64,000 bases of DNA from Tistrella mobilis (GTDB lineage: Bacteria > Pseudomonadota > Alphaproteobacteria > Tistrellales > Tistrellaceae), in the NCBI RefSeq assembly GCF_041468085.1, contig NZ_CP121014.1, positions 248,001-312,000 of the forward strand, written 5' to 3'. Position 1 is the first letter of the stretch; each line of letters opens with the position of its first letter. The position numbers and the translations under genes were made by a program. The notes beneath the pieces were generated by a model. The model saw only the letters and a list, made by a program, of their open reading frames with translations. It made no database searches and was not told where the DNA came from. Shown in pieces: positions 1 to 64,000 of this stretch.

Positions 1-2
1 CC

Positions 3-749
3 CGCTTGATGGCGACAGATCCGGAAGCGACGAGACTGCAGGCGGAACGTCGCGCCCGGGGCGAAGAGGAGGGTCCCTTGACCCGCGAGACCCGACGCGA
101 CCCGGAGGGGCGGCCGGTGCTGCTGGCAACATCCCTCAAAGGCGCGCTCAGAGCCCGGGCCATGCGGATTCTAACCACGCTCTTTGCCGGTGATCACACC
201 AGCCATCGCCTGCCCGATGGCGCGGCACAAGTGGCAAAGGACGTGTTCGGCTCAACCGGGCGACGCAGTCGTCTGCGCATCGGCCCGATGCGGCCGACGG
301 CCGAGCCGGTTTTTGCCATCCAGGAATTCATCGCGCTCGACCGCTTCTCGGGCGGGGGGGCCACCGGCCGGAAATTCCGCAGTCGGGCTGCGGAAGCCCC
401 GGGCTGGGATGTCCCGCTCATCCTCGATCTGGACGGACTCTCGCCGACACGCCGGGATGCCGCCTTTGCCCTCGTCGTCCTGGTGCTGAAGGACCTGATC
501 GACGGCGATATGTCCGTCGGTCATGGCACCGCCCATGGCTATGGCCGGACCGGCGGAAGTCTGCGGGGCCTGCGGATCGGCGGCTCCCTTGCGGCTGAGG
601 ATGGCTGGCAGGATCTTGCCCTGACGGACGGGGCCGCCCGCGACCCGTTCACCGCCGAGATGTTCCGTCTGTTCGTCACCCGACAGGCTCTGCCTGCCCT
701 GCGGGCAAGTGGTGGAGACCGATCCGCACCCGTCGTGAAAGGGGCATGA
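3..749 (+). CDS. RAMP-superfamily (Cas7/Csm3-like) CRISPR protein, 5' end cut by window edge
   Basis: Likely a type III CRISPR effector backbone subunit. The visible part contains a RAMP-type LLATSLKGALRARA segment (compare SSLKGALR of Csm3/Cas7) and a glycine-rich GHGTAHGYGRTGG loop near residue 175. The first beta strand that normally precedes the SLKG segment is not seen, and the reading frame is open to base 3, so the true start probably lies upstream. The TTG/ATG at 6-11 are therefore not trusted. It ends 1 nt before the next RAMP gene, so the two are cotranscribed. The signature gene cas10 is not in the window and would be expected to the left. Exact RAMP subfamily cannot be fixed from sequence alone. 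Confidence 0.75.
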   Translation, partial: RLMATDPEATRLQAERRARGEEEGPLTRETRRDPEGRPVLLATSLKGALRARAMRILTTLFAGDHTSHRLPDGAAQVAKDVFGSTGRRSRLRIGPMRPTAEPVFAIQEFIALDRFSGGGATGRKFRSRAAEAPGWDVPLILDLDGLSPTRRDAAFALVVLVLKDLIDGDMSVGHGTAHGYGRTGGSLRGLRIGGSLAAEDGWQDLALTDGAARDPFTAEMFRLFVTRQALPALRASGGDRSAPVVKGA

Positions 750-750
750 T

Positions 751-3150
751 ATGACCGACCCCAAGGCCCCTTTCATCAACAATTATCAGTTCGTTGATCC
801 GGCCGAAGCGCCGCGGGGCGATGCCCGCGACCTTCTCGGCACATACCCGACCGCCAACCAGATCGCAGCTGCCGGCGCCGATATCGGCGGCCTGACACAT
901 GATCGCTGGGTGACCGGCCGCCTGTCCGGATATATCGACTGCCGCCTGACGGTTGAAACCCCGCTCGTGCTGGGGGGCGAGCAGACCCGCCCGGATCGTG
1001 GCGACTATGCGACGGTTGCGCCGTTTCGCCTGCATGGGGAGATCGCGCTTCCCGGCAGCAGCCTGCGGGGCATGATCTCCGCCGTCGCCGAGATCGCCAG
1101 CGGATCTGCGCCGCGCATCCTGGACCGGCGCGAACTCCTGTCCTATCGCGTGCCGCTGCGCGATGCGCTTTCCGCGGTCGGGCGGATCGAGGCGGGACCG
1201 AACCAGTCTCTGGTCCTGCGGCCGCTTGCCCTGCCGACCTTTGCGATCGATACCAACTTCGAGATCCAGGGCTGGGCCGCCTTCCGGCGCAAATGGGAAC
1301 GCGCCTTCAATAGCTGGCGTCTCAAGACCTATTTCGGGGATGGTGACGGCGATCGCGCTTATGGGCGCCTCCGCGACCAGTATACCGATCGGACAGCCAC
1401 GACATCTTTCGAGCTGAGCAACCGGTTTACGCCTCCATCCTTCGACCGCCCGCCGACGATCACAGCGGACAGAGACGATAAGATATGGATGGAGACCCCC
1501 GCGGGCCGGATGCGGATCAAGGTCAAGCTGTCTAAGGGCAACCGCGGCGGCTTTGTCCTGGGGCTGTGGCCGCCGGATGACCGGCGCACGGGGCGCCCGG
1601 AACTCCCGCGGCCCGCGGGCTCCCAATCGGCGCGGCCCGGCTGGGTCCGGTTGCTGGAACGCGGTGAGGATACGCCCAAGAGCAAGACGCATGATCTCTT
1701 TGTCGATGCGGCCACTCCGGAAACGCCGGCCCTGCCGCTCGACGATGATGTGCTCCGTGATTTCAAAGAGCTTGCCCGCGAGGCCTGGCAGGCATCCGAG
1801 GGGGTTCATCCGCGCAATGCCAATCGCGACGATCCCGATTTCCGGCCGCGCCCCGGCGATCTGGTGTTCTTCGACATGAGCCCGGATGGCAGACGGGTGC
1901 AGGAGATCACCTACAGCAGCGCCTGGCGGCGTGCGGCACGCCATGACGCGGATGATGCGGGCAGCCACCAGTTTGCCGATGTTCATCACTTCTTCGAGCA
2001 GGCAGAGCGTCGCGCCGGCCGGCGGCTGCGGCCGCTTTCCCCTGCCACGGCCGATGCGCGCATCAGCCGGGCGGAAGCCCTGTTCGGCTTCGTGGCCGAT
2101 GCCGACCGCGAGCAGCCGATGCCCGAGGCCGGGGGTGACGGCCGTGGCAGGGCCTATGCCGGCCGGGTCGCCGTTGATTTCGCAAGGCTTGAAGATGCCG
2201 GGGCAGGCGATGCGGTTCTGGAAGCGCCGGTTGTGCTGCGCATCCTGTCCAGCCCGAAACTGCCCTCGTCCGAACTCTACTTCCACGAGGCGGGCGGGCG
2301 GATCACCGACGCGGCGCTTGCCACCAGCAGCCACCGACCGAACGGTATCAAGCGCTATGTTCATGACCGCGCCGTCGATCGCAAGCCGTCGCAAACCGAT
2401 GCCCTGGGGCGCCGCCGGACACCCGGTCGCTGGCACAGCGGGCAGCAGGACGCCGCCGCCGATGATGCCCGTGAGCAGAAGCTGAGGGTCACCCCCATCA
2501 CGCCGGAAACCCGTTTCACCTTCCGGGTCCGATTCGACAATCTGGACCGGCATGAGCTGGAGCTTCTGGCCTATGCGCTGCGCCCCAACGCATCATTCAG
2601 ACACAAGCTTGGCCTCGGACGGGGCATCGGCCTGGGGACCGTCGAGGTCGAGCCGCTTGAGCTGGTGCTGATCGATCGCATCGGCCGTTACACCGACCCG
2701 TTCACCGACCACCAGAGCCGTGCCATTGCGGCAGACGCACAGGACGAGCTTGCGCCGGATAACCTCGCCAAAGCCTGGCGTGACAGGTTTCAGCGTCATC
2801 TTCCCGAGACCGCCAAGGCGCTGGAGGCTCTTGGAAAACCACCTTCCGGCGGGCTCATGGTCATGTCTCCCCGGACATCCGCTCAGCCCGTCCATGGTGA
2901 GGAGGAGACCTTTAAGTGGTCGGCTGACAACAAAAAGAGCAACAGCGGTCGGCGTCAGGTTCTGGGGCCGGTAACCGGGGGCGCGCTGCGTACCCTGTTG
3001 CCGGATCCACCACCTCTGCGCCCTCGCGACCAGCCTGGCCCTCGCGGCCCTCAGAATCCACAGCGGTCGCGCGATCGTTCACCTCCAGACCCTGCTCCTG
3101 AGCGCAAGCCAACAGCCCTGGAACTGCGCCGAAAGCTTCTCGGCCGCTAA
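751..3150 (+). CDS. TIGR03986-type CRISPR-associated RAMP protein
   Basis: A 799-residue RAMP protein presumed to be part of a type III interference complex. The N-terminus has FINNYQFVDP, like the F-N-Y-F-V opening of the TIGR03986 family, followed by a first RAMP domain with LPGSSLRGMIS at about residues 100-110. The middle is long and low in recognisable motifs. A glycine-rich RAMP loop (KLGLGRGIGLGTVEVE) lies around residues 616-631. The last ~100 residues are Pro/Arg-rich and probably disordered. Starts 1 nt after the upstream RAMP stop and ends 10 nt before cas6, so it is within one operon. TIGR03986 proteins are known from type III loci; calling this subtype III-D would be inference without cas10. 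Confidence 0.8.
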   Translation: MTDPKAPFINNYQFVDPAEAPRGDARDLLGTYPTANQIAAAGADIGGLTHDRWVTGRLSGYIDCRLTVETPLVLGGEQTRPDRGDYATVAPFRLHGEIALPGSSLRGMISAVAEIASGSAPRILDRRELLSYRVPLRDALSAVGRIEAGPNQSLVLRPLALPTFAIDTNFEIQGWAAFRRKWERAFNSWRLKTYFGDGDGDRAYGRLRDQYTDRTATTSFELSNRFTPPSFDRPPTITADRDDKIWMETPAGRMRIKVKLSKGNRGGFVLGLWPPDDRRTGRPELPRPAGSQSARPGWVRLLERGEDTPKSKTHDLFVDAATPETPALPLDDDVLRDFKELAREAWQASEGVHPRNANRDDPDFRPRPGDLVFFDMSPDGRRVQEITYSSAWRRAARHDADDAGSHQFADVHHFFEQAERRAGRRLRPLSPATADARISRAEALFGFVADADREQPMPEAGGDGRGRAYAGRVAVDFARLEDAGAGDAVLEAPVVLRILSSPKLPSSELYFHEAGGRITDAALATSSHRPNGIKRYVHDRAVDRKPSQTDALGRRRTPGRWHSGQQDAAADDAREQKLRVTPITPETRFTFRVRFDNLDRHELELLAYALRPNASFRHKLGLGRGIGLGTVEVEPLELVLIDRIGRYTDPFTDHQSRAIAADAQDELAPDNLAKAWRDRFQRHLPETAKALEALGKPPSGGLMVMSPRTSAQPVHGEEETFKWSADNKKSNSGRRQVLGPVTGGALRTLLPDPPPLRPRDQPGPRGPQNPQRSRDRSPPDPAPERKPTALELRRKLLGR

Positions 3151-3160
3151 CCCCACCCAA

Positions 3161-4072
3161 ATGATCCCCACCCGCCTCACCACCCCCGCCCTGACCGGCG
3201 GGTTCGACCTGCTCGGCCCGGTCTTCACGCGAGAGGTGATCCACCTCCGCTGTGCGGCCCCGGCCGGGCTGGAGGATGGGCCGTGGATGGGGGCGGCCGT
3301 GCGGGGCGCGCTGGGGCGGGTGCTGGAAGAGCGGGCGGCAAATGGAGGGGCGGGCGGTCGGCGGGATCCGTTCAACCGGCCCTCGGCCTTCGCGATCCTG
3401 TTCCAGACCCAGGCCATGCTCACCCGCCGGCTGGAAGTGCCGCGGCCCTGGCGGTTGCGGGTGCAGCGGCGCGGTCGCAGCCTCACCATCGAGATCGCGC
3501 TCTACGGCTTCGCCGGCTATTGGGCGCCCGCCGTCGCCGATGCCCTGGTCGAGGCGCTGGCAGCCGGCGTGTCGCTGCGCGCCCTTGGCCGGATGCGCGT
3601 GCCCTGGCCGGTCGAGGCGCTGGAGATCCGCCGGATCACCGGCCTGCCCACATTGCCCGACAGCCGACTGCCCGACACCTCGCGCCCGCTGGTGCTGGAT
3701 ATCGAAACCCCGCTCGCTCTCAAGGCCGGCGGCGCGCTGGCCGGGCATCTCGACAACCTGCCGATGATGCTCGCCGACCGCGCCAGCGGCCTGGCCCGCT
3801 GGCACGACATCGCCATCACCGCCGATTTCAGCGCTCTGCGCACCGCCTCACGCAGGCTGCGCATCCAGGCCGACGGCCTGATCCCCGACCGCTGGGAACG
3901 CCGCTCCGGCCGCCGCGCCGGCCGCATCATCCCCATGGCCGGCTTCCGCGGCCGCCTGATCCTGCAGGATCTGGACCCGGCCTTCGCCCTGCCGCTCGCC
4001 ATCGCCGCCGATGCCCATCTGGGGCAGGGCGCCACGGCCGGTCTCGGCTGGTTCAGCGTCTCGGAAGACTGA
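3161..4072 (+). CDS. cas6: Cas6-family CRISPR pre-crRNA endoribonuclease
   Basis: Expected to cut the CRISPR precursor transcript within each repeat. The 303-residue protein has an N-terminal ferredoxin-like half (WMGAAVRGALGRVLEE at about residues 43-58) and a C-terminal Cas6 domain ending in the family's glycine-rich loop GQGATAGLGWFS at about 289-300. No catalytic residue can be assigned with certainty. It is a free-standing Cas6; the RT-Cas1 gene in this locus has no N-terminal Cas6 domain. The ATG at 3161 is 10 nt after the preceding stop. Its last 20 nt overlap antisense the end of the large leftward gene at 4053. It probably serves the array at 7807-8116. Confidence 0.85.
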   Translation: MIPTRLTTPALTGGFDLLGPVFTREVIHLRCAAPAGLEDGPWMGAAVRGALGRVLEERAANGGAGGRRDPFNRPSAFAILFQTQAMLTRRLEVPRPWRLRVQRRGRSLTIEIALYGFAGYWAPAVADALVEALAAGVSLRALGRMRVPWPVEALEIRRITGLPTLPDSRLPDTSRPLVLDIETPLALKAGGALAGHLDNLPMMLADRASGLARWHDIAITADFSALRTASRRLRIQADGLIPDRWERRSGRRAGRIIPMAGFRGRLILQDLDPAFALPLAIAADAHLGQGATAGLGWFSVSED

Positions 4073-7000
4073 CGACGGAAGACCGGGCTGCCGCCCGGAC
4101 CCGCCCGGAGGCGTGGCCTCCGGACCTCGGGGGTGACGGATGTCGGAGGGGCGTTGGAGCCTTTGGCCAGGGCTTCAGAGGAAGATGGCCAGAGGCCGAG
4201 CCATTTATTATGAAGTTTCCATGACCGGAGCCATTGGTCATGACTTCAAACTCTCCTCCTTCCAACCCGCTTGTCAAGCGGCCTCTGAAGACGCCATTTT
4301 CCGTCGGCATGCTTGATATTTCATACGATGGCGTGAAGTTCTCCGATGAATTCGGAATTCTGTATTTTATTTCAATGGGATAATGATATCCACCGGGTAT
4401 CCGGCCCTCAGCGGGGGGCTTCGGGGCCGCAGGGGGGGTATAGGTGCAGCGGCCCACAACCAGGGCGACCACCAGAAGGGCGCCATGGATGAGGGCGATC
4501 ACGCGCAACGTTACGCGGTCGGGGTCGCGGCCGGGGCGGAGATAGGTGGTGCAGCAGGCGATGCGCCTGCGCAGCCAGCGGCAGCCGGCGTCGAGGCCGC
4601 GCGCCGGCCGGGGCGACGCAGTGGAGGGCAGGGGCTTGGCCGGGTCGGCGGTGCAGCTCAGCTCCCGCCAGTACAGCGCCACCGAAAGGATGCAGCCGAC
4701 GACATAGGCCGCAGCCCAGACCGGCAGATGAACCATGGCCGAGGCCCCGGACAGCAGATCCCAGATCGGCGCCTCGCCCTTGGCGTCGTTGCCGGCGACG
4801 AATTCCTTCAGCCCCAAAAGGCCGATCGCGATCACTACCGGCAGGCCCAGGCCGAACAGCACCGCCTGGACCCGGGCGCCGCGGCGTTCGATCATTGCGG
4901 CGGCTTCTTCGGTCAGGCTGGCGAGCCAGCTTTCGGTGCGGGTGATCTTGTCGTCGATCAGCCGGTATTCGGCATCGAGCCGCGCCTGACGGCGCATCAG
5001 CTCGAACAGCTCCCGCCCCTGCACCTGGGTGGTGACATCGCCATACCACAAGCCGTCATTGAAACGGATCAGCCGCCGGCGCAGATCCCGGAACTGCGCG
5101 CGCTGATCGTTGACCGGATCGGCATCGCCCTCCACCAGTTGCGGCAGGCGGCGGATCACCTCGGCGGTGAACTGCATCAGCACGCCGGCCTGGATCTGGG
5201 TGATCAGGAACAGCCGGCGATACATGGTCGGCATCTGCACCGCATGGATCACATTGCGCGCGAACCAGCCGCTGCCCCACATAACGAAGGAATGGCTGGT
5301 GGCGGCAAACCACGAGCCATCGGCATCGAAGCGGCCATAGGCGGCGGCGGCGATCTCGGCCCGGGTGGCCCCGGGGTCATAGGCGGGGCCGCTGTCATAG
5401 CGATCGACGGTGGCGAGCCGGCCGCGCAGCCAGAGCCGGCGCTCGACCGCCTCGGCCTGATCGGGCATCTGCCCGAGCGTCACCAGGGAGTGGACGACAT
5501 GGGCGCGATCATCGGTCAGCAGCCGCGGCGCCAGCCTTGCCCGGTCCCAGCCCAGCGCCGCGAAGGCGATGTCGATCAACGCGCCGAACCAGCCGGTCAG
5601 CCGCTGATCATCCGGCGTCACGGCATGGCCGCGGATCATATGCCCCAGCATCCCGGACGGGCCATGAAGGCTGATCGCGACATGGCCGTCGGTCGGCTTC
5701 TCGGGCAGCCCGGCCTCTGCGAAGCCTGAATGGGTGAAGCGGCCAAGGGCCGCCCAGTCCAGCGCATCGGCGACGGTGCAAACCGGGCCGGCGGGCGGGG
5801 TCAGAAGCGCCCGCCAGTCCTGGCGAACCTTATTGTCCGCGGCCTTCCAGGGCTGCATCTGCGCGGCCAGGCTCAGATGTTCCTCGCCCGAGGGGGCGGG
5901 GTTCAGCAGGTCGCCCAGAATGACCTCCAGGATCAGCACCGAGCGGAAGGCCAGATGCAGGCGCAAACCCACCACCGGCGCGCAGCGGGCCGAGGCGCGG
6001 CTGTTGTGGACATAGCGGAGCGACAGCGGACCTGTCGGCTGCCCGTTGAGCCGGCCGCCCGCGCCGACATCGATCAACAGGCTGATCAGGGCATGACCAT
6101 GGTTCAGCGCGTCGGCAAGCGCCGTGCAGCCGTCGGCCGACCCGGTCTGACCGGCGGAAACGGCGGGGGCGAAGATGTCGCGCACCTGATCGGCCAGATA
6201 GATCCGTTCCTCGTCGGTGGCCTGCAGAAGGTGAACCGGGCGGTTCGGGTCGCGGGTCGCGGCACAGAGCGCCTGGATGTCGTCTGCCGTCAGCTCCTCC
6301 TTCAGGCCCAGGATCTGGCTGAAGGACAGCCGCCAGCCCGCCACCGGCCGGTTGCCGTTCAGCAGATTGGCCAGGATCCTGTCGGCAAGGGCATCCAGCG
6401 CCGCCGCATCGGTGCCGGTGCGGTCCTCGGCGCCGAAGAACAGGCATTCGCCGCCGCCGCCGTAATAATGGAGCCGTCCGGTCCCCCAGGCGGCCCGCAG
6501 ATCGGGCCGGAACCAGTCGCGCATCAGCCCGGCATTGCGGCGGGCGCCGTAATGTTCCAGGGCGATGGTCCGGGGCGCCGGCGCCTCGTCCGCGGCATCC
6601 CCGGTTTCGGGCCGCCGGGTGACCAGGATCAGCAGATCGGTCTCGGCATCGGGCCGTCCGCCGCCGGTCTGCCACATCCCGAGCAGGATCGCCTCGGCGG
6701 CGATGTCGCGATCGGTCTCGGGCATCTCGGCCAGAATCAGCCGCTCCCCGCCCGATACCCGGTCGGCGCCCGGGGTAAATGCCCGCAGCAGGAGCGGTTC
6801 CTGCGCGACCCGGTCCACCCGGTCCAGCCAGTCCCTGACCTTCGCCGCTGGTGCGCGACAGATCCGGGACAGGATCGCCCCGGCATTGACGGGGGCCATG
6901 CCCCGGCGTTCATGGTGGTCGCGCATCTCCTGGGCGATCACCGCATCCCAGGCGCGGATCCGAAGCATGATCCGGATCAGCACCTCTCCCGCCAGCACCG

Positions 7001-7685
7001 TGGGGGCGCGCGTCTCACCCCCTCTCTCCTGCGCCGCGCCATCCGTCGGCGGGGCTGCGGCATCCAGACAGGGCAGGTTCCAGGCCTCGGCCGGCAGGTG
7101 GCGGCTGGCCGCGCCCCAGTCGACCTGGTCGCAGGGGCTGATGTCGACACCGACGAGCTGCGAGAGCGCTTCGCAGGCGGCGGCCGATGCAGCGGCCTTG
7201 CGGCAGACCATCGCCTCCAGCGCGCCGGTCAACCCGGCCATGCCGCCCAGATCATTGGCGATGATCAGCCGGTCCAGCACGGGGATCTGATCCCGGTCAT
7301 GGCCGCCGAATTGTTCCAGAAGCGACACCGGCCGTTGCGGCGCGGCGGCAAACCCCGCCGCCGCAGCGCCGGTGCCCGGTCCGTCATCCACCACCACATG
7401 GCCCGGATGGCAGCGCAGCCTGACCCCGGTTGCCGCAATCACCGCGGCAGCGTCGGCATCGTCGATCCCCGCCAGCACCACCTCGCGCAGGCGCGGCGTG
7501 GCGACTGTCTCGGGCGCCGCCAGCCGGGTCATCACCCGGTCCAGCAGATCGGCCGGCATTCCACCCGACTGCCGCCAGGACCCCGCGACCGCGAGCGTTT
7601 CAGTCCCGCGCCCGCTCTCTGCCCCCAGGACCTCCGCCACCCGGGCGGTCACCAGATCCCGCACCACCACCACGACCAGCCGCAT
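4053..7685 (-). CDS. Large CRISPR-associated protein with C-terminal membrane segments (CorA-like layout), function unknown
   Basis: A 1210-residue protein I do not recognise. The first ~850 residues are soluble with no motif I can name. Around 878-892 is WYGDVTTQVQGRELF inside a long helical stretch, then hydrophobic segments near 938-960, 982-1005 and 1060-1077. A long helical stalk before a hairpin of membrane helices resembles CorA-like membrane effectors known from some type III loci, but no GMN motif is seen. The ATG at 7685 follows a G-rich stretch; upstream in-frame starts reach 7802. The gene starts 121 nt beyond the distal end of the CRISPR array and may be read from the array promoter. 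The last ~110 codons run through the degenerate leader and orphan repeat and stop inside cas6, so the C-terminal tail looks acquired. Confidence 0.65.
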   Translation of the reverse strand: MRLVVVVVRDLVTARVAEVLGAESGRGTETLAVAGSWRQSGGMPADLLDRVMTRLAAPETVATPRLREVVLAGIDDADAAAVIAATGVRLRCHPGHVVVDDGPGTGAAAAGFAAAPQRPVSLLEQFGGHDRDQIPVLDRLIIANDLGGMAGLTGALEAMVCRKAAASAAACEALSQLVGVDISPCDQVDWGAASRHLPAEAWNLPCLDAAAPPTDGAAQERGGETRAPTVLAGEVLIRIMLRIRAWDAVIAQEMRDHHERRGMAPVNAGAILSRICRAPAAKVRDWLDRVDRVAQEPLLLRAFTPGADRVSGGERLILAEMPETDRDIAAEAILLGMWQTGGGRPDAETDLLILVTRRPETGDAADEAPAPRTIALEHYGARRNAGLMRDWFRPDLRAAWGTGRLHYYGGGGECLFFGAEDRTGTDAAALDALADRILANLLNGNRPVAGWRLSFSQILGLKEELTADDIQALCAATRDPNRPVHLLQATDEERIYLADQVRDIFAPAVSAGQTGSADGCTALADALNHGHALISLLIDVGAGGRLNGQPTGPLSLRYVHNSRASARCAPVVGLRLHLAFRSVLILEVILGDLLNPAPSGEEHLSLAAQMQPWKAADNKVRQDWRALLTPPAGPVCTVADALDWAALGRFTHSGFAEAGLPEKPTDGHVAISLHGPSGMLGHMIRGHAVTPDDQRLTGWFGALIDIAFAALGWDRARLAPRLLTDDRAHVVHSLVTLGQMPDQAEAVERRLWLRGRLATVDRYDSGPAYDPGATRAEIAAAAYGRFDADGSWFAATSHSFVMWGSGWFARNVIHAVQMPTMYRRLFLITQIQAGVLMQFTAEVIRRLPQLVEGDADPVNDQRAQFRDLRRRLIRFNDGLWYGDVTTQVQGRELFELMRRQARLDAEYRLIDDKITRTESWLASLTEEAAAMIERRGARVQAVLFGLGLPVVIAIGLLGLKEFVAGNDAKGEAPIWDLLSGASAMVHLPVWAAAYVVGCILSVALYWRELSCTADPAKPLPSTASPRPARGLDAGCRWLRRRIACCTTYLRPGRDPDRVTLRVIALIHGALLVVALVVGRCTYTPPAAPKPPAEGRIPGGYHYPIEIKYRIPNSSENFTPSYEISSMPTENGVFRGRLTSGLEGGEFEVMTNGSGHGNFIINGSASGHLPLKPWPKAPTPLRHPSPPRSGGHASGRVRAAARSSVVSLPRR
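4215..4251. CRISPR. Orphan single CRISPR repeat
   Basis: This 37-bp sequence matches the consensus of the array at 7807-8116 at 35 of 37 positions. It keeps CCATGACC on the left arm, but two substitutions change the loop and the right arm (GGTCATGA instead of GGTCATGG). There is no second repeat next to it. It lies inside the 3' part of the leftward ORF 4053-7685, where it is read as codons. With the flanking leader-like sequence it looks like the remnant of a second array, or one side of a duplication. Confidence 0.9.
4252..4390 (-). promoter_or_regulatory. Degenerate second copy of the CRISPR leader
   Basis: Sequence to the right of the orphan repeat aligns with that to the right of the true array. 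Both have TTGACA (minus strand; 4272-4277 and 8136-8141) 20-21 nt from the repeat. Both have the 14-mer CCATTTTCCGTCGG (4294-4307 and 8158-8171) 42-43 nt from the repeat, then ATTTCAT. Spacing and order are conserved while the sequence between has diverged, which indicates homologous leaders. The region is AT-rich compared with its surroundings. The 4073-4214 stretch to the left holds only the overlapping ORF tail. Confidence 0.75.
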
Positions 7686-7806
7686 GGCGCCCCCCAATCC
7701 GATCAACCCTGGGACGAGGCTATCATCCGGACGGGTGAGCGGGAAGAGTGAAGGGTCACAGGATCGGAGGGCGCGCTTTTGAAAAGGGAGAGGGCAAGAC
7801 ACAGGA

Positions 7807-8116
7807 AAGCGTATGACCGGGGCGATTGGTCATGGCCTTAAACTCCTTTACGACGTGAAAACCCGCGGCGCCCCGTTTCCATGACCGGAGCGATTGGTCA
7901 TGGCTTCAAACTGATTACTGGGCGTGCGCCGCGTGTGGCGGGTTTCCATGACCGGAGCGATTGGTCATGGCTTCAAACTGGACGTGCCCATCATTCTGCT
8001 GGGCGAGCCAGTTTCCATGACCGGAGCGATTGGTCATGGCTTCAAACCCGAATACGACCCCCAACTCAAGGAGAACCCCGTTTCCATGACCGGAGCGATT
8101 GGTCATGGCTTCAAAC
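7807..8116 (-). CRISPR. CRISPR array, five repeats and four spacers
   Basis: The 37-bp repeats are at 7807-7843 (degenerate), 7875-7911, 7942-7978, 8011-8047 and 8080-8116; the last four are identical. Spacers are 31, 30, 32 and 32 bp. Each repeat has a perfect 8-bp inverted repeat CCATGACC/GGTCATGG around a 9-nt loop. The degenerate repeat is on the left and the leader-like sequence on the right, which argues for transcription on the minus strand; that strand ends each repeat in ATGGAAAC, like common 8-nt crRNA handles. The opposite direction cannot be excluded, because the plus strand also leaves 8 nt (CTTCAAAC) after the stem. Confidence 0.95.
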
Positions 8117-8244
8117 TCCCCCTCTTCCAGGCCATTGTCAAGATATCCTGTTTTGGCCCATTTTCCGTCGGGATCGAGGTCATTTCATGCACGGGTATTC
8201 GCTCCTTGAAGGCATCCCGGTTTCTATAATAATATCAGATAATT
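8117..8244. promoter_or_regulatory. CRISPR leader and divergent promoter region
   Basis: This 128-bp gap separates the array from the RT-Cas1 gene. It contains the leader elements shared with 4252-4390 (TTGACA on the minus strand at 8136-8141, the 14-mer at 8158-8171, ATTTCAT) and an AT-rich end. On the plus strand TATAAT at 8225-8230 is a good -10 box for RT-cas1, without a well-spaced -35. The region would drive the array leftwards and the adaptation genes rightwards. Confidence 0.7.
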
Positions 8245-10260
8245 ATGAATTCCACTGGGTCTTTCGCCATGTTCGACCGTCTGCTTGCTCCCGATCGGCT
8301 CTGGGAAGCCTGGTTCAAGGTGTTGCGCAACCGTGGCGGTCCCGGTGGCGATGGTGAAAGTCTGGATGCCTTCCGTATCGGTGTCGAGACCCGGCTTGCC
8401 CGGCTGGCGGCGGATGTGCGGGGCGGAACCTGGCGGCCAGGGCCGTATCGTCTGCTCGATGTTCCGAAGGATGATGGCGGCACCCGCCGGCTGGCCATTC
8501 CCTGTGTCGCGGATCGGGTGTTGATGACATCCGCAGCCCTGGTCATGGGGCCGATGCTCGATGCCACCTTCGAACCGTCAAGCCATGGCTACCGCCCGGG
8601 CCGCGGGGTTCGCACCGCCATTGCCCGGGTCGAGAGCCTGAGGGATCAGGGTTTCCACTGGGTGCTGGATGCCGACATCACCAGATTTTTCGATCGCGTG
8701 CCCCATGACCGTCTGCTCGATCGTCTGAGAGAGGCGACCGGGGACGCCCGTCTGGTCGACCTCGTCGGCCTCTGGCTGGATGGCTATGATCCGACGGGTG
8801 AGGCCGGCCGGGGGGGCGGGCTCGGTTTGCCGCAAGGCGCCCCGATCTCGCCGCTGCTGGCCAATCTCTATCTGGACACGGTCGATGAACGCATCGCGGC
8901 CGCCGGGCTTCATCTGGTGCGGTTTGCCGATGATTTCGTGATCCTGGCCGCAGACGAGGCGGCGGCGGAAGGCGCGCGCGCCCATGTCGCCGCCCTGCTT
9001 GCCGATCACGGCCTGCACCTTCATCCGGACAAGACCAGGGTGGTCAGTTTCGATCAGGGGTTCGCCTTTCTGGGCAAGCTCTTCGTCCGCGCGCTGGTGC
9101 TGCCCCGGCCCGATGACGATCCAACGCCGAAGGCGGTGGTTCGTCCGGCGACAGCACCCCCGGCGTCTGACCCGATCGCGATGACGCCGGGAGATCCGGA
9201 AGCCTCGCCGATCCTGCGGCCACTCTATGTCGTCGAGCCCGGGCGCCGGCTCAGCGTCCGCAATCAGGCCTTCACGGTGGAAGAGATCGAGACGGGGCGG
9301 GAGCTGATCGCGCTGCCGGCGGCACGTGTCGGGCGCATCGACCTCGGTCATCGGGTTGCCGCCGATGCCCGGGCCCTGCGTCATGCGGCGGCATCCCGTA
9401 TTCCCGTGGCCCTGCTCGATGGCCTGGGCGGTGTCGAGGCCTGGCTTGAACCCGATGGCGGTGCCCGGGGGCAGCGCCATCTGGCCCAGGCGCGCCATAT
9501 CCTGAACCCCGACAGCCGGCTCACCCTGGCCCGGCTGCTGGTGGATGCCCGGCTTCAGACCACCCAGGCCCTGCTCAAGCGTCTGAACCGACGCAAGCGT
9601 CTGGCAACCGTCGATGCGGCTGCCGACCGGCTGAAGCGGATCCGGCGGAAACTGCCGCTGGCCGACGATATCCCGCAGCTGATGGGGCATGAGGGCGAGG
9701 CCGCTGCGATCTACTGGCCGGCCCTTGGAGCCCTGATCGACCATGGCTGGGTCTTCCGCCGCAGATTGCGGCGCGGTGCGGCCGATCCGGTGAACCTGAT
9801 CCTGGACTGGCTGGCGGCATTGCTGGCCCGCGAGATTAAGGCCCTTGCCACCCGCCACGCTCTGGATCCGGGTCTCGGTGTGCTTCACGAGGTGCGCGAC
9901 GGCCATGATGCGCTGGTCTCGGACCTGATCGAAATCTTCCGTGCGCCGCTGGCCGAAGCCTGCGCGGTCTATCTGTTCAACAACCGGATCCTGGGGCCCG
10001 ATGACATCATCCGCTATCCGCCGCCGCCGGATGCCCCCGATCGGGCGGGTGTTTCCGGCCAGCCGGATGGCGGCTGGCGGGTGCTGCCGGAAGCGGGGCG
10101 GCGGGTGATCCGCACCTGGGAAGGCTGGCTCGACCGGCCGGTCACCGGCCCGGATGGGCGGCGGCGGGCCTGGCGCGGCCTGATCGACGCCCAGCTTGCC
10201 GCCTGGTGCCGGCATATCGAGGACGACGCACCCTTCGTCCCCTATCACCTGGACTACTGA
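8245..10260 (+). CDS. cas1: Reverse transcriptase-Cas1 fusion protein
   Basis: Spacer-acquisition integrase fused to a group II intron-like reverse transcriptase; such fusions in type III systems can take spacers from RNA. The RT domain occupies about residues 10-285, with LDADITRFFD (Asp143) and the catalytic FADD box at 227-230, a variant of YADD. The Cas1 domain covers about 325-610, with Glu483 in GHEGEAAAIYW and His548/Asp560 in LHEV...SDLIEIFR as candidate metal ligands. No N-terminal Cas6 domain is present. The ATG at 8245 is used, but 8269 (MFDRLLAPDRLW) fits the usual family start and leaves more room after the TATAAT at 8225. Followed directly by cas2. Confidence 0.95.
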   Translation: MNSTGSFAMFDRLLAPDRLWEAWFKVLRNRGGPGGDGESLDAFRIGVETRLARLAADVRGGTWRPGPYRLLDVPKDDGGTRRLAIPCVADRVLMTSAALVMGPMLDATFEPSSHGYRPGRGVRTAIARVESLRDQGFHWVLDADITRFFDRVPHDRLLDRLREATGDARLVDLVGLWLDGYDPTGEAGRGGGLGLPQGAPISPLLANLYLDTVDERIAAAGLHLVRFADDFVILAADEAAAEGARAHVAALLADHGLHLHPDKTRVVSFDQGFAFLGKLFVRALVLPRPDDDPTPKAVVRPATAPPASDPIAMTPGDPEASPILRPLYVVEPGRRLSVRNQAFTVEEIETGRELIALPAARVGRIDLGHRVAADARALRHAAASRIPVALLDGLGGVEAWLEPDGGARGQRHLAQARHILNPDSRLTLARLLVDARLQTTQALLKRLNRRKRLATVDAAADRLKRIRRKLPLADDIPQLMGHEGEAAAIYWPALGALIDHGWVFRRRLRRGAADPVNLILDWLAALLAREIKALATRHALDPGLGVLHEVRDGHDALVSDLIEIFRAPLAEACAVYLFNNRILGPDDIIRYPPPPDAPDRAGVSGQPDGGWRVLPEAGRRVIRTWEGWLDRPVTGPDGRRRAWRGLIDAQLAAWCRHIEDDAPFVPYHLDY

Positions 10261-10290
10261 ATGCCCGCCTGCCAGCAGAAAGCCGCCCTC

Positions 10291-10578
10291 ATGTCCGAGA
10301 CCCGCTTCGTGATGGTCTATGCCTATGACATCGTCGCCGACCGTGACCGCGACCGGATCGCCGGCATCCTGGAAGATGTGGCCGTGCGCGTGCAGCGCAG
10401 CCTGTTTGAAATTCGCCAGACCCGGGAGGAGGCCGACCGGCTCATCGCCCGCCTGACCCCGCACCTTGCCCCCGGCGACAAGCTCAGGGTCTATGCCCTG
10501 GGGGCCACCGGTCTTGATCACAGCCGCGTTGTCGGCGGGCCGCCGCTTCCGGAACCCGCGGATTACTGGTTGCTGTAA
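10291..10578 (+). CDS. cas2: CRISPR-associated protein Cas2
   Basis: A 95-residue partner of Cas1 in spacer integration. It opens with a hydrophobic beta strand followed by the Cas2 Asp (VMVYAYDI, Asp13), then RDRIAGILEDVAVRVQRSLFEI, typical of the family's first helix and second strand. The frame is open from the RT-Cas1 stop with an ATG at 10261, but the ATG at 10291 places the beta strand at the usual distance from the N-terminus. Translation is probably coupled to RT-cas1. Confidence 0.9.
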   Translation: MSETRFVMVYAYDIVADRDRDRIAGILEDVAVRVQRSLFEIRQTREEADRLIARLTPHLAPGDKLRVYALGATGLDHSRVVGGPPLPEPADYWLL

Positions 10579-10655
10579 GCCTCACCCGATGTGACGCCGG
10601 AAAGCGCGGGAACCCGGGTTTCGGTCACGCCCCGCCATGTGATGTAACTGCGTTT

Positions 10656-10708
10656 GCCTGGGGATGATGGCGCAGGGCGCGGAGCGCCCGGAGGCATCAT
10701 CCCCAGGC
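10656..10708. terminator. Perfect 14-bp hairpin after cas2
   Basis: GCCTGGGGATGATG (10656-10669) and its exact reverse complement (10695-10708) enclose a 25-nt loop. It lies 78 nt after cas2 with no T-tract, so it could be a factor-dependent terminator or a structure linked to the insertion-sequence remnant that follows. Confidence 0.5.
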
Positions 10709-10787
10709 GCCCCCGAAATCGGGGTGGTCATCGTCGATCTTCGGTAGGGTTTGGTTGCAACCCCCAACCGAACCAAGGATCAAGACG

Positions 10788-11073
10788 ATGACCGATGAAA
10801 TGATGAGCCTTCGTGGCCTGCTGGAATAGAGCGCTGATGCCGATCTGCTGCGCGAGATGATCGGTTTTGCCACCGAGCGGCTGGCCATCGGCCCCAGCGA
10901 GGCCGAGACCTTCTGGACCGACTTCCTGCGCAAGCTGGCGCGGCGGGGCCTGCGCGGCGTCAAGCTGGTGGTCTCCGACGCCCACGAAGGGTTGAAAGCG
11001 GCCATCGCCAAGGTGCTGAACGCCACCTGGCAGCGCTGCCGCGTCGTCTCGGCTTTCATCGCCACCTCCATGG
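10788..11073 (+). pseudogene. IS256-family (mutator type) transposase remnant
   Basis: The conceptual product starts like IS256-family transposases (MTDEMMSLRGLLE), meets an amber stop, then continues in the same frame. It jumps from N-terminal sequence (DLLREMIGFATERL) straight to the C-terminal catalytic part (IGPSEAETFWTDFLRKL, KLVVSDAHEGLKAA, TWQRCRV). A further short block appears missing before VSAFIAT. At least two in-frame internal deletions, a nonsense codon and a lost C-terminus make it inactive. It marks a past insertion at the right edge of the CRISPR locus. Left-end sequence with inverted motifs (GGTTTGGTTGC...) is at about 10740-10775. Confidence 0.85.
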
Positions 11074-11130
11074 CCTTACGCCCGGATGGTCTGATGGCCG
11101 GCCCGGGTTGTCAATCCGTGGTGGCGCCGT

Positions 11131-11904
11131 TCAGCCGGACACCCCCGGCACCCGGAAGGGCAGCGGCGCCGCCCCCGGTGCGCCGTCCGGTTTCAGCCCG
11201 TTGAACACGATGTCGATGAAGCTGTCGGCATAGGAGGTCGCGGCTTCGGGATCGGTCAGCGGCGTGCCGTACAGCCGCTCGATCATGCCAGAGAAGGTGA
11301 AGATCAGCGAGGCGCCGAAGATGATGATCAGGGTCACGTCGCGCAGGGGCATCTGGCGGATGGCACCGGCCGCCATGGCTTCGCGGATCGCGCCTTCGAA
11401 CTTGTCGAAGGCGGTCTTCATGTAGCTTTCCACCAGCCAGTGCATGCGATCGCCCGGCACCGAGCCCTCGTGTACCGTCACCCGGGCGAAATCGGGGTTG
11501 TGGGCGTTGGCATAAACCAGGCCCTTGGTCAGCAGTTTCAGCCGGGTCAGCGGGTCCACCCCGCCGGGTTTTTCGGCGAGGTTTTCATAGAAGGCGATGC
11601 GTTCGGCCATCAGCCGGTCGATCGCCGCCTCCCAGATCTTCTGCTTCGAGCCGAAATGGTAATGCACGATCGACTGCGTCACCCCGGCCTCGGCCGCGAT
11701 CGCGCCGGTGGTTACCGGCTCGTAGCCCAGGCGCGCAAACAGTTTCGTGGCGGCATCCAGCAGCGCGTTGCGGGTGGCATCCGGCCCGGCATCGGCCAGC
11801 GGCGGGCGGCCCTGGCGGCGGCGGCGCGGGGCGGCGGCGCTCGCTTTGCGGGTGCGCGCAGGCTTTGTTGCCGATTTTGGGTTGTCGTCGTCCTGGATCG
11901 CCAT
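11131..11904 (-). CDS. TetR-family transcriptional regulator
   Basis: A 257-residue repressor-type regulator. After a basic, low-complexity N-terminus of about 45 residues comes the TetR DNA-binding domain with ALLDAATKLFARLGYEPVTT and the recognition-helix region GVTQSIVHYHFGSKQKIW. The C-terminal half is the ligand-binding domain. An ATG at 11904 is chosen; a GTG one codon upstream is equally possible, with AAGAGG nearby. It is the last gene of the leftward group with a binding protein, acyl-CoA carboxylase and acyl-CoA ligase, and may respond to an acyl-CoA or free acid used by them. Confidence 0.85.
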   Translation of the reverse strand: MAIQDDDNPKSATKPARTRKASAAAPRRRRQGRPPLADAGPDATRNALLDAATKLFARLGYEPVTTGAIAAEAGVTQSIVHYHFGSKQKIWEAAIDRLMAERIAFYENLAEKPGGVDPLTRLKLLTKGLVYANAHNPDFARVTVHEGSVPGDRMHWLVESYMKTAFDKFEGAIREAMAAGAIRQMPLRDVTLIIIFGASLIFTFSGMIERLYGTPLTDPEAATSYADSFIDIVFNGLKPDGAPGAAPLPFRVPGVSG

Positions 11905-12009
11905 CACCCTCTTACCGCGTTTGAACAGGTGTCTGCGACCGGACCATAACCGCCGTCGCCGTGCCGGCCCAGCCCGAAATCACCGGGCCGGACCGGCGCG
12001 TCGGTCCCC

Positions 12010-13224
12010 TTACCGCTTCAGCAGCGGGCAGTCGCTTTCCGCCGCCGGGCGATAGGCCTCGGCGCCGGGGATGGTGGTCTTCTGGGCCAGATAGTCCAGC
12101 TCGTATTTCGACTCCGCCGGGCTCTTGACCTCGAAGTAATACATGTCGCGCATCAGCCGGCCGTCGGCACGGATGGTGGCGCCATCGGTCATGAAGTCTT
12201 GAACCGGCATCGCCTTCATCTTCGCCAGCACCGCCTGGGTGTCGGTGCTGCCGGCCGCTTCCACCGCTTTCAGATAGTGCAGAACCGAGCTGTAGACGGT
12301 TGCCTGCACATCCGTCGGCACCTTGCCGTGGCGGGCCTTGAAGCGTTCGGCGAAGGCGCGGGTGCCGTCGGTCTGGTCCCAGTAGAAATCGGCGACCACC
12401 GGCATGCCCCGGGTGGCTTCCAGCCCCAGACCCTGGATGTCGTTGACGGTGAAGAACAAAGGCGCGATCCGCTGGCCGGCCTGGGCGATGCCGAATTCAT
12501 CCGCCTGCTTGATCATGTTGCGGACATCCGACCCGCCGGCCACCAGCGCGATCACATCGGCGCCGGACCCTTGTGCCTGCAGCAGGAAAGAGCTGAAATC
12601 ATTGGTGCCGAGCGGAAAGCGCACGGCACCCTTCACCGTGCCGCCCATCTTCTCGATCACGCTGATCGTGTCGCCTTCAAGCCCATGGCCCGAGGCATAA
12701 TCGACGGTCAGGAAGAACCAGGAACTGCCGGGGTTGCTCTTGAAGATGCCCTCGACATTGCCCTTGGCCAGCGCATAGCCGTCATAGCCCCAGATCAGGC
12801 CGTTGGTGGTGCATTTGTCGCCGGTCAGGCTCTTGTTGTTGGCGCCCGAGAACACGGCGATTTTGTCGCGCTTCATGATCACGTCCTGAAGCGCCAGCGA
12901 GATGCCGGAATTCGACACGTCGAACAGCGCCTGCACGCCCTCGTCGTCGAACCATTTCAGCGCCGCGGTGACGCCGATATCGGCCTTGTTCTGATGATCG
13001 GCCGAAACCAGCCCGACCGGTTGGCCCAACACCTTGCCGCCGGCATCCTCGATCGCGAGTTCGGCCGCGATCACCGATCCCTGGCCGCCGAAATCCGAAT
13101 AGACCGAGGACATGTCGGTCAGCACGCCGATCTTGACGGCATCCGCCGCCTCGACAGCCGCCATCTGGCACAGCACCGCCAGTGCCGCCGCGAGCCCCGC
13201 GGCGGGTTTCGATATCCTGCGCAT
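12010..13224 (-). CDS. Branched-chain amino acid-type ABC transporter substrate-binding protein
   Basis: Periplasmic ligand-binding protein of the Liv type (Peripla_BP_6). A signal peptide spans about residues 1-26 (MRRISKPAAGLAAALAVL...), followed by VKIGVLTDMSSVYSDFGGQG, the usual first strand. The ATG at 13224 is preceded by GGGAGGAAAG, a clear ribosome site, so longer frames to 13308 are rejected. No permease or ATPase genes are adjacent, so it either uses a transporter elsewhere or the Liv system at 53063-56499. It lies 107 nt after the acyl-CoA carboxylase gene, so the ligand is likely an organic acid rather than an amino acid (inference). Confidence 0.9.
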   Translation of the reverse strand: MRRISKPAAGLAAALAVLCQMAAVEAADAVKIGVLTDMSSVYSDFGGQGSVIAAELAIEDAGGKVLGQPVGLVSADHQNKADIGVTAALKWFDDEGVQALFDVSNSGISLALQDVIMKRDKIAVFSGANNKSLTGDKCTTNGLIWGYDGYALAKGNVEGIFKSNPGSSWFFLTVDYASGHGLEGDTISVIEKMGGTVKGAVRFPLGTNDFSSFLLQAQGSGADVIALVAGGSDVRNMIKQADEFGIAQAGQRIAPLFFTVNDIQGLGLEATRGMPVVADFYWDQTDGTRAFAERFKARHGKVPTDVQATVYSSVLHYLKAVEAAGSTDTQAVLAKMKAMPVQDFMTDGATIRADGRLMRDMYYFEVKSPAESKYELDYLAQKTTIPGAEAYRPAAESDCPLLKR

Positions 13225-13330
13225 GTGATCTTTCCTCCCGATCCCGGTCTTTGCGCCCGGGTATGGTCGTTGGGGGGGGAGGGCCGGTGTGCCCGTCTTT
13301 GCGGGCATCGCCGGCCGGGAGTCTTTCGGC

Positions 13331-16300
13331 TCAGCGTGTGGCGATGAAGGGCCGCCGCTTCGCGCCCGCCGCCGGTGCCGGCGGCACCGGGAAGCCGTCG
13401 AGGCCGCGCCGCACCCAGTCGCGGGTCGCCGCGGGGTCGATCACGCCGTCGATTTCAAGGAAGGCCGCCATGTTCGACGCCTTGCCCTTGGCATAGAGCG
13501 CATCGACCAGCTTGCGGTAGAGCGCCTCACGCTCGGCCGGGTCGGCGATGGCTTCCAGATCGCGGCGATAGCCCAGGCGCACGGCCCCTTCCAGCCCCAT
13601 GCCGCCGAATTCGCCGGTCGGCCACGACACGGTGAAGGCGGGGGAGAGCATGTTGCCGCCGGCCATCGCCTGGGCGCCCAGGCCATAGCCCTTGCGCAGC
13701 ACGATGGTGAACATCGGCACGGTCATATTGGCGCCGCCCACGAACATGCGCGACACCCGCCGGACCAGCGCGGTCTTCTCGGCATCGGGGCCGACCATGA
13801 AACCCGGCGTGTCGCAGAGCGACAGCACCGGCAGGCCGTGCGCCTCGCAGAGATCCAGGAAGCGCGCCGCCTTCTCGGCGCCCTCGCCATCGATCGCACC
13901 GCCCAGATGGCGGGGATTGTTGGCGAACAGCCCCATCGGCCGGCCCTCGATCCGGATCAGCGCGGTGATGATGCCGATGCCGTAATCGGGCCGCAGTTCC
14001 AGCACCGAACCCGTGTCCGCGACCAGCTCGACCACCTTGCGCACATCATAGGCGCGCAGCCGGTTCTCGGGGATGGCATTGCGCAGCAGCCGCTGATCGG
14101 CGGCCGTCCAGTCGGCCACCGGCCCCTGGAAATAGGACAGGTATTTTTTCGTGACCGCGACCGCCTCGGCCTCGTCTTCGACCAGGATGTCGACCACGCC
14201 GTTCGGCACCTGAACATCCATCGGCCCGACCTCTTCGGGCTTGTAGACACCCAGGCCCCCGCCTTCGATCATGGCCGGCCCGCCCATGCCCAGATTGGCG
14301 TTGCGGGTGGCGATGATCACGTCGCAGACGCCCGCGATCGCCGCATTGCCGGCGAAGCAGCGGCCCGAAACCACGGCCACCGTCGGGGCCTTGCCGCTCA
14401 TCTGCGCCAGCAGCTTGAAGGTCGGCACGTCCAGCCCCGCCACGCCGACATGGTCGGTATCGCCCGGCCGGCCGCCGCCGCCCTCGGCGAAGACCACCAG
14501 CGGCATCGCCCAGTCATTGGCCAGATGGAACATGCGGTCCATCTTCTTGTGGTTCATGAAGCCCTGGGTGCCGGCCAGCACGGTGTAGTCGTACGAGAGC
14601 AGCATGCAGCGCGCCCGCTCCGCCCCGAACAGCCCGGCATTCACCGAGCCCACACCCGCCACCAGCCCGTCGGCCGGGCTCATCTTCTTCAGCGTCTCGT
14701 AATCATGGCGGCTGCGCTGGGCGGCGAGCGCCAGCGCGCCGTATTCCATGAAGCTGCCGGGATCGGCCAGATCCTCGATATTCTCGCGCGCGGTGCGCTG
14801 GCCGGTCCTGCGCCGCCGCGCCACCGCATCGGGCCGGCGGGCATCGGTCAACTCGTCATGCAGTTCCAGGATCGCGGCCAGATCCGGGCGGATATGGTCC
14901 AGATCGACCTCGACCGTCTCCTCTTCCGCGGCGCCCTCGAATTCACCCGGCTCGATGAACAGCACCGGCTGGTCGCCATAGACGGTCTCGTCCACCGCCA
15001 CGGCCAGCGCGCGCACGATGCCGGCCCGGCCCGCGGTGATGGTATGCTCCATCTTCATCGCCTCGATGATCGCCACCACCGTGCCGGGGCGGACGACATC
15101 GCCGGGCGCCACCTCGATCGCGACCACCCGGCCGGTCATCGGGGCGGCCACCGCCTCGGTGCCCTCGGGCGCGACCGGGCCGGTCGCCGCCCTGGTCGCC
15201 CCGCCGCCGCCGCTTTCCACCCAGAGCTTCGGATGGCTGTCGGCGGTTTCGGCCAGCCGTGCGGCGTGGGCGCCGATATAGCCGGTATCGAAACGCCCGG
15301 CGCGCACCGCCTCGTCGGCGATCAGGCTTTGCAGGAAGCCGATATTGGTCGCCACCCCTTCGATGCGGAATTCGGCCAGCGCCCGGCGGGCCCGGTCCAG
15401 CGCCAGATCCAGCCGGTTACCCGGCACATGCACGATCAGCTTGGCCAGCAGCGAGTCGTAATGGGGCGAGGTCGCATAGCCGGCATAACCGAAGGTCTCG
15501 ACCCGCACACCGCGTCCGCCCGGCACTTCGAAGGCCGAAATCACCCCGCCCGCGGGCACGGCGACGGCATCGGCGCCGATCTTCTCCATATTGATCCGCA
15601 GCTGCACCGCAACGCCCTCGGGCTCGGGCAGCCGGCCCTCGCCCAGGCCCAGCTCGGCCAGGCTCAACCCGGCGGCCAGCCCGATCTGGGTCTGGACCAG
15701 ATCGACGCCGGTCACCTCTTCGGTGACGGTGTGTTCCACCTGCAGCCGCGGATTGGCTTCCATGAACACGAAGCGCTGCCCGTCGGGGTCGCGGCCGTCG
15801 ATCAGGAATTCGAAGGTGCACAGCGTGTGGATGCCGCCGGCCCTGGCCAGCGCCACCGCGGTCCCGGCGATCCGCGCCTTCAGCGCCGGGTCGAGCCCGG
15901 GCAGCGGCGCGATCTCCACCAGCTTCTGATGCCGGCGCTGCAGGCTGCATTCGCGCTCGTGCAGATGGATCACCCGGCCGGTCCGATCGCCCAGCACCTG
16001 GATTTCCAGATGCCGCGCCGGCTGGATCAGCTCTTCCACGTAAAGCGCATCCGATCCGAAGGCGCCCAGCGCCTCGGCACCCGCCCGGGTCCAGGCCTCG
16101 GCCAGTTCCGATGCCGCGCGCACCACCCGCATGCCGCGGCCGCCGCCGCCGGCCACGGCCTTGATCATGATCGCGCCGCCGTCGCCCAGGCTCTCCAGGA
16201 AGCGCCGGGCTTCGTCTTCGGTGGTGGCATGGGCCGTGCCGCGGGCCAGCGGCGCGCCGGCTTCCGCCGCCAGCCGGCGCGCGGCGCCCTTGTCGCCGAA

Positions 16301-16672
16301 CAGGTCGAGCGCTTCGGGCTTCGGGCCGATGAAGGTCAGCCCGGCTTCGGCGCAGGCCCGCGCGAAGCCGGCGTTTTCGGCCAGGAAGCCATAGCCCGGA
16401 TGGATGGCGTCGGCGCCGGTTTCCAGCGCCGCACGGATCACCGCCTGGCCGTCCAGATAGGCGGCGGCGCCGACGCCCGGCAGTTCCACCGCCTGATCGG
16501 CGCGGCGCGTGTGCAGCGACCGGGCATCATCCTTGGGGGCGACGGCCACGGTCGGAATGCCCAGCTCGGCGGCGGCGCGCGCGATGCGGATCGCGATCTC
16601 GCCGCGATTGGCGATCAGGATGCGGCGGAAGAGGGGAGACGAGGGAGAATTGGGGGAGGAGGGGGAGGTCAT
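13331..16672 (-). CDS. Single-chain biotin-dependent acyl-CoA carboxylase
   Basis: All three activities are on one 1113-residue chain. Biotin carboxylase covers about 15-460, with the ATP-grasp loop KAVAGGGGRGMRVV and MEANPRLQVEHTVTE. The biotin carrier domain is at about 505-575 with the biotinylated Lys near 540 in EAMKMEH. Carboxyltransferase covers about 600-1100 (GSFMEYGALALAAQ, CDTPGFMVG, GYGLGAQAMAGG). This matches the layout and size of the single-chain long-chain acyl-CoA carboxylases rather than the two-subunit acetyl- or propionyl-CoA enzymes. Substrate cannot be read from sequence. It starts 3 nt after the acyl-CoA ligase stop, so the ligase may supply its CoA thioester. Confidence 0.93.
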   Translation of the reverse strand: MTSPSSPNSPSSPLFRRILIANRGEIAIRIARAAAELGIPTVAVAPKDDARSLHTRRADQAVELPGVGAAAYLDGQAVIRAALETGADAIHPGYGFLAENAGFARACAEAGLTFIGPKPEALDLFGDKGAARRLAAEAGAPLARGTAHATTEDEARRFLESLGDGGAIMIKAVAGGGGRGMRVVRAASELAEAWTRAGAEALGAFGSDALYVEELIQPARHLEIQVLGDRTGRVIHLHERECSLQRRHQKLVEIAPLPGLDPALKARIAGTAVALARAGGIHTLCTFEFLIDGRDPDGQRFVFMEANPRLQVEHTVTEEVTGVDLVQTQIGLAAGLSLAELGLGEGRLPEPEGVAVQLRINMEKIGADAVAVPAGGVISAFEVPGGRGVRVETFGYAGYATSPHYDSLLAKLIVHVPGNRLDLALDRARRALAEFRIEGVATNIGFLQSLIADEAVRAGRFDTGYIGAHAARLAETADSHPKLWVESGGGGATRAATGPVAPEGTEAVAAPMTGRVVAIEVAPGDVVRPGTVVAIIEAMKMEHTITAGRAGIVRALAVAVDETVYGDQPVLFIEPGEFEGAAEEETVEVDLDHIRPDLAAILELHDELTDARRPDAVARRRRTGQRTARENIEDLADPGSFMEYGALALAAQRSRHDYETLKKMSPADGLVAGVGSVNAGLFGAERARCMLLSYDYTVLAGTQGFMNHKKMDRMFHLANDWAMPLVVFAEGGGGRPGDTDHVGVAGLDVPTFKLLAQMSGKAPTVAVVSGRCFAGNAAIAGVCDVIIATRNANLGMGGPAMIEGGGLGVYKPEEVGPMDVQVPNGVVDILVEDEAEAVAVTKKYLSYFQGPVADWTAADQRLLRNAIPENRLRAYDVRKVVELVADTGSVLELRPDYGIGIITALIRIEGRPMGLFANNPRHLGGAIDGEGAEKAARFLDLCEAHGLPVLSLCDTPGFMVGPDAEKTALVRRVSRMFVGGANMTVPMFTIVLRKGYGLGAQAMAGGNMLSPAFTVSWPTGEFGGMGLEGAVRLGYRRDLEAIADPAEREALYRKLVDALYAKGKASNMAAFLEIDGVIDPAATRDWVRRGLDGFPVPPAPAAGAKRRPFIATR

Positions 16673-16675
16673 CTG

Positions 16676-18343
16676 TCAGAACGGCCCGATCTTGTCGCGT
16701 TTCACCACGATGCCGGCGGCCTCGCGGTCCCAGGTGTCTGCCGTGACGCCCGCCTTGCGGATCAGGTACTTCTCGACCTTGTTCGTGGGCGTCTTGGGCA
16801 GGTCCGCAAGCATACGGACATAACGGGGGATCATGAAGTGCGCCATGCGGGGGCGCAGATGCTCGATCAGTGCCGCCGGATCCAGGCTGGCACCCTCGGC
16901 CAGCGACAGCGCCACCAGGATCTCGTCTTCGCTGTCGGCCGCCTGCACGGCGACCACGGCCGCCTCGCGCACGGCGGGATGGGCGCAGATTTCGGCCTCG
17001 ACCTCAAAAGACGAGACGTTCTCGCCCCGGCGGCGGATCGAATCCTTGAAGCGGTCGACGAAGAACCAGTTGCCCTGATCATCCACCCGGAAGGCATCGC
17101 CGGTGTGGAACCAGCCATTGCGCCAGGCGGCGGCGGTCGCTTCCGGATTGCCGGAATAGCCGTGGTTCATCTGCCAGGGCAGATCGGTGCGGATCACCAG
17201 TTCGCCCACCTCGCCCGGCGCCACCGCCCGGTCATGGGCATCGACCAGCCGGACCTCGACCCCGTCACGGGGCCGGCCGCAGCTTGCCACCACCTCGGGA
17301 TTGTCTTCGGCGATCAGCGGGCAGGAGACTTCGCTCATGTTGAACAGGGTATGCAGCGTCACGCCGAAGCGCCTGCGGAAGGCGATGCCCTCTTCGGTCA
17401 GCGGGATGGCGATGACATGGGCGAGGGGGCTGCCCCGGGCCGCGCCCTCGTCCCGGTCCTTCAGCAGGAAGGCCGCCATCACCCCCAGCAGGATGACGCA
17501 GGTGGTGCCGCTCTGCCGGACCGCCGGCCAGAAGCTCTTCGTGTCGAAGCCCTCGACCAGGGCGATGGAGCCGCCGAGCGCCAGCATGGCATAGACCGGC
17601 GCCGTGCCGCCGACATGGAACAGCGGCAGATTGACCATGAACCGGTCGCCGGCGCCCAGGAACGGCACCCGCCGCGGATCGGCGGCGAGCGCCGTGCCCA
17701 TCGCATGCAGATGGGCATAGCTCGACAGCACGCCCTTGGACGGCCCGGTGGTGCCCGAGGTGTAGATGATCGACTGGGTGTCCCAGGGCTCGACCGGCTC
17801 GGCGAGCGGGGCAGGGGAGGCCGTGCTCTCCAGCGCATCCGCCCCCAGCCAGGTGATCCCCCGGGCGGCGGGCAGCCGGGCCGCGGCGGCGGATGCATCG
17901 GCGGCATCGGCCACGATCACCCGGTCGACGACGCTGGTGTCGATCCCGGCCAGGCGATCCGCCAGCGCCGCGATGGTGATCACCAGCCGCGCCTCAGACA
18001 CCCGGATCACATGCTCCAGAATGCTGCCCTTATAGGCGGTGTTGATCGGCACATAGACCGCGCCGGCATAGTTGATCGCGAACCAGGCGGTGAGACACAG
18101 GCCGCCATTGGGCAGCCAGACCACCACCCGGTCGCGGGGCTTCACCCCCAGCGCCTGAAGGGCTGCGGCCATGACGCGCACCCGCGCGCGCATCTCCGCG
18201 TAGCTCCAGACCTGGCTGTCGCCCCCGCCCCGGCGATCGGGAAAGGCGACGAAGGCGGCATCGGGCGTGTCCGCGGCGCGACGATCCAAGAGATCGGGCA
18301 GCACGCAGTCTGCGCGGCCCTGAAGGCGCGTGTGGTCCGGCAT
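16676..18343 (-). CDS. AMP-forming acyl-CoA ligase (CaiC-like)
   Basis: Activates a carboxylic acid to its CoA thioester through an acyl-adenylate. The 555-residue protein has the P-loop IIYTSGTTGPSKGV near residue 190, the YSGNPEAT/WFHTGD adenylate-binding region and a C-terminal PKTPTNKVEKYLIRK, which carries the usual lysine although the glycine before it is replaced by Asn. The ATG at 18343 is preceded by GGGAGGAAAC, a clear ribosome site, so the longer frame to 18397 is not used. First gene of the leftward operon, divergent from the diguanylate cyclase gene. Substrate unknown. Confidence 0.9.
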   Translation of the reverse strand: MPDHTRLQGRADCVLPDLLDRRAADTPDAAFVAFPDRRGGGDSQVWSYAEMRARVRVMAAALQALGVKPRDRVVVWLPNGGLCLTAWFAINYAGAVYVPINTAYKGSILEHVIRVSEARLVITIAALADRLAGIDTSVVDRVIVADAADASAAAARLPAARGITWLGADALESTASPAPLAEPVEPWDTQSIIYTSGTTGPSKGVLSSYAHLHAMGTALAADPRRVPFLGAGDRFMVNLPLFHVGGTAPVYAMLALGGSIALVEGFDTKSFWPAVRQSGTTCVILLGVMAAFLLKDRDEGAARGSPLAHVIAIPLTEEGIAFRRRFGVTLHTLFNMSEVSCPLIAEDNPEVVASCGRPRDGVEVRLVDAHDRAVAPGEVGELVIRTDLPWQMNHGYSGNPEATAAAWRNGWFHTGDAFRVDDQGNWFFVDRFKDSIRRRGENVSSFEVEAEICAHPAVREAAVVAVQAADSEDEILVALSLAEGASLDPAALIEHLRPRMAHFMIPRYVRMLADLPKTPTNKVEKYLIRKAGVTADTWDREAAGIVVKRDKIGPF

Positions 18344-18561
18344 GTTTCCTCCCGTGCGGCAGCTCTTGAACGGTGCCGTCGGGGGGAGATGGTGCATAAA
18401 TCAATAGATCTATTCAATAAGAGAATCGGGAATTGCCGGCGTCGGGGGTGCGCCTTGCGAAAATTGCTCGGGAGCCGGCAGGGGTGGCATGTACACTGGC
18501 CGCGGCCGGATGCCGGCCGCCGAGAAGACCCCCAGGCAGACAAGAACGAGGCCCGGCCCTG

Positions 18562-20163
18562 ATGTCGCAGCGCGGATCCTCCCTCCTGCGGAGACCCCTG
18601 TTCCGTTTCCTGATCCGAGTCGATCTTCAACGCATGATCGTGGCGCTCGCCGTGGCATCGGCCGCGGTGGTGCTGGTGAACGGTTTCTATTCCAGCTATC
18701 TGGTCCAGCGGCAGGTGCTGATCGATGCCACGCTGGAGGCCAACCGCGCCTATGCCGCGAAACTGGCCGACACGACCCAGAACTTCATCGAAGAGGCCCA
18801 GGAGCAGCTGGCCTATGCGGCGGGCATCATCGCCCGCCATGCCGACGACGAGGCCCGGCTTCTTCAGGAAGCCGAACGGTTGCGTCTTCAGAGCCATAGT
18901 TTCAACTCCGTCGCCATCGTCGATACCGCGGCCATCGTCCGGGCGACCTCGCCGGAAGCGCTTCAGATCAAGGGCCGTCAGCTTCAGTCGGCCGCGGCGC
19001 GCGAGGCGCTGGAACAGCGCCGGCCGCTGGTCAGCCAGCCCTATACCGCGATCACCGGCAATATGCTGGTGGTCATATCCCATCCGGTTTTTGCACCGGA
19101 TGATCGCTATCTGGGCTATGTCGGCGGCACGATCTATCTGCGTGAACGGAATGTGCTCAACCGGCTTCTGGGCGAACATCATTACCAGGACGGGTCGTAT
19201 CTCTATGTCGTCGATCAGGACCGGACGCTGCTCTACCATCCCGAGGAGGACCGGATCGGCGAGCGGGTGGCGGGCAACCCCGTGATCGAGGCGGCCATCG
19301 CCGGCGATGCCGGGCGGATGGAGGTCGTGAACAGCCGGAACGTTCCGATGCTGGCCGGTTATGCGCCGGTGCCGGCGGCCGGCTGGGGCATCGTCGCCCA
19401 GCGGCCGGTCGATGTGACGCTGACCCCGCTCGACGAGCTGATGTGGCGGGTGGCGGTCAAAACCGCCCCGGTCGCCGTCATCACCCTGATCGCGATCTGG
19501 TGGTTTGCCCGGGCGATTTCGCGGCCGCTGGGCCAGCTGGCCGACGGCGCCCGCCAGATGGATGCCCCCGGCACCGCCGACCGCATCCAGCGCGTGCGGT
19601 CGTGGTATGTGGAGGCGCGGCAGATCAAGCGGGCGATGCTGATCGGCATCGGCCTGCTCCAGGCCCGGATCGGCCGGCTGGACCGCGACGCCCGCACCGA
19701 CCCCCTGACCGGGCTGGTCAATCGCCGCGGTCTGGGCGAGGTGCTGGAGCTGTGGCGCGCCGAGGCCCGGCCTTTCGCGGCCATCGCGATCGATATCGAC
19801 CATTTCAAACGCATCAACGACAGCTGGGGGCACGAGATCGGCGATACCGTGCTGCGACGGCTGGGCCAGATCCTGCGCCAGACGGCGCGCGAGACCGATC
19901 TCGTCTGCCGGACCGGCGGCGAGGAATTCCTGCTGCTGCTGCCCGACCGGTCGCCGGCGGCTGCACTGGCGGTGGCCGAACGCCTGCGCAAGGCGGTGGC
20001 GACCGAACGGATCGAGCCGATCGGCCATGTCACCATCTCGGCCGGCATTGCGGCCCTGCCCGACGACGGCGCCGATGCCGGCACCGTTCTCCGGCTCGCC
20101 GACGACATGCTCTACGAGGCCAAGCGCACCGGGCGCGACCGCGTGGTGGTGGCAGGATCCTGA
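18562..20163 (+). CDS. Membrane-bound diguanylate cyclase with extracytoplasmic CACHE-type sensor
   Basis: Makes cyclic di-GMP. The 533-residue protein has a membrane helix at about 23-46 (VALAVASAAVVLVNGF), a periplasmic double-CACHE-like region to about 290, a second helix near 300-318, a linker, and a GGDEF domain. The active-site motif is GGEEF at about 452-456, a functional variant, and an RxxD inhibitory site (RETD) sits five residues before it. DHFKRIND carries the other metal ligand. The ATG at 18562 is chosen because the upstream extension is Arg/Pro-rich and not conserved-looking. The ligand of the sensor is unknown. Confidence 0.92.
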   Translation: MSQRGSSLLRRPLFRFLIRVDLQRMIVALAVASAAVVLVNGFYSSYLVQRQVLIDATLEANRAYAAKLADTTQNFIEEAQEQLAYAAGIIARHADDEARLLQEAERLRLQSHSFNSVAIVDTAAIVRATSPEALQIKGRQLQSAAAREALEQRRPLVSQPYTAITGNMLVVISHPVFAPDDRYLGYVGGTIYLRERNVLNRLLGEHHYQDGSYLYVVDQDRTLLYHPEEDRIGERVAGNPVIEAAIAGDAGRMEVVNSRNVPMLAGYAPVPAAGWGIVAQRPVDVTLTPLDELMWRVAVKTAPVAVITLIAIWWFARAISRPLGQLADGARQMDAPGTADRIQRVRSWYVEARQIKRAMLIGIGLLQARIGRLDRDARTDPLTGLVNRRGLGEVLELWRAEARPFAAIAIDIDHFKRINDSWGHEIGDTVLRRLGQILRQTARETDLVCRTGGEEFLLLLPDRSPAAALAVAERLRKAVATERIEPIGHVTISAGIAALPDDGADAGTVLRLADDMLYEAKRTGRDRVVVAGS

Positions 20164-20325
20164 CCCGCGGGACGGGAAGAAACCCACGGGTCGATGAAAA
20201 CGGTTGCGGAGCCGGGCGGTTCACTTCAATCATACGGCCGCAAGGCAGGCATACGGCCACAAGACAGGGCGCAGGGCCGAAGATCACGAGCAGGCAACGC
20301 GCCGCAACCGACAGGGAGGCTGGGA

Positions 20326-21456
20326 ATGGGTCCGCTTCAGGGGATCAGGGTCATCGAGATCGCGGGCCTCGGCCCGGGGCCGTTCTGCGCCATGCTGCTG
20401 GCCGATCTGGGCGCCGATGTGCTGCGGATCGAGCGGGCGACCGGCAGCGGTTTGTTCGACCCGAAATTCGATCTCTCCAACCGCGGCAAGCGCTCGGTGG
20501 TGCTGGACCTGAAGAAGCCCGAAGGCGTCGCCGCGGTGCTGAAGCTGGTGGAAAGCGCCGATATCCTGACCGAAGGCTTCCGCCCCGGCGTGATGGAGCG
20601 GCTTGGCCTCGGCCCCGATATCTGCCTGGCGCGCAACCCGAAGCTCGTCTATGGCCGCATGACCGGTTTCGGCCAGACCGGGCCGCTGGCGAAGGTGGCC
20701 GGCCACGACATCAACTACATCGCCATGTCGGGGGCGCTGCATGCGATCGGCGGGCCGGACAAGCCGGTGCCGCCGCTCAATCTGGTCGGCGATTTCGGCG
20801 GCGGTGCGCTCTATCTGGCCTTCGGGCTGATGGCGGCGCTGATCGAAGCCGGGCGCAGCGGCCAGGGCCAGGTGGTCGACGCCACCATGATCGACGGCGC
20901 CGCCAGCCTGATGACCATGATGTACGGCATGGCCGCCGCCGGCAGTTGGGATGATCGCCGCTACACCAATCTGGTCGATGGCGGCGCCCATTTCTACGAC
21001 ACCTATGAAACCGCCGACGGCAGGCATGTCTCGATCGGCTCGATCGAGCCGCAGTTTTATGCCGAGCTGATCCGCCTGGCCGGGCTCGACCCGGCCGAAT
21101 TCGCCGCCCAGAACGACAAGGCGGAATGGCCGCGGATGAAGGCCCGGCTGGTCGAGGTGTTCAGGACGAAGACCCGTGATGAATGGTGTGCGCTGATGGA
21201 AGGCAGCGATGTCTGCTTCGCGCCGGTGCTGTCGATGTTCGAGGCGCCGGAGCACCCGCATAACCGCGAACGCGGCACCTTCATCGAGGTGGACGGCGTG
21301 GTTCAGCCGGGGCCGGCGCCGCGCTTCAGCCGCACGGCCCCCGGCCGGCCGACCCCGCCGCCGGCCCCCGGCGCCCATACCGATCAGGGCCTGGCCGATT
21401 GGGGGTTTTCAGCCGACGAGATCGCGGCGCTGAAGGCATCCGGCGCGGCCGCCTGA
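20326..21456 (+). CDS. Alpha-methylacyl-CoA racemase (CaiB/BaiF class III CoA-transferase family)
   Basis: Interconverts R and S 2-methylacyl-CoA esters so that branched fatty acids can enter beta-oxidation. The 376-residue protein opens with [20 protein letters not shown] and has the racemase-type GHDINY and NLVGDFGGG blocks. His127, Asp156 and Glu241 fall at the positions of the catalytic residues of the mycobacterial enzyme (His126, Asp156, Glu241). This supports racemase over a true CoA-transferase. The ATG at 20326 follows GGGAGG; the longer frame from 20194 is rejected. Fits with the other acyl-CoA genes in the window. Confidence 0.9.
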
Positions 21457-21490
21457 AGGATGAGCTGGTGGCGGGGGGGCATGTGGCGGT

Positions 21491-22276
21491 TCAGCCCGCC
21501 ACCACGCCCACCTCTGTCGCCCCGGTCACGGTGATCGCGACATTGCCGATCGCCGCCACCGCCGGCCCGGTGGGGCGGAGGGCGGCCAGTTCGTCGCGGG
21601 GCGCGTCGAAAAAGCGCAGCTCCGCCGTGCCCGATGCCATCGGCCCGGCGACGCGGCCGGTGATGCCCGGCAACACCAGGCGGAGCGCGCCGGCCGTCGG
21701 TTCGCCGATGATCGACGGCGCCCCCACCAGCCCATAGGTCGGGCCGGCCAGAAAGCCCAGCGCCTGGCCTTCGCCGCCATCCAGCGTCACCGCGGCTTCG
21801 GCCAGCCGCCGGTCCTTGACCGCCAGGCTCGCCCCCAGCCGCGTGCCGGCGCGCAGCGGGGCGGCGGCCGGATGGTCCAGCCCGTAAGAGCGCGTCATCC
21901 ACACCTGGCCCAGTTTCTTGGGCCAGCCCTGAAGCCAGCCGCGGATCAGCGAGATGTCCTGATCCACCCAGATCATCGGGCAGAAATTGACCAGGGCGCC
22001 GTCGCGCTCCGCCTCGACCAGCAGGATGAATTCCCGGTACTGGGCATTGACCGGGTCGAGCAGTTCCCAGCCGTCGGTGGTCGCCTGCCATTCGCAGACA
22101 TGGGCGATGATCCGCCCGGTCGCGCGGCCGAAACCGTCGGGCAGGAAGCGCGCCGTCATGGCCGGGTCGGCAGGGCAGGCCATGGAGAGCACCGTACCGG
22201 CATAATGCCAGGGCGGGGCCGGCACCAGCGAGGAACGGCCGTCGGGAGTATACGGGGGCGTGAAGCCACGGAGCAT
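21491..22276 (-). CDS. Acetoacetate decarboxylase-family protein
   Basis: A 261-residue protein with the family's central DISLIRGWLQGWPKKLGQVW segment, where Lys120 or Lys121 corresponds to the Schiff-base lysine region of acetoacetate decarboxylase. It lacks clear evidence for the same substrate; many members have unknown substrates. The ATG at 22276 is chosen over a TTG three codons upstream. It converges on the racemase gene and is divergent from the Lrp-type regulator, which may control it. Confidence 0.85.
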   Translation of the reverse strand: MLRGFTPPYTPDGRSSLVPAPPWHYAGTVLSMACPADPAMTARFLPDGFGRATGRIIAHVCEWQATTDGWELLDPVNAQYREFILLVEAERDGALVNFCPMIWVDQDISLIRGWLQGWPKKLGQVWMTRSYGLDHPAAAPLRAGTRLGASLAVKDRRLAEAAVTLDGGEGQALGFLAGPTYGLVGAPSIIGEPTAGALRLVLPGITGRVAGPMASGTAELRFFDAPRDELAALRPTGPAVAAIGNVAITVTGATEVGVVAG

Positions 22277-22427
22277 GGCGGGCAACTTTCAGGCAATGAT
22301 CCCCGGCAACAATCACCGGATGCGCACAGTGTAACGCGTTTTGCCGGAAAGCTGTGTGCCAGGCTTGCCCCTGAAGTCATCGATCCCGCAAGATCCTGCC
22401 GCCATCTCCTTATCCTGTGGACGGATC

Positions 22428-22907
22428 ATGCCCGAGATCAGCTTCGATGCCGCCGACATCCGGATCATGCGCACCCTTCAGGGCGATGGCCGGATGAGCA
22501 ATCAGGATCTGGCCCAGGCGGTGGGCCTGTCCCCCTCGCCCTGCTGGCGACGTGTGCGGCGGCTGGAGGAGCTGGGCGTGATCCGCGGCTATGGCGTGCA
22601 GCTCGATCGCCGGAGGCTGGGCCTCGGCGTGCAGGCCTTCGTCCGCGCCCGCATCGGCGTGCATTCCGAAGCCGAGGCCCGGCTGTTCGAGGCCGAAGTG
22701 ATGCGCCTGGACGAGGTGACGGCCTGCTGGGCGATCACGGGCGAAGCCGATTTCCTGCTCCAGGTCGTCGCCGCCGATCTGGATGCCTTCGGCAGCTTCG
22801 CCATGACCGTGGTCCGCCGCCTGCCCGGCATCCGCGAAATGCATTCCAGCCTGGTCCTGCGCGAAATCAAGACGCCCGGCACCCTGCCGCTGCCGCGGGC
22901 GGGGTGA
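22428..22907 (+). CDS. Lrp/AsnC-family transcriptional regulator
   Basis: A 159-residue protein with an N-terminal winged helix (DAADIRIMRTLQGDGRMSNQ, AVGLSPSPCWRRVRRLEELG) and a C-terminal RAM ligand-binding domain (EVTACWAITGEADFLLQVVA). The ATG at 22428 gives the standard Lrp length; the frame upstream to 22341 is not needed. Divergent from the acetoacetate decarboxylase-like gene with a 151-bp gap. Effector unknown. Confidence 0.92.
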   Translation: MPEISFDAADIRIMRTLQGDGRMSNQDLAQAVGLSPSPCWRRVRRLEELGVIRGYGVQLDRRRLGLGVQAFVRARIGVHSEAEARLFEAEVMRLDEVTACWAITGEADFLLQVVAADLDAFGSFAMTVVRRLPGIREMHSSLVLREIKTPGTLPLPRAG

Positions 22908-23161
22908 CCGGCCCCGGACCGTTGGCGCCGGTTCCGTGCCGGGGACACGTATCATCTTTACGCGAAAGTAAACAACGTTGGAACGACTTTGCCAGGCGAC
23001 GCCTGAAGCCATGGCCCCAAGAGTTCGTTCAGAAAATATGTTTGAAAATCCCCACGTTTTCCTGCAGAGTGCTTCGAAGACAAGATCGGCCGGGTGCCGG
23101 AACCGCCCTGTGCAAATTGAGCCGCCTTGTGCCACTGAACCCGTTATGTGCTGGTGTGGAT
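22908..23161. other. Intergenic region upstream of the lasso-peptide operon
   Basis: About 250 bp without a convincing gene. It is less GC-rich than its neighbours around 22950-23060 and must carry the promoter of the lasso operon, but I see no clear -35/-10 pair or operator palindrome. Confidence 0.5.
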
Positions 23162-23317
23162 ATGAACGAGCCTGAAACGACTGCCTCTCCCGCCCCGGCG
23201 CGGAATGTGAACCTGCTGCCCTGGGCTGCGCCGGTGCTGGGCGTCTACAACGCCGCGCCTCTGACCCAGGGGGGCGGCGATCAGTCGTCAGACGGCTTTA
23301 TCAACACCCATTCCTGA
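23162..23317 (+). CDS. Lasso peptide precursor
   Basis: A 51-residue peptide gene just upstream of the cyclase. The leader contains WAAPVL, matching the Y/WxxPxL element that PqqD-like RRE proteins bind, and has Thr at the penultimate leader position (APLTQ), the usual cleavage signature. The predicted core is GGGDQSSDGFINTHS: Gly1 and Asp8 would close an 8-residue macrolactam ring, leaving a 7-residue tail GFINTHS. Cleavage one residue later (7-residue ring) is less likely because Thr would then be at -3. The core has Ser6, Ser7, Thr13, Ser15 and two Asp residues as possible modification sites for the sulfotransferase- and oxygenase-like enzymes in the operon. The stop is 12 nt before the cyclase start. 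Confidence 0.82.
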   Translation: MNEPETTASPAPARNVNLLPWAAPVLGVYNAAPLTQGGGDQSSDGFINTHS

Positions 23318-23329
23318 CCTGCCACCAGG

Positions 23330-25270
23330 ATGTTGCAGGGCGGCGCCGGGTTTCTGGCCGGCACCGGCGGGGCGGTGCGCGATCTGGCCCGCCGCTGCCC
23401 GTCGGAATTCCGCGTCGATCGGGTGCATCAGAGCGACGGCGGTATCGTCGTCGGGCTGGGCCGCGATAACCCGGCGGGCCGGCTGCGGCGCCCCGCACCC
23501 CGGCCGATCGCGCCGGGCCTGTCCGGCGCCGTGACGCTGGTCAACGGAGAGATCTACAATCTCGCCGATCTGGCCCGAGAGCTGGCGCTGGACCGGACGA
23601 TGCCGCTGACGCCGGTGCGGCTGGTCGACGCCCTTCTGGACCGGTGGGGCGTCGACGGGCTTGCCCGGCTGGATGGCGACTACACCCTGGTGCGCTGGTC
23701 GCCCGCCAATCACGCGCTGCTGCTCGCCGCCTGCCCGATGGGGCGGGACAGCCTGTGCCATGCCGCCATGCCCGACGGCATCGTTGCGGCCAGCCGGCCC
23801 AGCTGGCTGCTGGCCGTGCCGGAGGTCGATCCGGAACCGGATCCCGATGTGCTTGTCTACCCGCTGGTCAAAATGGAAAGCCGGATCGGCGACCGGACCC
23901 CCTGGCGTCATATCCGGCGCCTGCAACCGGGCTGGTATCTGGAATGGCAGGACGGATCCATGCGGACGGCGCCCTTCTGGTCGCCGGTGCCGCGGCGCAG
24001 ATTGCGCCTGCGCCGGGATGCGGAATATGTGGAGGCCGCGCGCGAACATCTGGACCGCGCGGTCGCCGCGCGCTGCCCCGGTGGCACGCCTGTTCTGTGC
24101 CTGCTGTCGGCGGGGCTGGATTCGCCCGGCATCGCCGCGACCGCGTCCCGCCGCCATGACGCGCCCGTCCATACCCTCACCATCCGCGCCGATCCCGATG
24201 TTCCCCAGCTGCCCCCGGATGCCGGTCATTTCGCCGACGAGTGGGAGCGTTTGCAGCCTTTCCTGGCCCGCTATCCCGGGTTGAGGCCACATCTGGTCGA
24301 TGCCTGGCAACCCGACCTGTCGATGGAATATGCCGGCGGGCCGCTGCAGAGCCGCGACTGGCCGGTGAAGAGGCCTGATCAACTGTCCTGGATGCTGATG
24401 CCCATGGCGCGCATTGTGCGCGAACAGGGCATCGGCGTGGTCCTGAGCGGCGATGCGGGCAATGTCACGCTCAGCTATACCGGCGGCCGGGTGGCCGCCG
24501 ATCAGTTGCTGCGCGGACGGGCGCTGGCGGCCTGGCGCAACCTCGTTCCCTATCGCCCGGAATTGCGGGGCCGGCCACGGCTGTTCTGGGGCCCCCGGGC
24601 GCTTTGGGGCCAGGCGGTGGCGCCCCTGGCCGGCCCCGGCCTTCGCCGCCTGACGCGGCGGTTGCGCGGCGGCCAGGACTATTGGTGGCAGGAATGGAGC
24701 AGCATCCGGCCCGAGGTCGCGGAACGGTTGCAGCTGACGGAACACGACCAGCCATCCATGCGCACGGGCTCGCCCGATCTCGACAACCATATCCGGCTGC
24801 TGGAACATTTCCGCCAGAAAAACGCCCAATACGCCCATCTCTTTCAAGGGACGGCCTGGTCCTGGCGCGATCCGTATTGCGATCTGGGCCTGGTTGAGTT
24901 CTGCCTGTCGCTGCCGCGCGACCAGTTCCGCCGCAACGGGGTGCCGCGCCTGCTGGCCCGCCGGACCCTGGCCGATCGCGTGCCGCAACCCATTCTGGAT
25001 GAACGTCGGATCGGCCTGCAGCATGCCGACTGGTTCGGCTGGATGGGGCGGCGGCGCGACTGGATGGCGGCAGAGATCGACCGGATCGAACAATCGCCCC
25101 TGGCCTGCTCCCTTCTGGATACGCAGCACATGCGGGCCATTCTGGACGCCTGGCCGGCCACCCCTGAAGAGGCCGGGCGCTTCCCCACCTCTCACCGTCT
25201 GCGCAAGGGGCTGGGCGAGGCGCTGCGGGTGGGGCAGTTCATCCTGATGCAGGAAGGCCGCAATGGCTGA
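23330..25270 (+). CDS. Lasso cyclase (asparagine synthase-like C protein)
   Basis: Predicted to activate the core Asp side chain as an AMP ester and close the macrolactam on Gly1. The 646-residue protein has an N-terminal glutaminase-like domain (VNGEIYNLADLA near 71-82, LARLDGDYTLVRW near 111-123) without the catalytic N-terminal Cys, as is common in lasso cyclases. The ATP-pyrophosphatase domain begins at SAGLDS (260-265), and VLSGDAGNVTL near 374 belongs to the same fold. The ATG at 23330 follows the precursor closely. It overlaps the next gene by 8 nt. A primary-metabolism asparagine synthetase is unlikely given the missing Cys and the neighbours. Confidence 0.88.
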   Translation: MLQGGAGFLAGTGGAVRDLARRCPSEFRVDRVHQSDGGIVVGLGRDNPAGRLRRPAPRPIAPGLSGAVTLVNGEIYNLADLARELALDRTMPLTPVRLVDALLDRWGVDGLARLDGDYTLVRWSPANHALLLAACPMGRDSLCHAAMPDGIVAASRPSWLLAVPEVDPEPDPDVLVYPLVKMESRIGDRTPWRHIRRLQPGWYLEWQDGSMRTAPFWSPVPRRRLRLRRDAEYVEAAREHLDRAVAARCPGGTPVLCLLSAGLDSPGIAATASRRHDAPVHTLTIRADPDVPQLPPDAGHFADEWERLQPFLARYPGLRPHLVDAWQPDLSMEYAGGPLQSRDWPVKRPDQLSWMLMPMARIVREQGIGVVLSGDAGNVTLSYTGGRVAADQLLRGRALAAWRNLVPYRPELRGRPRLFWGPRALWGQAVAPLAGPGLRRLTRRLRGGQDYWWQEWSSIRPEVAERLQLTEHDQPSMRTGSPDLDNHIRLLEHFRQKNAQYAHLFQGTAWSWRDPYCDLGLVEFCLSLPRDQFRRNGVPRLLARRTLADRVPQPILDERRIGLQHADWFGWMGRRRDWMAAEIDRIEQSPLACSLLDTQHMRAILDAWPATPEEAGRFPTSHRLRKGLGEALRVGQFILMQEGRNG

Positions 25271-26297
25271 AGGTCTCGCTGAAACCGGCCCGATCTGGAT
25301 GCCCGTCCGCGCCGTGCCTTCGGCCGGCGGCGGCAGCTTCCTGCTGCGGCCGATTGCGGCCGATGCCCCGGTCGAGGAGGTGCTGTTCGGCCTGCATGGC
25401 AGTCCGGCCGCCGATCATCCGGCCGCGGCGGGGCTGCGCTCTGCGCTGATCCGCGACCATGCGCCGACGGCGCCGGTGTTGCCGCCGCTGCTTGCGATCT
25501 GGCATCTGACGCGCTGCGGCTCGACGCTCACCGCCCGCATGCTGTCCTGCATCGATGCCCTGCAGGTGATGGACGAGCCGGGGGCCGTGGTCGATATCTG
25601 CGGCGCCTTCTGGGGGCTGGTGCCCATCGCCGACCGGCTGGCGGCGCTGGATGCGGCGCTGCGGGCGCTGGGCCAGCGGGTCAGGCCCGGGGCACGGCAC
25701 CTGGTTGTGAAGCAGTCGCTGCGCAGCTGGCGGGATCAGGATCTGTTCGCGCAGCTCCACCCCGATATGCATCGGGTGCTGATCATCCGCGATCCGCTGG
25801 AAATCCTGGTGTCGAACCTGACAGGGCCGCCGGGCTGGTTGAAGTTGCGCGATGCGGTTTGGTCGCCGCTGCTCTCGGGGGTGGCGCTCGCCCGGCAGCG
25901 GGAGTTGAGCGATGCCGAATTCATCGCCCGCTGCCTGGGCCGCGCCTTCGCCGCCATGGCGGCGATGGTGGAGGCGGACCCGGCGGGCTGGCTGATCCTG
26001 GATTATGCGGAACTGCCGGATGCGGTGATCACCCGCCTGCTGCCGCGCCTGGGCATCACGCCCACACCGGCCGAGGCGGCGGCGATGGCCGATGCGACCC
26101 GGCTTCAGGCCTGGGGCCGCCGGGGCCGCCGGCCCTTCAGCGACGATCGGGCGCAGAAGCAGGCGGCCGCCACCCCGGAGATGCACGACCTCTGCGACCG
26201 TTTCCTGCGCGCGCCCTGGCAGCGGCTGGCGGCCGTCGCCCATGGCGGTTCCGGAATGTGCAACCTCGATCAGGCAGCAAGGCAGTCCCCGTCATGA
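25263..26297 (+). CDS. Sulfotransferase-like P-loop protein in the lasso cluster
   Basis: A 344-residue protein with the 5'-phosphosulfate-binding loop pattern of sulfotransferases, HLTRCGSTLTARML at 81-94 (compare PRSGTT), and a 3'-phosphate-binding-like IIRDPLEILVSNL at 174-186. It would transfer a sulfo group from PAPS to a hydroxyl on the precursor or mature peptide, but a different nucleotide-dependent role cannot be excluded. Translational overlap with the cyclase (8 nt) and with the PqqD gene (4 nt) ties it to the same pathway. Confidence 0.75.
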   Translation: MAEGLAETGPIWMPVRAVPSAGGGSFLLRPIAADAPVEEVLFGLHGSPAADHPAAAGLRSALIRDHAPTAPVLPPLLAIWHLTRCGSTLTARMLSCIDALQVMDEPGAVVDICGAFWGLVPIADRLAALDAALRALGQRVRPGARHLVVKQSLRSWRDQDLFAQLHPDMHRVLIIRDPLEILVSNLTGPPGWLKLRDAVWSPLLSGVALARQRELSDAEFIARCLGRAFAAMAAMVEADPAGWLILDYAELPDAVITRLLPRLGITPTPAEAAAMADATRLQAWGRRGRRPFSDDRAQKQAAATPEMHDLCDRFLRAPWQRLAAVAHGGSGMCNLDQAARQSPS

Positions 26298-26578
26298 TCT
26301 TCCCCCCTGAGACCGTCTTTATCCGTTCTCCCGAGCCGCTCACCACCGAGATCGATGGCGAGGTGGTGATGATGGATCTGTCGAGCAGCGCCTATTTCAA
26401 CCTGGACAGCATCGGCACCGCCATCTGGGGGCAGCTGGAGACCCCGACGCGGTTCCAGGATCTGTGCGGTGCGCTGCATGCCCGCTATGACGCGCCGCTC
26501 GACATCATCCGGCGCGATGTCGCGGCGCTGCTCTCTGACATGCTGACCCACGGGCTGGTGCGGAAGGAGGTGCCGTGA
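26294..26578 (+). CDS. PqqD-family RiPP recognition protein (lasso B1)
   Basis: A 94-residue winged-helix protein of the PqqD/RRE type. It presents the precursor leader to the processing enzymes. EIDGEVVMMDLSSSAYFNLD and the closing LLSDMLTHGLVRKEVP are typical. It starts in an ATGA overlap with the sulfotransferase-like gene and ends in a GTGA overlap with the next. In usual lasso clusters B1 works with a separate B2 transglutaminase-fold protease; no such gene is found here. Confidence 0.88.
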   Translation: MIFPPETVFIRSPEPLTTEIDGEVVMMDLSSSAYFNLDSIGTAIWGQLETPTRFQDLCGALHARYDAPLDIIRRDVAALLSDMLTHGLVRKEVP

Positions 26579-27561
26579 GAGAGGCTTCCGCTCTTCAGGC
26601 CGCCGATCCGGATCTGGCCTCCATGGCGCGCCAGGCGGCTTTTCTGCTTCTGCAGGGCCGGGCCGATGCGGCCGCGGCGCTCTGCGGCCGCATCCAGGCG
26701 ATCGACCCCAATCTCGAAACCTTCGGGGCCTTCACCGATCTGCTGACCTGGGCCCGCCCGCGCGAGCGGCTCTATCCCCTGGTCCGGGCGCTGGTCGATG
26801 CGGGCTTTGCCAATCCGCGCAGCTTCGACCTGCTGGCCGCCACGGCGATCTGGGCCGGCAATATCCCAGCCGCCCGAGAGCTGACCAGCCCCGAGCGGTT
26901 CCTGTCGATCACCCGCCTGCACGGCCCCGACGATCCCGATCTGGCGCCGCTGGTGGCCGAGCTGGCGAGCGGGCTGGAGCATTACGATCGGCCCGGCGAC
27001 CGCTCCATCCGCATGGGATCGCGCCGCAACCATCTGGAACGGTCGGACAGCCCGGTGCTGCGCCGCCTGCTCGACCGGCTATGGCGGGTGGCCTGCGCTT
27101 ACGTCGACCGTCTGCCGGCGGATCCGGACAATCCTTTCCTGCGCGCCCGGCCGGCCGGGCTTGTTCTCAAGGCCTGGAGTGTGGTGTCGGGGGCGAAGAC
27201 CCATCATCTGCCCCATCTGCATGCAACCAGCTGGGTGAACGGCGTCTATTACGCCGAGGTGCCGCCGGTGGTGGCGGATGCGCCGGTTGTGGCGGACGTG
27301 GCAGGCCGGCCCGGCTGGCTGCGCGTCGGCCCGGCGGCCGGCCGCGGCTTTGCGGCCGCCGGTGACGGGGACGGGCCGGAGGGTGGGGCCGACCGGGTCG
27401 GCTGGGCTGAGCGCTGGATCCGCCCCGAGCCCGGCCTCGTGGTGCTGATGCCCAGCCATTTCACCCATGAAACCGTGCCGCTCGGCTGCGATCAGCGGCG
27501 GATCTGCGTCGCGTTCGAACTTCATCCGGCTGCGGCCGATCAGGCCGGCCACCGGCCCTGA
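26575..27561 (+). CDS. Putative 2-oxoglutarate/Fe(II) oxygenase in the lasso cluster
   Basis: A 328-residue protein with a helical N-terminal ~180 residues and a C-terminal double-stranded beta-helix resembling the 2OG-FeII_Oxy_5 family: HLPHLHATSWVNGVYYAEVP at 211-230, then MPSHFTHET with His298, and Arg309 as possible 2-oxoglutarate ligand. His214 and His216 are candidate iron ligands, so the facial triad may be atypical. It starts at GTG overlapping the PqqD stop. A likely role is hydroxylation of the lasso peptide, for example on Asp; this is inference. It is not the missing B2 protease by any visible motif. Confidence 0.68.
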   Translation: MREASALQAADPDLASMARQAAFLLLQGRADAAAALCGRIQAIDPNLETFGAFTDLLTWARPRERLYPLVRALVDAGFANPRSFDLLAATAIWAGNIPAARELTSPERFLSITRLHGPDDPDLAPLVAELASGLEHYDRPGDRSIRMGSRRNHLERSDSPVLRRLLDRLWRVACAYVDRLPADPDNPFLRARPAGLVLKAWSVVSGAKTHHLPHLHATSWVNGVYYAEVPPVVADAPVVADVAGRPGWLRVGPAAGRGFAAAGDGDGPEGGADRVGWAERWIRPEPGLVVLMPSHFTHETVPLGCDQRRICVAFELHPAAADQAGHRP

Positions 27562-27600
27562 GACCGCCGCGGTGGCCCGGCGCCGGATCCCGATCCCCCC

Positions 27601-28392
27601 TCATCCCCGCTGCCGCGCCGCGAAATACTGCGCCGGCGTGCTGCCCATGGCCTTTTTGAACATGGCGATGAAGGCATTGACCGACTCATAGCCAAGTTCT
27701 GCGGCCACGTTCTGCACCGCCATGCCCCCGGCCAGCCCGCGCAGGGCGACGATCAGGTGCAGCTGCTGCCGCCAGCGGCCGAAGGTCAGGCCGGTTTCCC
27801 GGATCATCAGCCGGGCGAGCGAGCGTTCGCTCATGGCCACGCGCTTTGCCCAGTCGCGGAGCGTGCTGCGGTCGGTGGGATCGACGGTCAGGGCGTCTGC
27901 GATCGCGCGGATCTTGGGGTGGCCCGAGATCGGCAGGTTGAAACGCTCCCGCGGCATCACGGCCAGCTCGTCGAGCGTGACGCGCGCCAGCCGGGCGGCA
28001 TGGCTGTCGGCCGGATAATCGGCCGGTTCCCGCGCCAGCCGGTCGACCATTTCCCGCACCAGCGGCGAGAGCGACAGGGTGCAGCAGCTGTCGGGCAGCA
28101 GGGCGGCCCCCGGTTCCACGAACAGATAGCTGAGGCGGGCATTCGCGGTCGCCCGGGCGCTGTGGGGCATCCCGCCCGGAATCCACACCCCGCAATCGGG
28201 CGGGACGATCCAGATGTCATGATCCGCCGTGCAGGTCACGGCCCCGCGCCGGGCAAGGATCAGCTGCCCCTTGCGATGAAGATGGACGGGAACCTCTTCC
28301 GCATGGTCTGCGAAATCGAGCTGGCTTGCGACGGCCGGCCGATCGGTGAGATCGGGGTCGAAGGCGGATACGGCGGATCGGGCAGGGGGCAC
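27601..28392 (-). CDS. AraC-family transcriptional regulator with cupin domain
   Basis: A 263-residue regulator. The N-terminal cupin-type sensing domain includes HLHRKGQLILARRGAV and IPGGMPHS; the C-terminal AraC domain has two helix-turn-helix units (LRDWAKRVAMSERSLARL and VQNVAAELGYESVNAFIAMF) ending in STPAQYF. Starts at GTG 28392. Divergent from the FUSC/DUF1656/HlyD efflux operon by about 77 bp, the arrangement expected for its regulator, and convergent with the lasso operon. Confidence 0.9.
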   Translation of the reverse strand: MPPARSAVSAFDPDLTDRPAVASQLDFADHAEEVPVHLHRKGQLILARRGAVTCTADHDIWIVPPDCGVWIPGGMPHSARATANARLSYLFVEPGAALLPDSCCTLSLSPLVREMVDRLAREPADYPADSHAARLARVTLDELAVMPRERFNLPISGHPKIRAIADALTVDPTDRSTLRDWAKRVAMSERSLARLMIRETGLTFGRWRQQLHLIVALRGLAGGMAVQNVAAELGYESVNAFIAMFKKAMGSTPAQYFAARQRG

Positions 28393-28469
28393 GGGATTGG
28401 CAGTTTTCAGTGATTTTATGACCGGATATCGAATTTAACCGATATGGCGATGCGGTGATACTCCGCCGC

Positions 28470-30641
28470 ATGAGCACCGATCATCGCCCCCAGCCCGTCT
28501 TCGCCGCAGCCGGCCGTCGCCTCCGGCGCTTCTGCCATGCGCCCGGGACGAGGGCGGATGCAGAGGCGCTGCTGTTTTCGGCGAAAAGCTTCGCCGCGGC
28601 GATGCTGGCCTGGTACATCGCGGCGTCCATCGGGCTTCCGCGGCCTTATTGGGCGGTTCTGACCGTCTATATCGTTTCGCAGACCTCTGCGGGCGCATCG
28701 GCAGGGCGGGGCGTCTATCGCTTCGTCGGAACGCTGGTCGGTGCGGCGGCGACCGTGGTGATCATTCCGGCCTTCGTGAACGATCCGATCCTGTGCAGCA
28801 TCGTGCTCGCCGGCTGGATCGGCCTGTGCCTCGCCCTCTCGGCGCTCGATCGCACGCCCCGCGCCTATGCCTTCGTTCTGGCCGGCTATACCGCCAGCCT
28901 GATCGGCTTTCCGGGCGTGCTCGATCCGGGCCAGATCTTCACCACCGCCCTGGTGCGGGTTCAGGAGATTTCCATCGGGATCCTCTGCGCCGTTCTGGTC
29001 CATCGCCTTGTTCTGCCGAAGCATGTGACCGATCAATTCATCGGCCGGCTTGCGGTCACCCTTCAGGATGCCCGGCGCCTGGCGGGCGATGCCCTGGGCG
29101 GTGCCGGGGACCGGCGGATGCAGGACGATCGCCGGCAGCTCGCGGCCGATCTTCTCGGCCTGCAGGGCCTGGGGACGCAGCTGCCCTATGATCCGGCCCC
29201 CCGGCCGCCGCATGCCGCGCTGCGCCGGATGATCCACGACCGGCTTGCCCGCCTGCTGCCGCTGACGATGGAGGTGGAGGATCGGATCGAGGCCCTCGGC
29301 CTCGTTGAGAAGATCGAGGCCCTCGGCCTCGTTGAGAAGATCGAGGCCCTCGGCCTCGTTGAGAAGATCGAGGCCCTCGGGAATGATCGTCCGGAAGACG
29401 GGATCACGCGGCTGGTGGCCGATCTCCGCAGCTGGATCGCCACCGGTGATGTGGCGGCACGGGAAGAGGCGGCCGCCGGGCTGATCGATCGGGCGCGGTC
29501 GCTCGGGGCAAGGCTGGCCGCCGGGGCTGTAACGCCGCATGACCGGCTTGCCGCCAATCTCGCCGGTCATCTGGCGGACATGATCGGCCTGCTCCACGAT
29601 TGCGACCGGCTCTGGCGGGAGGTTTCGGGGGGCGCAGGGCCGCGCGCCGGCGCGGCGTCGCCACGGCCCGCCAGGGGCTATGTCTATCACCGCGACCCAT
29701 GGATGGCCGTGCGGGCGGGGGCCGGCGCCGCCATCGGCGTCACGATCGGCTGCCTGTTCTGGATCTGGTCGGGCTGGCCGGATGGCGGGATGGCGGTCTC
29801 GATCCTGGGCGTCTGCTGCGCCCTGTTCGGCAATCTCGATGCGCCGGCGCCGCCGCTGCGGACATATATGCGCGGCTCGGTCTACGGGGTCGTGATCAGC
29901 CTGGTCTATGGCTTCGTCATCCTGCCCCGGGTGCCCGATTTCACCCTTCTGGTCGTGGTCCTCGCCCCGGTCTTCCTGTTCGCGGGCTCCCTTCAGGCGC
30001 GCCCGCCGACCACCTTCCTGGCGCTGGGGATCACGCTCACGGTCCCGATTCTGGGCGGGCTGGATACCGGCTATGGCGGCGACTTCGCCGCGGCTCTCAA
30101 CAATGTGGTCGCGCTTTTTGCGGCAACCGGCTTTGCAGTGGTGAGCATGACGATCTTTCAGACCGTACCGGTCCATGCGGCGATCGACCGGCTGCTCAGG
30201 CTCAGCCGCCGGGACGTGACGCGGCGTATCCTGGGGGCCGCCCCCGACGAGGCGTACTGGACCAACCTCATGATCGACCGGACGGCGCTTCTGCTGCCAA
30301 GGCTCAGGCTGTCGGGCGCACCGCGCCCCGATATTCTCGACGACACGCTGCATCATCTGCGCATCGGTCATGCCGCCGGGCTGCTGCGCCACGAAATCTG
30401 CCGGGTGGAGGGGCATATCGGCCGCGATGTCCGCGGGCTGCTCTCCGCGATCGCCCTGGATGTCGGGGCCCGGCGGCCGGATCCCGCCCGGGTGGAGGGC
30501 CTGGAGGCGCGCATCGGGGCGTTGACCGGGCTGATCGCCGGCAGTTCGCTTCACAACCGCGCCCGTCTGCTCGACCTCGTCATCGATCTCGGCTTCGCGC
30601 TCGGGCTCAAGGGCGCGACCGGCGGGGAGCCCGGCGCATGA
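28470..30641 (+). CDS. FUSC-family inner-membrane efflux protein (AaeB-like)
   Basis: Large inner-membrane component of a tripartite-type exporter for aromatic acids or similar compounds. The 723-residue protein has two hydrophobic blocks, near residues 35-185 and 410-560, around a cytoplasmic middle, the FUSC layout. The ATG at 28470 is chosen; a GTG at 28455 in frame is possible. The stop overlaps the next start (ATGA). The central region holds a 9-residue tandem repeat (see separate entry). Its neighbours DUF1656 and HlyD match the AaeXAB arrangement. Confidence 0.88.
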   Translation: MSTDHRPQPVFAAAGRRLRRFCHAPGTRADAEALLFSAKSFAAAMLAWYIAASIGLPRPYWAVLTVYIVSQTSAGASAGRGVYRFVGTLVGAAATVVIIPAFVNDPILCSIVLAGWIGLCLALSALDRTPRAYAFVLAGYTASLIGFPGVLDPGQIFTTALVRVQEISIGILCAVLVHRLVLPKHVTDQFIGRLAVTLQDARRLAGDALGGAGDRRMQDDRRQLAADLLGLQGLGTQLPYDPAPRPPHAALRRMIHDRLARLLPLTMEVEDRIEALGLVEKIEALGLVEKIEALGLVEKIEALGNDRPEDGITRLVADLRSWIATGDVAAREEAAAGLIDRARSLGARLAAGAVTPHDRLAANLAGHLADMIGLLHDCDRLWREVSGGAGPRAGAASPRPARGYVYHRDPWMAVRAGAGAAIGVTIGCLFWIWSGWPDGGMAVSILGVCCALFGNLDAPAPPLRTYMRGSVYGVVISLVYGFVILPRVPDFTLLVVVLAPVFLFAGSLQARPPTTFLALGITLTVPILGGLDTGYGGDFAAALNNVVALFAATGFAVVSMTIFQTVPVHAAIDRLLRLSRRDVTRRILGAAPDEAYWTNLMIDRTALLLPRLRLSGAPRPDILDDTLHHLRIGHAAGLLRHEICRVEGHIGRDVRGLLSAIALDVGARRPDPARVEGLEARIGALTGLIAGSSLHNRARLLDLVIDLGFALGLKGATGGEPGA
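29285..29380 (+). repeat. In-frame 27-bp tandem repeat inside the FUSC gene
   Basis: Three identical 27-bp units (29285-29311, 29312-29338, 29339-29365) and a partial fourth encode repeated IEALGLVEK. The nonapeptide is amphipathic and extends a helical, coiled-coil-like cytoplasmic segment. Exact identity of the units suggests recent slippage and probable length variation among strains. Confidence 0.95.
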
Positions 30642-30853
30642 TCGTCGATGCCGATCTGGGGGGCGTGTTCGTCCCCGGCCTGCTGGTGCTGGCGCTGCTC
30701 GCGCTGGCCGCCACCCTGCTGGTGATCCGGATCCTGGTCTCGACGGGGCTCAGCCGCCGTTTCGCCGGCCGGCCGTTCGTCGAGCTGGCGGTCTTCGCCA
30801 TCATCTACGGTCTGCTCGTGCAGTACCTGCCATCGACCGGATTGCTTCAATGA
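30638..30853 (+). CDS. DUF1656 small membrane protein (AaeX-like)
   Basis: A 71-residue protein with two membrane helices (VPGLLVLALLALAATLLVI and LAVFAIIYGLLVQYL). Its position between the FUSC and HlyD genes, with 4-nt ATGA overlaps on both sides, is typical of the DUF1656 partner in this efflux family. Exact role unknown. Confidence 0.88.
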   Translation: MIVDADLGGVFVPGLLVLALLALAATLLVIRILVSTGLSRRFAGRPFVELAVFAIIYGLLVQYLPSTGLLQ

Positions 30854-31746
30854 CCCAGATCTTTTCCCGTCTCGGCCGCTATGCGCTCACCCTCTGCCTG
30901 GTGGTGCCGGCCGGCCTTGTCGCCCTGCATGTCTGGGACCGATACCAGCAGGTGCCCTGGACCCGCGACGGCCGGGTCAGCGCCGATGTCGTCCGGCTCG
31001 CCCCGGAGGTATCCGGCACCATCGCCACCGTATCGGTCGGCGACAATGCCTATGTTCATCGGGGCGACGTGCTCTATGTCGTCGATCCCGAACGCTATCG
31101 GCTGGCGGTGATGTCGGCCGAAGCCGATGTCGAGGCCCGGCGTCAGGACATGCTCGTCCGCCGGGCGGCAGCCGCGCGCCGCCGGCAGCTCCGCGAGGCG
31201 ATCTCGCGTGAAGATCTCCAGCAGGTGGAGGCGGCGGCCGCGGTGGCCGATGCCGACTGGCGGGCCGCCCGGGCGCGGCTCGACATTGCGCGGCTCGATC
31301 TGGCGCGCACGACCGTGCGTTCTCCGGTCGACGGCTATGTCAGCAACCTCCGGCTCCGGCCCGGCGATTACGCCATTGCGGGGGAAAGCCGCATCTCGAT
31401 CGTCGATGCGGCCAGTTTCCGGGTCACCGGCTATTTCGAAGAGACGAAGCTCCGGCACATCCACCCGGGGCGGCCGGCGCAGATCCGCCTGATGGGGGTG
31501 GGCCAGCCGTTGTCGGGCCATGTCGACAGCATCGGCCGCGGCATCGAGAACGACAACGATGCCCCAGGCCAGCTGGGGCTGCCCGATGTGGCGGCAACCT
31601 TTGCCTGGGTGCGCCTGGCCCGGCGCATCCCCGTCCGCATCCGGATCGACGCAGTGCCGCCCGGGGTCGAACTGGTCGCCGGCATGACGGCCGCGGTCGA
31701 GATCATCCCCGCCGGGGAGGCGCCCGGCCGGCCGAGTCTTTTTTAA
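30850..31746 (+). CDS. HlyD-family periplasmic adaptor of the efflux system (AaeA/EmrA-like)
   Basis: A 298-residue membrane-fusion protein: N-terminal anchor (ALTLCLVVPAGLVALHVW), a split lipoyl domain (VRLAPEVSGTIATVSVGDNAYVH, then TTVRSPVDGYVSNL), a helical hairpin and a beta-barrel (FRVTGYFEETKLRHI). It links the FUSC protein to the outer membrane; no outer-membrane channel gene is nearby. The gene ends in GAGTCTTTTTTA. Confidence 0.9.
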   Translation: MTQIFSRLGRYALTLCLVVPAGLVALHVWDRYQQVPWTRDGRVSADVVRLAPEVSGTIATVSVGDNAYVHRGDVLYVVDPERYRLAVMSAEADVEARRQDMLVRRAAAARRRQLREAISREDLQQVEAAAAVADADWRAARARLDIARLDLARTTVRSPVDGYVSNLRLRPGDYAIAGESRISIVDAASFRVTGYFEETKLRHIHPGRPAQIRLMGVGQPLSGHVDSIGRGIENDNDAPGQLGLPDVAATFAWVRLARRIPVRIRIDAVPPGVELVAGMTAAVEIIPAGEAPGRPSLF

Positions 31747-31830
31747 ACTGTCTTATTTACGTTCAGAACGCAGTTTGTTACGGTCCACCTCATCAGACAC
31801 ATGCACCCCGCTCTGACAGAGGGCAGATTG

Positions 31831-33285
31831 ATGAGCTTCGTCGAAACCTATGCGACGGATGATGCCGTTGCGCTGGCCGCGCGTATCCGTGCGAAGGAAG
31901 TGAGCCCGCGCGAGGCCGTTGCGGCCGCCTTTGCCGCGATCGACCGGGTCGATCCTGCCCTGAACGCCGTGATCATGCGCATGGAGGCGCAGGCCGAAGA
32001 GCAGCTGGCGGCGCTCGACCGGCTCGATCCCGCAGCCACGCCGCTCTATGGCGTGCCGGTGCTGCTCAAGGATGACTGCCAGTCCTATGCCGGGGTGCCG
32101 AGCGCCAATGCCAGCCGCCTTGCCGCCGGCTTCACCCGCGATTACGACACCGAGATCATGGCGCGCTACCGCAAGGCCGGCGTGATCGTGGTCGGCAAGA
32201 CCAATCTGCCGGAATACGGCTCGAACGCCACAACCGAACCGGTCGCGAATGGTCCGACGCACAACCCTTGGAAGCATGGCTTCAGTGTCGGCGGCTCCAG
32301 CGGCGGGTCGGCGGCGGCGGTGGCGGCGGGCATGGTGCCGATCGCCTATGCCAATGACGGTGCCGGCTCGATCCGCTGCCCGGCTTCGTCGACCGGCACG
32401 TTCGGGCTGAAGCCCTCGCGCGCCCGCACCCCGGCCGGCCCGGTGTCGTGGGATCTGTGGGGCGGCCTGGTGTCGGAGCATGTCGTCACCCGCAGCGTCC
32501 GCGACAGCGCGCTGATGCTGGATCTGACCGACGGTCCCGATGTCGGCGCGCCCTATTTCGCACCGCCCAAGGCCCGGCCGTGGATCGAGGAACTGGCCGC
32601 CGCCCCCGGCCGGCTGAAGATCGCCCTCAGCCTGACCCCGCCGGTGCGGGTGGAGGTGACCGAGGATGCCCGCGCCGCCACGCTGCGCATGGCGAAGCTG
32701 CTGGAAGAGATGGGCCACGAGGTGGTCGAGGCCGTGCCGGTCTATGACGGCGAGGCGGTGGCCGAGGCGCTGAAACTGATGCTCTGCGCCTATGATGCGG
32801 CGCAGATCGACGACCTTTCGAAGGTCATGGGCCGGCCGGTCGATCGCAGCACGGTCGAGGGCGGGCTTCTGGCCGCGGCGGCCCGCGGTCGGGCCACGCC
32901 GGCGCCGGCGCTGCTGGATGCGCGCGGCCGGATGGGGGCGGAGGCGCGGCGCTTCTGCCGCTTCTTCGGCGATTACGACCTGCTGATGACCCCGACCCTG
33001 CCGCAGGCGCCGATGGCCCATGGCTATCTGGACAGCGACGGGCTGGACCTCGACCTCTATCTGGACCGGGTGATGGGCCATCTGGGCTTCACCCATATCG
33101 CCAATGTCACCGGCCAGCCGGCGATGTCGGTGCCGGGTGGTTTCAGCGAAGGCGGTCTGCCGGTGGGCGTGCAGTTCATCGCCCGGCCGGGCGACGAGGC
33201 GACGCTGTTCCGCCTGGCGGCCCGGATCGAGGAGGCGGCGCCCTGGGCGCAGCACCTGCCGCCGGTTCACGCGTCGCGCGGCTGA
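31831..33285 (+). CDS. Amidase-signature family hydrolase
   Basis: Hydrolyses an amide bond using the Ser-cisSer-Lys triad. Lys is in GVPVLLKDD, the two serines in the amidase signature [17 protein letters not shown] and [12 protein letters not shown]. Length 484 residues, normal for the family. The ATG at 31831 follows GAGGG; the ATG at 31801 is in frame but lacks a ribosome site. Substrate unknown. Followed after 14 nt by the PaiB-like gene, probably one transcript. Confidence 0.92.
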
Positions 33286-33299
33286 GGGCGCCCGTCGCC

Positions 33300-33935
33300 A
33301 TGTATGCACCTGCACGCTATCGGATCGAGGAGGCCGCGCGGCGCGCGGCCTTCGTCGATGCCCACGGCTTCGCCATGCTGGTGGATGTGCCGCCCCAGGG
33401 CGGGGCGCCGCTTGCAAGCCATCTGCCGCTGATCCGGCTGGATGACGGCCTGGCGCCGGGCGACCGGCTGCTCGGCCACATCGCCTGCGTCAACCCGCAG
33501 GCGCTGCGGCTTCGCGACGGCGTGCCGGTGCTGGCGGTCTTCACCGGCCCCGACGGCTATGTGTCGCCGGCCTGGTATGTGACGGGGGCGGATGCGCCGA
33601 CCTGGAACTATTCGGCGCTGCACGTCACCGGCCATATCCGCCTGCTGACGGGTGCGGAGGCCAACCGCGCGGCGCTGGCCCGCACGGTTGCGCATTTCGA
33701 GGCGCAGCAGCCGCAGCCCTGGCCGCTGGAGGTGCTGGACGAGGCCGATATCCAGGCCATGCTGCCGCGCATCCAGGCCTTCGAGATCGTCATCCAGACG
33801 GTGGAGGCTTTGGCCAAGTTCAGCCAGGAACGCCCCGAAGCCGACCGCACCGCGGTGATCCGCGCGCTGGCGGAAAGCCCCCGCGACGAAGACCGTGCCC
33901 TCGCCACCGAAATGGCCGCGCACTACCGCCAGTGA
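33300..33935 (+). CDS. PaiB-type FMN-binding family protein
   Basis: A 211-residue protein of the FMN-binding split-barrel/PaiB family (named after a negative transcriptional regulator in Bacillus). MYAPARYR at the start, ASHLPL, GHIACVNPQ, AVFTGPDGYVSPAWY and TWNYSALHVTGHI are the family blocks. Biochemical role in this setting is unknown; a flavin-binding or detoxification role is possible. Confidence 0.9.
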   Translation: MYAPARYRIEEAARRAAFVDAHGFAMLVDVPPQGGAPLASHLPLIRLDDGLAPGDRLLGHIACVNPQALRLRDGVPVLAVFTGPDGYVSPAWYVTGADAPTWNYSALHVTGHIRLLTGAEANRAALARTVAHFEAQQPQPWPLEVLDEADIQAMLPRIQAFEIVIQTVEALAKFSQERPEADRTAVIRALAESPRDEDRALATEMAAHYRQ

Positions 33936-33971
33936 ACCGCCCCGCCGGACGAGGGGCTGAACGACCCTCCC

Positions 33972-34200
33972 AGCCGCCATTGAGGCGGCGGCCAAGGCCA
34001 CGACAGTGGCCGCCCGGCGAGGGACTAAAAAAGACTCTCCCCAGCCGCCATTGAGGCGGCGGCCAAGGCCACGACAGTGGCCGCCCGGCGAGGGACTAAA
34101 AAAGACTCTTCCCAGCCGCCATTGAGGCGGCGGCCAAGGCCACGACAGTGGCCGCCCGGCGAGGGCCATACAGACTCCCGGCGAGGGGCTAAAAAAGACT
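33972..34200. repeat. Three tandem 71-bp REP-like units
   Basis: Copies begin at 33972, 34043 and 34114. Each contains two hairpins in a row: GCCGCC-ATTGA-GGCGGC and GGCCAC-GACA-GTGGCC, followed by CCCGGCGAGGG and an A-rich ACTAAAAAAGACTC. The array lies between the convergent PaiB-like and GntR genes, and its right end overlaps the last codons of the GntR gene. A related copy is at 52999-53065. Confidence 0.92.
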
Positions 34201-35202
34201 CTCCCCCTCGTCCTCGGGGAATTCGGCCGCCTGGGCCAGATGATGGCGAAGCAGGGCCGCCGCCAGCCGGCGGTTGCCCGCCTCGATCGCCTGGAGGATC
34301 GCCAGATGTTCGCAGCAGGACTGCACCACCCGGTCGGGCGTCAACCGGCGGAACTCGTCGCGTTCCTGGATGCGGCGCAGATTGTTCTGCTGGGCGATCG
34401 CCTGATCGAAGAAACGGTTGCCGGCGCCGGCCACGATCGCCTCGTGGAAGGCGGCGTTGACCCGGAACCATTCGCGCTCGTCCAGCGTGTCGCGATCGGC
34501 GGCCAGCACCTTCAGATGGGCGGCCCGCAGCTCGGCGAAACGGGTGGTATCGACCCGGTAGCGGGGCTGGGCCAGGGCCTGGCATTCGATGGCGATGCGG
34601 AAGGCGTAGCTTTCCGTCACCGCGTCGTCGTCGTCCAGGCTGTCGACGAAGCGCCAGCCATGGCCGGGCTGGCGGGTCACCAGCCCTTCGGTCGACAGAC
34701 GGATCAGCACCCGGCGGAGCGTGCCGTGAGAGACGCCATAGCGGGGCAGCAGCTCCGCCTCGGAGACATCCTGGCCGATCCGGCCCTGCGCCTTGTCGGC
34801 GATGATCATCTGATAGACCCGCTCGGTATCCGAGGCGGGCAGGCGGGCCTCGACGCGGGCTGCGGCCGCGGCGATGGCCAGCGGATCGTCGATCAGCCGG
34901 AAGCTGCGGCCGGGCGACTGGGCGATCAGCCCTTCGCTTTCCAGCAGCTCCAGCGCCCGGCGCACCGGCGTGCGCGACACGTCCAGCGCCTTGGCCAGGG
35001 CCAGCTCCGGAAAACGCTCTCCCGGTGCCCAGCGGCCGTCGCGGATGCGCTCCAGAATCCGGCGCGCCACCTCGATCTGCAGGGCGGACAGCCCGGCCTG
35101 CGGTGCGTCGTCGTCCTCGGCCTCGGGCATCGTCACCATCGAAAAGACAGCCTGATCTGTGGGGTGCGCGACCGGCCCCGGCTGCGGCCCGCGCGCGTGC
35201 AT
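34189..35202 (-). CDS. GntR-family regulator with two winged-helix domains
   Basis: A 337-residue regulator with two GntR-type DNA-binding domains in tandem: LEVARR-type first domain near 45-105 (ELALAKALDVSRTPVRRALELLESEGL) and a second near 125-190 (LLPRYGVSHGTLRRVLIRLSTEGLV), then an FCD-like helical effector domain. The doubled reader head is less common. The start is uncertain: 35202 gives the longest frame, while ATGs at 35139 and 35130 are possible. The last residues GESLF are encoded by the end of the REP-like repeat, so the C-terminus may have been altered. Divergent from the C45-type peptidase gene. Confidence 0.85.
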   Translation of the reverse strand: MHARGPQPGPVAHPTDQAVFSMVTMPEAEDDDAPQAGLSALQIEVARRILERIRDGRWAPGERFPELALAKALDVSRTPVRRALELLESEGLIAQSPGRSFRLIDDPLAIAAAAARVEARLPASDTERVYQMIIADKAQGRIGQDVSEAELLPRYGVSHGTLRRVLIRLSTEGLVTRQPGHGWRFVDSLDDDDAVTESYAFRIAIECQALAQPRYRVDTTRFAELRAAHLKVLAADRDTLDEREWFRVNAAFHEAIVAGAGNRFFDQAIAQQNNLRRIQERDEFRRLTPDRVVQSCCEHLAILQAIEAGNRRLAAALLRHHLAQAAEFPEDEGESLF

Positions 35203-35342
35203 CCCTTGTTAACCACGGCTTTGGCCGCCGATCAAGCGCGGGTTGCATCCGTGGCGCCGTGCGGCCGGTCGGCCCGGAAAAATTGTCTTCTTCGCACCTT
35301 CAGTGCAACATGGGTCAGCCCTATCCCGAGGAACCTCCCCCG

Positions 35343-36494
35343 ATGATCCCACCCGTGGCCCCGATATCCGCCGCCGATGTCGTCGATTTCCCCATGGTCG
35401 AGCTGCGCGGCACGCCTGTCGAGCGGGGCCGGACCTATGGCGCGGCGCTCAAATCCCAGGTGCTGGGCAGTGTCGCCCTTTATACCGCCCAGCTGCGGGC
35501 GATGAACCACGACTGGTCGTCGATCGCCGCCATTGCGCGGGAATTCCTGCCGCTGGTGGAAGGCTATGATCCGGCCTATGTGGACGAGATGCGCGGCATC
35601 GCCGAGGGGGCGGGCTGCGATCTTGAACACATCCTGCTGATCAATGCCCGCACCGAGATCCTGCAGATCGGCCGCCAGCGCGCCGGCATCCCGGACGAGG
35701 AGCCGGACGGCTGCACCGGTGCGGTGATTCTGGGCAGCCACACCGCCCATGGCCGGCTGATCCACGGCCAGAACTGGGACTGGCGGCCGGAATGCGCGCA
35801 TACCACCGTGGTGCTGAAGATCCGCCGCGACGACGGCCCCGACCTGCTGACCATGACCGAGGCCGGCGGGCTGGCGCGCTGCGGCCTGAATTCGGCCGGC
35901 ATCGCCATCACCGCCAATTACCTGGAATGCGATCGCGACTATGCCCAGGTCGGCGTGCCGCTGGCGCTGATCCGGCGCAAGGCGCTGGAACAGCAGCATA
36001 TGGCGCTGGCGATGAAGACGGTGTCCTGCACGCCCAAATCGGCGTCGAACAACATGATGCTGAGCTGGTCGGAAGGCTTCGCGATTGATTTCGAATGCGC
36101 CCCCGACGAGGCCTTCCCGATCTGGCCGGACGAGAACGGCATGATCGTGCATGCCAATCACTGGATCGGCGACATCGCCCGCACCAGGATCCGCGACACC
36201 GGCATTCCCTTCGTGCCCGAAAGCTTCTATCGCGACTGGCGGGTCCGCCGGGCGCTGGCGGCGAAGGCCGGGCAGATCGACCGCGACGTGCTGAAAGCCG
36301 CCTTCTTCGACGATTTCGGCATCCCCTACTCGGTCTGCCGCCCGCCACGCCCGGGGGCCGGTGGCTCCATCTCCTCCACCGTCGCCATGGTGGTGATGGA
36401 GCCGGCACTGGGGCTGATGGAAGTCTGCCCGATGCCGGCCCTGTCGACCCGCTTCACCACCTACACGCTGGAAATGGACGGCGCGGGCGGCTGA
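35343..36494 (+). CDS. C45-type peptidase / acyl-CoA:6-aminopenicillanate acyltransferase-like Ntn hydrolase
   Basis: A 383-residue Ntn hydrolase family member. Cys124 in DGCTGAVI is the likely nucleophile exposed by self-cleavage, and GQNWDWRPE follows, as in the family. No signal peptide. The ATG at 35343 has GAGGA 10 nt upstream; 35310 is an in-frame alternative. Family members cleave or exchange acyl groups on amides and peptides. Together with the amidase and the oligopeptide-type transporter further right, this suggests use of amide-linked compounds (inference). Confidence 0.87.
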   Translation: MIPPVAPISAADVVDFPMVELRGTPVERGRTYGAALKSQVLGSVALYTAQLRAMNHDWSSIAAIAREFLPLVEGYDPAYVDEMRGIAEGAGCDLEHILLINARTEILQIGRQRAGIPDEEPDGCTGAVILGSHTAHGRLIHGQNWDWRPECAHTTVVLKIRRDDGPDLLTMTEAGGLARCGLNSAGIAITANYLECDRDYAQVGVPLALIRRKALEQQHMALAMKTVSCTPKSASNNMMLSWSEGFAIDFECAPDEAFPIWPDENGMIVHANHWIGDIARTRIRDTGIPFVPESFYRDWRVRRALAAKAGQIDRDVLKAAFFDDFGIPYSVCRPPRPGAGGSISSTVAMVVMEPALGLMEVCPMPALSTRFTTYTLEMDGAGG

Positions 36495-36567
36495 GCGCCG
36501 TTTCTGTACGACCTTCACGCCGTCCTCCCGGCCGGCGCCCGCCATGTCGCTGTCCTCCACATGGCGG

Positions 36568-39495
36568 CAAACCTGGATCCCCGCCTTTGCGGGGATGACG
36601 GTGGAGGGGCTGTGCCGGGGCGGGCAGGGGGGCGCCGGACATGACTGCCGGGCCCTGCGGGAACGATCGAACGTGCCCGCCACCCCGCCACTGTCCGACA
36701 CCGCCGTCGATCGCGTCCGCACCGTGCAACCACCACCGCCGCTGTCTGCCACCGCCGTCGACCATCCCCGCACCGCCCGACCACCGCAGCCCCTGTCCGA
36801 CACCGTCGTCGACCGTCTTCGCACAAAAGAAACACCGTCATCCCCGCGAAGGCGGGGATCCAGGTAGGCCTCCACAGGAATGATCGATGACCGCTCGCGA
36901 CCACCTCCCTGTCAGCCCCCTGCCGCTCCCGTCCTCCCGGCCGGTGCCCGGTTTGTCGGTGTTCTTCGCACGGCGACAAACCTGGATCCCCGCCTTCGCG
37001 GGGATGACGGTGGAGGGGCTGTGCCGGGGCGGGCAGGGGGGCGCCGGACATGACTGCCGGGCCCTGCGGGAACGATCGAACGTGCCCGCCACCCCGCCAC
37101 TGTCCGACACCGCCGTCGATCGCGTCCGCACCGTGCAACCACCACCGCCGCTGTCTGCCACCGCCGTCGACCATCCCCGCACCGCCCGACCACCGCAGCC
37201 CCTGTCCGACACCGTCGTCGACCGTCTTCGCACAAAAGAAACACCGTCATCCCCGCGAAGGCGGGGATCCAGGTAGGCCTCCACAGGAATGATCGATGAC
37301 CGCTCGCGACCACCTCCCTGTCAGCCCCCTGCCGCTCCCGTCCTCCCGGCCGGTGCCCGGTTTGTCGGTGTTCTTCGCACGGCGACAAACCTGGATCCCC
37401 GCCTCCGCGGGGATGACGGTGGAGGGGCTGTGCCGGGGCGGGCAGGGGGGCGCCGGACATGACTGCCGGGCCCTGCGGGAACGATCGAACGTGCCCGCCA
37501 CCCCGCCACTGTCCGACACCGCCGTCGATCGCGTCCGCACCGTGCAACCACCACCGCCGCTGTCTGCCACCGCCGTCGACCATCCCCGCACCGCCCGACC
37601 ACCGCAGCCCCTGTCCGACACCGTCGTCGACCGTCTTCGCACAAAAGAAACACCGTCATCCCCGCGAAGGCGGGGATCCAGGTAGGCCTCCACAGGAATG
37701 ATCGATGACCGCTCGCGACCACCTCCCTGTCAGCCCCCTGCCGCTCCCGTCCTCCCGGCCGGTGCCCGGTTTGTCGGTGTTCTTCGCACGGCGACAAACC
37801 TGGATCCCCGCCTCCGCGGGGATGACGGTGGAGGGGCTGTGCCGGGGCGGGCAGGGGGGCGCCGGACATGACTGCCGGGCCCTGCGGGAACGATCGAACG
37901 TGCCCGCCACCCCGCCACTGTCCGACACCGCCGTCGATCGCGTCCGCACCGTGCAACCACCACCGCCGCTGTCTGCCACCGCCGTCGACCATCCCCGCAC
38001 CGCCCGACCACCGCAGCCCCTGTCCGACACCGTCGTCGACCGTCTTCGCACAAAAGAAACACCGTCATCCCCGCGAAGGCGGGGATCCAGGTAGGCCTCC
38101 ACAGGAATGATCGATGACCGCTCGCGACCACCTCCCTGTCAGCCCCCTGCCGCTCCCGTCCTCCCGGCCGGTGCCCGGTTTGTCGGTGTTCTTCGCACGG
38201 CGACAAACCTGGATCCCCGCCTTCGCGGGGATGACGGTGGAGGGGCTGTGCCGGGGCGGGCAGGGGGGCGCCGGACATGACTGCCGGGCCCTGCGGGAAC
38301 GATCGAACGTGCCCGCCACCCCGCCACTGTCCGACACCGCCGTCGATCGCGTCCGCACCGTGCAACCACCACCGCCGCTGTCTGCCACCGCCGTCGACCA
38401 TCCCCGCACCGCCCGACCACCGCAGCCCCTGTCCGACACCGTCGTCGACCGTCTTCGCACAAAAGAAACACCGTCATCCCCGCGAAGGCGGGGATCCAGG
38501 TAGGCCTCCACAGGAATGATCGATGACCGCTCGCGACCACCTCCCTGTCAGCCCCCTGCCGCTCCCGTCCTCCCGGCCGGTGCCCGGTTTGTCGGTGTTC
38601 TTCGCACGGCGACAAACCTGGATCCCCGCCTTTGCGGGGATGACGGTGGAGGGGCTGTGCCGGGGCGGGCAGGGGGGCGCCGGACATGACTGCCGGGCCC
38701 TGCGGGAACGATCGAACGTGCCCGCCACCCCGCCACTGTCCGACACCGCCGTCGATCGCGTCCGCACCGTGCAACCACCACCGCCGCTGTCTGCCACCGC
38801 CGTCGACCATCCCCGCACCGCCCGACCACCGCAGCCCCTGTCCGACACCGTCGTCGACCGTCTTCGCACAAAAGAAACACCGTCATCCCCGCGAAGGCGG
38901 GGATCCAGGTAGGCCTCCACAGGAATGATCGATGACCGCTCGCGACCACCTCCCTGTCAGCCCCCTGCCGCTCCCGTCCTCCCGGCCGGTGCCCGGTTTG
39001 TCGGTGTTCTTCGCACGGCGACAAACCTGGATCCCCGCCTTCGCGGGGATGACGGTGGAGGGGCTGTGCCGGGGCGGGCAGGGGGGCGCCGGACATGACT
39101 GCCGGGCCCTGCGGGAACGATCGAACGTGCCCGCCACCCTGCCACTGTCCGACACCGCCGTCGATCGCGTCCGCACCGTGCAACCATCACCGCCGCTGTC
39201 TGCCACCGCCGTCGACCATCCCCGCACCGCCCGACCACCGCAGCCCCTGTCCGACACCGTCGTCGACCGTCTTCGCACAACAGAAACACCGTCATCCCCG
39301 CGAAGGCGGGGATCCAGGTAGGCCTCTACAGGAATGACCGATGACGAATTGCGACCACGGCCCTGTCAGCCCCCTGACGCCCCCGTCCTCCCGGCCGGCG
39401 CCCGCCATGTCGCTGTCCTTCACGCGGCGGCAAAGGTGGATCCCCGCCTTCGCGGGGATGACGGTGGAGGGGGTGTGCCGGGGCGGGCAGGGGTG
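36568..39495. repeat. Satellite-like array: seven 409-bp tandem units plus a partial eighth
   Basis: Units start at 36568, 36977, 37386, 37795, 38204, 38613 and 39022, with a diverged partial unit from 39431. Each unit holds two inverted copies of a 31-bp element (first unit: 36572-36602 and 36834-36864), each itself a hairpin with stem ATCCCCGC/GCGGGGAT. Units 1-6 look identical except in the 4-nt loop of the first element (CTTT, CTTC, CTCC, CTCC, CTTC, CTTT); unit 7 has a few more changes. Open frames of 80, 129, 148 and 223 codons recur in every unit on both strands but have Pro/Arg-rich, non-protein-like composition. The whole 36495-39682 gap contains no convincing gene. Confidence 0.97.
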
Positions 39496-39682
39496 GCGCC
39501 GCGGCGGTGGGTGTGGCGCCGGACACGGGCGTTGCGTTCTGCCTGCCCGACATTTGCCGTTGAGGCGGACGGGGATCCGTGCATGTCCATGGATGCTCAA
39601 GGGATCTCTAAACCCACCGCAGCATGAACATGCCGGCCGCTTCCGGCGAGACCCCTAACACCGAAACCAACAGGAGCCCGCC

Positions 39683-40624
39683 ATGTTGCGCTTCATCCTC
39701 TACCGCCTGGCGTCGGCGATCCCGACACTTGTGGTGGTGGCGCTTGCGGTCTTCGTGCTGATCCGCGCGATTCCAGGCGATCCGGTCACCACCATGCTCG
39801 GCGATCAGGCCGATCCGGCCACGGTTCAGGCGTTGCGTCAGGCCTATGGGCTGGACGGCCCCTGGCCCTGGCAATTCGTACTCTGGGTCGAACGGCTGAT
39901 TTCAGGGGATCTCGGCCGGTCGATCACCAATGGTCTGCCGGTGGCGGAGCTGGTCGCCGACCGGTTTTCGGTGACGGCCGGTGTCGTTTTCCCGGCGGTG
40001 GCGATCGCAACCCTGATCGCCGTGCCGCTGGGCATGATCGCGGCCTGGCGGCGCGGAGCCGGCACGGATCTCGCCATCACCGCCGGCGCCACCCTGCTGA
40101 TGTCGATCCCGACCTTCTGGCTGGGGCTGCTGATCCTGATGTGGCTGGGCCTCAATCTCGGCTGGCTGCCGATCGTGGGCTATGTGGGTTTCGCCGAGGA
40201 TGCCGGCCGGGCGCTCGCCTATCTGGTCATGCCGGTGCTGACGCTGACCATCGTCGAGATCGGCATCCTGACCCGCATGGCGCGTGCCAATACGGTCGAG
40301 GTGCTGCGGCTGGAATACGTCACCCATGCCCGCGCCAAGGGCCTGCCCGAACACATGGTGATGGCGCGGCACGTCTTCCCCAATGCCTTCGCGCCGACCC
40401 TGACCCTGGTCGGGCTGATCCTGGGCAATCTGCTGGGGGGGATCGCGGTCACCGAAACCATCTTCTCGCTGCCGGGGCTGGGCCGGCTGCTGGTGGATGC
40501 GATCTATGCCCGCGACTATCCCGTCGTCCAGGGCGGGCTGCTGTTCATCGCCGGGCTTTACGTGGTGATCAACCTGATCGTCGACCTGCTCCACCCGCTG
40601 TTCGATCCGAGGGTTGCGGCATGA
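39683..40624 (+). CDS. DppB-type oligopeptide/dipeptide ABC transporter permease
   Basis: A 313-residue inner-membrane permease with six predicted helices, starting MLRFILYRLASAIPTLVVVALAVFVL and containing the cytoplasmic EAA-like segment EVLRLEYVTHARAKGLPEHM. First gene of a four-nt-overlap operon with DppC-type and fused ATPase genes. Preceded by AACAGGAGC, a good ribosome site. Confidence 0.92.
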   Translation: MLRFILYRLASAIPTLVVVALAVFVLIRAIPGDPVTTMLGDQADPATVQALRQAYGLDGPWPWQFVLWVERLISGDLGRSITNGLPVAELVADRFSVTAGVVFPAVAIATLIAVPLGMIAAWRRGAGTDLAITAGATLLMSIPTFWLGLLILMWLGLNLGWLPIVGYVGFAEDAGRALAYLVMPVLTLTIVEIGILTRMARANTVEVLRLEYVTHARAKGLPEHMVMARHVFPNAFAPTLTLVGLILGNLLGGIAVTETIFSLPGLGRLLVDAIYARDYPVVQGGLLFIAGLYVVINLIVDLLHPLFDPRVAA

Positions 40625-41487
40625 CCACTGCACCTGTCTCCGCCGCCGATACCCGCGGCATGAAACCGCTGCGCCGCCGGCTTCAGCCGGGGCTGTGGCT
40701 GGGGGTGATCCTGGTCGGCATCGTGCTGATGCTTGCCGTCACCGGCGCGATCTGGACCCCCTACAACCCAATGGCACTGAATATCCCCCATAGGTTGCAG
40801 CCGCCGTCGGAACTGCACTGGCTGGGCACCGATGAATTCGGCCGCGACGTGCTCTCGCGGCTGATGAGCGGCGCCACCACCAGCGTCTCGATCGGCCTTG
40901 CCACGGTTGCGGTGGCAACCCTTCTGGGCGCACCGATCGGCGTGCTGGCGGGCTTTCTGGGCGGCGCGGTCGACCGGCTGCTGGCCGTGGTCATCGATGC
41001 GCTGCTTGCCTTCCCGGGCATTCTGATGGCGCTGGGGCTGATGGCGGTGATGGGCCCGGGCGAGACCAGCATCGTGATGGCGCTCGGCATCGCCTATACG
41101 CCCTCGATGGCGCGGGTGGTGCGCAGCATCGTGATGTCGCTCCGCGCCCGGGAATTCGTCGAGGCCTCTGCCGTCACCGGCAATTCCACCCTCTACACCA
41201 TGGCGGTGCATGTGCTGCCCAATGCCGCCTCGCCGATCATCGTGCTCGCCACGTCGATGTTCGGCTGGGCGCTGCTGTCGGAAAGCGCGCTCAGTTTCCT
41301 GGGGCTCGGCGTGCCGCCACCGGCGGCGACCTGGGGCTCGATGCTCTCCGCCGGCCGGCCCTATCTGGCCCAGGCCGATTGGCTCACCATCTTCCCCGGC
41401 GCCTGCATCACCATGGCCCTGCTCGGCATCTGTCTGCTGGGCGATGCGCTGCGCGACCGGCTTGACCCCAGGATGCGCAACGCATGA
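40621..41487 (+). CDS. DppC-type oligopeptide/dipeptide ABC transporter permease
   Basis: A 288-residue partner permease. NIPHRLQPPSELHWLGTDEFGRDVLSRLMSG is typical of DppC/OppC proteins, followed by five helices and the EAA loop (SLRAREFVEASAVTG). The start at 40621 overlaps the previous stop in ATGA; the long upstream frame is a shadow of the DppB gene. The stop overlaps the ATPase start in ATGA. Confidence 0.92.
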   Translation: MTTAPVSAADTRGMKPLRRRLQPGLWLGVILVGIVLMLAVTGAIWTPYNPMALNIPHRLQPPSELHWLGTDEFGRDVLSRLMSGATTSVSIGLATVAVATLLGAPIGVLAGFLGGAVDRLLAVVIDALLAFPGILMALGLMAVMGPGETSIVMALGIAYTPSMARVVRSIVMSLRAREFVEASAVTGNSTLYTMAVHVLPNAASPIIVLATSMFGWALLSESALSFLGLGVPPPAATWGSMLSAGRPYLAQADWLTIFPGACITMALLGICLLGDALRDRLDPRMRNA

Positions 41488-43133
41488 CCAACCCGCTTCT
41501 CCTCGACATCCAAAACTTGTCTGTTGGCCTGGAACACGGACCAACGGTTGTGGAAGACGCCAGCCTGTCGATCGCGCGCGGCCGCATCCTGGCGGTGGTG
41601 GGCGAAAGCGGCTCGGGCAAGACGGTGGTCTCGCGGGCAGTTCTCGACCTGCTGCCGGCGCCGCTGATCCGCCGCTCGGGCCGGATCCTGTTCGACGGCC
41701 GCGACATCACCACGCTTGAAGGGGCCGCGCGCCGCAAGGTCCGCGGCGGCCAGATCGGCATGGTGTTCCAGGAACCGATGGTGTCGCTGAACCCGGCCCT
41801 GTCGGTGGGCGCGCAGCTGGTCGAAGGGCTGATGCTGCACGAGAAGATCGGCCGCGCCGAGGCCCGCGAGCGGGCGCTGGCCATGCTCGCCCGGATCCGG
41901 ATCGACGATCCCGCCCGCTGTTTCAGCGCCTGGCCGCATGAATTCTCGGGCGGCATGCGCCAGCGGATCATGCTCGCCTCGGTGATGCTGCTGAAACCCC
42001 GGCTGCTGATCGCCGACGAACCGACCACGGCCCTGGACACCCTGGTCCAGCGCGAAGTGCTGGAACTGATGGTGGAACTGGCGCGCGAGAACGACACCGC
42101 CATTCTGCTGGTCAGCCATGATCTGGGGCTGGTCGCGCGCTATGCCGATGACGTGGTGGTGATGCGTGGCGGCCAGGTGATCGAGCGCGGCCCCACCGCG
42201 CGGATCCTGCTCGACCCGCAGCATGATTACACCCGCAATCTGCTGGAGGCGATGCCGCGGCCGCGCCGGCTGGCACCGCCCGTCCGGGCGGATGTGCCCG
42301 TGGTCGAAGCCCGCGACCTGGTGGTCATCCACAAGGGCCGGCGGCGGATGCTGACGCGCCAGCCCGACAAGCGTGCGGTCGACGGGGTCAGCTTCCGGGT
42401 GGCGCCGGGCGAGACCCTGGCGCTGGTCGGCGAAAGCGGCTCGGGCAAGACCACCATCGGCCGCTGCCTGGTCGGCCTCACCCGGCCGAGCGGCGGGCAG
42501 CTGTTGTTCCGCGGCACCGATCTTGCCCGCACCACCGGGCCCGAGGCGCGGGCGCGGCGGCTGGACTGCCAGATGGTGTTTCAGGACCCGTTCTCGTCGC
42601 TGGACCCGCGCCATGGCGTGGGCCGGATCGTGGCGGAACCGCTGCGTCATGTTCCGGGCCTTGCGGCCGACGAGGCCCGCCGCCGGGTCGACGAGGTGCT
42701 GGAAGAGGTCGGGCTGGGATCGGCCTATGCGAAGCGTCTGCCGCATGAGCTCTCTGGCGGTCAGCGCCAGCGCGTCGCCATCGCCCGCGCCATCGTCCGT
42801 CGCCCGGCTTTCGTGGTCGCCGACGAGGCGGTCTCGGCGCTGGATATGACGGTTCAGGCCCAGGTGCTGGATCTGTTCGGCGATCTGCAGCAGCGCCACG
42901 GCTTTTCCTGCCTGTTCATCACCCATGCGCTGTCGGTGGTGCGCCGCATCGCCCACCGGGTGGCGGTGATGAAGGATGGCCGGATCGTCGAGACGGCGGA
43001 AACCGAAGAGCTGTTCGCCCGGCCGCGCCACGCCTATACCCGCGCCTTGCTGGCGGCGGCCCCGGTGCTGGAACCGGTGGCCGGCGGCGGCTGGCGGCTT
43101 GCCGGCCCGGCCAATGATCATTCTGCACTATAA
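41484..43133 (+). CDS. Fused DppD-DppF ABC transporter ATPase
   Basis: A 549-residue chain with two complete ATPase domains, so one gene supplies both ATPases. Domain 1: Walker A GESGSGKT near 40, signature FSGGMRQR, Walker B LLIADEPTT. Domain 2: a second GESGSGKT near 318, LSGGQRQRV, and VVADEAVSALD, in which Pro of the usual DEP is Ala. Energises uptake through the two upstream permeases; the binding protein is encoded at 44277-45854. Confidence 0.93.
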   Translation: MTNPLLLDIQNLSVGLEHGPTVVEDASLSIARGRILAVVGESGSGKTVVSRAVLDLLPAPLIRRSGRILFDGRDITTLEGAARRKVRGGQIGMVFQEPMVSLNPALSVGAQLVEGLMLHEKIGRAEARERALAMLARIRIDDPARCFSAWPHEFSGGMRQRIMLASVMLLKPRLLIADEPTTALDTLVQREVLELMVELARENDTAILLVSHDLGLVARYADDVVVMRGGQVIERGPTARILLDPQHDYTRNLLEAMPRPRRLAPPVRADVPVVEARDLVVIHKGRRRMLTRQPDKRAVDGVSFRVAPGETLALVGESGSGKTTIGRCLVGLTRPSGGQLLFRGTDLARTTGPEARARRLDCQMVFQDPFSSLDPRHGVGRIVAEPLRHVPGLAADEARRRVDEVLEEVGLGSAYAKRLPHELSGGQRQRVAIARAIVRRPAFVVADEAVSALDMTVQAQVLDLFGDLQQRHGFSCLFITHALSVVRRIAHRVAVMKDGRIVETAETEELFARPRHAYTRALLAAAPVLEPVAGGGWRLAGPANDHSAL

Positions 43134-43250
43134 CCGTTATAAAAGCAGTTTTTGCCCTTGGCCTCCACGGCGGGCGGTCCTATGCTCGAAGACGAGCCAG
43201 GGTCGTCCCCCGCCCGCCTTGCCCTCCCGACCTTGCCGGAGCACGTGCCC

Positions 43251-44111
43251 ATGATCCCCGACGGCATCACCCTCGCCCAGCCGCATCTGAACTTCTACGA
43301 TTTCGGGCCGACGCCGTTCTTTGCCCTGCCGAACGAACAGCGCGTCTCCTATTGCCTCTATGTGCCCAAAAGCTTCGCCACGGCCGATGCGGAAGCCCGC
43401 CGGCACTGGCGGCTGATCGTCGCCATGCATGGCACCGGCCGCACCGCGGCGGCCTATCGCGACCATTTCGCCGCCTTCGCCGACGCCCATGACTGCATCG
43501 TGCTGGCGCCGCTCTTCCCCGTCGGGCTGATCGAGCCGGGGGAGATGTCGAACTACAAGCGCATCAAATTCCACGACATGCGCTTCGACCGGCTGGTGCT
43601 CGACATGGTCGATCTGGTGGGCAGGCGCTACGACATCGACGTCTCGCGGGTGGCCCTGTTCGGCTTTTCGGGCGGTGGCCATTTCACCCACCGCTTCCTT
43701 TATCTGCATGCCGACCGGCTGTTCGCGGTGTCGATCGGCGCGCCGGGCGGGGTGACCCTGCTGGATGAGGATCGCGACTGGTGGGTCGGCATCCGCAATC
43801 TGCGCGAGGTGTTCGGCACCGATCCGGATATCGAGGCGATGCGCCGGGTGGCGGTGCAGATGGTCGTGGGCGATGCCGATCTCGACACCTGGGAAATCAC
43901 GCTGAAGCCGGGCATGCCCGGCTGGATGCCCGACGCCAACATCGCCGGCGCCACCCGGGTCGACAAGATCCGGAGCCTGAAGGCCTCGTTCGAGGCGAAG
44001 GGCATTCCGGTGCGGCTCGATCTGCTGCCGGGCGTGCGTCATGAAGGGCTGAAGGTGGTCGGCGCCGTCCAGGACTTCCTGGCCGGGGCCGTGGCCGCCA
44101 CCAGGGGCTGA
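43251..44111 (+). CDS. Alpha/beta-hydrolase (polyhydroxybutyrate depolymerase/esterase-like)
   Basis: A 286-residue serine hydrolase with nucleophile motif GFSGGGHFTH, oxyanion region VAMHGTGR, and candidate Asp (VVGDADLDTW) and His (GVRHEGLK). No signal peptide. The ATG at 43251 is chosen; the frame reaches 43152. Its place between transporter genes suggests it hydrolyses an imported ester or amide. Specificity unknown. Confidence 0.82.
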   Translation: MIPDGITLAQPHLNFYDFGPTPFFALPNEQRVSYCLYVPKSFATADAEARRHWRLIVAMHGTGRTAAAYRDHFAAFADAHDCIVLAPLFPVGLIEPGEMSNYKRIKFHDMRFDRLVLDMVDLVGRRYDIDVSRVALFGFSGGGHFTHRFLYLHADRLFAVSIGAPGGVTLLDEDRDWWVGIRNLREVFGTDPDIEAMRRVAVQMVVGDADLDTWEITLKPGMPGWMPDANIAGATRVDKIRSLKASFEAKGIPVRLDLLPGVRHEGLKVVGAVQDFLAGAVAATRG

Positions 44112-44127
44112 CGCAGACACGAAATCC

Positions 44128-44158
44128 GGCGGGGCGCATGGGGAGCATGCGCCCCGCC
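44128..44158 (+). terminator. Hairpin with 13-bp perfect stem between hydrolase and binding-protein genes
   Basis: GGCGGGGCGCATG (44128-44140) pairs with CATGCGCCCCGCC (44146-44158) over a 5-nt loop. It lies 16 nt after the hydrolase stop. There is no T-tract, so termination would be partial or factor-assisted; it may also stabilise the mRNA 3' end. Confidence 0.65.
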
Positions 44159-44276
44159 CCGACATACGCCCGGACCGGACGATCCGAAAACAATGTCCGG
44201 CCGGCCCGTGACGGGGACCGGCAGTGCGCTGCCGGCGTCGCTTCACCATCACCCAGCGAAGGGAAGGGGAAGACCC

Positions 44277-45854
44277 ATGACCTGCGTGACCACGCGGCAG
44301 TTTGGCGCCGCGGCCGTCGTCACCGCGGCGCTGATCCTGCCGCAGACTGCCTTTTCTGCCGATGAAGCGCAGCGCACCGAGCGGATCACCATCGCGATCC
44401 CGACCGATCTGCGCAGCACCAATCCCGGCGTGCAACGCGACGGCACCGCGGATCTGATCATGAACCACGTGGTCGAAGGCCTGGTCGGCCATCGTCAGGA
44501 TCTGTCGGTGGGCCCGGTGCTGGCCGAGAGCATCGAGCCCTCGGCCGACGGCCTGTCCTGGCGGTTCCAGCTGCGCAAGGGGGTCCGCTTCCAGAACGGC
44601 GCCGAGATGACCTCGGCCGATGTCGCCTGGAGCTGGAACCGCTATCTGAAGGCGGAGACCGCCTGGCAGTGCAAGCGCTTCTTCGACGGCAAGCAGGGTG
44701 CCGCGATCACCGCGATCGAGACGCCCGAGCCCTATGCGGTGGTGTTCCGGCTGGAAAAGCCGAACCCGATGCTGCCGCTGTTCATGTCGAACCTGCAGTG
44801 CAATGCCGCCATCCTGCACCCGTCCTCGGTCAACGAAGACGGCAGCTGGAAGGCGCCGGTCGGCACCGGCCCCTATGTGATCGGCGACTGGAAGCCCGGC
44901 CGCTATGTCGAGCTGGACCGGTTCGACGGCTATACCGGCCGTGATGAACCCGCCGACGGCATGACCGGCGCCAAGCCGGCGCTGGCCGATCATCTGCGCT
45001 TCCTGATCGCGCCCGACGGCACGGTGATGAAGAACGCGCTGTATGCGGGCGAGCTGGATTTCGTGCCCGAACTCGGCGCCGCCGAGATCCCGGAAGCCGA
45101 AAGCCGCGGGGCATCGATTTATAAGCAGCCGATCCTGTCCTGGCATCTGCTGCTGATCCAGACCCAGGATCCGGTGCTGAAGGACCCCCGCATCCGAAAG
45201 GCGATTGCGCACGCGATCGACGTACCTTCGATTGTGGCGGTCGCGAGCGAAGGCGTCGCCACCGCCAACCCCTCGGGTGTCGCCACCGCCAGCCCCTATC
45301 ACAACGCCACCCACGACCAGTGGCCGGCCTATGATCCGGCGCTGGCACAGAAACTGCTGAAAGAGGCCGGCTACAAGGGCGAGCCGATCCGCATCCAGAC
45401 CAATATGCGCCCCGGCGGCTATCATGAAACCGCGGTCACCGCGCAGGCCATGATGCAGGCGGCGGGCATCAACGCCCAGATCGAGGTGCTGGACTGGGCG
45501 GCGCAGCTGCAGAACTATCTGCAGGGCAAGTATCAGATGCAGTCCTTCGTCTATTCCTCCAGGCTCGACCCGGCGCTCGCCTATTCCTCGATCATCGGCG
45601 ACAAGACCGAGCAGCCCAGCGCCAGCTGGGACGATCCGGATGCCATCAAGCTGCTGGAGGCCGCCCGGCAGACCATGGATCCGGCGGTCCGGGGCAAGAT
45701 CTTCGATCGCATCCACAGCCGCATGGCCGAGGCGGTGCCGGTGATCGGCCTTTATAACGACGTCCGCGTCATCGCCACGGCGCCCGATCTGAAGGGCTAC
45801 ACCCCGTGGTCGGCCGGTTTCGACCGCTTCTGGGGCGTGACGAAGACGAAGTAG
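44277..45854 (+). CDS. Family 5 extracellular solute-binding protein (oligopeptide type)
   Basis: A 525-residue periplasmic protein with a signal peptide (about 1-27, VVTAALILPQTAFSADE) and the SBP_bac_5 body: DGLSWRFQLRKGVRFQNGAEM, VGTGPYVIGDWKPG, DPRIRKAIAHAIDVPSI. The ATG at 44277 follows GAAGGGAAGGGGA. It supplies ligand to the Dpp-type transporter just upstream. Ligand unknown. Confidence 0.93.
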   Translation: MTCVTTRQFGAAAVVTAALILPQTAFSADEAQRTERITIAIPTDLRSTNPGVQRDGTADLIMNHVVEGLVGHRQDLSVGPVLAESIEPSADGLSWRFQLRKGVRFQNGAEMTSADVAWSWNRYLKAETAWQCKRFFDGKQGAAITAIETPEPYAVVFRLEKPNPMLPLFMSNLQCNAAILHPSSVNEDGSWKAPVGTGPYVIGDWKPGRYVELDRFDGYTGRDEPADGMTGAKPALADHLRFLIAPDGTVMKNALYAGELDFVPELGAAEIPEAESRGASIYKQPILSWHLLLIQTQDPVLKDPRIRKAIAHAIDVPSIVAVASEGVATANPSGVATASPYHNATHDQWPAYDPALAQKLLKEAGYKGEPIRIQTNMRPGGYHETAVTAQAMMQAAGINAQIEVLDWAAQLQNYLQGKYQMQSFVYSSRLDPALAYSSIIGDKTEQPSASWDDPDAIKLLEAARQTMDPAVRGKIFDRIHSRMAEAVPVIGLYNDVRVIATAPDLKGYTPWSAGFDRFWGVTKTK

Positions 45855-45870
45855 CCTCTGCCGGCATGCC

Positions 45871-46728
45871 TCAGCCGCGTATCGCTGTGCGATACGCGGC
45901 GACCAGTGCCGCGACGGCCCGGCCGCTCCGGCCCTCGCGGTCACGGCTGTACAGCACCACCGGCAGCCGCGGCAGGCGGGGCAGGCCCAGCCGTTTCCCC
46001 ACATCCACGGCACCCATCGGCACCATGCGCGGCGACAGGGCGGCGATGCCCAGCCCCGCGGTGACGGCCGCCGCCACCGCGGTCACGCCGCCGCCGGTGA
46101 ACACCTCCGTCCAGCCGATGCCCGCCTGATCCAGCAGCGCGCCCGCCAGCACCCGCACGCCGCAGGGTTCCGGCATGGTCGCGATCGGCAGCGGCTCGCC
46201 GGGCCGGTGCTGCCAGCGGCCGGCGGCGAACCAGCCGAAGCGTTCCCGGGCGATGATCTCGCCGTCGTCGCGGCCGTCCTGGAAACGCACGATCACCGTG
46301 TCGATCTCGCGCCGGTCGAAGGCGCGCAGCAGCTCGCCCGAAGATCCGATGCGGATGCCGATCGACAGCTGCGGATCCTCGGCATTCATCCGCGCGATCA
46401 GCAGCGGCAGTTCCGGCCCGGCGACATGGTCGCTGATCCCGATGGTGAGCCGCCGCCGCTGTGGCGTCACCGCCGCACAGGCCCGGTCATGCGCGGCGAG
46501 CAGGGCCCGGGCCTGCTCCAGAAAGACCAGGCCACGGGCCGACAGCTCCACATGCCTTGGCGTGCGTTCGACCAGCCGGCATCCAAGCCTCTCCTCCAGC
46601 CGTTTCAGCTTCAGGCTGATCGCCGACTGCGTCGTGCGCCCGGCTTCGGCGGCACGGGTGAAGCTGCCGTAATCGGCAATGCGCACGAAGGCCTGAACGG
46701 CGTCGAGGTCGAGCGGGCGGTCGGACAT
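45871..46728 (-). CDS. LysR-family transcriptional regulator
   Basis: A 285-residue regulator with the N-terminal helix-turn-helix (VQAFVRIADYGSFTRAAEAGRTTQSAISLKLKRLEERLG) and a periplasmic-binding-like effector domain. Divergent from the tautomerase gene with a 111-bp gap containing the inverted-looking TCATTTCTGATATCGGAATTC region, so it probably regulates that gene. Convergent with the binding-protein gene. Confidence 0.92.
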   Translation of the reverse strand: MSDRPLDLDAVQAFVRIADYGSFTRAAEAGRTTQSAISLKLKRLEERLGCRLVERTPRHVELSARGLVFLEQARALLAAHDRACAAVTPQRRRLTIGISDHVAGPELPLLIARMNAEDPQLSIGIRIGSSGELLRAFDRREIDTVIVRFQDGRDDGEIIARERFGWFAAGRWQHRPGEPLPIATMPEPCGVRVLAGALLDQAGIGWTEVFTGGGVTAVAAAVTAGLGIAALSPRMVPMGAVDVGKRLGLPRLPRLPVVLYSRDREGRSGRAVAALVAAYRTAIRG

Positions 46729-46839
46729 GCGGTCCCGTCATTTCAGATCATCATTTCTGATATCGGAATTCATAGGATACCGAAATGACCGGGGCACGGC
46801 TAGCCTCGGGGCCTCACCCCATCTGATCAGGAGGTTCCG

Positions 46840-47220
46840 ATGCCGCTGGTTCACATCTCTCTGCGTGCCGGCAAGCCCGACGCCTGGCGCCAGGCCATTT
46901 TCGACGGCGTCTATCAGGCCCTGCGGGACACGTTCGACGTGCCCGAGGACGACCAGTTCATGACCATCCACGAGCACGCGCCCGCCAATTTCCGCTATGG
47001 CGCCCGGTGCTTCGGCATAGAGCGCAGCGACGATCTGGTCTATATCCAGCTGACGGTGAACGACACCCGCACCACCGACCAGAAAAAGGCGCTCTACCGC
47101 CGCCTGGCCGGGCTTCTGGCTGAAAATCCGGGGCTGCGGCCCCAGGATGTGTTCATCAATCTGGTCGAGGTTTCGACGGAGAACTGGTCCACCGGCAACG
47201 GCCTCGCCACCTTCGTCTGA
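46840..47220 (+). CDS. Tautomerase-family protein
   Basis: A 126-residue protein starting MPLVHISLRAGKPDAW, giving the catalytic N-terminal proline after Met removal. The body (VPEDDQFMTIHEHAPANF, VYIQLTVNDTRTTDQKKALY) fits the longer Tautomerase_2 group. Good ribosome site AGGAGG. Substrate unknown. Confidence 0.88.
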   Translation: MPLVHISLRAGKPDAWRQAIFDGVYQALRDTFDVPEDDQFMTIHEHAPANFRYGARCFGIERSDDLVYIQLTVNDTRTTDQKKALYRRLAGLLAENPGLRPQDVFINLVEVSTENWSTGNGLATFV

Positions 47221-47227
47221 GCAGCCG

Positions 47228-48136
47228 TCAGGTGCCCCCGCTCCACGCCCAGGGCGGGCGGCCCATCACCCGCTTGAAGGCGGTGCTGAAGGCGCTGTCC
47301 GACCAATAGCCCAGTTCGGCCGCAACCACCGAAACGGGATCGCGGGTGGTCTCCAGCCGGTCGGCGGCCAGCAGCATGCGCCAGCGGGTCAGATATGCCA
47401 TCGGCGCCTCGCCTGTGGTGTCGCGGAATCGGGCGGCGAAGGCCGATCGCGACATGCCGGCGGTGGTGGCGAGGTCCTGCACCGTCCAGCGGCGGGCGGG
47501 GTCGGCATGCATGGCGCCGATCGCCGCCGCCATGCGCGGATCCGCCAGCGCGAAGAACCAGCCGATGCGGCCGGGGGCCGCTCTGGCCATGCACAGCCGC
47601 AGCGCCTGAACCAGCATCATATGGGCCAGATGGCGGGCGATCAGCTGGCTGCCGGGGCGGGGGTCGTGCAGCTCGCCGATCATCCGCTCCACCGACCAGC
47701 GCAGCGCCTCGCGATCCGCCGGGGCATGAACATGCAGCACGGGCGGAAGGCCCGCCAGCAGCAGGCCGGCGCGGGCGCCGTCGACTGCGAAGCGGGCGCC
47801 GACCAGATACATGCCGCCGCCGCCGCCCAGCCGCACCACGCCGCCGTCGCGTGCCGGCGGGAAGATGTCGCGGGCGGCGACCGGCGTCAGCCCCGACCCG
47901 CTGGCCAGGGTGAACGACCGGCCGCTCGGCATCACGAAGCTTTCGCCCGCCTCCAGCCGCAGCGGATCGGCCAGGCCGTCGACCGTCAGCCAGCAGCCGC
48001 CGCGGGTGATGGCATAGCATTTGATATAGCCCTGCTGGTCGTCGAAGCGCACGGCCCAGTCGCCACCGGCATCGAAGCCGGCCGAGACATAGCTCTTCGG
48101 GCGGAGCAGGGAGAGGATCTCGGAGAGCGGGTCCAT
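47228..48136 (-). CDS. AraC-family transcriptional regulator with N-terminal cupin-type domain
   Basis: A 302-residue regulator. The N-terminal half is a cupin-like sensing domain (GYIKCYAITRGGCWL, ESFVMPSGRSF); the C-terminal half carries two helix-turn-helix units ([38 protein letters not shown]). The ATG at 48136 is preferred to the one at 48166. Divergent from the NAD-dependent epimerase gene, its likely target. Confidence 0.9.
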   Translation of the reverse strand: MDPLSEILSLLRPKSYVSAGFDAGGDWAVRFDDQQGYIKCYAITRGGCWLTVDGLADPLRLEAGESFVMPSGRSFTLASGSGLTPVAARDIFPPARDGGVVRLGGGGGMYLVGARFAVDGARAGLLLAGLPPVLHVHAPADREALRWSVERMIGELHDPRPGSQLIARHLAHMMLVQALRLCMARAAPGRIGWFFALADPRMAAAIGAMHADPARRWTVQDLATTAGMSRSAFAARFRDTTGEAPMAYLTRWRMLLAADRLETTRDPVSVVAAELGYWSDSAFSTAFKRVMGRPPWAWSGGT

Positions 48137-48277
48137 CACGGGCCTTTGGGGTGGCGGGATCGCCATCTCAGGACGATTGCGAAGATATTATGGAGGCTGC
48201 GGCATGGATCGTCCATGGGGCCGGGCCTATCCTGCGGCCTCGACGTTTTACCGATCCTGCAGCTTTGCGAGGTTGCC

Positions 48278-49186
48278 ATGCATGTCTTCGTCACCGGTGC
48301 CACGGGTTTCGTCGGCACGGCGGTCGTCCGCGACCTTCTTGGGGCCGGGCATCGGGTCTCGGGCCTGGCCCGGTCCGATGAAGCGGCCGCGGCCCTGGCC
48401 CGGGCCGGCGTTACCCCCATCCGCGGGGATCTGCGCGACACCGCCGGCCTTGCCGCCGCAGCGGCGGCTGCCGACGGGGTGATCCATGCCGGGTTCATCC
48501 ACGACTTCACTGATTATGTCGCGCATTGCGAAACCGACCGTGCCGCGGTGCGGGCGCTGGGGGCGGCCCTGGCCGGCACCGACCGGCCGCTGATCGTCAC
48601 CTCCGGCATCGGCGTGCTGCCCCAGGGGCGGCTCTGCACCGAAGACGATGCCCCGCGCGCCGGTGCGGGCGCCCTGCCGCGCGTCGCCTCGGAAGAGGCC
48701 GCCGCCGAGGTGCTGGCCGCCGGTGCCAGGGTCATGGTGCTGCGCCTGCCGCCCTCGGTCCACGGGGCGGGCGATCACGGTTTCGTGCCGATGCTGATCG
48801 ACATCGCCCGCCGGAGCGGCGCCTCGGCCTGGATCGGCGAGGGCGCCAATCTCTGGCCGGCCGTGCACCGCAGCGATGCCGCCCGGCTCTATCGCCTGGC
48901 GCTGGAGGCGGGGCAGGCGGGGGCGCGCTATCACGCCGTTGCCGAACAGGGCATCGCCTTCCGCGAGGTGGCGACCGCGATCGGAGAGGGGCTTGGCCTG
49001 CCCCTGCGTGCGGTCACGCCGGAGGAGGCGCCGGCCCATTTCACCTGGTTCACCCATTTCGCCGCCATGGACGTGCCCGCCTCGGCCACGATCACCCGCG
49101 ACAGCCTGGGCTGGGTGCCGACCGGGCCGGGGCTGCTTCACGACATCCGGACGGCGGGCTATTTCGGCGAGGAAGCCGGCGGCTGA
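48278..49186 (+). CDS. Atypical short-chain NAD(P)-dependent epimerase/dehydratase family protein
   Basis: A 302-residue Rossmann-fold protein with TGATGFVG at 6-13 and RLPPSVHGAGDHGFVP. The usual YxxxK active site is not seen where expected (RVASEEAAAEVL), as in several atypical SDR groups. The ATG at 48278 fits the nucleotide-binding strand (MHVFVTGATG). A much longer open frame upstream is a shadow of the AraC gene. Confidence 0.88.
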   Translation: MHVFVTGATGFVGTAVVRDLLGAGHRVSGLARSDEAAAALARAGVTPIRGDLRDTAGLAAAAAAADGVIHAGFIHDFTDYVAHCETDRAAVRALGAALAGTDRPLIVTSGIGVLPQGRLCTEDDAPRAGAGALPRVASEEAAAEVLAAGARVMVLRLPPSVHGAGDHGFVPMLIDIARRSGASAWIGEGANLWPAVHRSDAARLYRLALEAGQAGARYHAVAEQGIAFREVATAIGEGLGLPLRAVTPEEAPAHFTWFTHFAAMDVPASATITRDSLGWVPTGPGLLHDIRTAGYFGEEAGG

Positions 49187-49194
49187 ACGGCCGT

Positions 49195-49434
49195 TCAGAC
49201 CACCTCGCCCGCGACCCGCGCGCCCGGCGCCGCCAGCATCTCGCGCGGCAGATCCAGCCCGGCTGCCGCCAGATTGTCCTGCAGATGGTCCAGGCGCAAG
49301 GTGCCCGGGATCAGCAGGATGTCGGGCGCGCGCGCCAGCAGCCAGGCCAGCGCCAGCGGCCTGGCGCCATGGCCCATGCGGTTGACCAGGCGATCGCCGA
49401 GGCGGAAGGTGCCGGCCATGTTCTGCGTGGTCAT
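49195..49434 (-). pseudogene. Aldo/keto reductase remnant with internal deletion
   Basis: The 79-codon frame joins an N-terminal aldo/keto reductase piece (FRLGDRLVNRMGHGA) directly to a C-terminal piece (LALAWLLARAPDILLIPGT, LQDNLAAAGLDL). The catalytic Asp-Tyr-Lys-His part, about 200 residues, is missing. The frame is kept, so the deletion may be recent, but no enzyme activity is expected. Confidence 0.85.
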
Positions 49435-49704
49435 GATCGTCTCCTTGGCGGCGAGCGGGAATAGCAGCGGGAGCCAGGTGGAGCCGTCCGGCGACTGCAG
49501 GTCCCGGTATCGCCACTCTGGTGACGATGGCCGAGGGGGCGAGGGCCAGGGGGACGAGGGCCAGGGGTCCAGACCGCTAAGATAGGTAACAGTTCAGCCT
49601 ACCACTGCACGTTGCCACGGCTTTGCAAGCGATGGCCCATATTCTACACTTCTACCGGTAAGTTTTTTTACAGGTAGTGTAGCAATGCAAGAGGGCTGGT
49701 CGCT

Positions 49705-50460
49705 ATGATGTCGGAGAGATCATCCATCGATGAACTGATAAAAATCTTACCGATTGTTCTCATCGGATGTTATGCGGCTTATACTTTCGGGTTCGTTGTG
49801 GCCGTAGAACCAGAATTTCTACCCTTTATACAGCCGCTTGACATCGGAATTCCCCCGACGGGCTGTATTCTTATGATGCTGATCCTCTTCTTCTGCAGAT
49901 ATTGTTGGTATAAAAATTCCGTGCTGAGATTCGTCGATCTTGCGGAAAGAAAGGCAGAGGCAGAGAGGTGGGACGAGCGCCTCTATATCTCAATTTGTTC
50001 CGCATTCGGGCAAAAGAAATTTCTCTCCAGAATTGGAGGTTATTATTTGTTAGAGACTTATGTGGAAATTGCATTGGTAATTTTATTTTCTTTTGTCTTT
50101 TCTTTTAAGGAGAATGATTCAGGGATTGGAAACAATATGGTTTGTTATACATTTTTGTTTACGATCTTATTTATACTTGGGAATATTGCAATAAATTATA
50201 TCTTCTTTAATGGGTCTCCTCCTGAGAAAAAATTTGTATCGAAAATATTTATTGTGCCAATTATTTCGTCTCTATTTCTCGGTGTGATTTTCTCGCCTCC
50301 ATCGAAGCTCCACTGCCAGGTCAAAGAGGGGGAAACAGAAATTTTCTCAGGAAGGGTGCATATCATGCCGAATCTGCTCATCGGGCAAGACGGTGAGAGC
50401 AGGGTCTTGATCAGGCTCGACGGATCGAAATTTGTTAAATGCTTGGGGAGTCAGAAATAA
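49705..50460 (+). CDS. AT-rich gene for a predicted multi-pass membrane protein, function unknown
   Basis: A 251-residue protein I do not recognise. About five hydrophobic segments are visible: near 14-34, 50-69, 118-133, 145-168 and 182-198, with a soluble C-terminal ~50 residues (QVKEGETEIFSGRVHIMPN). Codon use is strikingly AT-rich (many TTT, ATT, AAA, TTA) in a ~70% GC window, a sign of recent transfer. GAGGG lies 9 nt before the first of two ATGs. It sits between a broken reductase gene and a TetR gene; 49435-49704 upstream holds no gene and becomes AT-rich from about 49575. Confidence 0.75.
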   Translation: MMSERSSIDELIKILPIVLIGCYAAYTFGFVVAVEPEFLPFIQPLDIGIPPTGCILMMLILFFCRYCWYKNSVLRFVDLAERKAEAERWDERLYISICSAFGQKKFLSRIGGYYLLETYVEIALVILFSFVFSFKENDSGIGNNMVCYTFLFTILFILGNIAINYIFFNGSPPEKKFVSKIFIVPIISSLFLGVIFSPPSKLHCQVKEGETEIFSGRVHIMPNLLIGQDGESRVLIRLDGSKFVKCLGSQK

Positions 50461-50463
50461 TAC

Positions 50464-51159
50464 TCACCCCACTCCCCTCCCGAAATCCGTCTCCGCCGCC
50501 TCCCGCAGTGCATCCGCCGCATGCTCCGGCGACGGTGCCGCCTCGTCGGGCAGAGGGGTGGTGGCGGAGAGGGCGCGGGCGACGACGGTCATGTAGATGC
50601 GTTCCACCTCTTGCGGCAGGGGGCGGACTTCCGTGCCGGTGACGCAGTAATGGGAGAGCAGGAATTCGCGCGCGCCCATCAGCATATAGGCCATCGGTTC
50701 CAGATCGGCATCCTGATAGCCGGGCAGTTCGCCCGCGGCATGGGCGCGGCGCAGCGCGCGGACATAGCCTTCGGCCAGATGGTCATAGAATTCGCGATGG
50801 GCTTCGGGGGCGAAGAATTCGGCCTCGTTGGTCAGGCGGTGCAGATAGGGATGTGTGGAGAGATAGGCGAAATTGGCCTCCAGGCCCACGCGTTCGCGTT
50901 CCAGCACCGTCCGGGCGTTGCGGGTGCGCTTGCGGATGAACTCCAGCATCCGCCGGCCCAGCGTCGGCAGCAGGCTGTCGAACAGGGCCTGGCGGTTTTC
51001 GAAATGCAGATAGACCGAGCCATGGGCGATGCCGGCCTCTTCGGCCACCCGGGCGATCGAGGTCTTGTCGTAACCCTTCTCGCCGATGGTCCGGGCGGCC
51101 GCCTGGATGATCGCCTCGCGCACCTGTTCCGCGCGCTCGTTGCGTCTGCGCCCCGCCAT
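50464..51159 (-). CDS. TetR-family transcriptional regulator
   Basis: A 231-residue regulator with IIQAAARTIGEKGYDKTSIARVAEEAGIAHGSVYLHFENRQALFD, the TetR DNA-binding domain. The C-terminal domain is helical. It lies downstream of the acyl-CoA ligase gene and ends the leftward catabolic block, so it is a candidate repressor of that block. It ends 3 nt from the AT-rich gene's stop, convergent with it. Confidence 0.9.
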   Translation of the reverse strand: MAGRRRNERAEQVREAIIQAAARTIGEKGYDKTSIARVAEEAGIAHGSVYLHFENRQALFDSLLPTLGRRMLEFIRKRTRNARTVLERERVGLEANFAYLSTHPYLHRLTNEAEFFAPEAHREFYDHLAEGYVRALRRAHAAGELPGYQDADLEPMAYMLMGAREFLLSHYCVTGTEVRPLPQEVERIYMTVVARALSATTPLPDEAAPSPEHAADALREAAETDFGRGVG

Positions 51160-51229
51160 GAATTCCGTCCTTCGGTTGACTGTCCGGCCACGGATGCCCG
51201 GCCACGGATGCCCGGCGCCGGATATTTTG

Positions 51230-52942
51230 TCAGGCGGTGCCGTCGAGTGCCTCCGCCACCATCCTGCGGATCAGATGCTTCTGGATCTTGCCCGACGCGG
51301 TGCGCGGGAAATCCTCGACCCATTCGATCCGTTCGGGAAGTTTTTGCCGTGCCAGCCCCCGCGATGCAACAAAATCGGCAATCGCCGCGCGATCGGGCAG
51401 GGCGGTGCCATCCTGTTCCGCATCACGGGCCGCCCGGGTCGGGATCAGCCAGGCGCAGACACCTTCGCCCAGGCGGGCATGGGGCATGGCGACCACGGCG
51501 GCTTCGCGCACCAGCGGGTGTTCGTGCAGCGCATCCTCGATCTCCTTGGCCGAGAGGTTCTCGCCGCCGCGGATGATCAGGTCCTTCTTGCGCCCGGTGA
51601 TCACCACCTGGCCCGCGGCCGAGACGGTGCCCAGATCGCCGGTTCTGAAATAGCCCTCGGGGTCGAAGGCTTCCGCGGTCGCCTCGGGGTCGGTATAGCC
51701 GCGGAACAGCGCCGGGCCGCGGGCCAGGATTTCGCCCTCCGCCCCGGGCGGCAGGGTGCGGCCGGCATCGTCGACCACCTTCACCTCCCAGCCGCTCACC
51801 GCGCCGTCGGTGACCGCGGCGGCTTCGGCCGAGACCGGGTCGGTGCCGGGATAGCCCTGGGTGATCATCGGGCATTCGCTCGACCCGTAGACCCGGAAGG
51901 CGGCAAGGCCGGGCAGGGCGGCGCGGGCGCGGCGCACCACTTCGGGCGGCACGGCGGCACCGCCGCAGGCGAAGATCTTCAGGCTGGCCGCCACCGGCGG
52001 CCTGCCGGCGGCGCGGGCGCTTTCCGCAGCCTGGGTCAGCTCCTGCAGGAAGGGGGTGGCGCCGATCATCACCGAAACGCCGTGTTCTTCGATCAGATCC
52101 AGCGCCTGGCTGCCGTCCCAGCGTTCCATGAACACGGTGGTCGTGCCGTGATAGAAGGGCAGTTCCATGCCGTAGGAAAAGCCGGTGACATGGGTCACGG
52201 GAGAGGGCATCAGGATCACCTGGCCCGGCTGCACGGCCCATGCCGCCATCGAATTCATCAGCGCCCGCCGCGAGGTCTCGTGGGCATAGAGCACGCCCTT
52301 GGGCCGGCCGGTGGTGCCCGAGGTGTACATCACCATCTTCAGCGTCGAGGCATCGGCCGGGGTGAAATCCTCGCCGAAATCCACGGCGCCGTCGTCTTCG
52401 GCCCCGCCCCAATCCTCCCAGGCATCGCAGCCGGCCGCCCCGCCGCGCACGGTGATGACGGTGCGCAGATGCGCCAGGCCGGGCTTCAGCCCCCGCGCCA
52501 TGGCGGCATAGTCGAAGCGCCGCCATTCCGCGGGCAGGACCAGAAGTTTCGAGCGCGCATCCCCCAGGATGAAGCCCACTTCGCGGTCGCGATAGATCGG
52601 CACGATCGGGTTGATCACCTGCCCGCCCAGCGCGCAGGCGAGATTCAGCACCACCGCCTCTTCCCAGTTGGGCAGCTGGAAGCTGACCACATCGCCGGGC
52701 ATCAGCCCCGCCTGCCGCATCCGCCGCGCCAGCTTCACCGCGCGGGTCAGGGCCTGGCCATAGGTCAGGCTGCCGGTTTCGGTGCGCAGCGCGATCCGGT
52801 CGGGCGTCTGGCGCGCGCGGTCGCGGGCATCATCGACCAGGGTGCGCCCGGACCATTCCCCCGCCGCCCGGCGCAGCCGGGTCTCGTCCGGGGTGTAACG
52901 CAGGCGGAAACCGCTCGGGTCGTCGACAAGGATGGTGGACAT
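51230..52942 (-). CDS. AMP-forming acyl-CoA ligase (cyclohexanecarboxylate-CoA ligase-like)
   Basis: A 570-residue ligase. P-loop MVMYTSGTTGRPKGV near 205, adenylate region VYGSSECPMITQG, YFRTGDLG, GRKKDLIIRGGEN and the C-terminal catalytic Lys in PRTASGKIQKHL. Overall sequence resembles the ligases for cyclohexanecarboxylate and related acids, but substrate is not proven. Part of the leftward block with a Liv transporter and beta-oxidation genes. Confidence 0.9.
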   Translation of the reverse strand: MSTILVDDPSGFRLRYTPDETRLRRAAGEWSGRTLVDDARDRARQTPDRIALRTETGSLTYGQALTRAVKLARRMRQAGLMPGDVVSFQLPNWEEAVVLNLACALGGQVINPIVPIYRDREVGFILGDARSKLLVLPAEWRRFDYAAMARGLKPGLAHLRTVITVRGGAAGCDAWEDWGGAEDDGAVDFGEDFTPADASTLKMVMYTSGTTGRPKGVLYAHETSRRALMNSMAAWAVQPGQVILMPSPVTHVTGFSYGMELPFYHGTTTVFMERWDGSQALDLIEEHGVSVMIGATPFLQELTQAAESARAAGRPPVAASLKIFACGGAAVPPEVVRRARAALPGLAAFRVYGSSECPMITQGYPGTDPVSAEAAAVTDGAVSGWEVKVVDDAGRTLPPGAEGEILARGPALFRGYTDPEATAEAFDPEGYFRTGDLGTVSAAGQVVITGRKKDLIIRGGENLSAKEIEDALHEHPLVREAAVVAMPHARLGEGVCAWLIPTRAARDAEQDGTALPDRAAIADFVASRGLARQKLPERIEWVEDFPRTASGKIQKHLIRRMVAEALDGTA

Positions 52943-52998
52943 GGGGCGCGGGGATCCTCAGGAGCACAGGGCACGGAACAACGGCGATGATCGTCACA

Positions 52999-53062
52999 AG
53001 CCGCCATTGAGGCGGCGGCCAAGGCCACGGCAGTGGCCGCTTGGGCCGAGGGCCTGAAAGAC

Positions 53063-53065
<3 letters not shown>
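52999..53065. repeat. Single copy of the 71-bp REP-like element
   Basis: Matches the tandem units at 33972-34200: the hairpins GCCGCC/GGCGGC and GGCCAC/GTGGCC, then CGAGGG and an AAAGACTC end. It abuts the livF stop codon, which is part of the element's TGAGTCTTT (minus strand). The gap 52943-53062 otherwise contains nothing recognisable. Confidence 0.85.
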
Positions 53066-54577
<1,512 letters not shown>

Positions 54578-54581
<4 letters not shown>

Positions 54582-55606
54582 GGCGTCTGCTCCTGCGGGC
54601 GGCGGGCATGCGGGGCGGGGGTGGCGCGTGCCGTCGCGCCACGCCGCGCGCGCAACGTCATCACCAGCCCCATCACGCCGCCGGGGATCGCCAGCACCAC
54701 GGCCAGCAGCATCAGGCCGGTGGTGATGTCGGCGATGCCGTGCATGGTGCGGGTGGCGTATTCGACCGCGCCGAACAGGATCGCGCCGATCGCCGGGCCC
54801 CAGAAGCTGCCCGCACCGCCCAGCAGGGCATAGAGCACCGGCTTGGTCGACATGCTCCAATGGGCGAGTTCGGGGGTGACGATCTGCATCCAGGGGGCAC
54901 TCACCGCGCCGGCGAAGGCGCTGGCGGCGCCCGAAATGGCAAAGGCGGCCAGGCGGTGGCGGTCGACGTCGAGGCCCAGGAACGCCGCGCGCACCGGATC
55001 CTGCCGGATCGCCCGGAAACTGCGACCGAGCACGCCATGCCCGGCCCACCAGAGCAGGGCAGAGGCCAGCCCGCAGGCGACCAGCATGAACCAGTAATAG
55101 GCGTCGCCCTGCGTCAGATCGATGGTGGCGATGCCAAGCTCGATCGTGGGGCGATAGATGCCGGTCAGCCCGTCATTGCGGCCCAGCCAATCGGTCTTGG
55201 TGATCAGCACATGGACCAGTTCGGCGAAGGCGAGCGTCAGTACGGCGAAATAGATCCCGCCCGAGCGGCGCAGCGCCACGATGCCGAAGACGATCGCGGC
55301 CAGCGCGCCCAGCCCGGTCGCGATGCCGAGCCACATCAGGAACGGCCCGCCGCCGGCCTGCTGGGGGCCGGCCGCCATGGCATAGGCGCCGATGGCGAAG
55401 AACATCGCCTGGCCGAAGGAGAGCAGGCCGATGGTGCTGAACAGCAGGTTCCAGGCCTGGGCAAACACGATGTTGACCAGCGTCAGCCCCGCAAGGAACA
55501 CCAGCCCCTGATTGAGCAGCGCGGGCGCCAGGGCGAAGAGGATCAGGCCCACCGCCAGCGGCCAGAGCGCCAGAAGCGGTGTCGTCCGGGTCGCAAGCGT
55601 CATCAT
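54578..55606 (-). CDS. livM: LivM-type ABC transporter permease
   Basis: A 342-residue inner-membrane permease with about nine helices and the conserved FAIGAYAMA, RSFRAIRQDPVRAAFLGLDV and AGAVSAPWMQIVTPE blocks of LivM. Overlaps livH and livG by 4 nt each. Confidence 0.93.
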
Positions 55607-56499
55607 GCCACCTGTGCGCGTCCCATCAGCCCCTGCGGCCGGATCAGCAGCACGGCGGCGAGGGCGACGAAGAAGAGGATGCCGGGATAATCCGGCAGGA
55701 AGACGGTGCCGAAGCTTTCGATCAGCCCCAGCATCACGGCTGCGATCGCAGCGCCCCGGATGCTGCCCATGCCGCCGACGATGATCACCCCGAAGGCCTG
55801 GAGCAGGAACACGCCGGCAAGGCTTGGCGACAGGCTCTGATTGGCGGCGAGCAGCCCGCCGGCAAGGCCCGCCAGGGCGAAGGCGATCACGACCGTGATC
55901 ATCAGCACCCGGCCGACGCGGATGCCCAGCAGCTTCGCCATCCAGCTGTCCATGGCGACCGCCCAGATCAGCTTGCCGAAGGTGGTCCGCTCCATCAGCA
56001 GGTCGAGGCCGATGAAGGCGAGCAGGCCGCAGGCAATCACGAACAGCGCGAATTCGGGCATGATCGCATCGCCCAGGAACACGGCACCGCCCAGCTCTTC
56101 AGGGGTCGGCACCGACATGAAGTTCAGCCCCCAGATCAGCTTGACCGCACCGTCGCAGACCAGCAGCAGGGCGTAGGTTGCGATCAGCACATAGGCGTCC
56201 TCAACCCCGCGCAGCCGCCGGAAGATGGCAAGATCGGCCAGCACCCCCAGCACGGCCACCGCCATGCCAGATGCCAGCGCCACCACCAGATACAGCCACA
56301 GCGGCACACCGCCGCCGCCTGCCAGCTGCAGCAGGGTGAAGGCGATATAGGCGCCGATCATGAAGAACCCGCCATGGGCGAAGTTCAGGATGTGCAGGAT
56401 GCCGAAGATCAGCGTCAGCCCCGCCGCCACCAGAAAGGTGGCGGCCGCCCAGGCCATGCCGTTGAACAGGATCAGCGCCAGATCGGCGAACGTCATCAT
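55603..56499 (-). CDS. livH: LivH-type ABC transporter permease
   Basis: A 298-residue permease: LILFNGMAWAAATFLVAAGLTLIFGILHILNFAHGGFFMIGAY is the typical LivH opening, and FGVIIVGGMGSIRGAA the closing motif. First gene after the binding-protein gene, separated from it by a 172-bp gap with an intrinsic-terminator-like hairpin. Confidence 0.94.
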   Translation of the reverse strand: MMTFADLALILFNGMAWAAATFLVAAGLTLIFGILHILNFAHGGFFMIGAYIAFTLLQLAGGGGVPLWLYLVVALASGMAVAVLGVLADLAIFRRLRGVEDAYVLIATYALLLVCDGAVKLIWGLNFMSVPTPEELGGAVFLGDAIMPEFALFVIACGLLAFIGLDLLMERTTFGKLIWAVAMDSWMAKLLGIRVGRVLMITVVIAFALAGLAGGLLAANQSLSPSLAGVFLLQAFGVIIVGGMGSIRGAAIAAVMLGLIESFGTVFLPDYPGILFFVALAAVLLIRPQGLMGRAQVA

Positions 56500-56567
56500 C
56501 GCCTCCGTAAGGCCGCATCGGGATGCGGAAGGTCGGGGTGCGCACCGTTGGCAATCCGATGCACACT

Positions 56568-56669
56568 GTCTCTCGAAAAAAAAGTGCAGCCACCGGGGAG
56601 GGGGTGCGGCCGGTCACCGGGGAGGCGCGATCGTCATGGCCGCGCCCCGGTGGCTGCAAGTCGAGAGAC
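56568..56669 (-). terminator. Intrinsic terminator or attenuator between binding-protein and livH genes
   Basis: Reading leftwards, GCAGCCACCGGGG (56657-56645 side) pairs with CCCCGGTGGCTGC (56598-56586 side), followed by ACTTTTTTTT. An outer pair GTCTCTCGA/TCGAGAGAC (56568-56576, 56661-56669) extends the structure. It starts right after the binding-protein stop and would let only part of the transcripts enter livHMGF, giving excess binding protein. Confidence 0.8.
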
Positions 56670-56671
56670 CG

Positions 56672-57961
56672 TCAGAGAGACTTCAGTTCCAGCTTCTGCC
56701 CGGGCCGCGCCGGCTCCACCACGCTGTCACCCGGCACCGAGACGAAGTCGGTGACCGCGAAGCCATCCGGGTTGTCGGCCTTGGGGCTGATGCGCATGAT
56801 CTCGACGTTCTTGATCGCCTGGTTGTCTTCAGCGCGCAGCGTGCGCTTACCGGTGGCGCTGTCGAAGGTCAGGCCCTTCAGCGCGGCGATGATCGCATCG
56901 GCCTTGGTCTCGCCGCCGGTCTTCTCAAGTGCGGCCTTGTAGGCATAGACCGCGGCATGGGCTTCCGCCGCCCAGCCCATCGGATATTTGTTGCCGGTGC
57001 GCGCGACATAGGCATCGTAGAGATGCTTGGACATCGGGTTGTCGGTGTTGCCGTTGAAATACCAGTGGGTGCCGGTCCAGGTGTCCGGGGTCTGATCCTT
57101 CATTGCCAGCGGCACCAGGAATTCATTGGCCGAGTCCACCACCACCTTGGTCTTCTCGAACAGGCCGAAGGGCTTCGCCTGCTGGAACAGGGTCACGGCA
57201 TCGCCGCCATAGGCCGAGGTGTAGAGCCCCTCGAAGGGCTGGCGCACCGCGGCGGCGATGAAGTTCTTGTAGTCGCCGGCACCATAGGGCACCAGGATCG
57301 GCCGCTGGATCTCGGGCTGCTTGCCGGTCACCTGGGGGAAGATGTTCAGCATCGCATCCACGAAGATCGCCCAGGTGGTGCGGCCGTATTCATGGTCGGG
57401 GATGATGCCGCCCCAGCTGGTGACGTTCGGGTAGCGCTCGGCGATCAGCCGGATCAGGCCGTACTGGCGCGAATAGGGGCTGTCGCCCACCCGGAAGACG
57501 TTGGGGCTGTAATTCTCGTGGTTCAGCTTCTCGGTGCCCGCGCCGCAGGTCAGCACCGTGCCGCCGGCCGCCTGCATCAGCGGGCCCATGGCCAGCGCCA
57601 CCGCCGACGAGATGGTGCCGAGCTGCAGGTTGACGCCCTGGCCCAGCAATTCGCGCGCCGCCACGGTCGCGGCGGCCGGGTTGGCCTTGCTGTCGCGGAT
57701 TTCCAGCGCCAGAGGCCGGCCGTTGACGCCGCCATCGGCATTGATCTTCTCGACCGCAATCTCGGCGCCGTGGCGCACGAAGCTGCCGATCATTTCCTGC
57801 GCGCCCGACAGCGGGGTCACCAGGCCCAGCCTGATCGGGTTGTCGGCGGCATGGGCGCCGGGGATCCACAGCCGGCTCATCGGCGCGATCGCGGCCGCGG
57901 CGGCTGTCGTCTTCAGCAGGGTGCGCCGGCTGAACCTGGGGCCCTTGAAGCTCTGGGTCAT
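56672..57961 (-). CDS. Liv-type ABC transporter substrate-binding protein with Tat signal
   Basis: A 429-residue periplasmic binding protein. SRRTLLKTTAAAAAIAPM near residues 11-28 is a twin-arginine signal, so it is probably exported folded. The mature part starts near AADNPIRLGLVTPLSGAQEM, the Peripla_BP_6 fold. Upstream of livHMGF and separated by a terminator-like hairpin. Ligand unknown, likely a carboxylic acid given the CoA ligases. Confidence 0.92.
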   Translation of the reverse strand: MTQSFKGPRFSRRTLLKTTAAAAAIAPMSRLWIPGAHAADNPIRLGLVTPLSGAQEMIGSFVRHGAEIAVEKINADGGVNGRPLALEIRDSKANPAAATVAARELLGQGVNLQLGTISSAVALAMGPLMQAAGGTVLTCGAGTEKLNHENYSPNVFRVGDSPYSRQYGLIRLIAERYPNVTSWGGIIPDHEYGRTTWAIFVDAMLNIFPQVTGKQPEIQRPILVPYGAGDYKNFIAAAVRQPFEGLYTSAYGGDAVTLFQQAKPFGLFEKTKVVVDSANEFLVPLAMKDQTPDTWTGTHWYFNGNTDNPMSKHLYDAYVARTGNKYPMGWAAEAHAAVYAYKAALEKTGGETKADAIIAALKGLTFDSATGKRTLRAEDNQAIKNVEIMRISPKADNPDGFAVTDFVSVPGDSVVEPARPGQKLELKSL

Positions 57962-58059
57962 CTCTGTCTCCTCCCTGGCATGGCGCGATTCTGATGGCCG
58001 TCGCCCTGGGGCGCGGGCCGCGCCTTCATGCCTTATCCGTGCGATTGGTGCAGATCGTG

Positions 58060-59706
58060 TCAGTTGTGTGGGGATGCCCCGGCATGCTGCCGGCGCAGTT
58101 CGGTCTTCAACACCTTGCCCAGCGGGTTGCGGGGCAGCGCATCGGTGAGGAAGATCCGTCTCGGGATCTCGTAATCGGCCAGCACTGCCGCGGCGGCCGT
58201 TCGCAGCCGTACGATGAAGTTCTCATCAGTTTCGATGTCTTTGGTTGTGTCGGGCCTGGTACGCACCACCACCGCCGCGACGTCCTCGCCAAGGCGTGGA
58301 TGGGGCAGGGCGATCACCGCCGCCTCGAACACGCCGGGGATGCGGTGCAGCACGTCTTCCACCCGCCGGGCGGCGATCTTCAGCCCGCCGCGGACGATCA
58401 CATCCTTCAGCCGGTCCAGGTGATAGAGATGGCCGTCGGTGTCGATCCGCCCCCAGTCGCCGGTGCGGACCCAGCCGTCCCTGATCGTCTCCGCCGTCGC
58501 CTCGGGCGCGTCGCGATAGCCGATCATGTTGGCAGGGCTCAGGATTTCGATCTCGCCCGCCGCCCCGGCCGGCAGCGCGCGGCCCTGGGCATCGGTGATC
58601 CGCACCCGGCAGAGCGGCATGGGCCGGCCGACCGAGCCGGGCTTCACCAGCACCTCGTCGGGGAGAAGCATGGTGCCGGTGGGGCCCGTCTCGGTCATGC
58701 CGTAGTTCTGGCGCTGGTCGACGTCCGGGAAGCGCCGGGTCAGTGCCATCACCGCCTCCTGGGGCATGGCGGCGCCGCCATAATTCCAGAGACGGATGCT
58801 CGAAAGATCGGGGGTGTCGTTGCCGGCCCGCGCCAGCGCGTCCAGCAGATAGAGGAAGCCCGAGGGCACCGAGAGCAGCACCGTGCTCCGCCGCTCCGCG
58901 ATCCGCTCCAGGATGCGCGGCGCTTCGAAGGCGGGCTCCACGATCATGGCCGCCCCGGCCCAGAGCGCGGCCAGCGGGTTGAAATGCACGCCCGAGCTGG
59001 TGAAGAACGGCACCGCGTGATGATGCCGGTCATCCGGCGTCAGCCCCAGCGCCGTGCCGAAGATCGCCCCCGTGGCCACGGCAGACCGGTGGCTGTGCTC
59101 CACCGCCTTGGGCTTTCCGGTGGTGCCCGAGGTGAAGATCAGATCGGCGATGGCCTCGGGCGCCACCTCGGGCAGGGCGCGACCGGCATCGGCATCCGCC
59201 ATCAGCCCGGCGAGCTCCGCGGCCATGTCGATGCAGCGGACATCGCCCCCCATCCGCCTGACCGCAGCCTGAAGCCGCGCCATCAGCCCCGGCTCGGCGA
59301 AGGCGATCTTCAGCCGGCCAAGGGCGATGGCGTGGTCCAGATCCTCGTCGCCATAGCGCGGGTTGACCGGCACCAGAACCGCGCCGGCCAGCGCCGTGGC
59401 ATACTGGACCAGATGGGCCTCGGTGACGGCGGCGTTGGTGGCCAGCACGCCGACGCCGTCACCCGGCCCGACCCCCGCCGCCACCAGCGCCCGGGCCAGC
59501 CGTTCCGCTCCGGCCGCCATGGCGGCGAAGCTGGTCACGGCCAGCCCGTCCGCCTCTGCCGGGTGCAGCAGCGAGGGCGCGATCAGCATGGGTGCCGCGC
59601 CATGCTCCGCCGCCCGCGCCCGCAGAAGACGGCCGAGCGTGCCCGTCTCCGCAATCCTGCGGGCGAGATCGGCTTCAAGCGGTCCTTGGGGCGTGGGGGC
59701 GGCCAT
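58060..59706 (-). CDS. AMP-forming acyl-CoA ligase
   Basis: A 548-residue ligase, distinct from the one at 51230. P-loop LIFTSGTTGKPKAV near 190, NYGMTETGPTGTM, WVRTGDWG, DRLKDVIVRGG and catalytic Lys in LPRNPLGKVLKTELR near the C-terminus. It would activate the acid imported by the Liv system before beta-oxidation. The ATG at 59706 follows AGAGGGATCC. Confidence 0.9.
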   Translation of the reverse strand: MAAPTPQGPLEADLARRIAETGTLGRLLRARAAEHGAAPMLIAPSLLHPAEADGLAVTSFAAMAAGAERLARALVAAGVGPGDGVGVLATNAAVTEAHLVQYATALAGAVLVPVNPRYGDEDLDHAIALGRLKIAFAEPGLMARLQAAVRRMGGDVRCIDMAAELAGLMADADAGRALPEVAPEAIADLIFTSGTTGKPKAVEHSHRSAVATGAIFGTALGLTPDDRHHHAVPFFTSSGVHFNPLAALWAGAAMIVEPAFEAPRILERIAERRSTVLLSVPSGFLYLLDALARAGNDTPDLSSIRLWNYGGAAMPQEAVMALTRRFPDVDQRQNYGMTETGPTGTMLLPDEVLVKPGSVGRPMPLCRVRITDAQGRALPAGAAGEIEILSPANMIGYRDAPEATAETIRDGWVRTGDWGRIDTDGHLYHLDRLKDVIVRGGLKIAARRVEDVLHRIPGVFEAAVIALPHPRLGEDVAAVVVRTRPDTTKDIETDENFIVRLRTAAAAVLADYEIPRRIFLTDALPRNPLGKVLKTELRRQHAGASPHN

Positions 59707-59734
59707 GGCGGATCCCTCTGATCGACCGGTCAGC

Positions 59735-60550
59735 TTATCGACCCGTGAAGGCGGGCTTGCGCTTCTCGCGGAAGGCGGCGACCGCCTCGCGATGGTCTTC
59801 GGTCAGGTTCGACATGCTTTCATAGCCGATGCAGGCATCCATCATCGAATGGGCCAGCTGCTTCAGCGCGATATTGGTCGCGGTCTTGGTCCAGCGGATC
59901 GCCTTGGTGGCGCCGCCGGCCAGGCGGTCGGCCAGGGCGTAGACCTCGTCGTCCAGCTTCTCCGGCGCGACCGCGCGGTTGATCAGCCCGATCTGCGCCG
60001 CCTCGGGTGCCGTCAGCAGGTCGCCGGTCAGCAGGAATTCCTTGGCGCGGGCGAAGCCGATCAGCTGCGGCCAGATCACGGCACCGCCATCGCCGGCCAC
60101 CAGCCCCACCGACACATGGGGGTCGCCGATCTTCGCCTTGTCGGAGGCGATGATGATATCGCACATCAGTGCGATTGTCGCACCCAGCCCGGTGGCATGG
60201 CCGTTCAGCCGGCAGATCAGCGGCTTTTCAAGATCCAGCTGGCTGAACACGATGCGCTTGGCCTCAAGCCCGGTGCGCTCGAACTCGCCCGGCACATCGA
60301 TATGTTCCTGCATCCAGTTGATGTCGCCGCCGGCGCAGAAGGCGCGGCCGGCGCCGGTCAGCACCACCACGTCGCTGTCGGGATCCATGGCCAGGTCGGT
60401 GAACAGCCGCGAGAATTCCTCGTGCAGCCGGGCGTTGACCGCATTCATCGCCTCGGGGCGATTGATGGTCGCGGTCAACACGCGGTTGCGGCGTTCGAAG
60501 GTGAAGCATTGATAGTCGCGGAATTCGAAGGCGCCGGGTTCGGTGGTCAC
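59735..60550 (-). CDS. Enoyl-CoA hydratase/isomerase-family protein
   Basis: A 271-residue crotonase-fold protein. Oxyanion-hole motifs are GAGRAFCAGGDI and LNGHATGLGAT. The position that carries the second catalytic Glu in classic hydratases (PEI region) reads GDPHVSVGLVAGDGG, so the chemistry may be hydration or another crotonase reaction. Lies between an acyl-CoA ligase and acyl-CoA dehydrogenase genes. Confidence 0.88.
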   Translation of the reverse strand: MTTEPGAFEFRDYQCFTFERRNRVLTATINRPEAMNAVNARLHEEFSRLFTDLAMDPDSDVVVLTGAGRAFCAGGDINWMQEHIDVPGEFERTGLEAKRIVFSQLDLEKPLICRLNGHATGLGATIALMCDIIIASDKAKIGDPHVSVGLVAGDGGAVIWPQLIGFARAKEFLLTGDLLTAPEAAQIGLINRAVAPEKLDDEVYALADRLAGGATKAIRWTKTATNIALKQLAHSMMDACIGYESMSNLTEDHREAVAAFREKRKPAFTGR

Positions 60551-60621
60551 GGGGTGGGTTTCCTCTCAGGCGGGGCGGTTCGTCTGCCGCCCTTGGGTGA
60601 TGTCTTCAATGTCAGAGGCAA

Positions 60622-61743
60622 TCAGGCGGCATTGCTCTGATCGGTGGTGGCGATGAAGCGGTCCAGATGCAGGTCGTTGCCGCCCATGCCGGCGGCGATC
60701 ACCTTCAGGCGTTTGAAGCCGTGGCCGACGATCATCTCGTCGGTCATGCCGATGCCGCCATGCAGCTGGATCGCCTCGCGCCCGACATGCATCGCCAGTT
60801 CGGCGACATGCAGCCGGGCGGCCGATACCGCGCGGGCGCGGGCCAGAACGTCGTCTTCGGCCAGGGCGACCGTCGCCATGATGACCATCGACCGCGCCTC
60901 TTCGCAGGCGATGTGGATGTCGGCCATGCGGTGCTGCAGGGCCTGGAACCGGCCGATTTCCTGGCCGAACTGGCGGCGGGTGCGCAGATGGTCCAGCGTG
61001 GCCGCCTTCAGCCGTTCCATCACGCCCACCGCCTCGGAAAGTTCGGCGGTGATCGCGCGGTCGATCAGTGCGGCCAGGATGGCATCCGCATCACCGGCCA
61101 GCAGGGCCGCCGCCGGCGCGGTGGCGCCGTCGAACACGATCTCGGCCGCGGTCATGCCGTCGAGTGTGGGATAGCCGGTGCGGGTGATCCCCGGTGCCGT
61201 CGCATCCACCAGGAACAGCCCGGTGGCGCCGCCCGGCATCGCGGCCGAAACCAGCAGGCAATCCGCCTCGGCCCCGGCGCGGACCACGCTTTTGGTCCCG
61301 TCCAGCCGCCAGCCGTCACCCGCGGGCGCCGCCCGGGTGCGGCGCGGGGCGGCCGGGTCGCGCAGGCCCGGCTCGTCATGGGCGAAGGCAATCACCAGCC
61401 GGCCTTCGGCGATGGCGGCCAGCCGCGCATCCTCCGCAGCCGCCCCGGCCAGCATCAGCGCCGCGGGGGCGATCACCGCGGCCGGCAGATAGGGCTCGAC
61501 CATCAGCCCGCGGCCGATCTCCTCCATCACGATCATGGTCTCGACCGCACTGCCGGCACTGCCGCCGGCCGCTTCGGGCAGGGCCACGCCCTGCCAGCCC
61601 ATCTCCGCCATATCGGCCCAGGCGGCCCGATCGAAACCGCCGGCCGCCGCGGCCTTGCGGCGCTTCAGGTCATAGCGCTCCGCGACCCAGCGCCTGGCCA
61701 TGTCGCGCAGCATCGACTGTTCTTCGGTGAAGCGGAAGTTCAT
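60622..61743 (-). CDS. Acyl-CoA dehydrogenase, shorter type
   Basis: A 373-residue flavin enzyme for alpha,beta-desaturation of acyl-CoA. MNFRFTEEQSMLRDMARRW opening, RRQFGQEIGRFQALQHRMADI, and QLHGGIGMTDEMIVGH in the C-terminal FAD-binding region. Its partner gene at 62257 encodes a second dehydrogenase; pairs of unequal size can form heteromeric enzymes, which is inference here. Confidence 0.9.
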   Translation of the reverse strand: MNFRFTEEQSMLRDMARRWVAERYDLKRRKAAAAGGFDRAAWADMAEMGWQGVALPEAAGGSAGSAVETMIVMEEIGRGLMVEPYLPAAVIAPAALMLAGAAAEDARLAAIAEGRLVIAFAHDEPGLRDPAAPRRTRAAPAGDGWRLDGTKSVVRAGAEADCLLVSAAMPGGATGLFLVDATAPGITRTGYPTLDGMTAAEIVFDGATAPAAALLAGDADAILAALIDRAITAELSEAVGVMERLKAATLDHLRTRRQFGQEIGRFQALQHRMADIHIACEEARSMVIMATVALAEDDVLARARAVSAARLHVAELAMHVGREAIQLHGGIGMTDEMIVGHGFKRLKVIAAGMGGNDLHLDRFIATTDQSNAA

Positions 61744-61850
61744 CTGATCCGTCCATCATTATGTCTTCATCATGTCTTTCGGTCCGCGCTGTGGTCAGGA
61801 TCCATCATGCACAGCCGTGATCCGTTGCGTGCCGCTCCCGCCCGATCTGC

Positions 61851-61910
61851 CCCGACCCATTGGCCCCCGATCCATTGGCCCCCGATCCATTGGCCCCCGA
61901 TCCATTGGCA
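61851..61910. repeat. Four 15-bp tandem repeats
   Basis: The unit CCCGATCCATTGGCC is repeated four times (61851, 61866, 61881, 61896) with one change in the first and one in the last copy. Lies in the 513-bp gap between the two acyl-CoA dehydrogenase genes, which holds no gene I can support. Confidence 0.95.
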
Positions 61911-61951
61911 TCTGTCCGACTCCGTCGCCGCCCCACTTGCACACGCTCGCC

Positions 61952-62131
61952 ACCGTCATCCCGGCGAAGGCCGGGATCCAGGTTTGCTTCCATCTGAAGG
62001 ACCGCGATGATCCAGGTGCCGGCCCGGACGGCGGCGTGCTTCACGATGCCTGACATCGCCGTCCTTACACATCTGCGCGTGCCATTCCCGTAGATGCCTG
62101 CCTGGATCCCGGCCTTCGCCGGGATGACGGT
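61952..62131. repeat. Inverted pair of 31-bp hairpin elements
   Basis: The 31-bp element at 61952-61982 and its perfect reverse complement at 62101-62131 are 118 bp apart. Each is a small hairpin with stem ATCCCGGC/GCCGGGAT. They are the same family as the elements in the 409-bp satellite at 36568-39495, from which they differ by a paired C/G swap that keeps the stem. Confidence 0.95.
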
Positions 62132-62256
62132 TGTGATGGTGTGCGATGGCGATCGGATGCTGTGCCTGACATCCGCAGTTGAAGAGCCCCGGCGGGCCTG
62201 CCGGGCATCGACTGATCCGGCATTCGCTGCATCCAGGCCGGTACCGGGCGTTGTGG

Positions 62257-63462
62257 TCAGAGGCCCAGGGCGTGTTTGGCCAGGATGTTGCGCTGGACTT
62301 CGTTGGAGCCGCCCCAGATGGTGGGGGCGCGGTGGTAGAGGAATTCGGCCAGGATGCCGGCGGCGCCGTCGGGGCCGATCTCGATGCCCTGCGCCTCGGC
62401 CTCCAGCAGCCGCACATCGAAGGGGATGCCGTAGAGGCCCAGCACGTCGGTGGCGAGTTCGGTGATCGCCTGCACCAGTTCGCTGCCGCGGATCTTGAGC
62501 AGAGAGGCCTCGGCCCCGGGGGCGGCCCCGTCCATGGCGGCATCCAGCATGCGCAGCGTGGTCCATTCCAGCGCCAGCACGCGGATGTCCAGCCGGGCGA
62601 CGCGGTCGCGGAAGCGGGGATCGTCGGCCAGCACGCCGCGGCCGTTGGCATGGGGCAGGCGGGCGGCCATGCGCCGGATCTTGCCGATCAGCCGCCTTGC
62701 CTTGCCGGTTTCGGCCGAGAGCATGCGCTCATGCCCCAGCAGGAATTTGGCGTAGGTCCAGCCCTTGTTCTCGTCGCCCACCCGCTCACTCACCGGCACG
62801 CGGACGTCGTCGAAGAACACTTCGTTCAGATGATGCGCGCCGTCGATGGAGATGATCGGCCGCACCGTCACCCCCGGCTGCTTCATGTCCAGCAGCAGGA
62901 ACGAGATCCCCTCCTGGGGCCGCGCGGCATCACCGTCGGTGCGGGCCAGGCAGAACATCATGTCGGCCCAATGGGCCATGGTGGTCCAGATCTTGGAGCC
63001 GTTGACGATATAGTGGTCGCCATCGCGCACCGCCCGGGTCTTCAGCCCGGCCAGATCCGATCCGGCGCCCGGCTCGCTATAGCCCTGGCACCAGAACACG
63101 TCGGACGACAGGATGCCGGGCAGATGCCGTTCCTGCTGATCGGCATTGCCATAGGTGAAGATCACGGGGCCCACATAATTCACCCCGAAGGGCAGCAGCC
63201 AGGGGGCACCGGCGCGCGCGGTTTCTTCCTGGAAGATATAGCCTTCCACCGGCGTCCAGTCGCACCCGCCCCATTTCTTCGGCCAGAACCCGGCGATCCA
63301 GCCCTGTTCATGCAGGATCTTCTGCCAGCGGATGTGATCCGCGCGGGAAAGATGCCGCCCCTCCAGCACCTTCGCCCGGATATCCTCGGGCAGCCGCTCC
63401 TCGCAGAACCGCCGCACCTGATCGCGGAACGCCCGCTCTTCGGCCGTGAACTCGGCGTGCAT
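62257..63462 (-). CDS. Acyl-CoA dehydrogenase, longer type
   Basis: A 401-residue acyl-CoA dehydrogenase: FTAEERAFRDQVRRFCEERLPE, WCQGYSEPGAGSDLAGLKTRA (FAD/substrate-binding signature), YIVNGSKIWTTMAHWADMM, and WGGSNEVQRNILAKHALGL near the C-terminus. The ATG at 63462 is preceded by GGAGCGAGGC; the frame upstream to 63537 is not used. Leads the leftward catabolic block. Probably acts with the dehydrogenase at 60622 on the CoA ester made by the ligases. Confidence 0.92.
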   Translation of the reverse strand: MHAEFTAEERAFRDQVRRFCEERLPEDIRAKVLEGRHLSRADHIRWQKILHEQGWIAGFWPKKWGGCDWTPVEGYIFQEETARAGAPWLLPFGVNYVGPVIFTYGNADQQERHLPGILSSDVFWCQGYSEPGAGSDLAGLKTRAVRDGDHYIVNGSKIWTTMAHWADMMFCLARTDGDAARPQEGISFLLLDMKQPGVTVRPIISIDGAHHLNEVFFDDVRVPVSERVGDENKGWTYAKFLLGHERMLSAETGKARRLIGKIRRMAARLPHANGRGVLADDPRFRDRVARLDIRVLALEWTTLRMLDAAMDGAAPGAEASLLKIRGSELVQAITELATDVLGLYGIPFDVRLLEAEAQGIEIGPDGAAGILAEFLYHRAPTIWGGSNEVQRNILAKHALGL

Positions 63463-63624
63463 GCCTCGCTCCGAACTGATTAATGATTCATGAGTCATTA
63501 TTCTTGTCGCCGAAACCGGGGCGGTGCGCAAGATCAAATCGTGTTGTGCGGTGCGGGAGAAATTTTAGGAGGAATTGTGCGGTGCGGTGGGGGGCGGCGG
63601 CGTGGGGCAGGGGGCGAGGGGGGC

Positions 63625-63783
63625 CTACCTGGGTCTGCGGGCTTCAGCCATGGCGATGTAGCGGGCTTCGAGTTCGTCGAAGACCTCGTCAGCAGGGTGG
63701 GTGCGTCCGGCGGCCCCGTCGGCGAGGCCGCGGAGGATGGCGGCGTCGAGGGGGGTGAGGTCGGGAGTGATTGGATTGTCCAT
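63625..63783 (-). CDS. Small antitoxin-like protein, no toxin partner seen
   Basis: A 52-residue acidic protein, MDNPITPDLTPLD at the start and ADEVFDELEARYIAM near the end, the latter typical of small addiction-module antitoxins (often ahead of a RelE/ParE-type toxin). The ATG at 63783 has GGAGG 8 nt upstream, which fixes the start better than 63825. No toxin frame follows in 63463-63624 or precedes it within the window. May be orphaned; function is inferred only from the C-terminal pattern. Confidence 0.55.
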   Translation of the reverse strand: MDNPITPDLTPLDAAILRGLADGAAGRTHPADEVFDELEARYIAMAEARRPR

Positions 63784-64000
63784 GTGAATATCCTCCATTT
63801 TGCCGGTATTCGAGTGTATCATCATATCCTTTTCATCCGTGCGTTGACGATCGGAAGCATCGTATCTGAGGGGGACTATGCGGGGGATTGACGTTTCCGG
63901 GTGCCCTGCCTTGATGATTGCCGGATCTCTTCCGGTAGCTGAGCCTTCGGAGATGAGGGCAGGCGAGCACCCTTAGGAGCCGTGTGGGTGTCAACAGATA
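63784..64000. other. Right-edge region without a supported gene
   Basis: 217 bp to the window edge. It carries the ribosome site and presumed promoter of the antitoxin-like gene (leftwards). Nothing else is recognisable. Confidence 0.4.

Follow-up and report, generated by a model that had tools for sequence, protein, structure and literature searches.

The DNA analysed here (the window) is a stretch of 64,000 nt from Tistrella mobilis, and positions 23162-27561 of it hold five forward-strand genes that together resemble a lasso peptide operon without a B2 leader peptidase. A putative lasso precursor gene (23162..23317, 51 aa) is followed by a lasso cyclase C with an asparagine-synthetase fold (23330..25270, 646 aa; PF00733, 6.4e-26), a putative sulfotransferase (25263..26297, 344 aa), a B1 protein or RiPP recognition element (RRE) of the PqqD fold (26294..26578, 94 aa; PF05402, 2.9e-16) and a 2OG-Fe(II) oxygenase with a C-terminal PF13759 domain (26575..27561, 328 aa; 1.8e-14). 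Gene calls and Pfam matches placed all five genes where the initial annotation had put them. Its statement that all gene ends overlap holds for the last three junctions (8, 4 and 4 nt) and fails for the first, where precursor and cyclase genes are 12 nt apart. The cyclase, sulfotransferase and oxygenase gave no match in PADLOC.

The operon contains no transporter gene by our reading of the genes in the window, as had been proposed. A FUSC/HlyD efflux pump is encoded at 28470-31746, starting about 0.9 kb downstream of the operon; we found no evidence for it as a dedicated exporter, and the operon of T. mobilis KA081020-065 is adjoined by a DUF892 gene instead. Between operon and pump lies a reverse-strand gene for an AraC-type regulator (27601..28392, HTH_18 match) that is not clearly part of the operon. 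AraC homologues also adjoin a related lasso locus (L047/L056/L062), and the DUF892 gene occupies the corresponding place in T. mobilis KA081020-065.

The precursor was read from the ATG at 23162, a start common to the Tistrella copies. The gene caller had chosen an in-frame GTG 6 nt upstream (23156), which was set aside because the copy in a third Tistrella genome, G002, has no start codon at that position. The precursor consists of a leader, MNEPETTASPAPARNVNLLPWAAPVLGVYNAAPLTQ, and a predicted 15-residue core, GGGDQSSDGFINTHS (23270..23314, forward strand), with a TQ|G boundary and an expected ring from G1 to D8. Orthologous precursors occur in T. mobilis KA081020-065 (core GISNVSDDGFISTHS), in G002 and in G081, a genome from another family. 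Residues G1, S6, D8, G9, T13, H14 and S15 are identical in all four cores, as are the Thr at −2 and the acidic character of residue 8, while positions 2-5, 7 and 10-12 vary. The core has no Tyr. In lasso form the window core has a calculated [M+H]+ of 1460.604, or 1540.561 with SO3, 1476.599 with O and 1556.555 with both additions; the corresponding values for the T. mobilis KA081020-065 core are 1517.687, 1597.644, 1533.682 and 1613.638. The initial annotation had named the lack of a conserved precursor in related clusters as grounds against it; the precursor was retained in each of the four operons found. Judged by this conservation in three Tistrella genomes and G081, the precursor frame is not a chance ORF.

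The operon as a whole was present in all three Tistrella genomes examined (the window genome, T. mobilis KA081020-065 and G002), and G081 has the same gene order with one kinase-like gene inserted. The five-gene order that the annotation proposed to seek in other genomes thus recurs within Tistrella and, with one insertion, outside its family. A scan of the genome_contigs collection with the cyclase gave 12 loci, among which T. mobilis KA081020-065 alone was close (92%) and the others lay at 24-32%.

B2 was missing from all four operon copies. A profile built from three Tistrella B2 sequences found none in the window, and the possibility that a B2 is hidden inside another operon protein was rejected on the same profile result and because none of the five proteins matched PF13471. 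The search of the whole genome, in line with the original description of an operon without B2, located a single B2 outside the operon, at about 736.8-737.5 kb of contig G000:C1. Exactly one protein per genome exceeded the PF13471 cut-off in the three Tistrella genomes, each time as an orphan. The orphan scored 71.7 bits on the NCBIfam lasso_biosyn_B2 model (cut-off 33) and is named as B2 in the gene table of T. mobilis KA081020-065, where its locus tag is TMO_RS23655. It keeps the Cys/His pair (Cys104 and His140) that is invariant in 12 of 12 aligned B2s, and its dN/dS of 0.09-0.12 indicates strong purifying selection. A PDB sequence search with the orphan and with the B2 profile gave no match. 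In T. mobilis KA081020-065 the operon lies on pTM1 and the B2 on pTM2, with genes for 2-isopropylmalate synthase, a sensor kinase and RepA as neighbours; pTM2 has no PqqD match and one partial cyclase match of 20 bits. Two sources of leader cleavage had been suggested, and the presence of one intact, conserved orphan B2 in each of the three genomes favours supply of B2 from elsewhere.

The three Tistrella genomes contain 14 lasso cyclase loci from about six cyclase lineages, none with a B2. For four of these six lineages the nearest relatives in the tree include a cyclase from another genus with a B2 nearby. Not counted among the 14 are L070 of T. mobilis KA081020-065, where a precursor and a B1 accompany a cyclase-like frame of 499 aa, and the cyclase-like loci L048/L058/L063, whose precursors are unconvincing; these too are without B2, since each genome has just the orphan. 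The related loci L046 and L047 also lack B1, which would require sharing of B1 in addition to B2. A search pattern for precursors (W/Y..P, T/A at −2, D/E at core positions 7-9), written after the precursors were known, selected 23 of the 1703 small ORFs present in these 14 loci; in 13 loci, all except L049, one match lay less than 3 kb from the cyclase. In 14 control loci it selected 11 of 1441, three of which resemble real precursors. The W..P element was present in all 14 precursors that the pattern picked out next to the cyclases, and Thr stood at the pattern's −2 position in ten and not in four.

In other alphaproteobacteria, where at most 15 B2 candidates were scored per genome (all candidates in seven genomes), 25 of 31 B2 regions contained an asparagine-synthetase homologue, 18 at ≥200 bits and seven at 50-77 bits. 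The remaining six were L107 and L132, both at contig ends, L118, L121, L134 and L136. The corresponding cyclase search matched 162 of 289 genomes at E 1e-40, many of the matches probably being other asparagine synthetases; as no more than four candidates were scored per genome, it gives no count of lasso cyclases. The Tistrella layout was also seen in G033, from another genus, which has one orphan B2 and two lasso loci that lack the gene. G081 has three B2s, so its operon copy points to no single partner. G005 encodes lasso-type cyclases and, in a genome rated 100% complete, no B2 above the cut-off (best PF13471 E 0.138), which suggests that in some cases B2 may not be needed or may escape recognition.

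The G005 genome lends some weight to the view that some other protease cuts the leader, be it a general enzyme of the host or an unrecognised activity, and that the orphan B2 is unrelated to the operon. Precedents of a kind are in print, as the reference list of PMC10885120 includes work on a bifunctional peptidase/ABC transporter and on pseudomycoidin made without leader and leader peptidase. None of the five operon proteins matched a Pfam protease family, which speaks against the suggestion that one of them removes the leader. Moreover, an intact B2 kept under selection in genomes where none of the lasso loci read has its own B2 must serve some substrate. We regard cleavage by an unrelated protease as unlikely.

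A different doubt concerns the lasso assignment, since the asparagine-synthetase homologue might form some other amide, or give a branched-cyclic peptide without threading. The cyclase exceeds the PF00733 cut-off, carries a GATase_7 domain (Pfam) and a SAGLDS motif, and has no Cys following the start Met. It reached 93 bits on the NCBIfam lasso model NF033535 (cut-off 525) and 104 bits on the asparagine-synthase model; five other Tistrella cyclases or cyclase-like proteins scored 122-283 bits on NF033535, again below the cut-off. The predicted seven-residue tail contains F10 as the sole aromatic plug candidate besides His, and this residue is I10 in G002. Against these points, precursor, cyclase and B1 each belong to the lasso type, the −2 Thr and acidic residue 8 are kept throughout, and in the tree the window cyclase groups with cyclases standing near B2 in other genera. 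B1 exceeds the PF05402 cut-off and has TbiB1 (5v1u) as its closest solved chain (5.8e-9), with 57.5 bits on the NCBIfam lasso PqqD model (cut-off 80). Among the elements expected for lasso biosynthesis, a precursor with Thr at −2 and an acidic residue at core 7-9, an asparagine-synthetase-type cyclase, an RRE/B1 and a B2 in the genome were found; a B2 inside the cluster, as expected of a canonical one, was not. A different type of RiPP seems quite improbable. Decay of the operon after loss of B2, to which the missing B2 in all four copies and the relatively fast evolution of B1 (weak constraint, dN/dS 0.43-0.66, few changes) could point, was rejected as very improbable because the frames are open, dN/dS is 0.13-0.27 for cyclase, sulfotransferase and oxygenase, and gene order and core are maintained in another family.

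The sulfotransferase scored 23 bits on PF13469, under the cut-off of 27, and its sequence profile found no match in the PDB. Its structural model (pLDDT 70.5) had tyrosylprotein sulfotransferases as best matches, with Z 16.7 over 221 residues, and an alignment of eight sequences showed HxxRCGSTL, E105, K150 and RxPxEILVS to be invariant. Fold and invariant loop residues together agree with the definition of the PAPS sulfotransferase superfamily, a fold with conserved loop motifs. We take R84, E105 and K150 to resemble the catalytic set of TPST. Despite the tyrosylprotein-like fold, the absence of Tyr from the core makes Ser or Thr the likely sulfation target. The oxygenase reached 54.4 bits on PF13759 (curated cut-off 27) and is 66% identical to the G081 copy. 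The operon is a candidate source of a sulfated lasso peptide; no title on such a peptide appeared in the literature search, which covered few subscription papers.

The gene set is similar to lasso clusters with split B1 and B2 proteins such as those of the paeninodin type, which combine a precursor with terminal Ser, a cyclase, B1 and a tailoring enzyme, but it lacks B2 and transporter and has a sulfotransferase and a 2OG oxygenase in place of the C-terminal Ser kinase. The accessible text of PMC8498205 describes such kinases as modifying the Ser at the C-terminus of the precursor in its linear form. It also mentions a putative sulfotransferase gene in lasso clusters of Firmicutes. The Tistrella operon resembles these clusters in this respect, although they are described there with B2 and D genes. 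The same text presents CanE of canucin as an iron/2OG hydroxylase that modifies the last residue of the still linear precursor; the likeness to our operon is one of enzyme type and implies no kinship between CanE and the PF13759 protein. Leader proteases encoded apart from their cluster are known for lanthipeptides (PMC8960859, in the part available), whereas the case here concerns a lasso-specific B2. The matches listed in the literature search, again with few subscription papers covered, included no lasso system in which B2 is shared or encoded outside the cluster. In the literature on lasso peptides and Tistrella, the available part of PMC11002830 places Tistrella in its section on pearlins.

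Taken together, we consider it probable that the locus is a lasso operon whose leader peptidase acts in trans, and the best reading of the genomic data is that one resident B2 serves several lasso operons. B1 would bind the leader at its WxxPxL element, the orphan B2 would work with B1 and cut after TQ, and the cyclase would join G1 to D8; we infer this partnership, the cutting site, the ring and the tailoring sites from the genes and their conservation. According to the accessible text of the review PMC10885120, the C96 protease requires an RRE, and the RRE-protease model accounts for the invariant Thr at −2. Sulfotransferase and oxygenase would tailor the peptide, probably while the precursor is still linear; their most likely sites are conserved Ser or Thr residues (S6, T13 or the terminal S15) and a residue close by. 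The genome's remaining lasso operons would be served by the orphan B2 too.

More tentatively, Tistrella may run a distributed lasso factory in which precursor-cyclase units, precursor-B1 units and more complete A-C-B1 operons with differing tailoring enzymes, dispersed among several replicons, share one B2, and possibly B1 and even cyclases. With a promiscuous B2 already resident, new lasso operons could be acquired without one, and searches that require B2 beside the cyclase would miss them. If this is true, the lasso protease would be a shared trans-acting enzyme and not a fixed part of the cluster, and the lack of B2 would be no reason to dismiss a lasso gene set as incomplete. A B2 that is promiscuous by nature would have practical value as a tool, and how one peptidase handles several RRE-leader pairs would become testable.

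Gene reading and Pfam matches recovered all five operon genes claimed in the initial annotation, each on the plus strand. The precursor gene (23162-23317), read in the window, is followed by the genes for the cyclase (23330-25270; PF00733, GATase_7), a sulfotransferase-like protein (25263-26297; Pfam score below the cut-off), the PqqD-fold recognition element B1 (26294-26578; PF05402) and a 2OG oxygenase (26575-27561; PF13759). The overlapping gene ends described earlier hold for the last three junctions (8, 4 and 4 nt), whereas the precursor and cyclase genes are separated by a 12-nt gap. The NCBIfam lasso models for the cyclase and B1 both match the operon proteins with scores below the cut-off, and the closest solved relative of B1 is TbiB1. 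Its cyclase places the window in a Tistrella genome, being 92% identical to one encoded on plasmid pTM1 of T. mobilis KA081020-065. Pairwise dN/dS values among the Tistrella orthologues were 0.19-0.22 for the cyclase, 0.16-0.27 for the sulfotransferase, 0.13-0.16 for the oxygenase, 0.43-0.66 for B1 and 0.48 for the precursor (one pair). Downstream of the operon lie FUSC and HlyD efflux genes (28470-31746), in place of which a DUF892 gene adjoins the operon in T. mobilis.

The operon was found in all three Tistrella genomes examined; family- and order-level searches added none. The five-gene order, sought in other genomes, also occurs in G081, a genome of another family, on contig C15 (L169), with an HPr-kinase-like gene on the opposite strand inserted before B1. 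The leader peptidase B2 is encoded inside none of the four copies (window, T. mobilis, the third Tistrella genome G002, and G081), which bears out the proposed lack of this gene, and a precursor is kept in all four operons rather than missing from the related clusters. Judged from its conservation, the precursor gene is real. The predicted core peptides are GGGDQSSDGFINTHS (window), GISNVSDDGFISTHS (T. mobilis), GGGNNSSDGIINTHS (G002) and GTGNQSTDGFVNTHS (G081). Core residues G1, S6, D8, G9, T13, H14 and S15 are identical in all four, positions 2-5, 7 and 10-12 vary, and the leaders have LPW.AP.LG.Y and a Thr at -2 in common. The PLSDB table, incomplete by its own description, lists no gene at the T. 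mobilis precursor site (NC_017957.2 48330-48741; L180).

A whole-genome search for a B2 homologue did find one, at a distance from the operon. Exactly one PF13471 match above the cut-off is present in each Tistrella genome (E-value limit 10): at C1:736888-737229 in the window genome, on the same contig as the operon and some 460 kb away from it; on pTM2 in T. mobilis, where the operon is on pTM1; and on contig C29 in G002. In T. mobilis the B2 gene lies beside genes for 2-isopropylmalate synthase, a sensor kinase and RepA, and no further lasso gene is named in the surrounding 30-kb gene table. This orphan B2 scored 71.7 bits against the NCBIfam model lasso_biosyn_B2 (cut-off 33), and Cys104 and His140 are invariant in all 12 aligned B2s, eight of which lie within 10 kb of a cyclase. 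Its pairwise dN/dS of 0.09-0.12 among the three orthologues shows that the orphan B2 is maintained by selection.

Across the three genomes, the count of cyclase loci accompanied by a candidate precursor came to fourteen (L070 and L048/L058/L063 were left out): five in the window genome (the window operon, L046, L047, L049 and L051), five in T. mobilis and four in G002. None of the fourteen contains B2. L046 consists of a precursor and a cyclase only, and L047 of a regulator, cyclase, precursor and sulfotransferase. PqqD and a candidate precursor without a cyclase occur in L052, L054 (candidate of 31 residues) and L050/L068/L069, whose precursor emerged from the control set of the precursor-pattern search. 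Two sets of loci, L052, L072 and L074 on the one hand and L054 and L077 on the other, are RiPP-like: they combine PqqD and HPr-kinase-like genes with candidate precursors and lack a cyclase. Methyltransferases (CmcI and TylF) and a glycosyltransferase of the GT41 type are also encoded in L052. Three phage-tail-collar proteins (the one scanned matches PF07484) and a GNAT protein form a cassette that was seen in 10 of 81 loci scanned (L050, L068 and L069 in Tistrella; L108, L115, L123, L129, L135, L172 and L178). Seven of these loci have a lasso cyclase; the Tistrella cassettes accompany B1 and a candidate lasso precursor, with no cyclase. L048/L058/L063 carry a conserved 653-residue lasso-cyclase-like gene in all three genomes with no convincing precursor adjoining; the L048 lasso-cyclase score of 283 bits was the highest of six Tistrella proteins scanned. 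A second lasso type shared between genomes, with a core of about NNGLVAPGD..FSPSP.GS, is found in L057 (T. mobilis), L128 (genome G268) and L168 (G081); among the regions read, B2 adjoins it only in G268.

B2 exceeded the cut-off in at least 29 of 289 alphaproteobacterial genomes (E 1e-5 or better, best 15 candidates per genome scored). An asparagine-synthetase homologue was present in 25 of the 31 regions around 33 non-Tistrella B2s (18 strong, 7 weak), so the orphan B2 is an exception; two of the six regions without one are at contig ends. Genome G033 has a Tistrella-like layout, its loci L172 and L173 lacking B2 and a single orphan copy lying at C2:630033. In G275 the one B2 (L134) has no cyclase in its region and a cyclase locus (L175) is without B2, and G081 and G138 each have both B2-near and B2-less cyclases. 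Genome G005 has two lasso-type cyclases (L170 and L171; 609 and 332 bits) and no B2 above the cut-off, which speaks against a simple rule tying lasso cyclases to a genomic B2. The B1-like frame adjoining L170 is short and a weak match.

A tree of 43 cyclases was built by a quick method with SH-aLRT support only and contains two long rows; on it, seven changes are required for the Tistrella rows, every one forced by starred branches. As we read it, the Tistrella cyclases occupy six separate places, and L169 of G081 is nested inside the largest group. The closest relatives for four of the six include a B2-near cyclase (L109, two of L128, L178). The window-cyclase clade (8 rows, support 99*) is without B2 in every row.

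Sulfotransferase profile matches occurred in at least 11 of 385 alphaproteobacterial genomes (best 5 candidates per genome scored); among the matches scored, only those in Tistrella and G081 exceeded 500 bits. A related gene, annotated as beta-hydroxylase, occurs in Azospirillum sp. TSH100 with 34% identity over 71%. It adjoins B1 and is near a cyclase, from which B2 lies about 5 kb away. The predicted sulfotransferase structure has a mean pLDDT of 70.5, with residues 1-66 below 50. Its nearest structural matches are tyrosylprotein sulfotransferases (Z 16.7, rmsd 3.1, 221 residues), which Foldseek also ranked top with TM-scores of about 0.4-0.5. HxxRCGSTL, E105, K150 and RxPxEILVS are invariant in eight sequences, and R84, E105 and K150 presumably resemble the catalytic residues of TPST2. 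Since the predicted core has no Tyr, a Ser or Thr is the likely sulfation target; S6, T13 and S15 are invariant. A review (PMC8498205) describes two kinds of enzyme that modify the end of the linear precursor: lasso kinases, which target a C-terminal Ser, and the hydroxylase CanE, which targets the C-terminal residue. It also notes a gene for a putative sulfotransferase in lasso clusters of Firmicutes. By analogy with the kinases and CanE, S15 would be our first choice.

According to the review PMC10885120, the lasso protease requires the recognition element, and a protease-RRE-leader model accounts for the Thr at -2. Most likely, the orphan B2 is the partner of the operon: B1 would bind the leader of the operon precursor, the orphan B2 would cut it after TQ, the cyclase would close a ring between G1 and D8, and the sulfotransferase and oxygenase would decorate the peptide.
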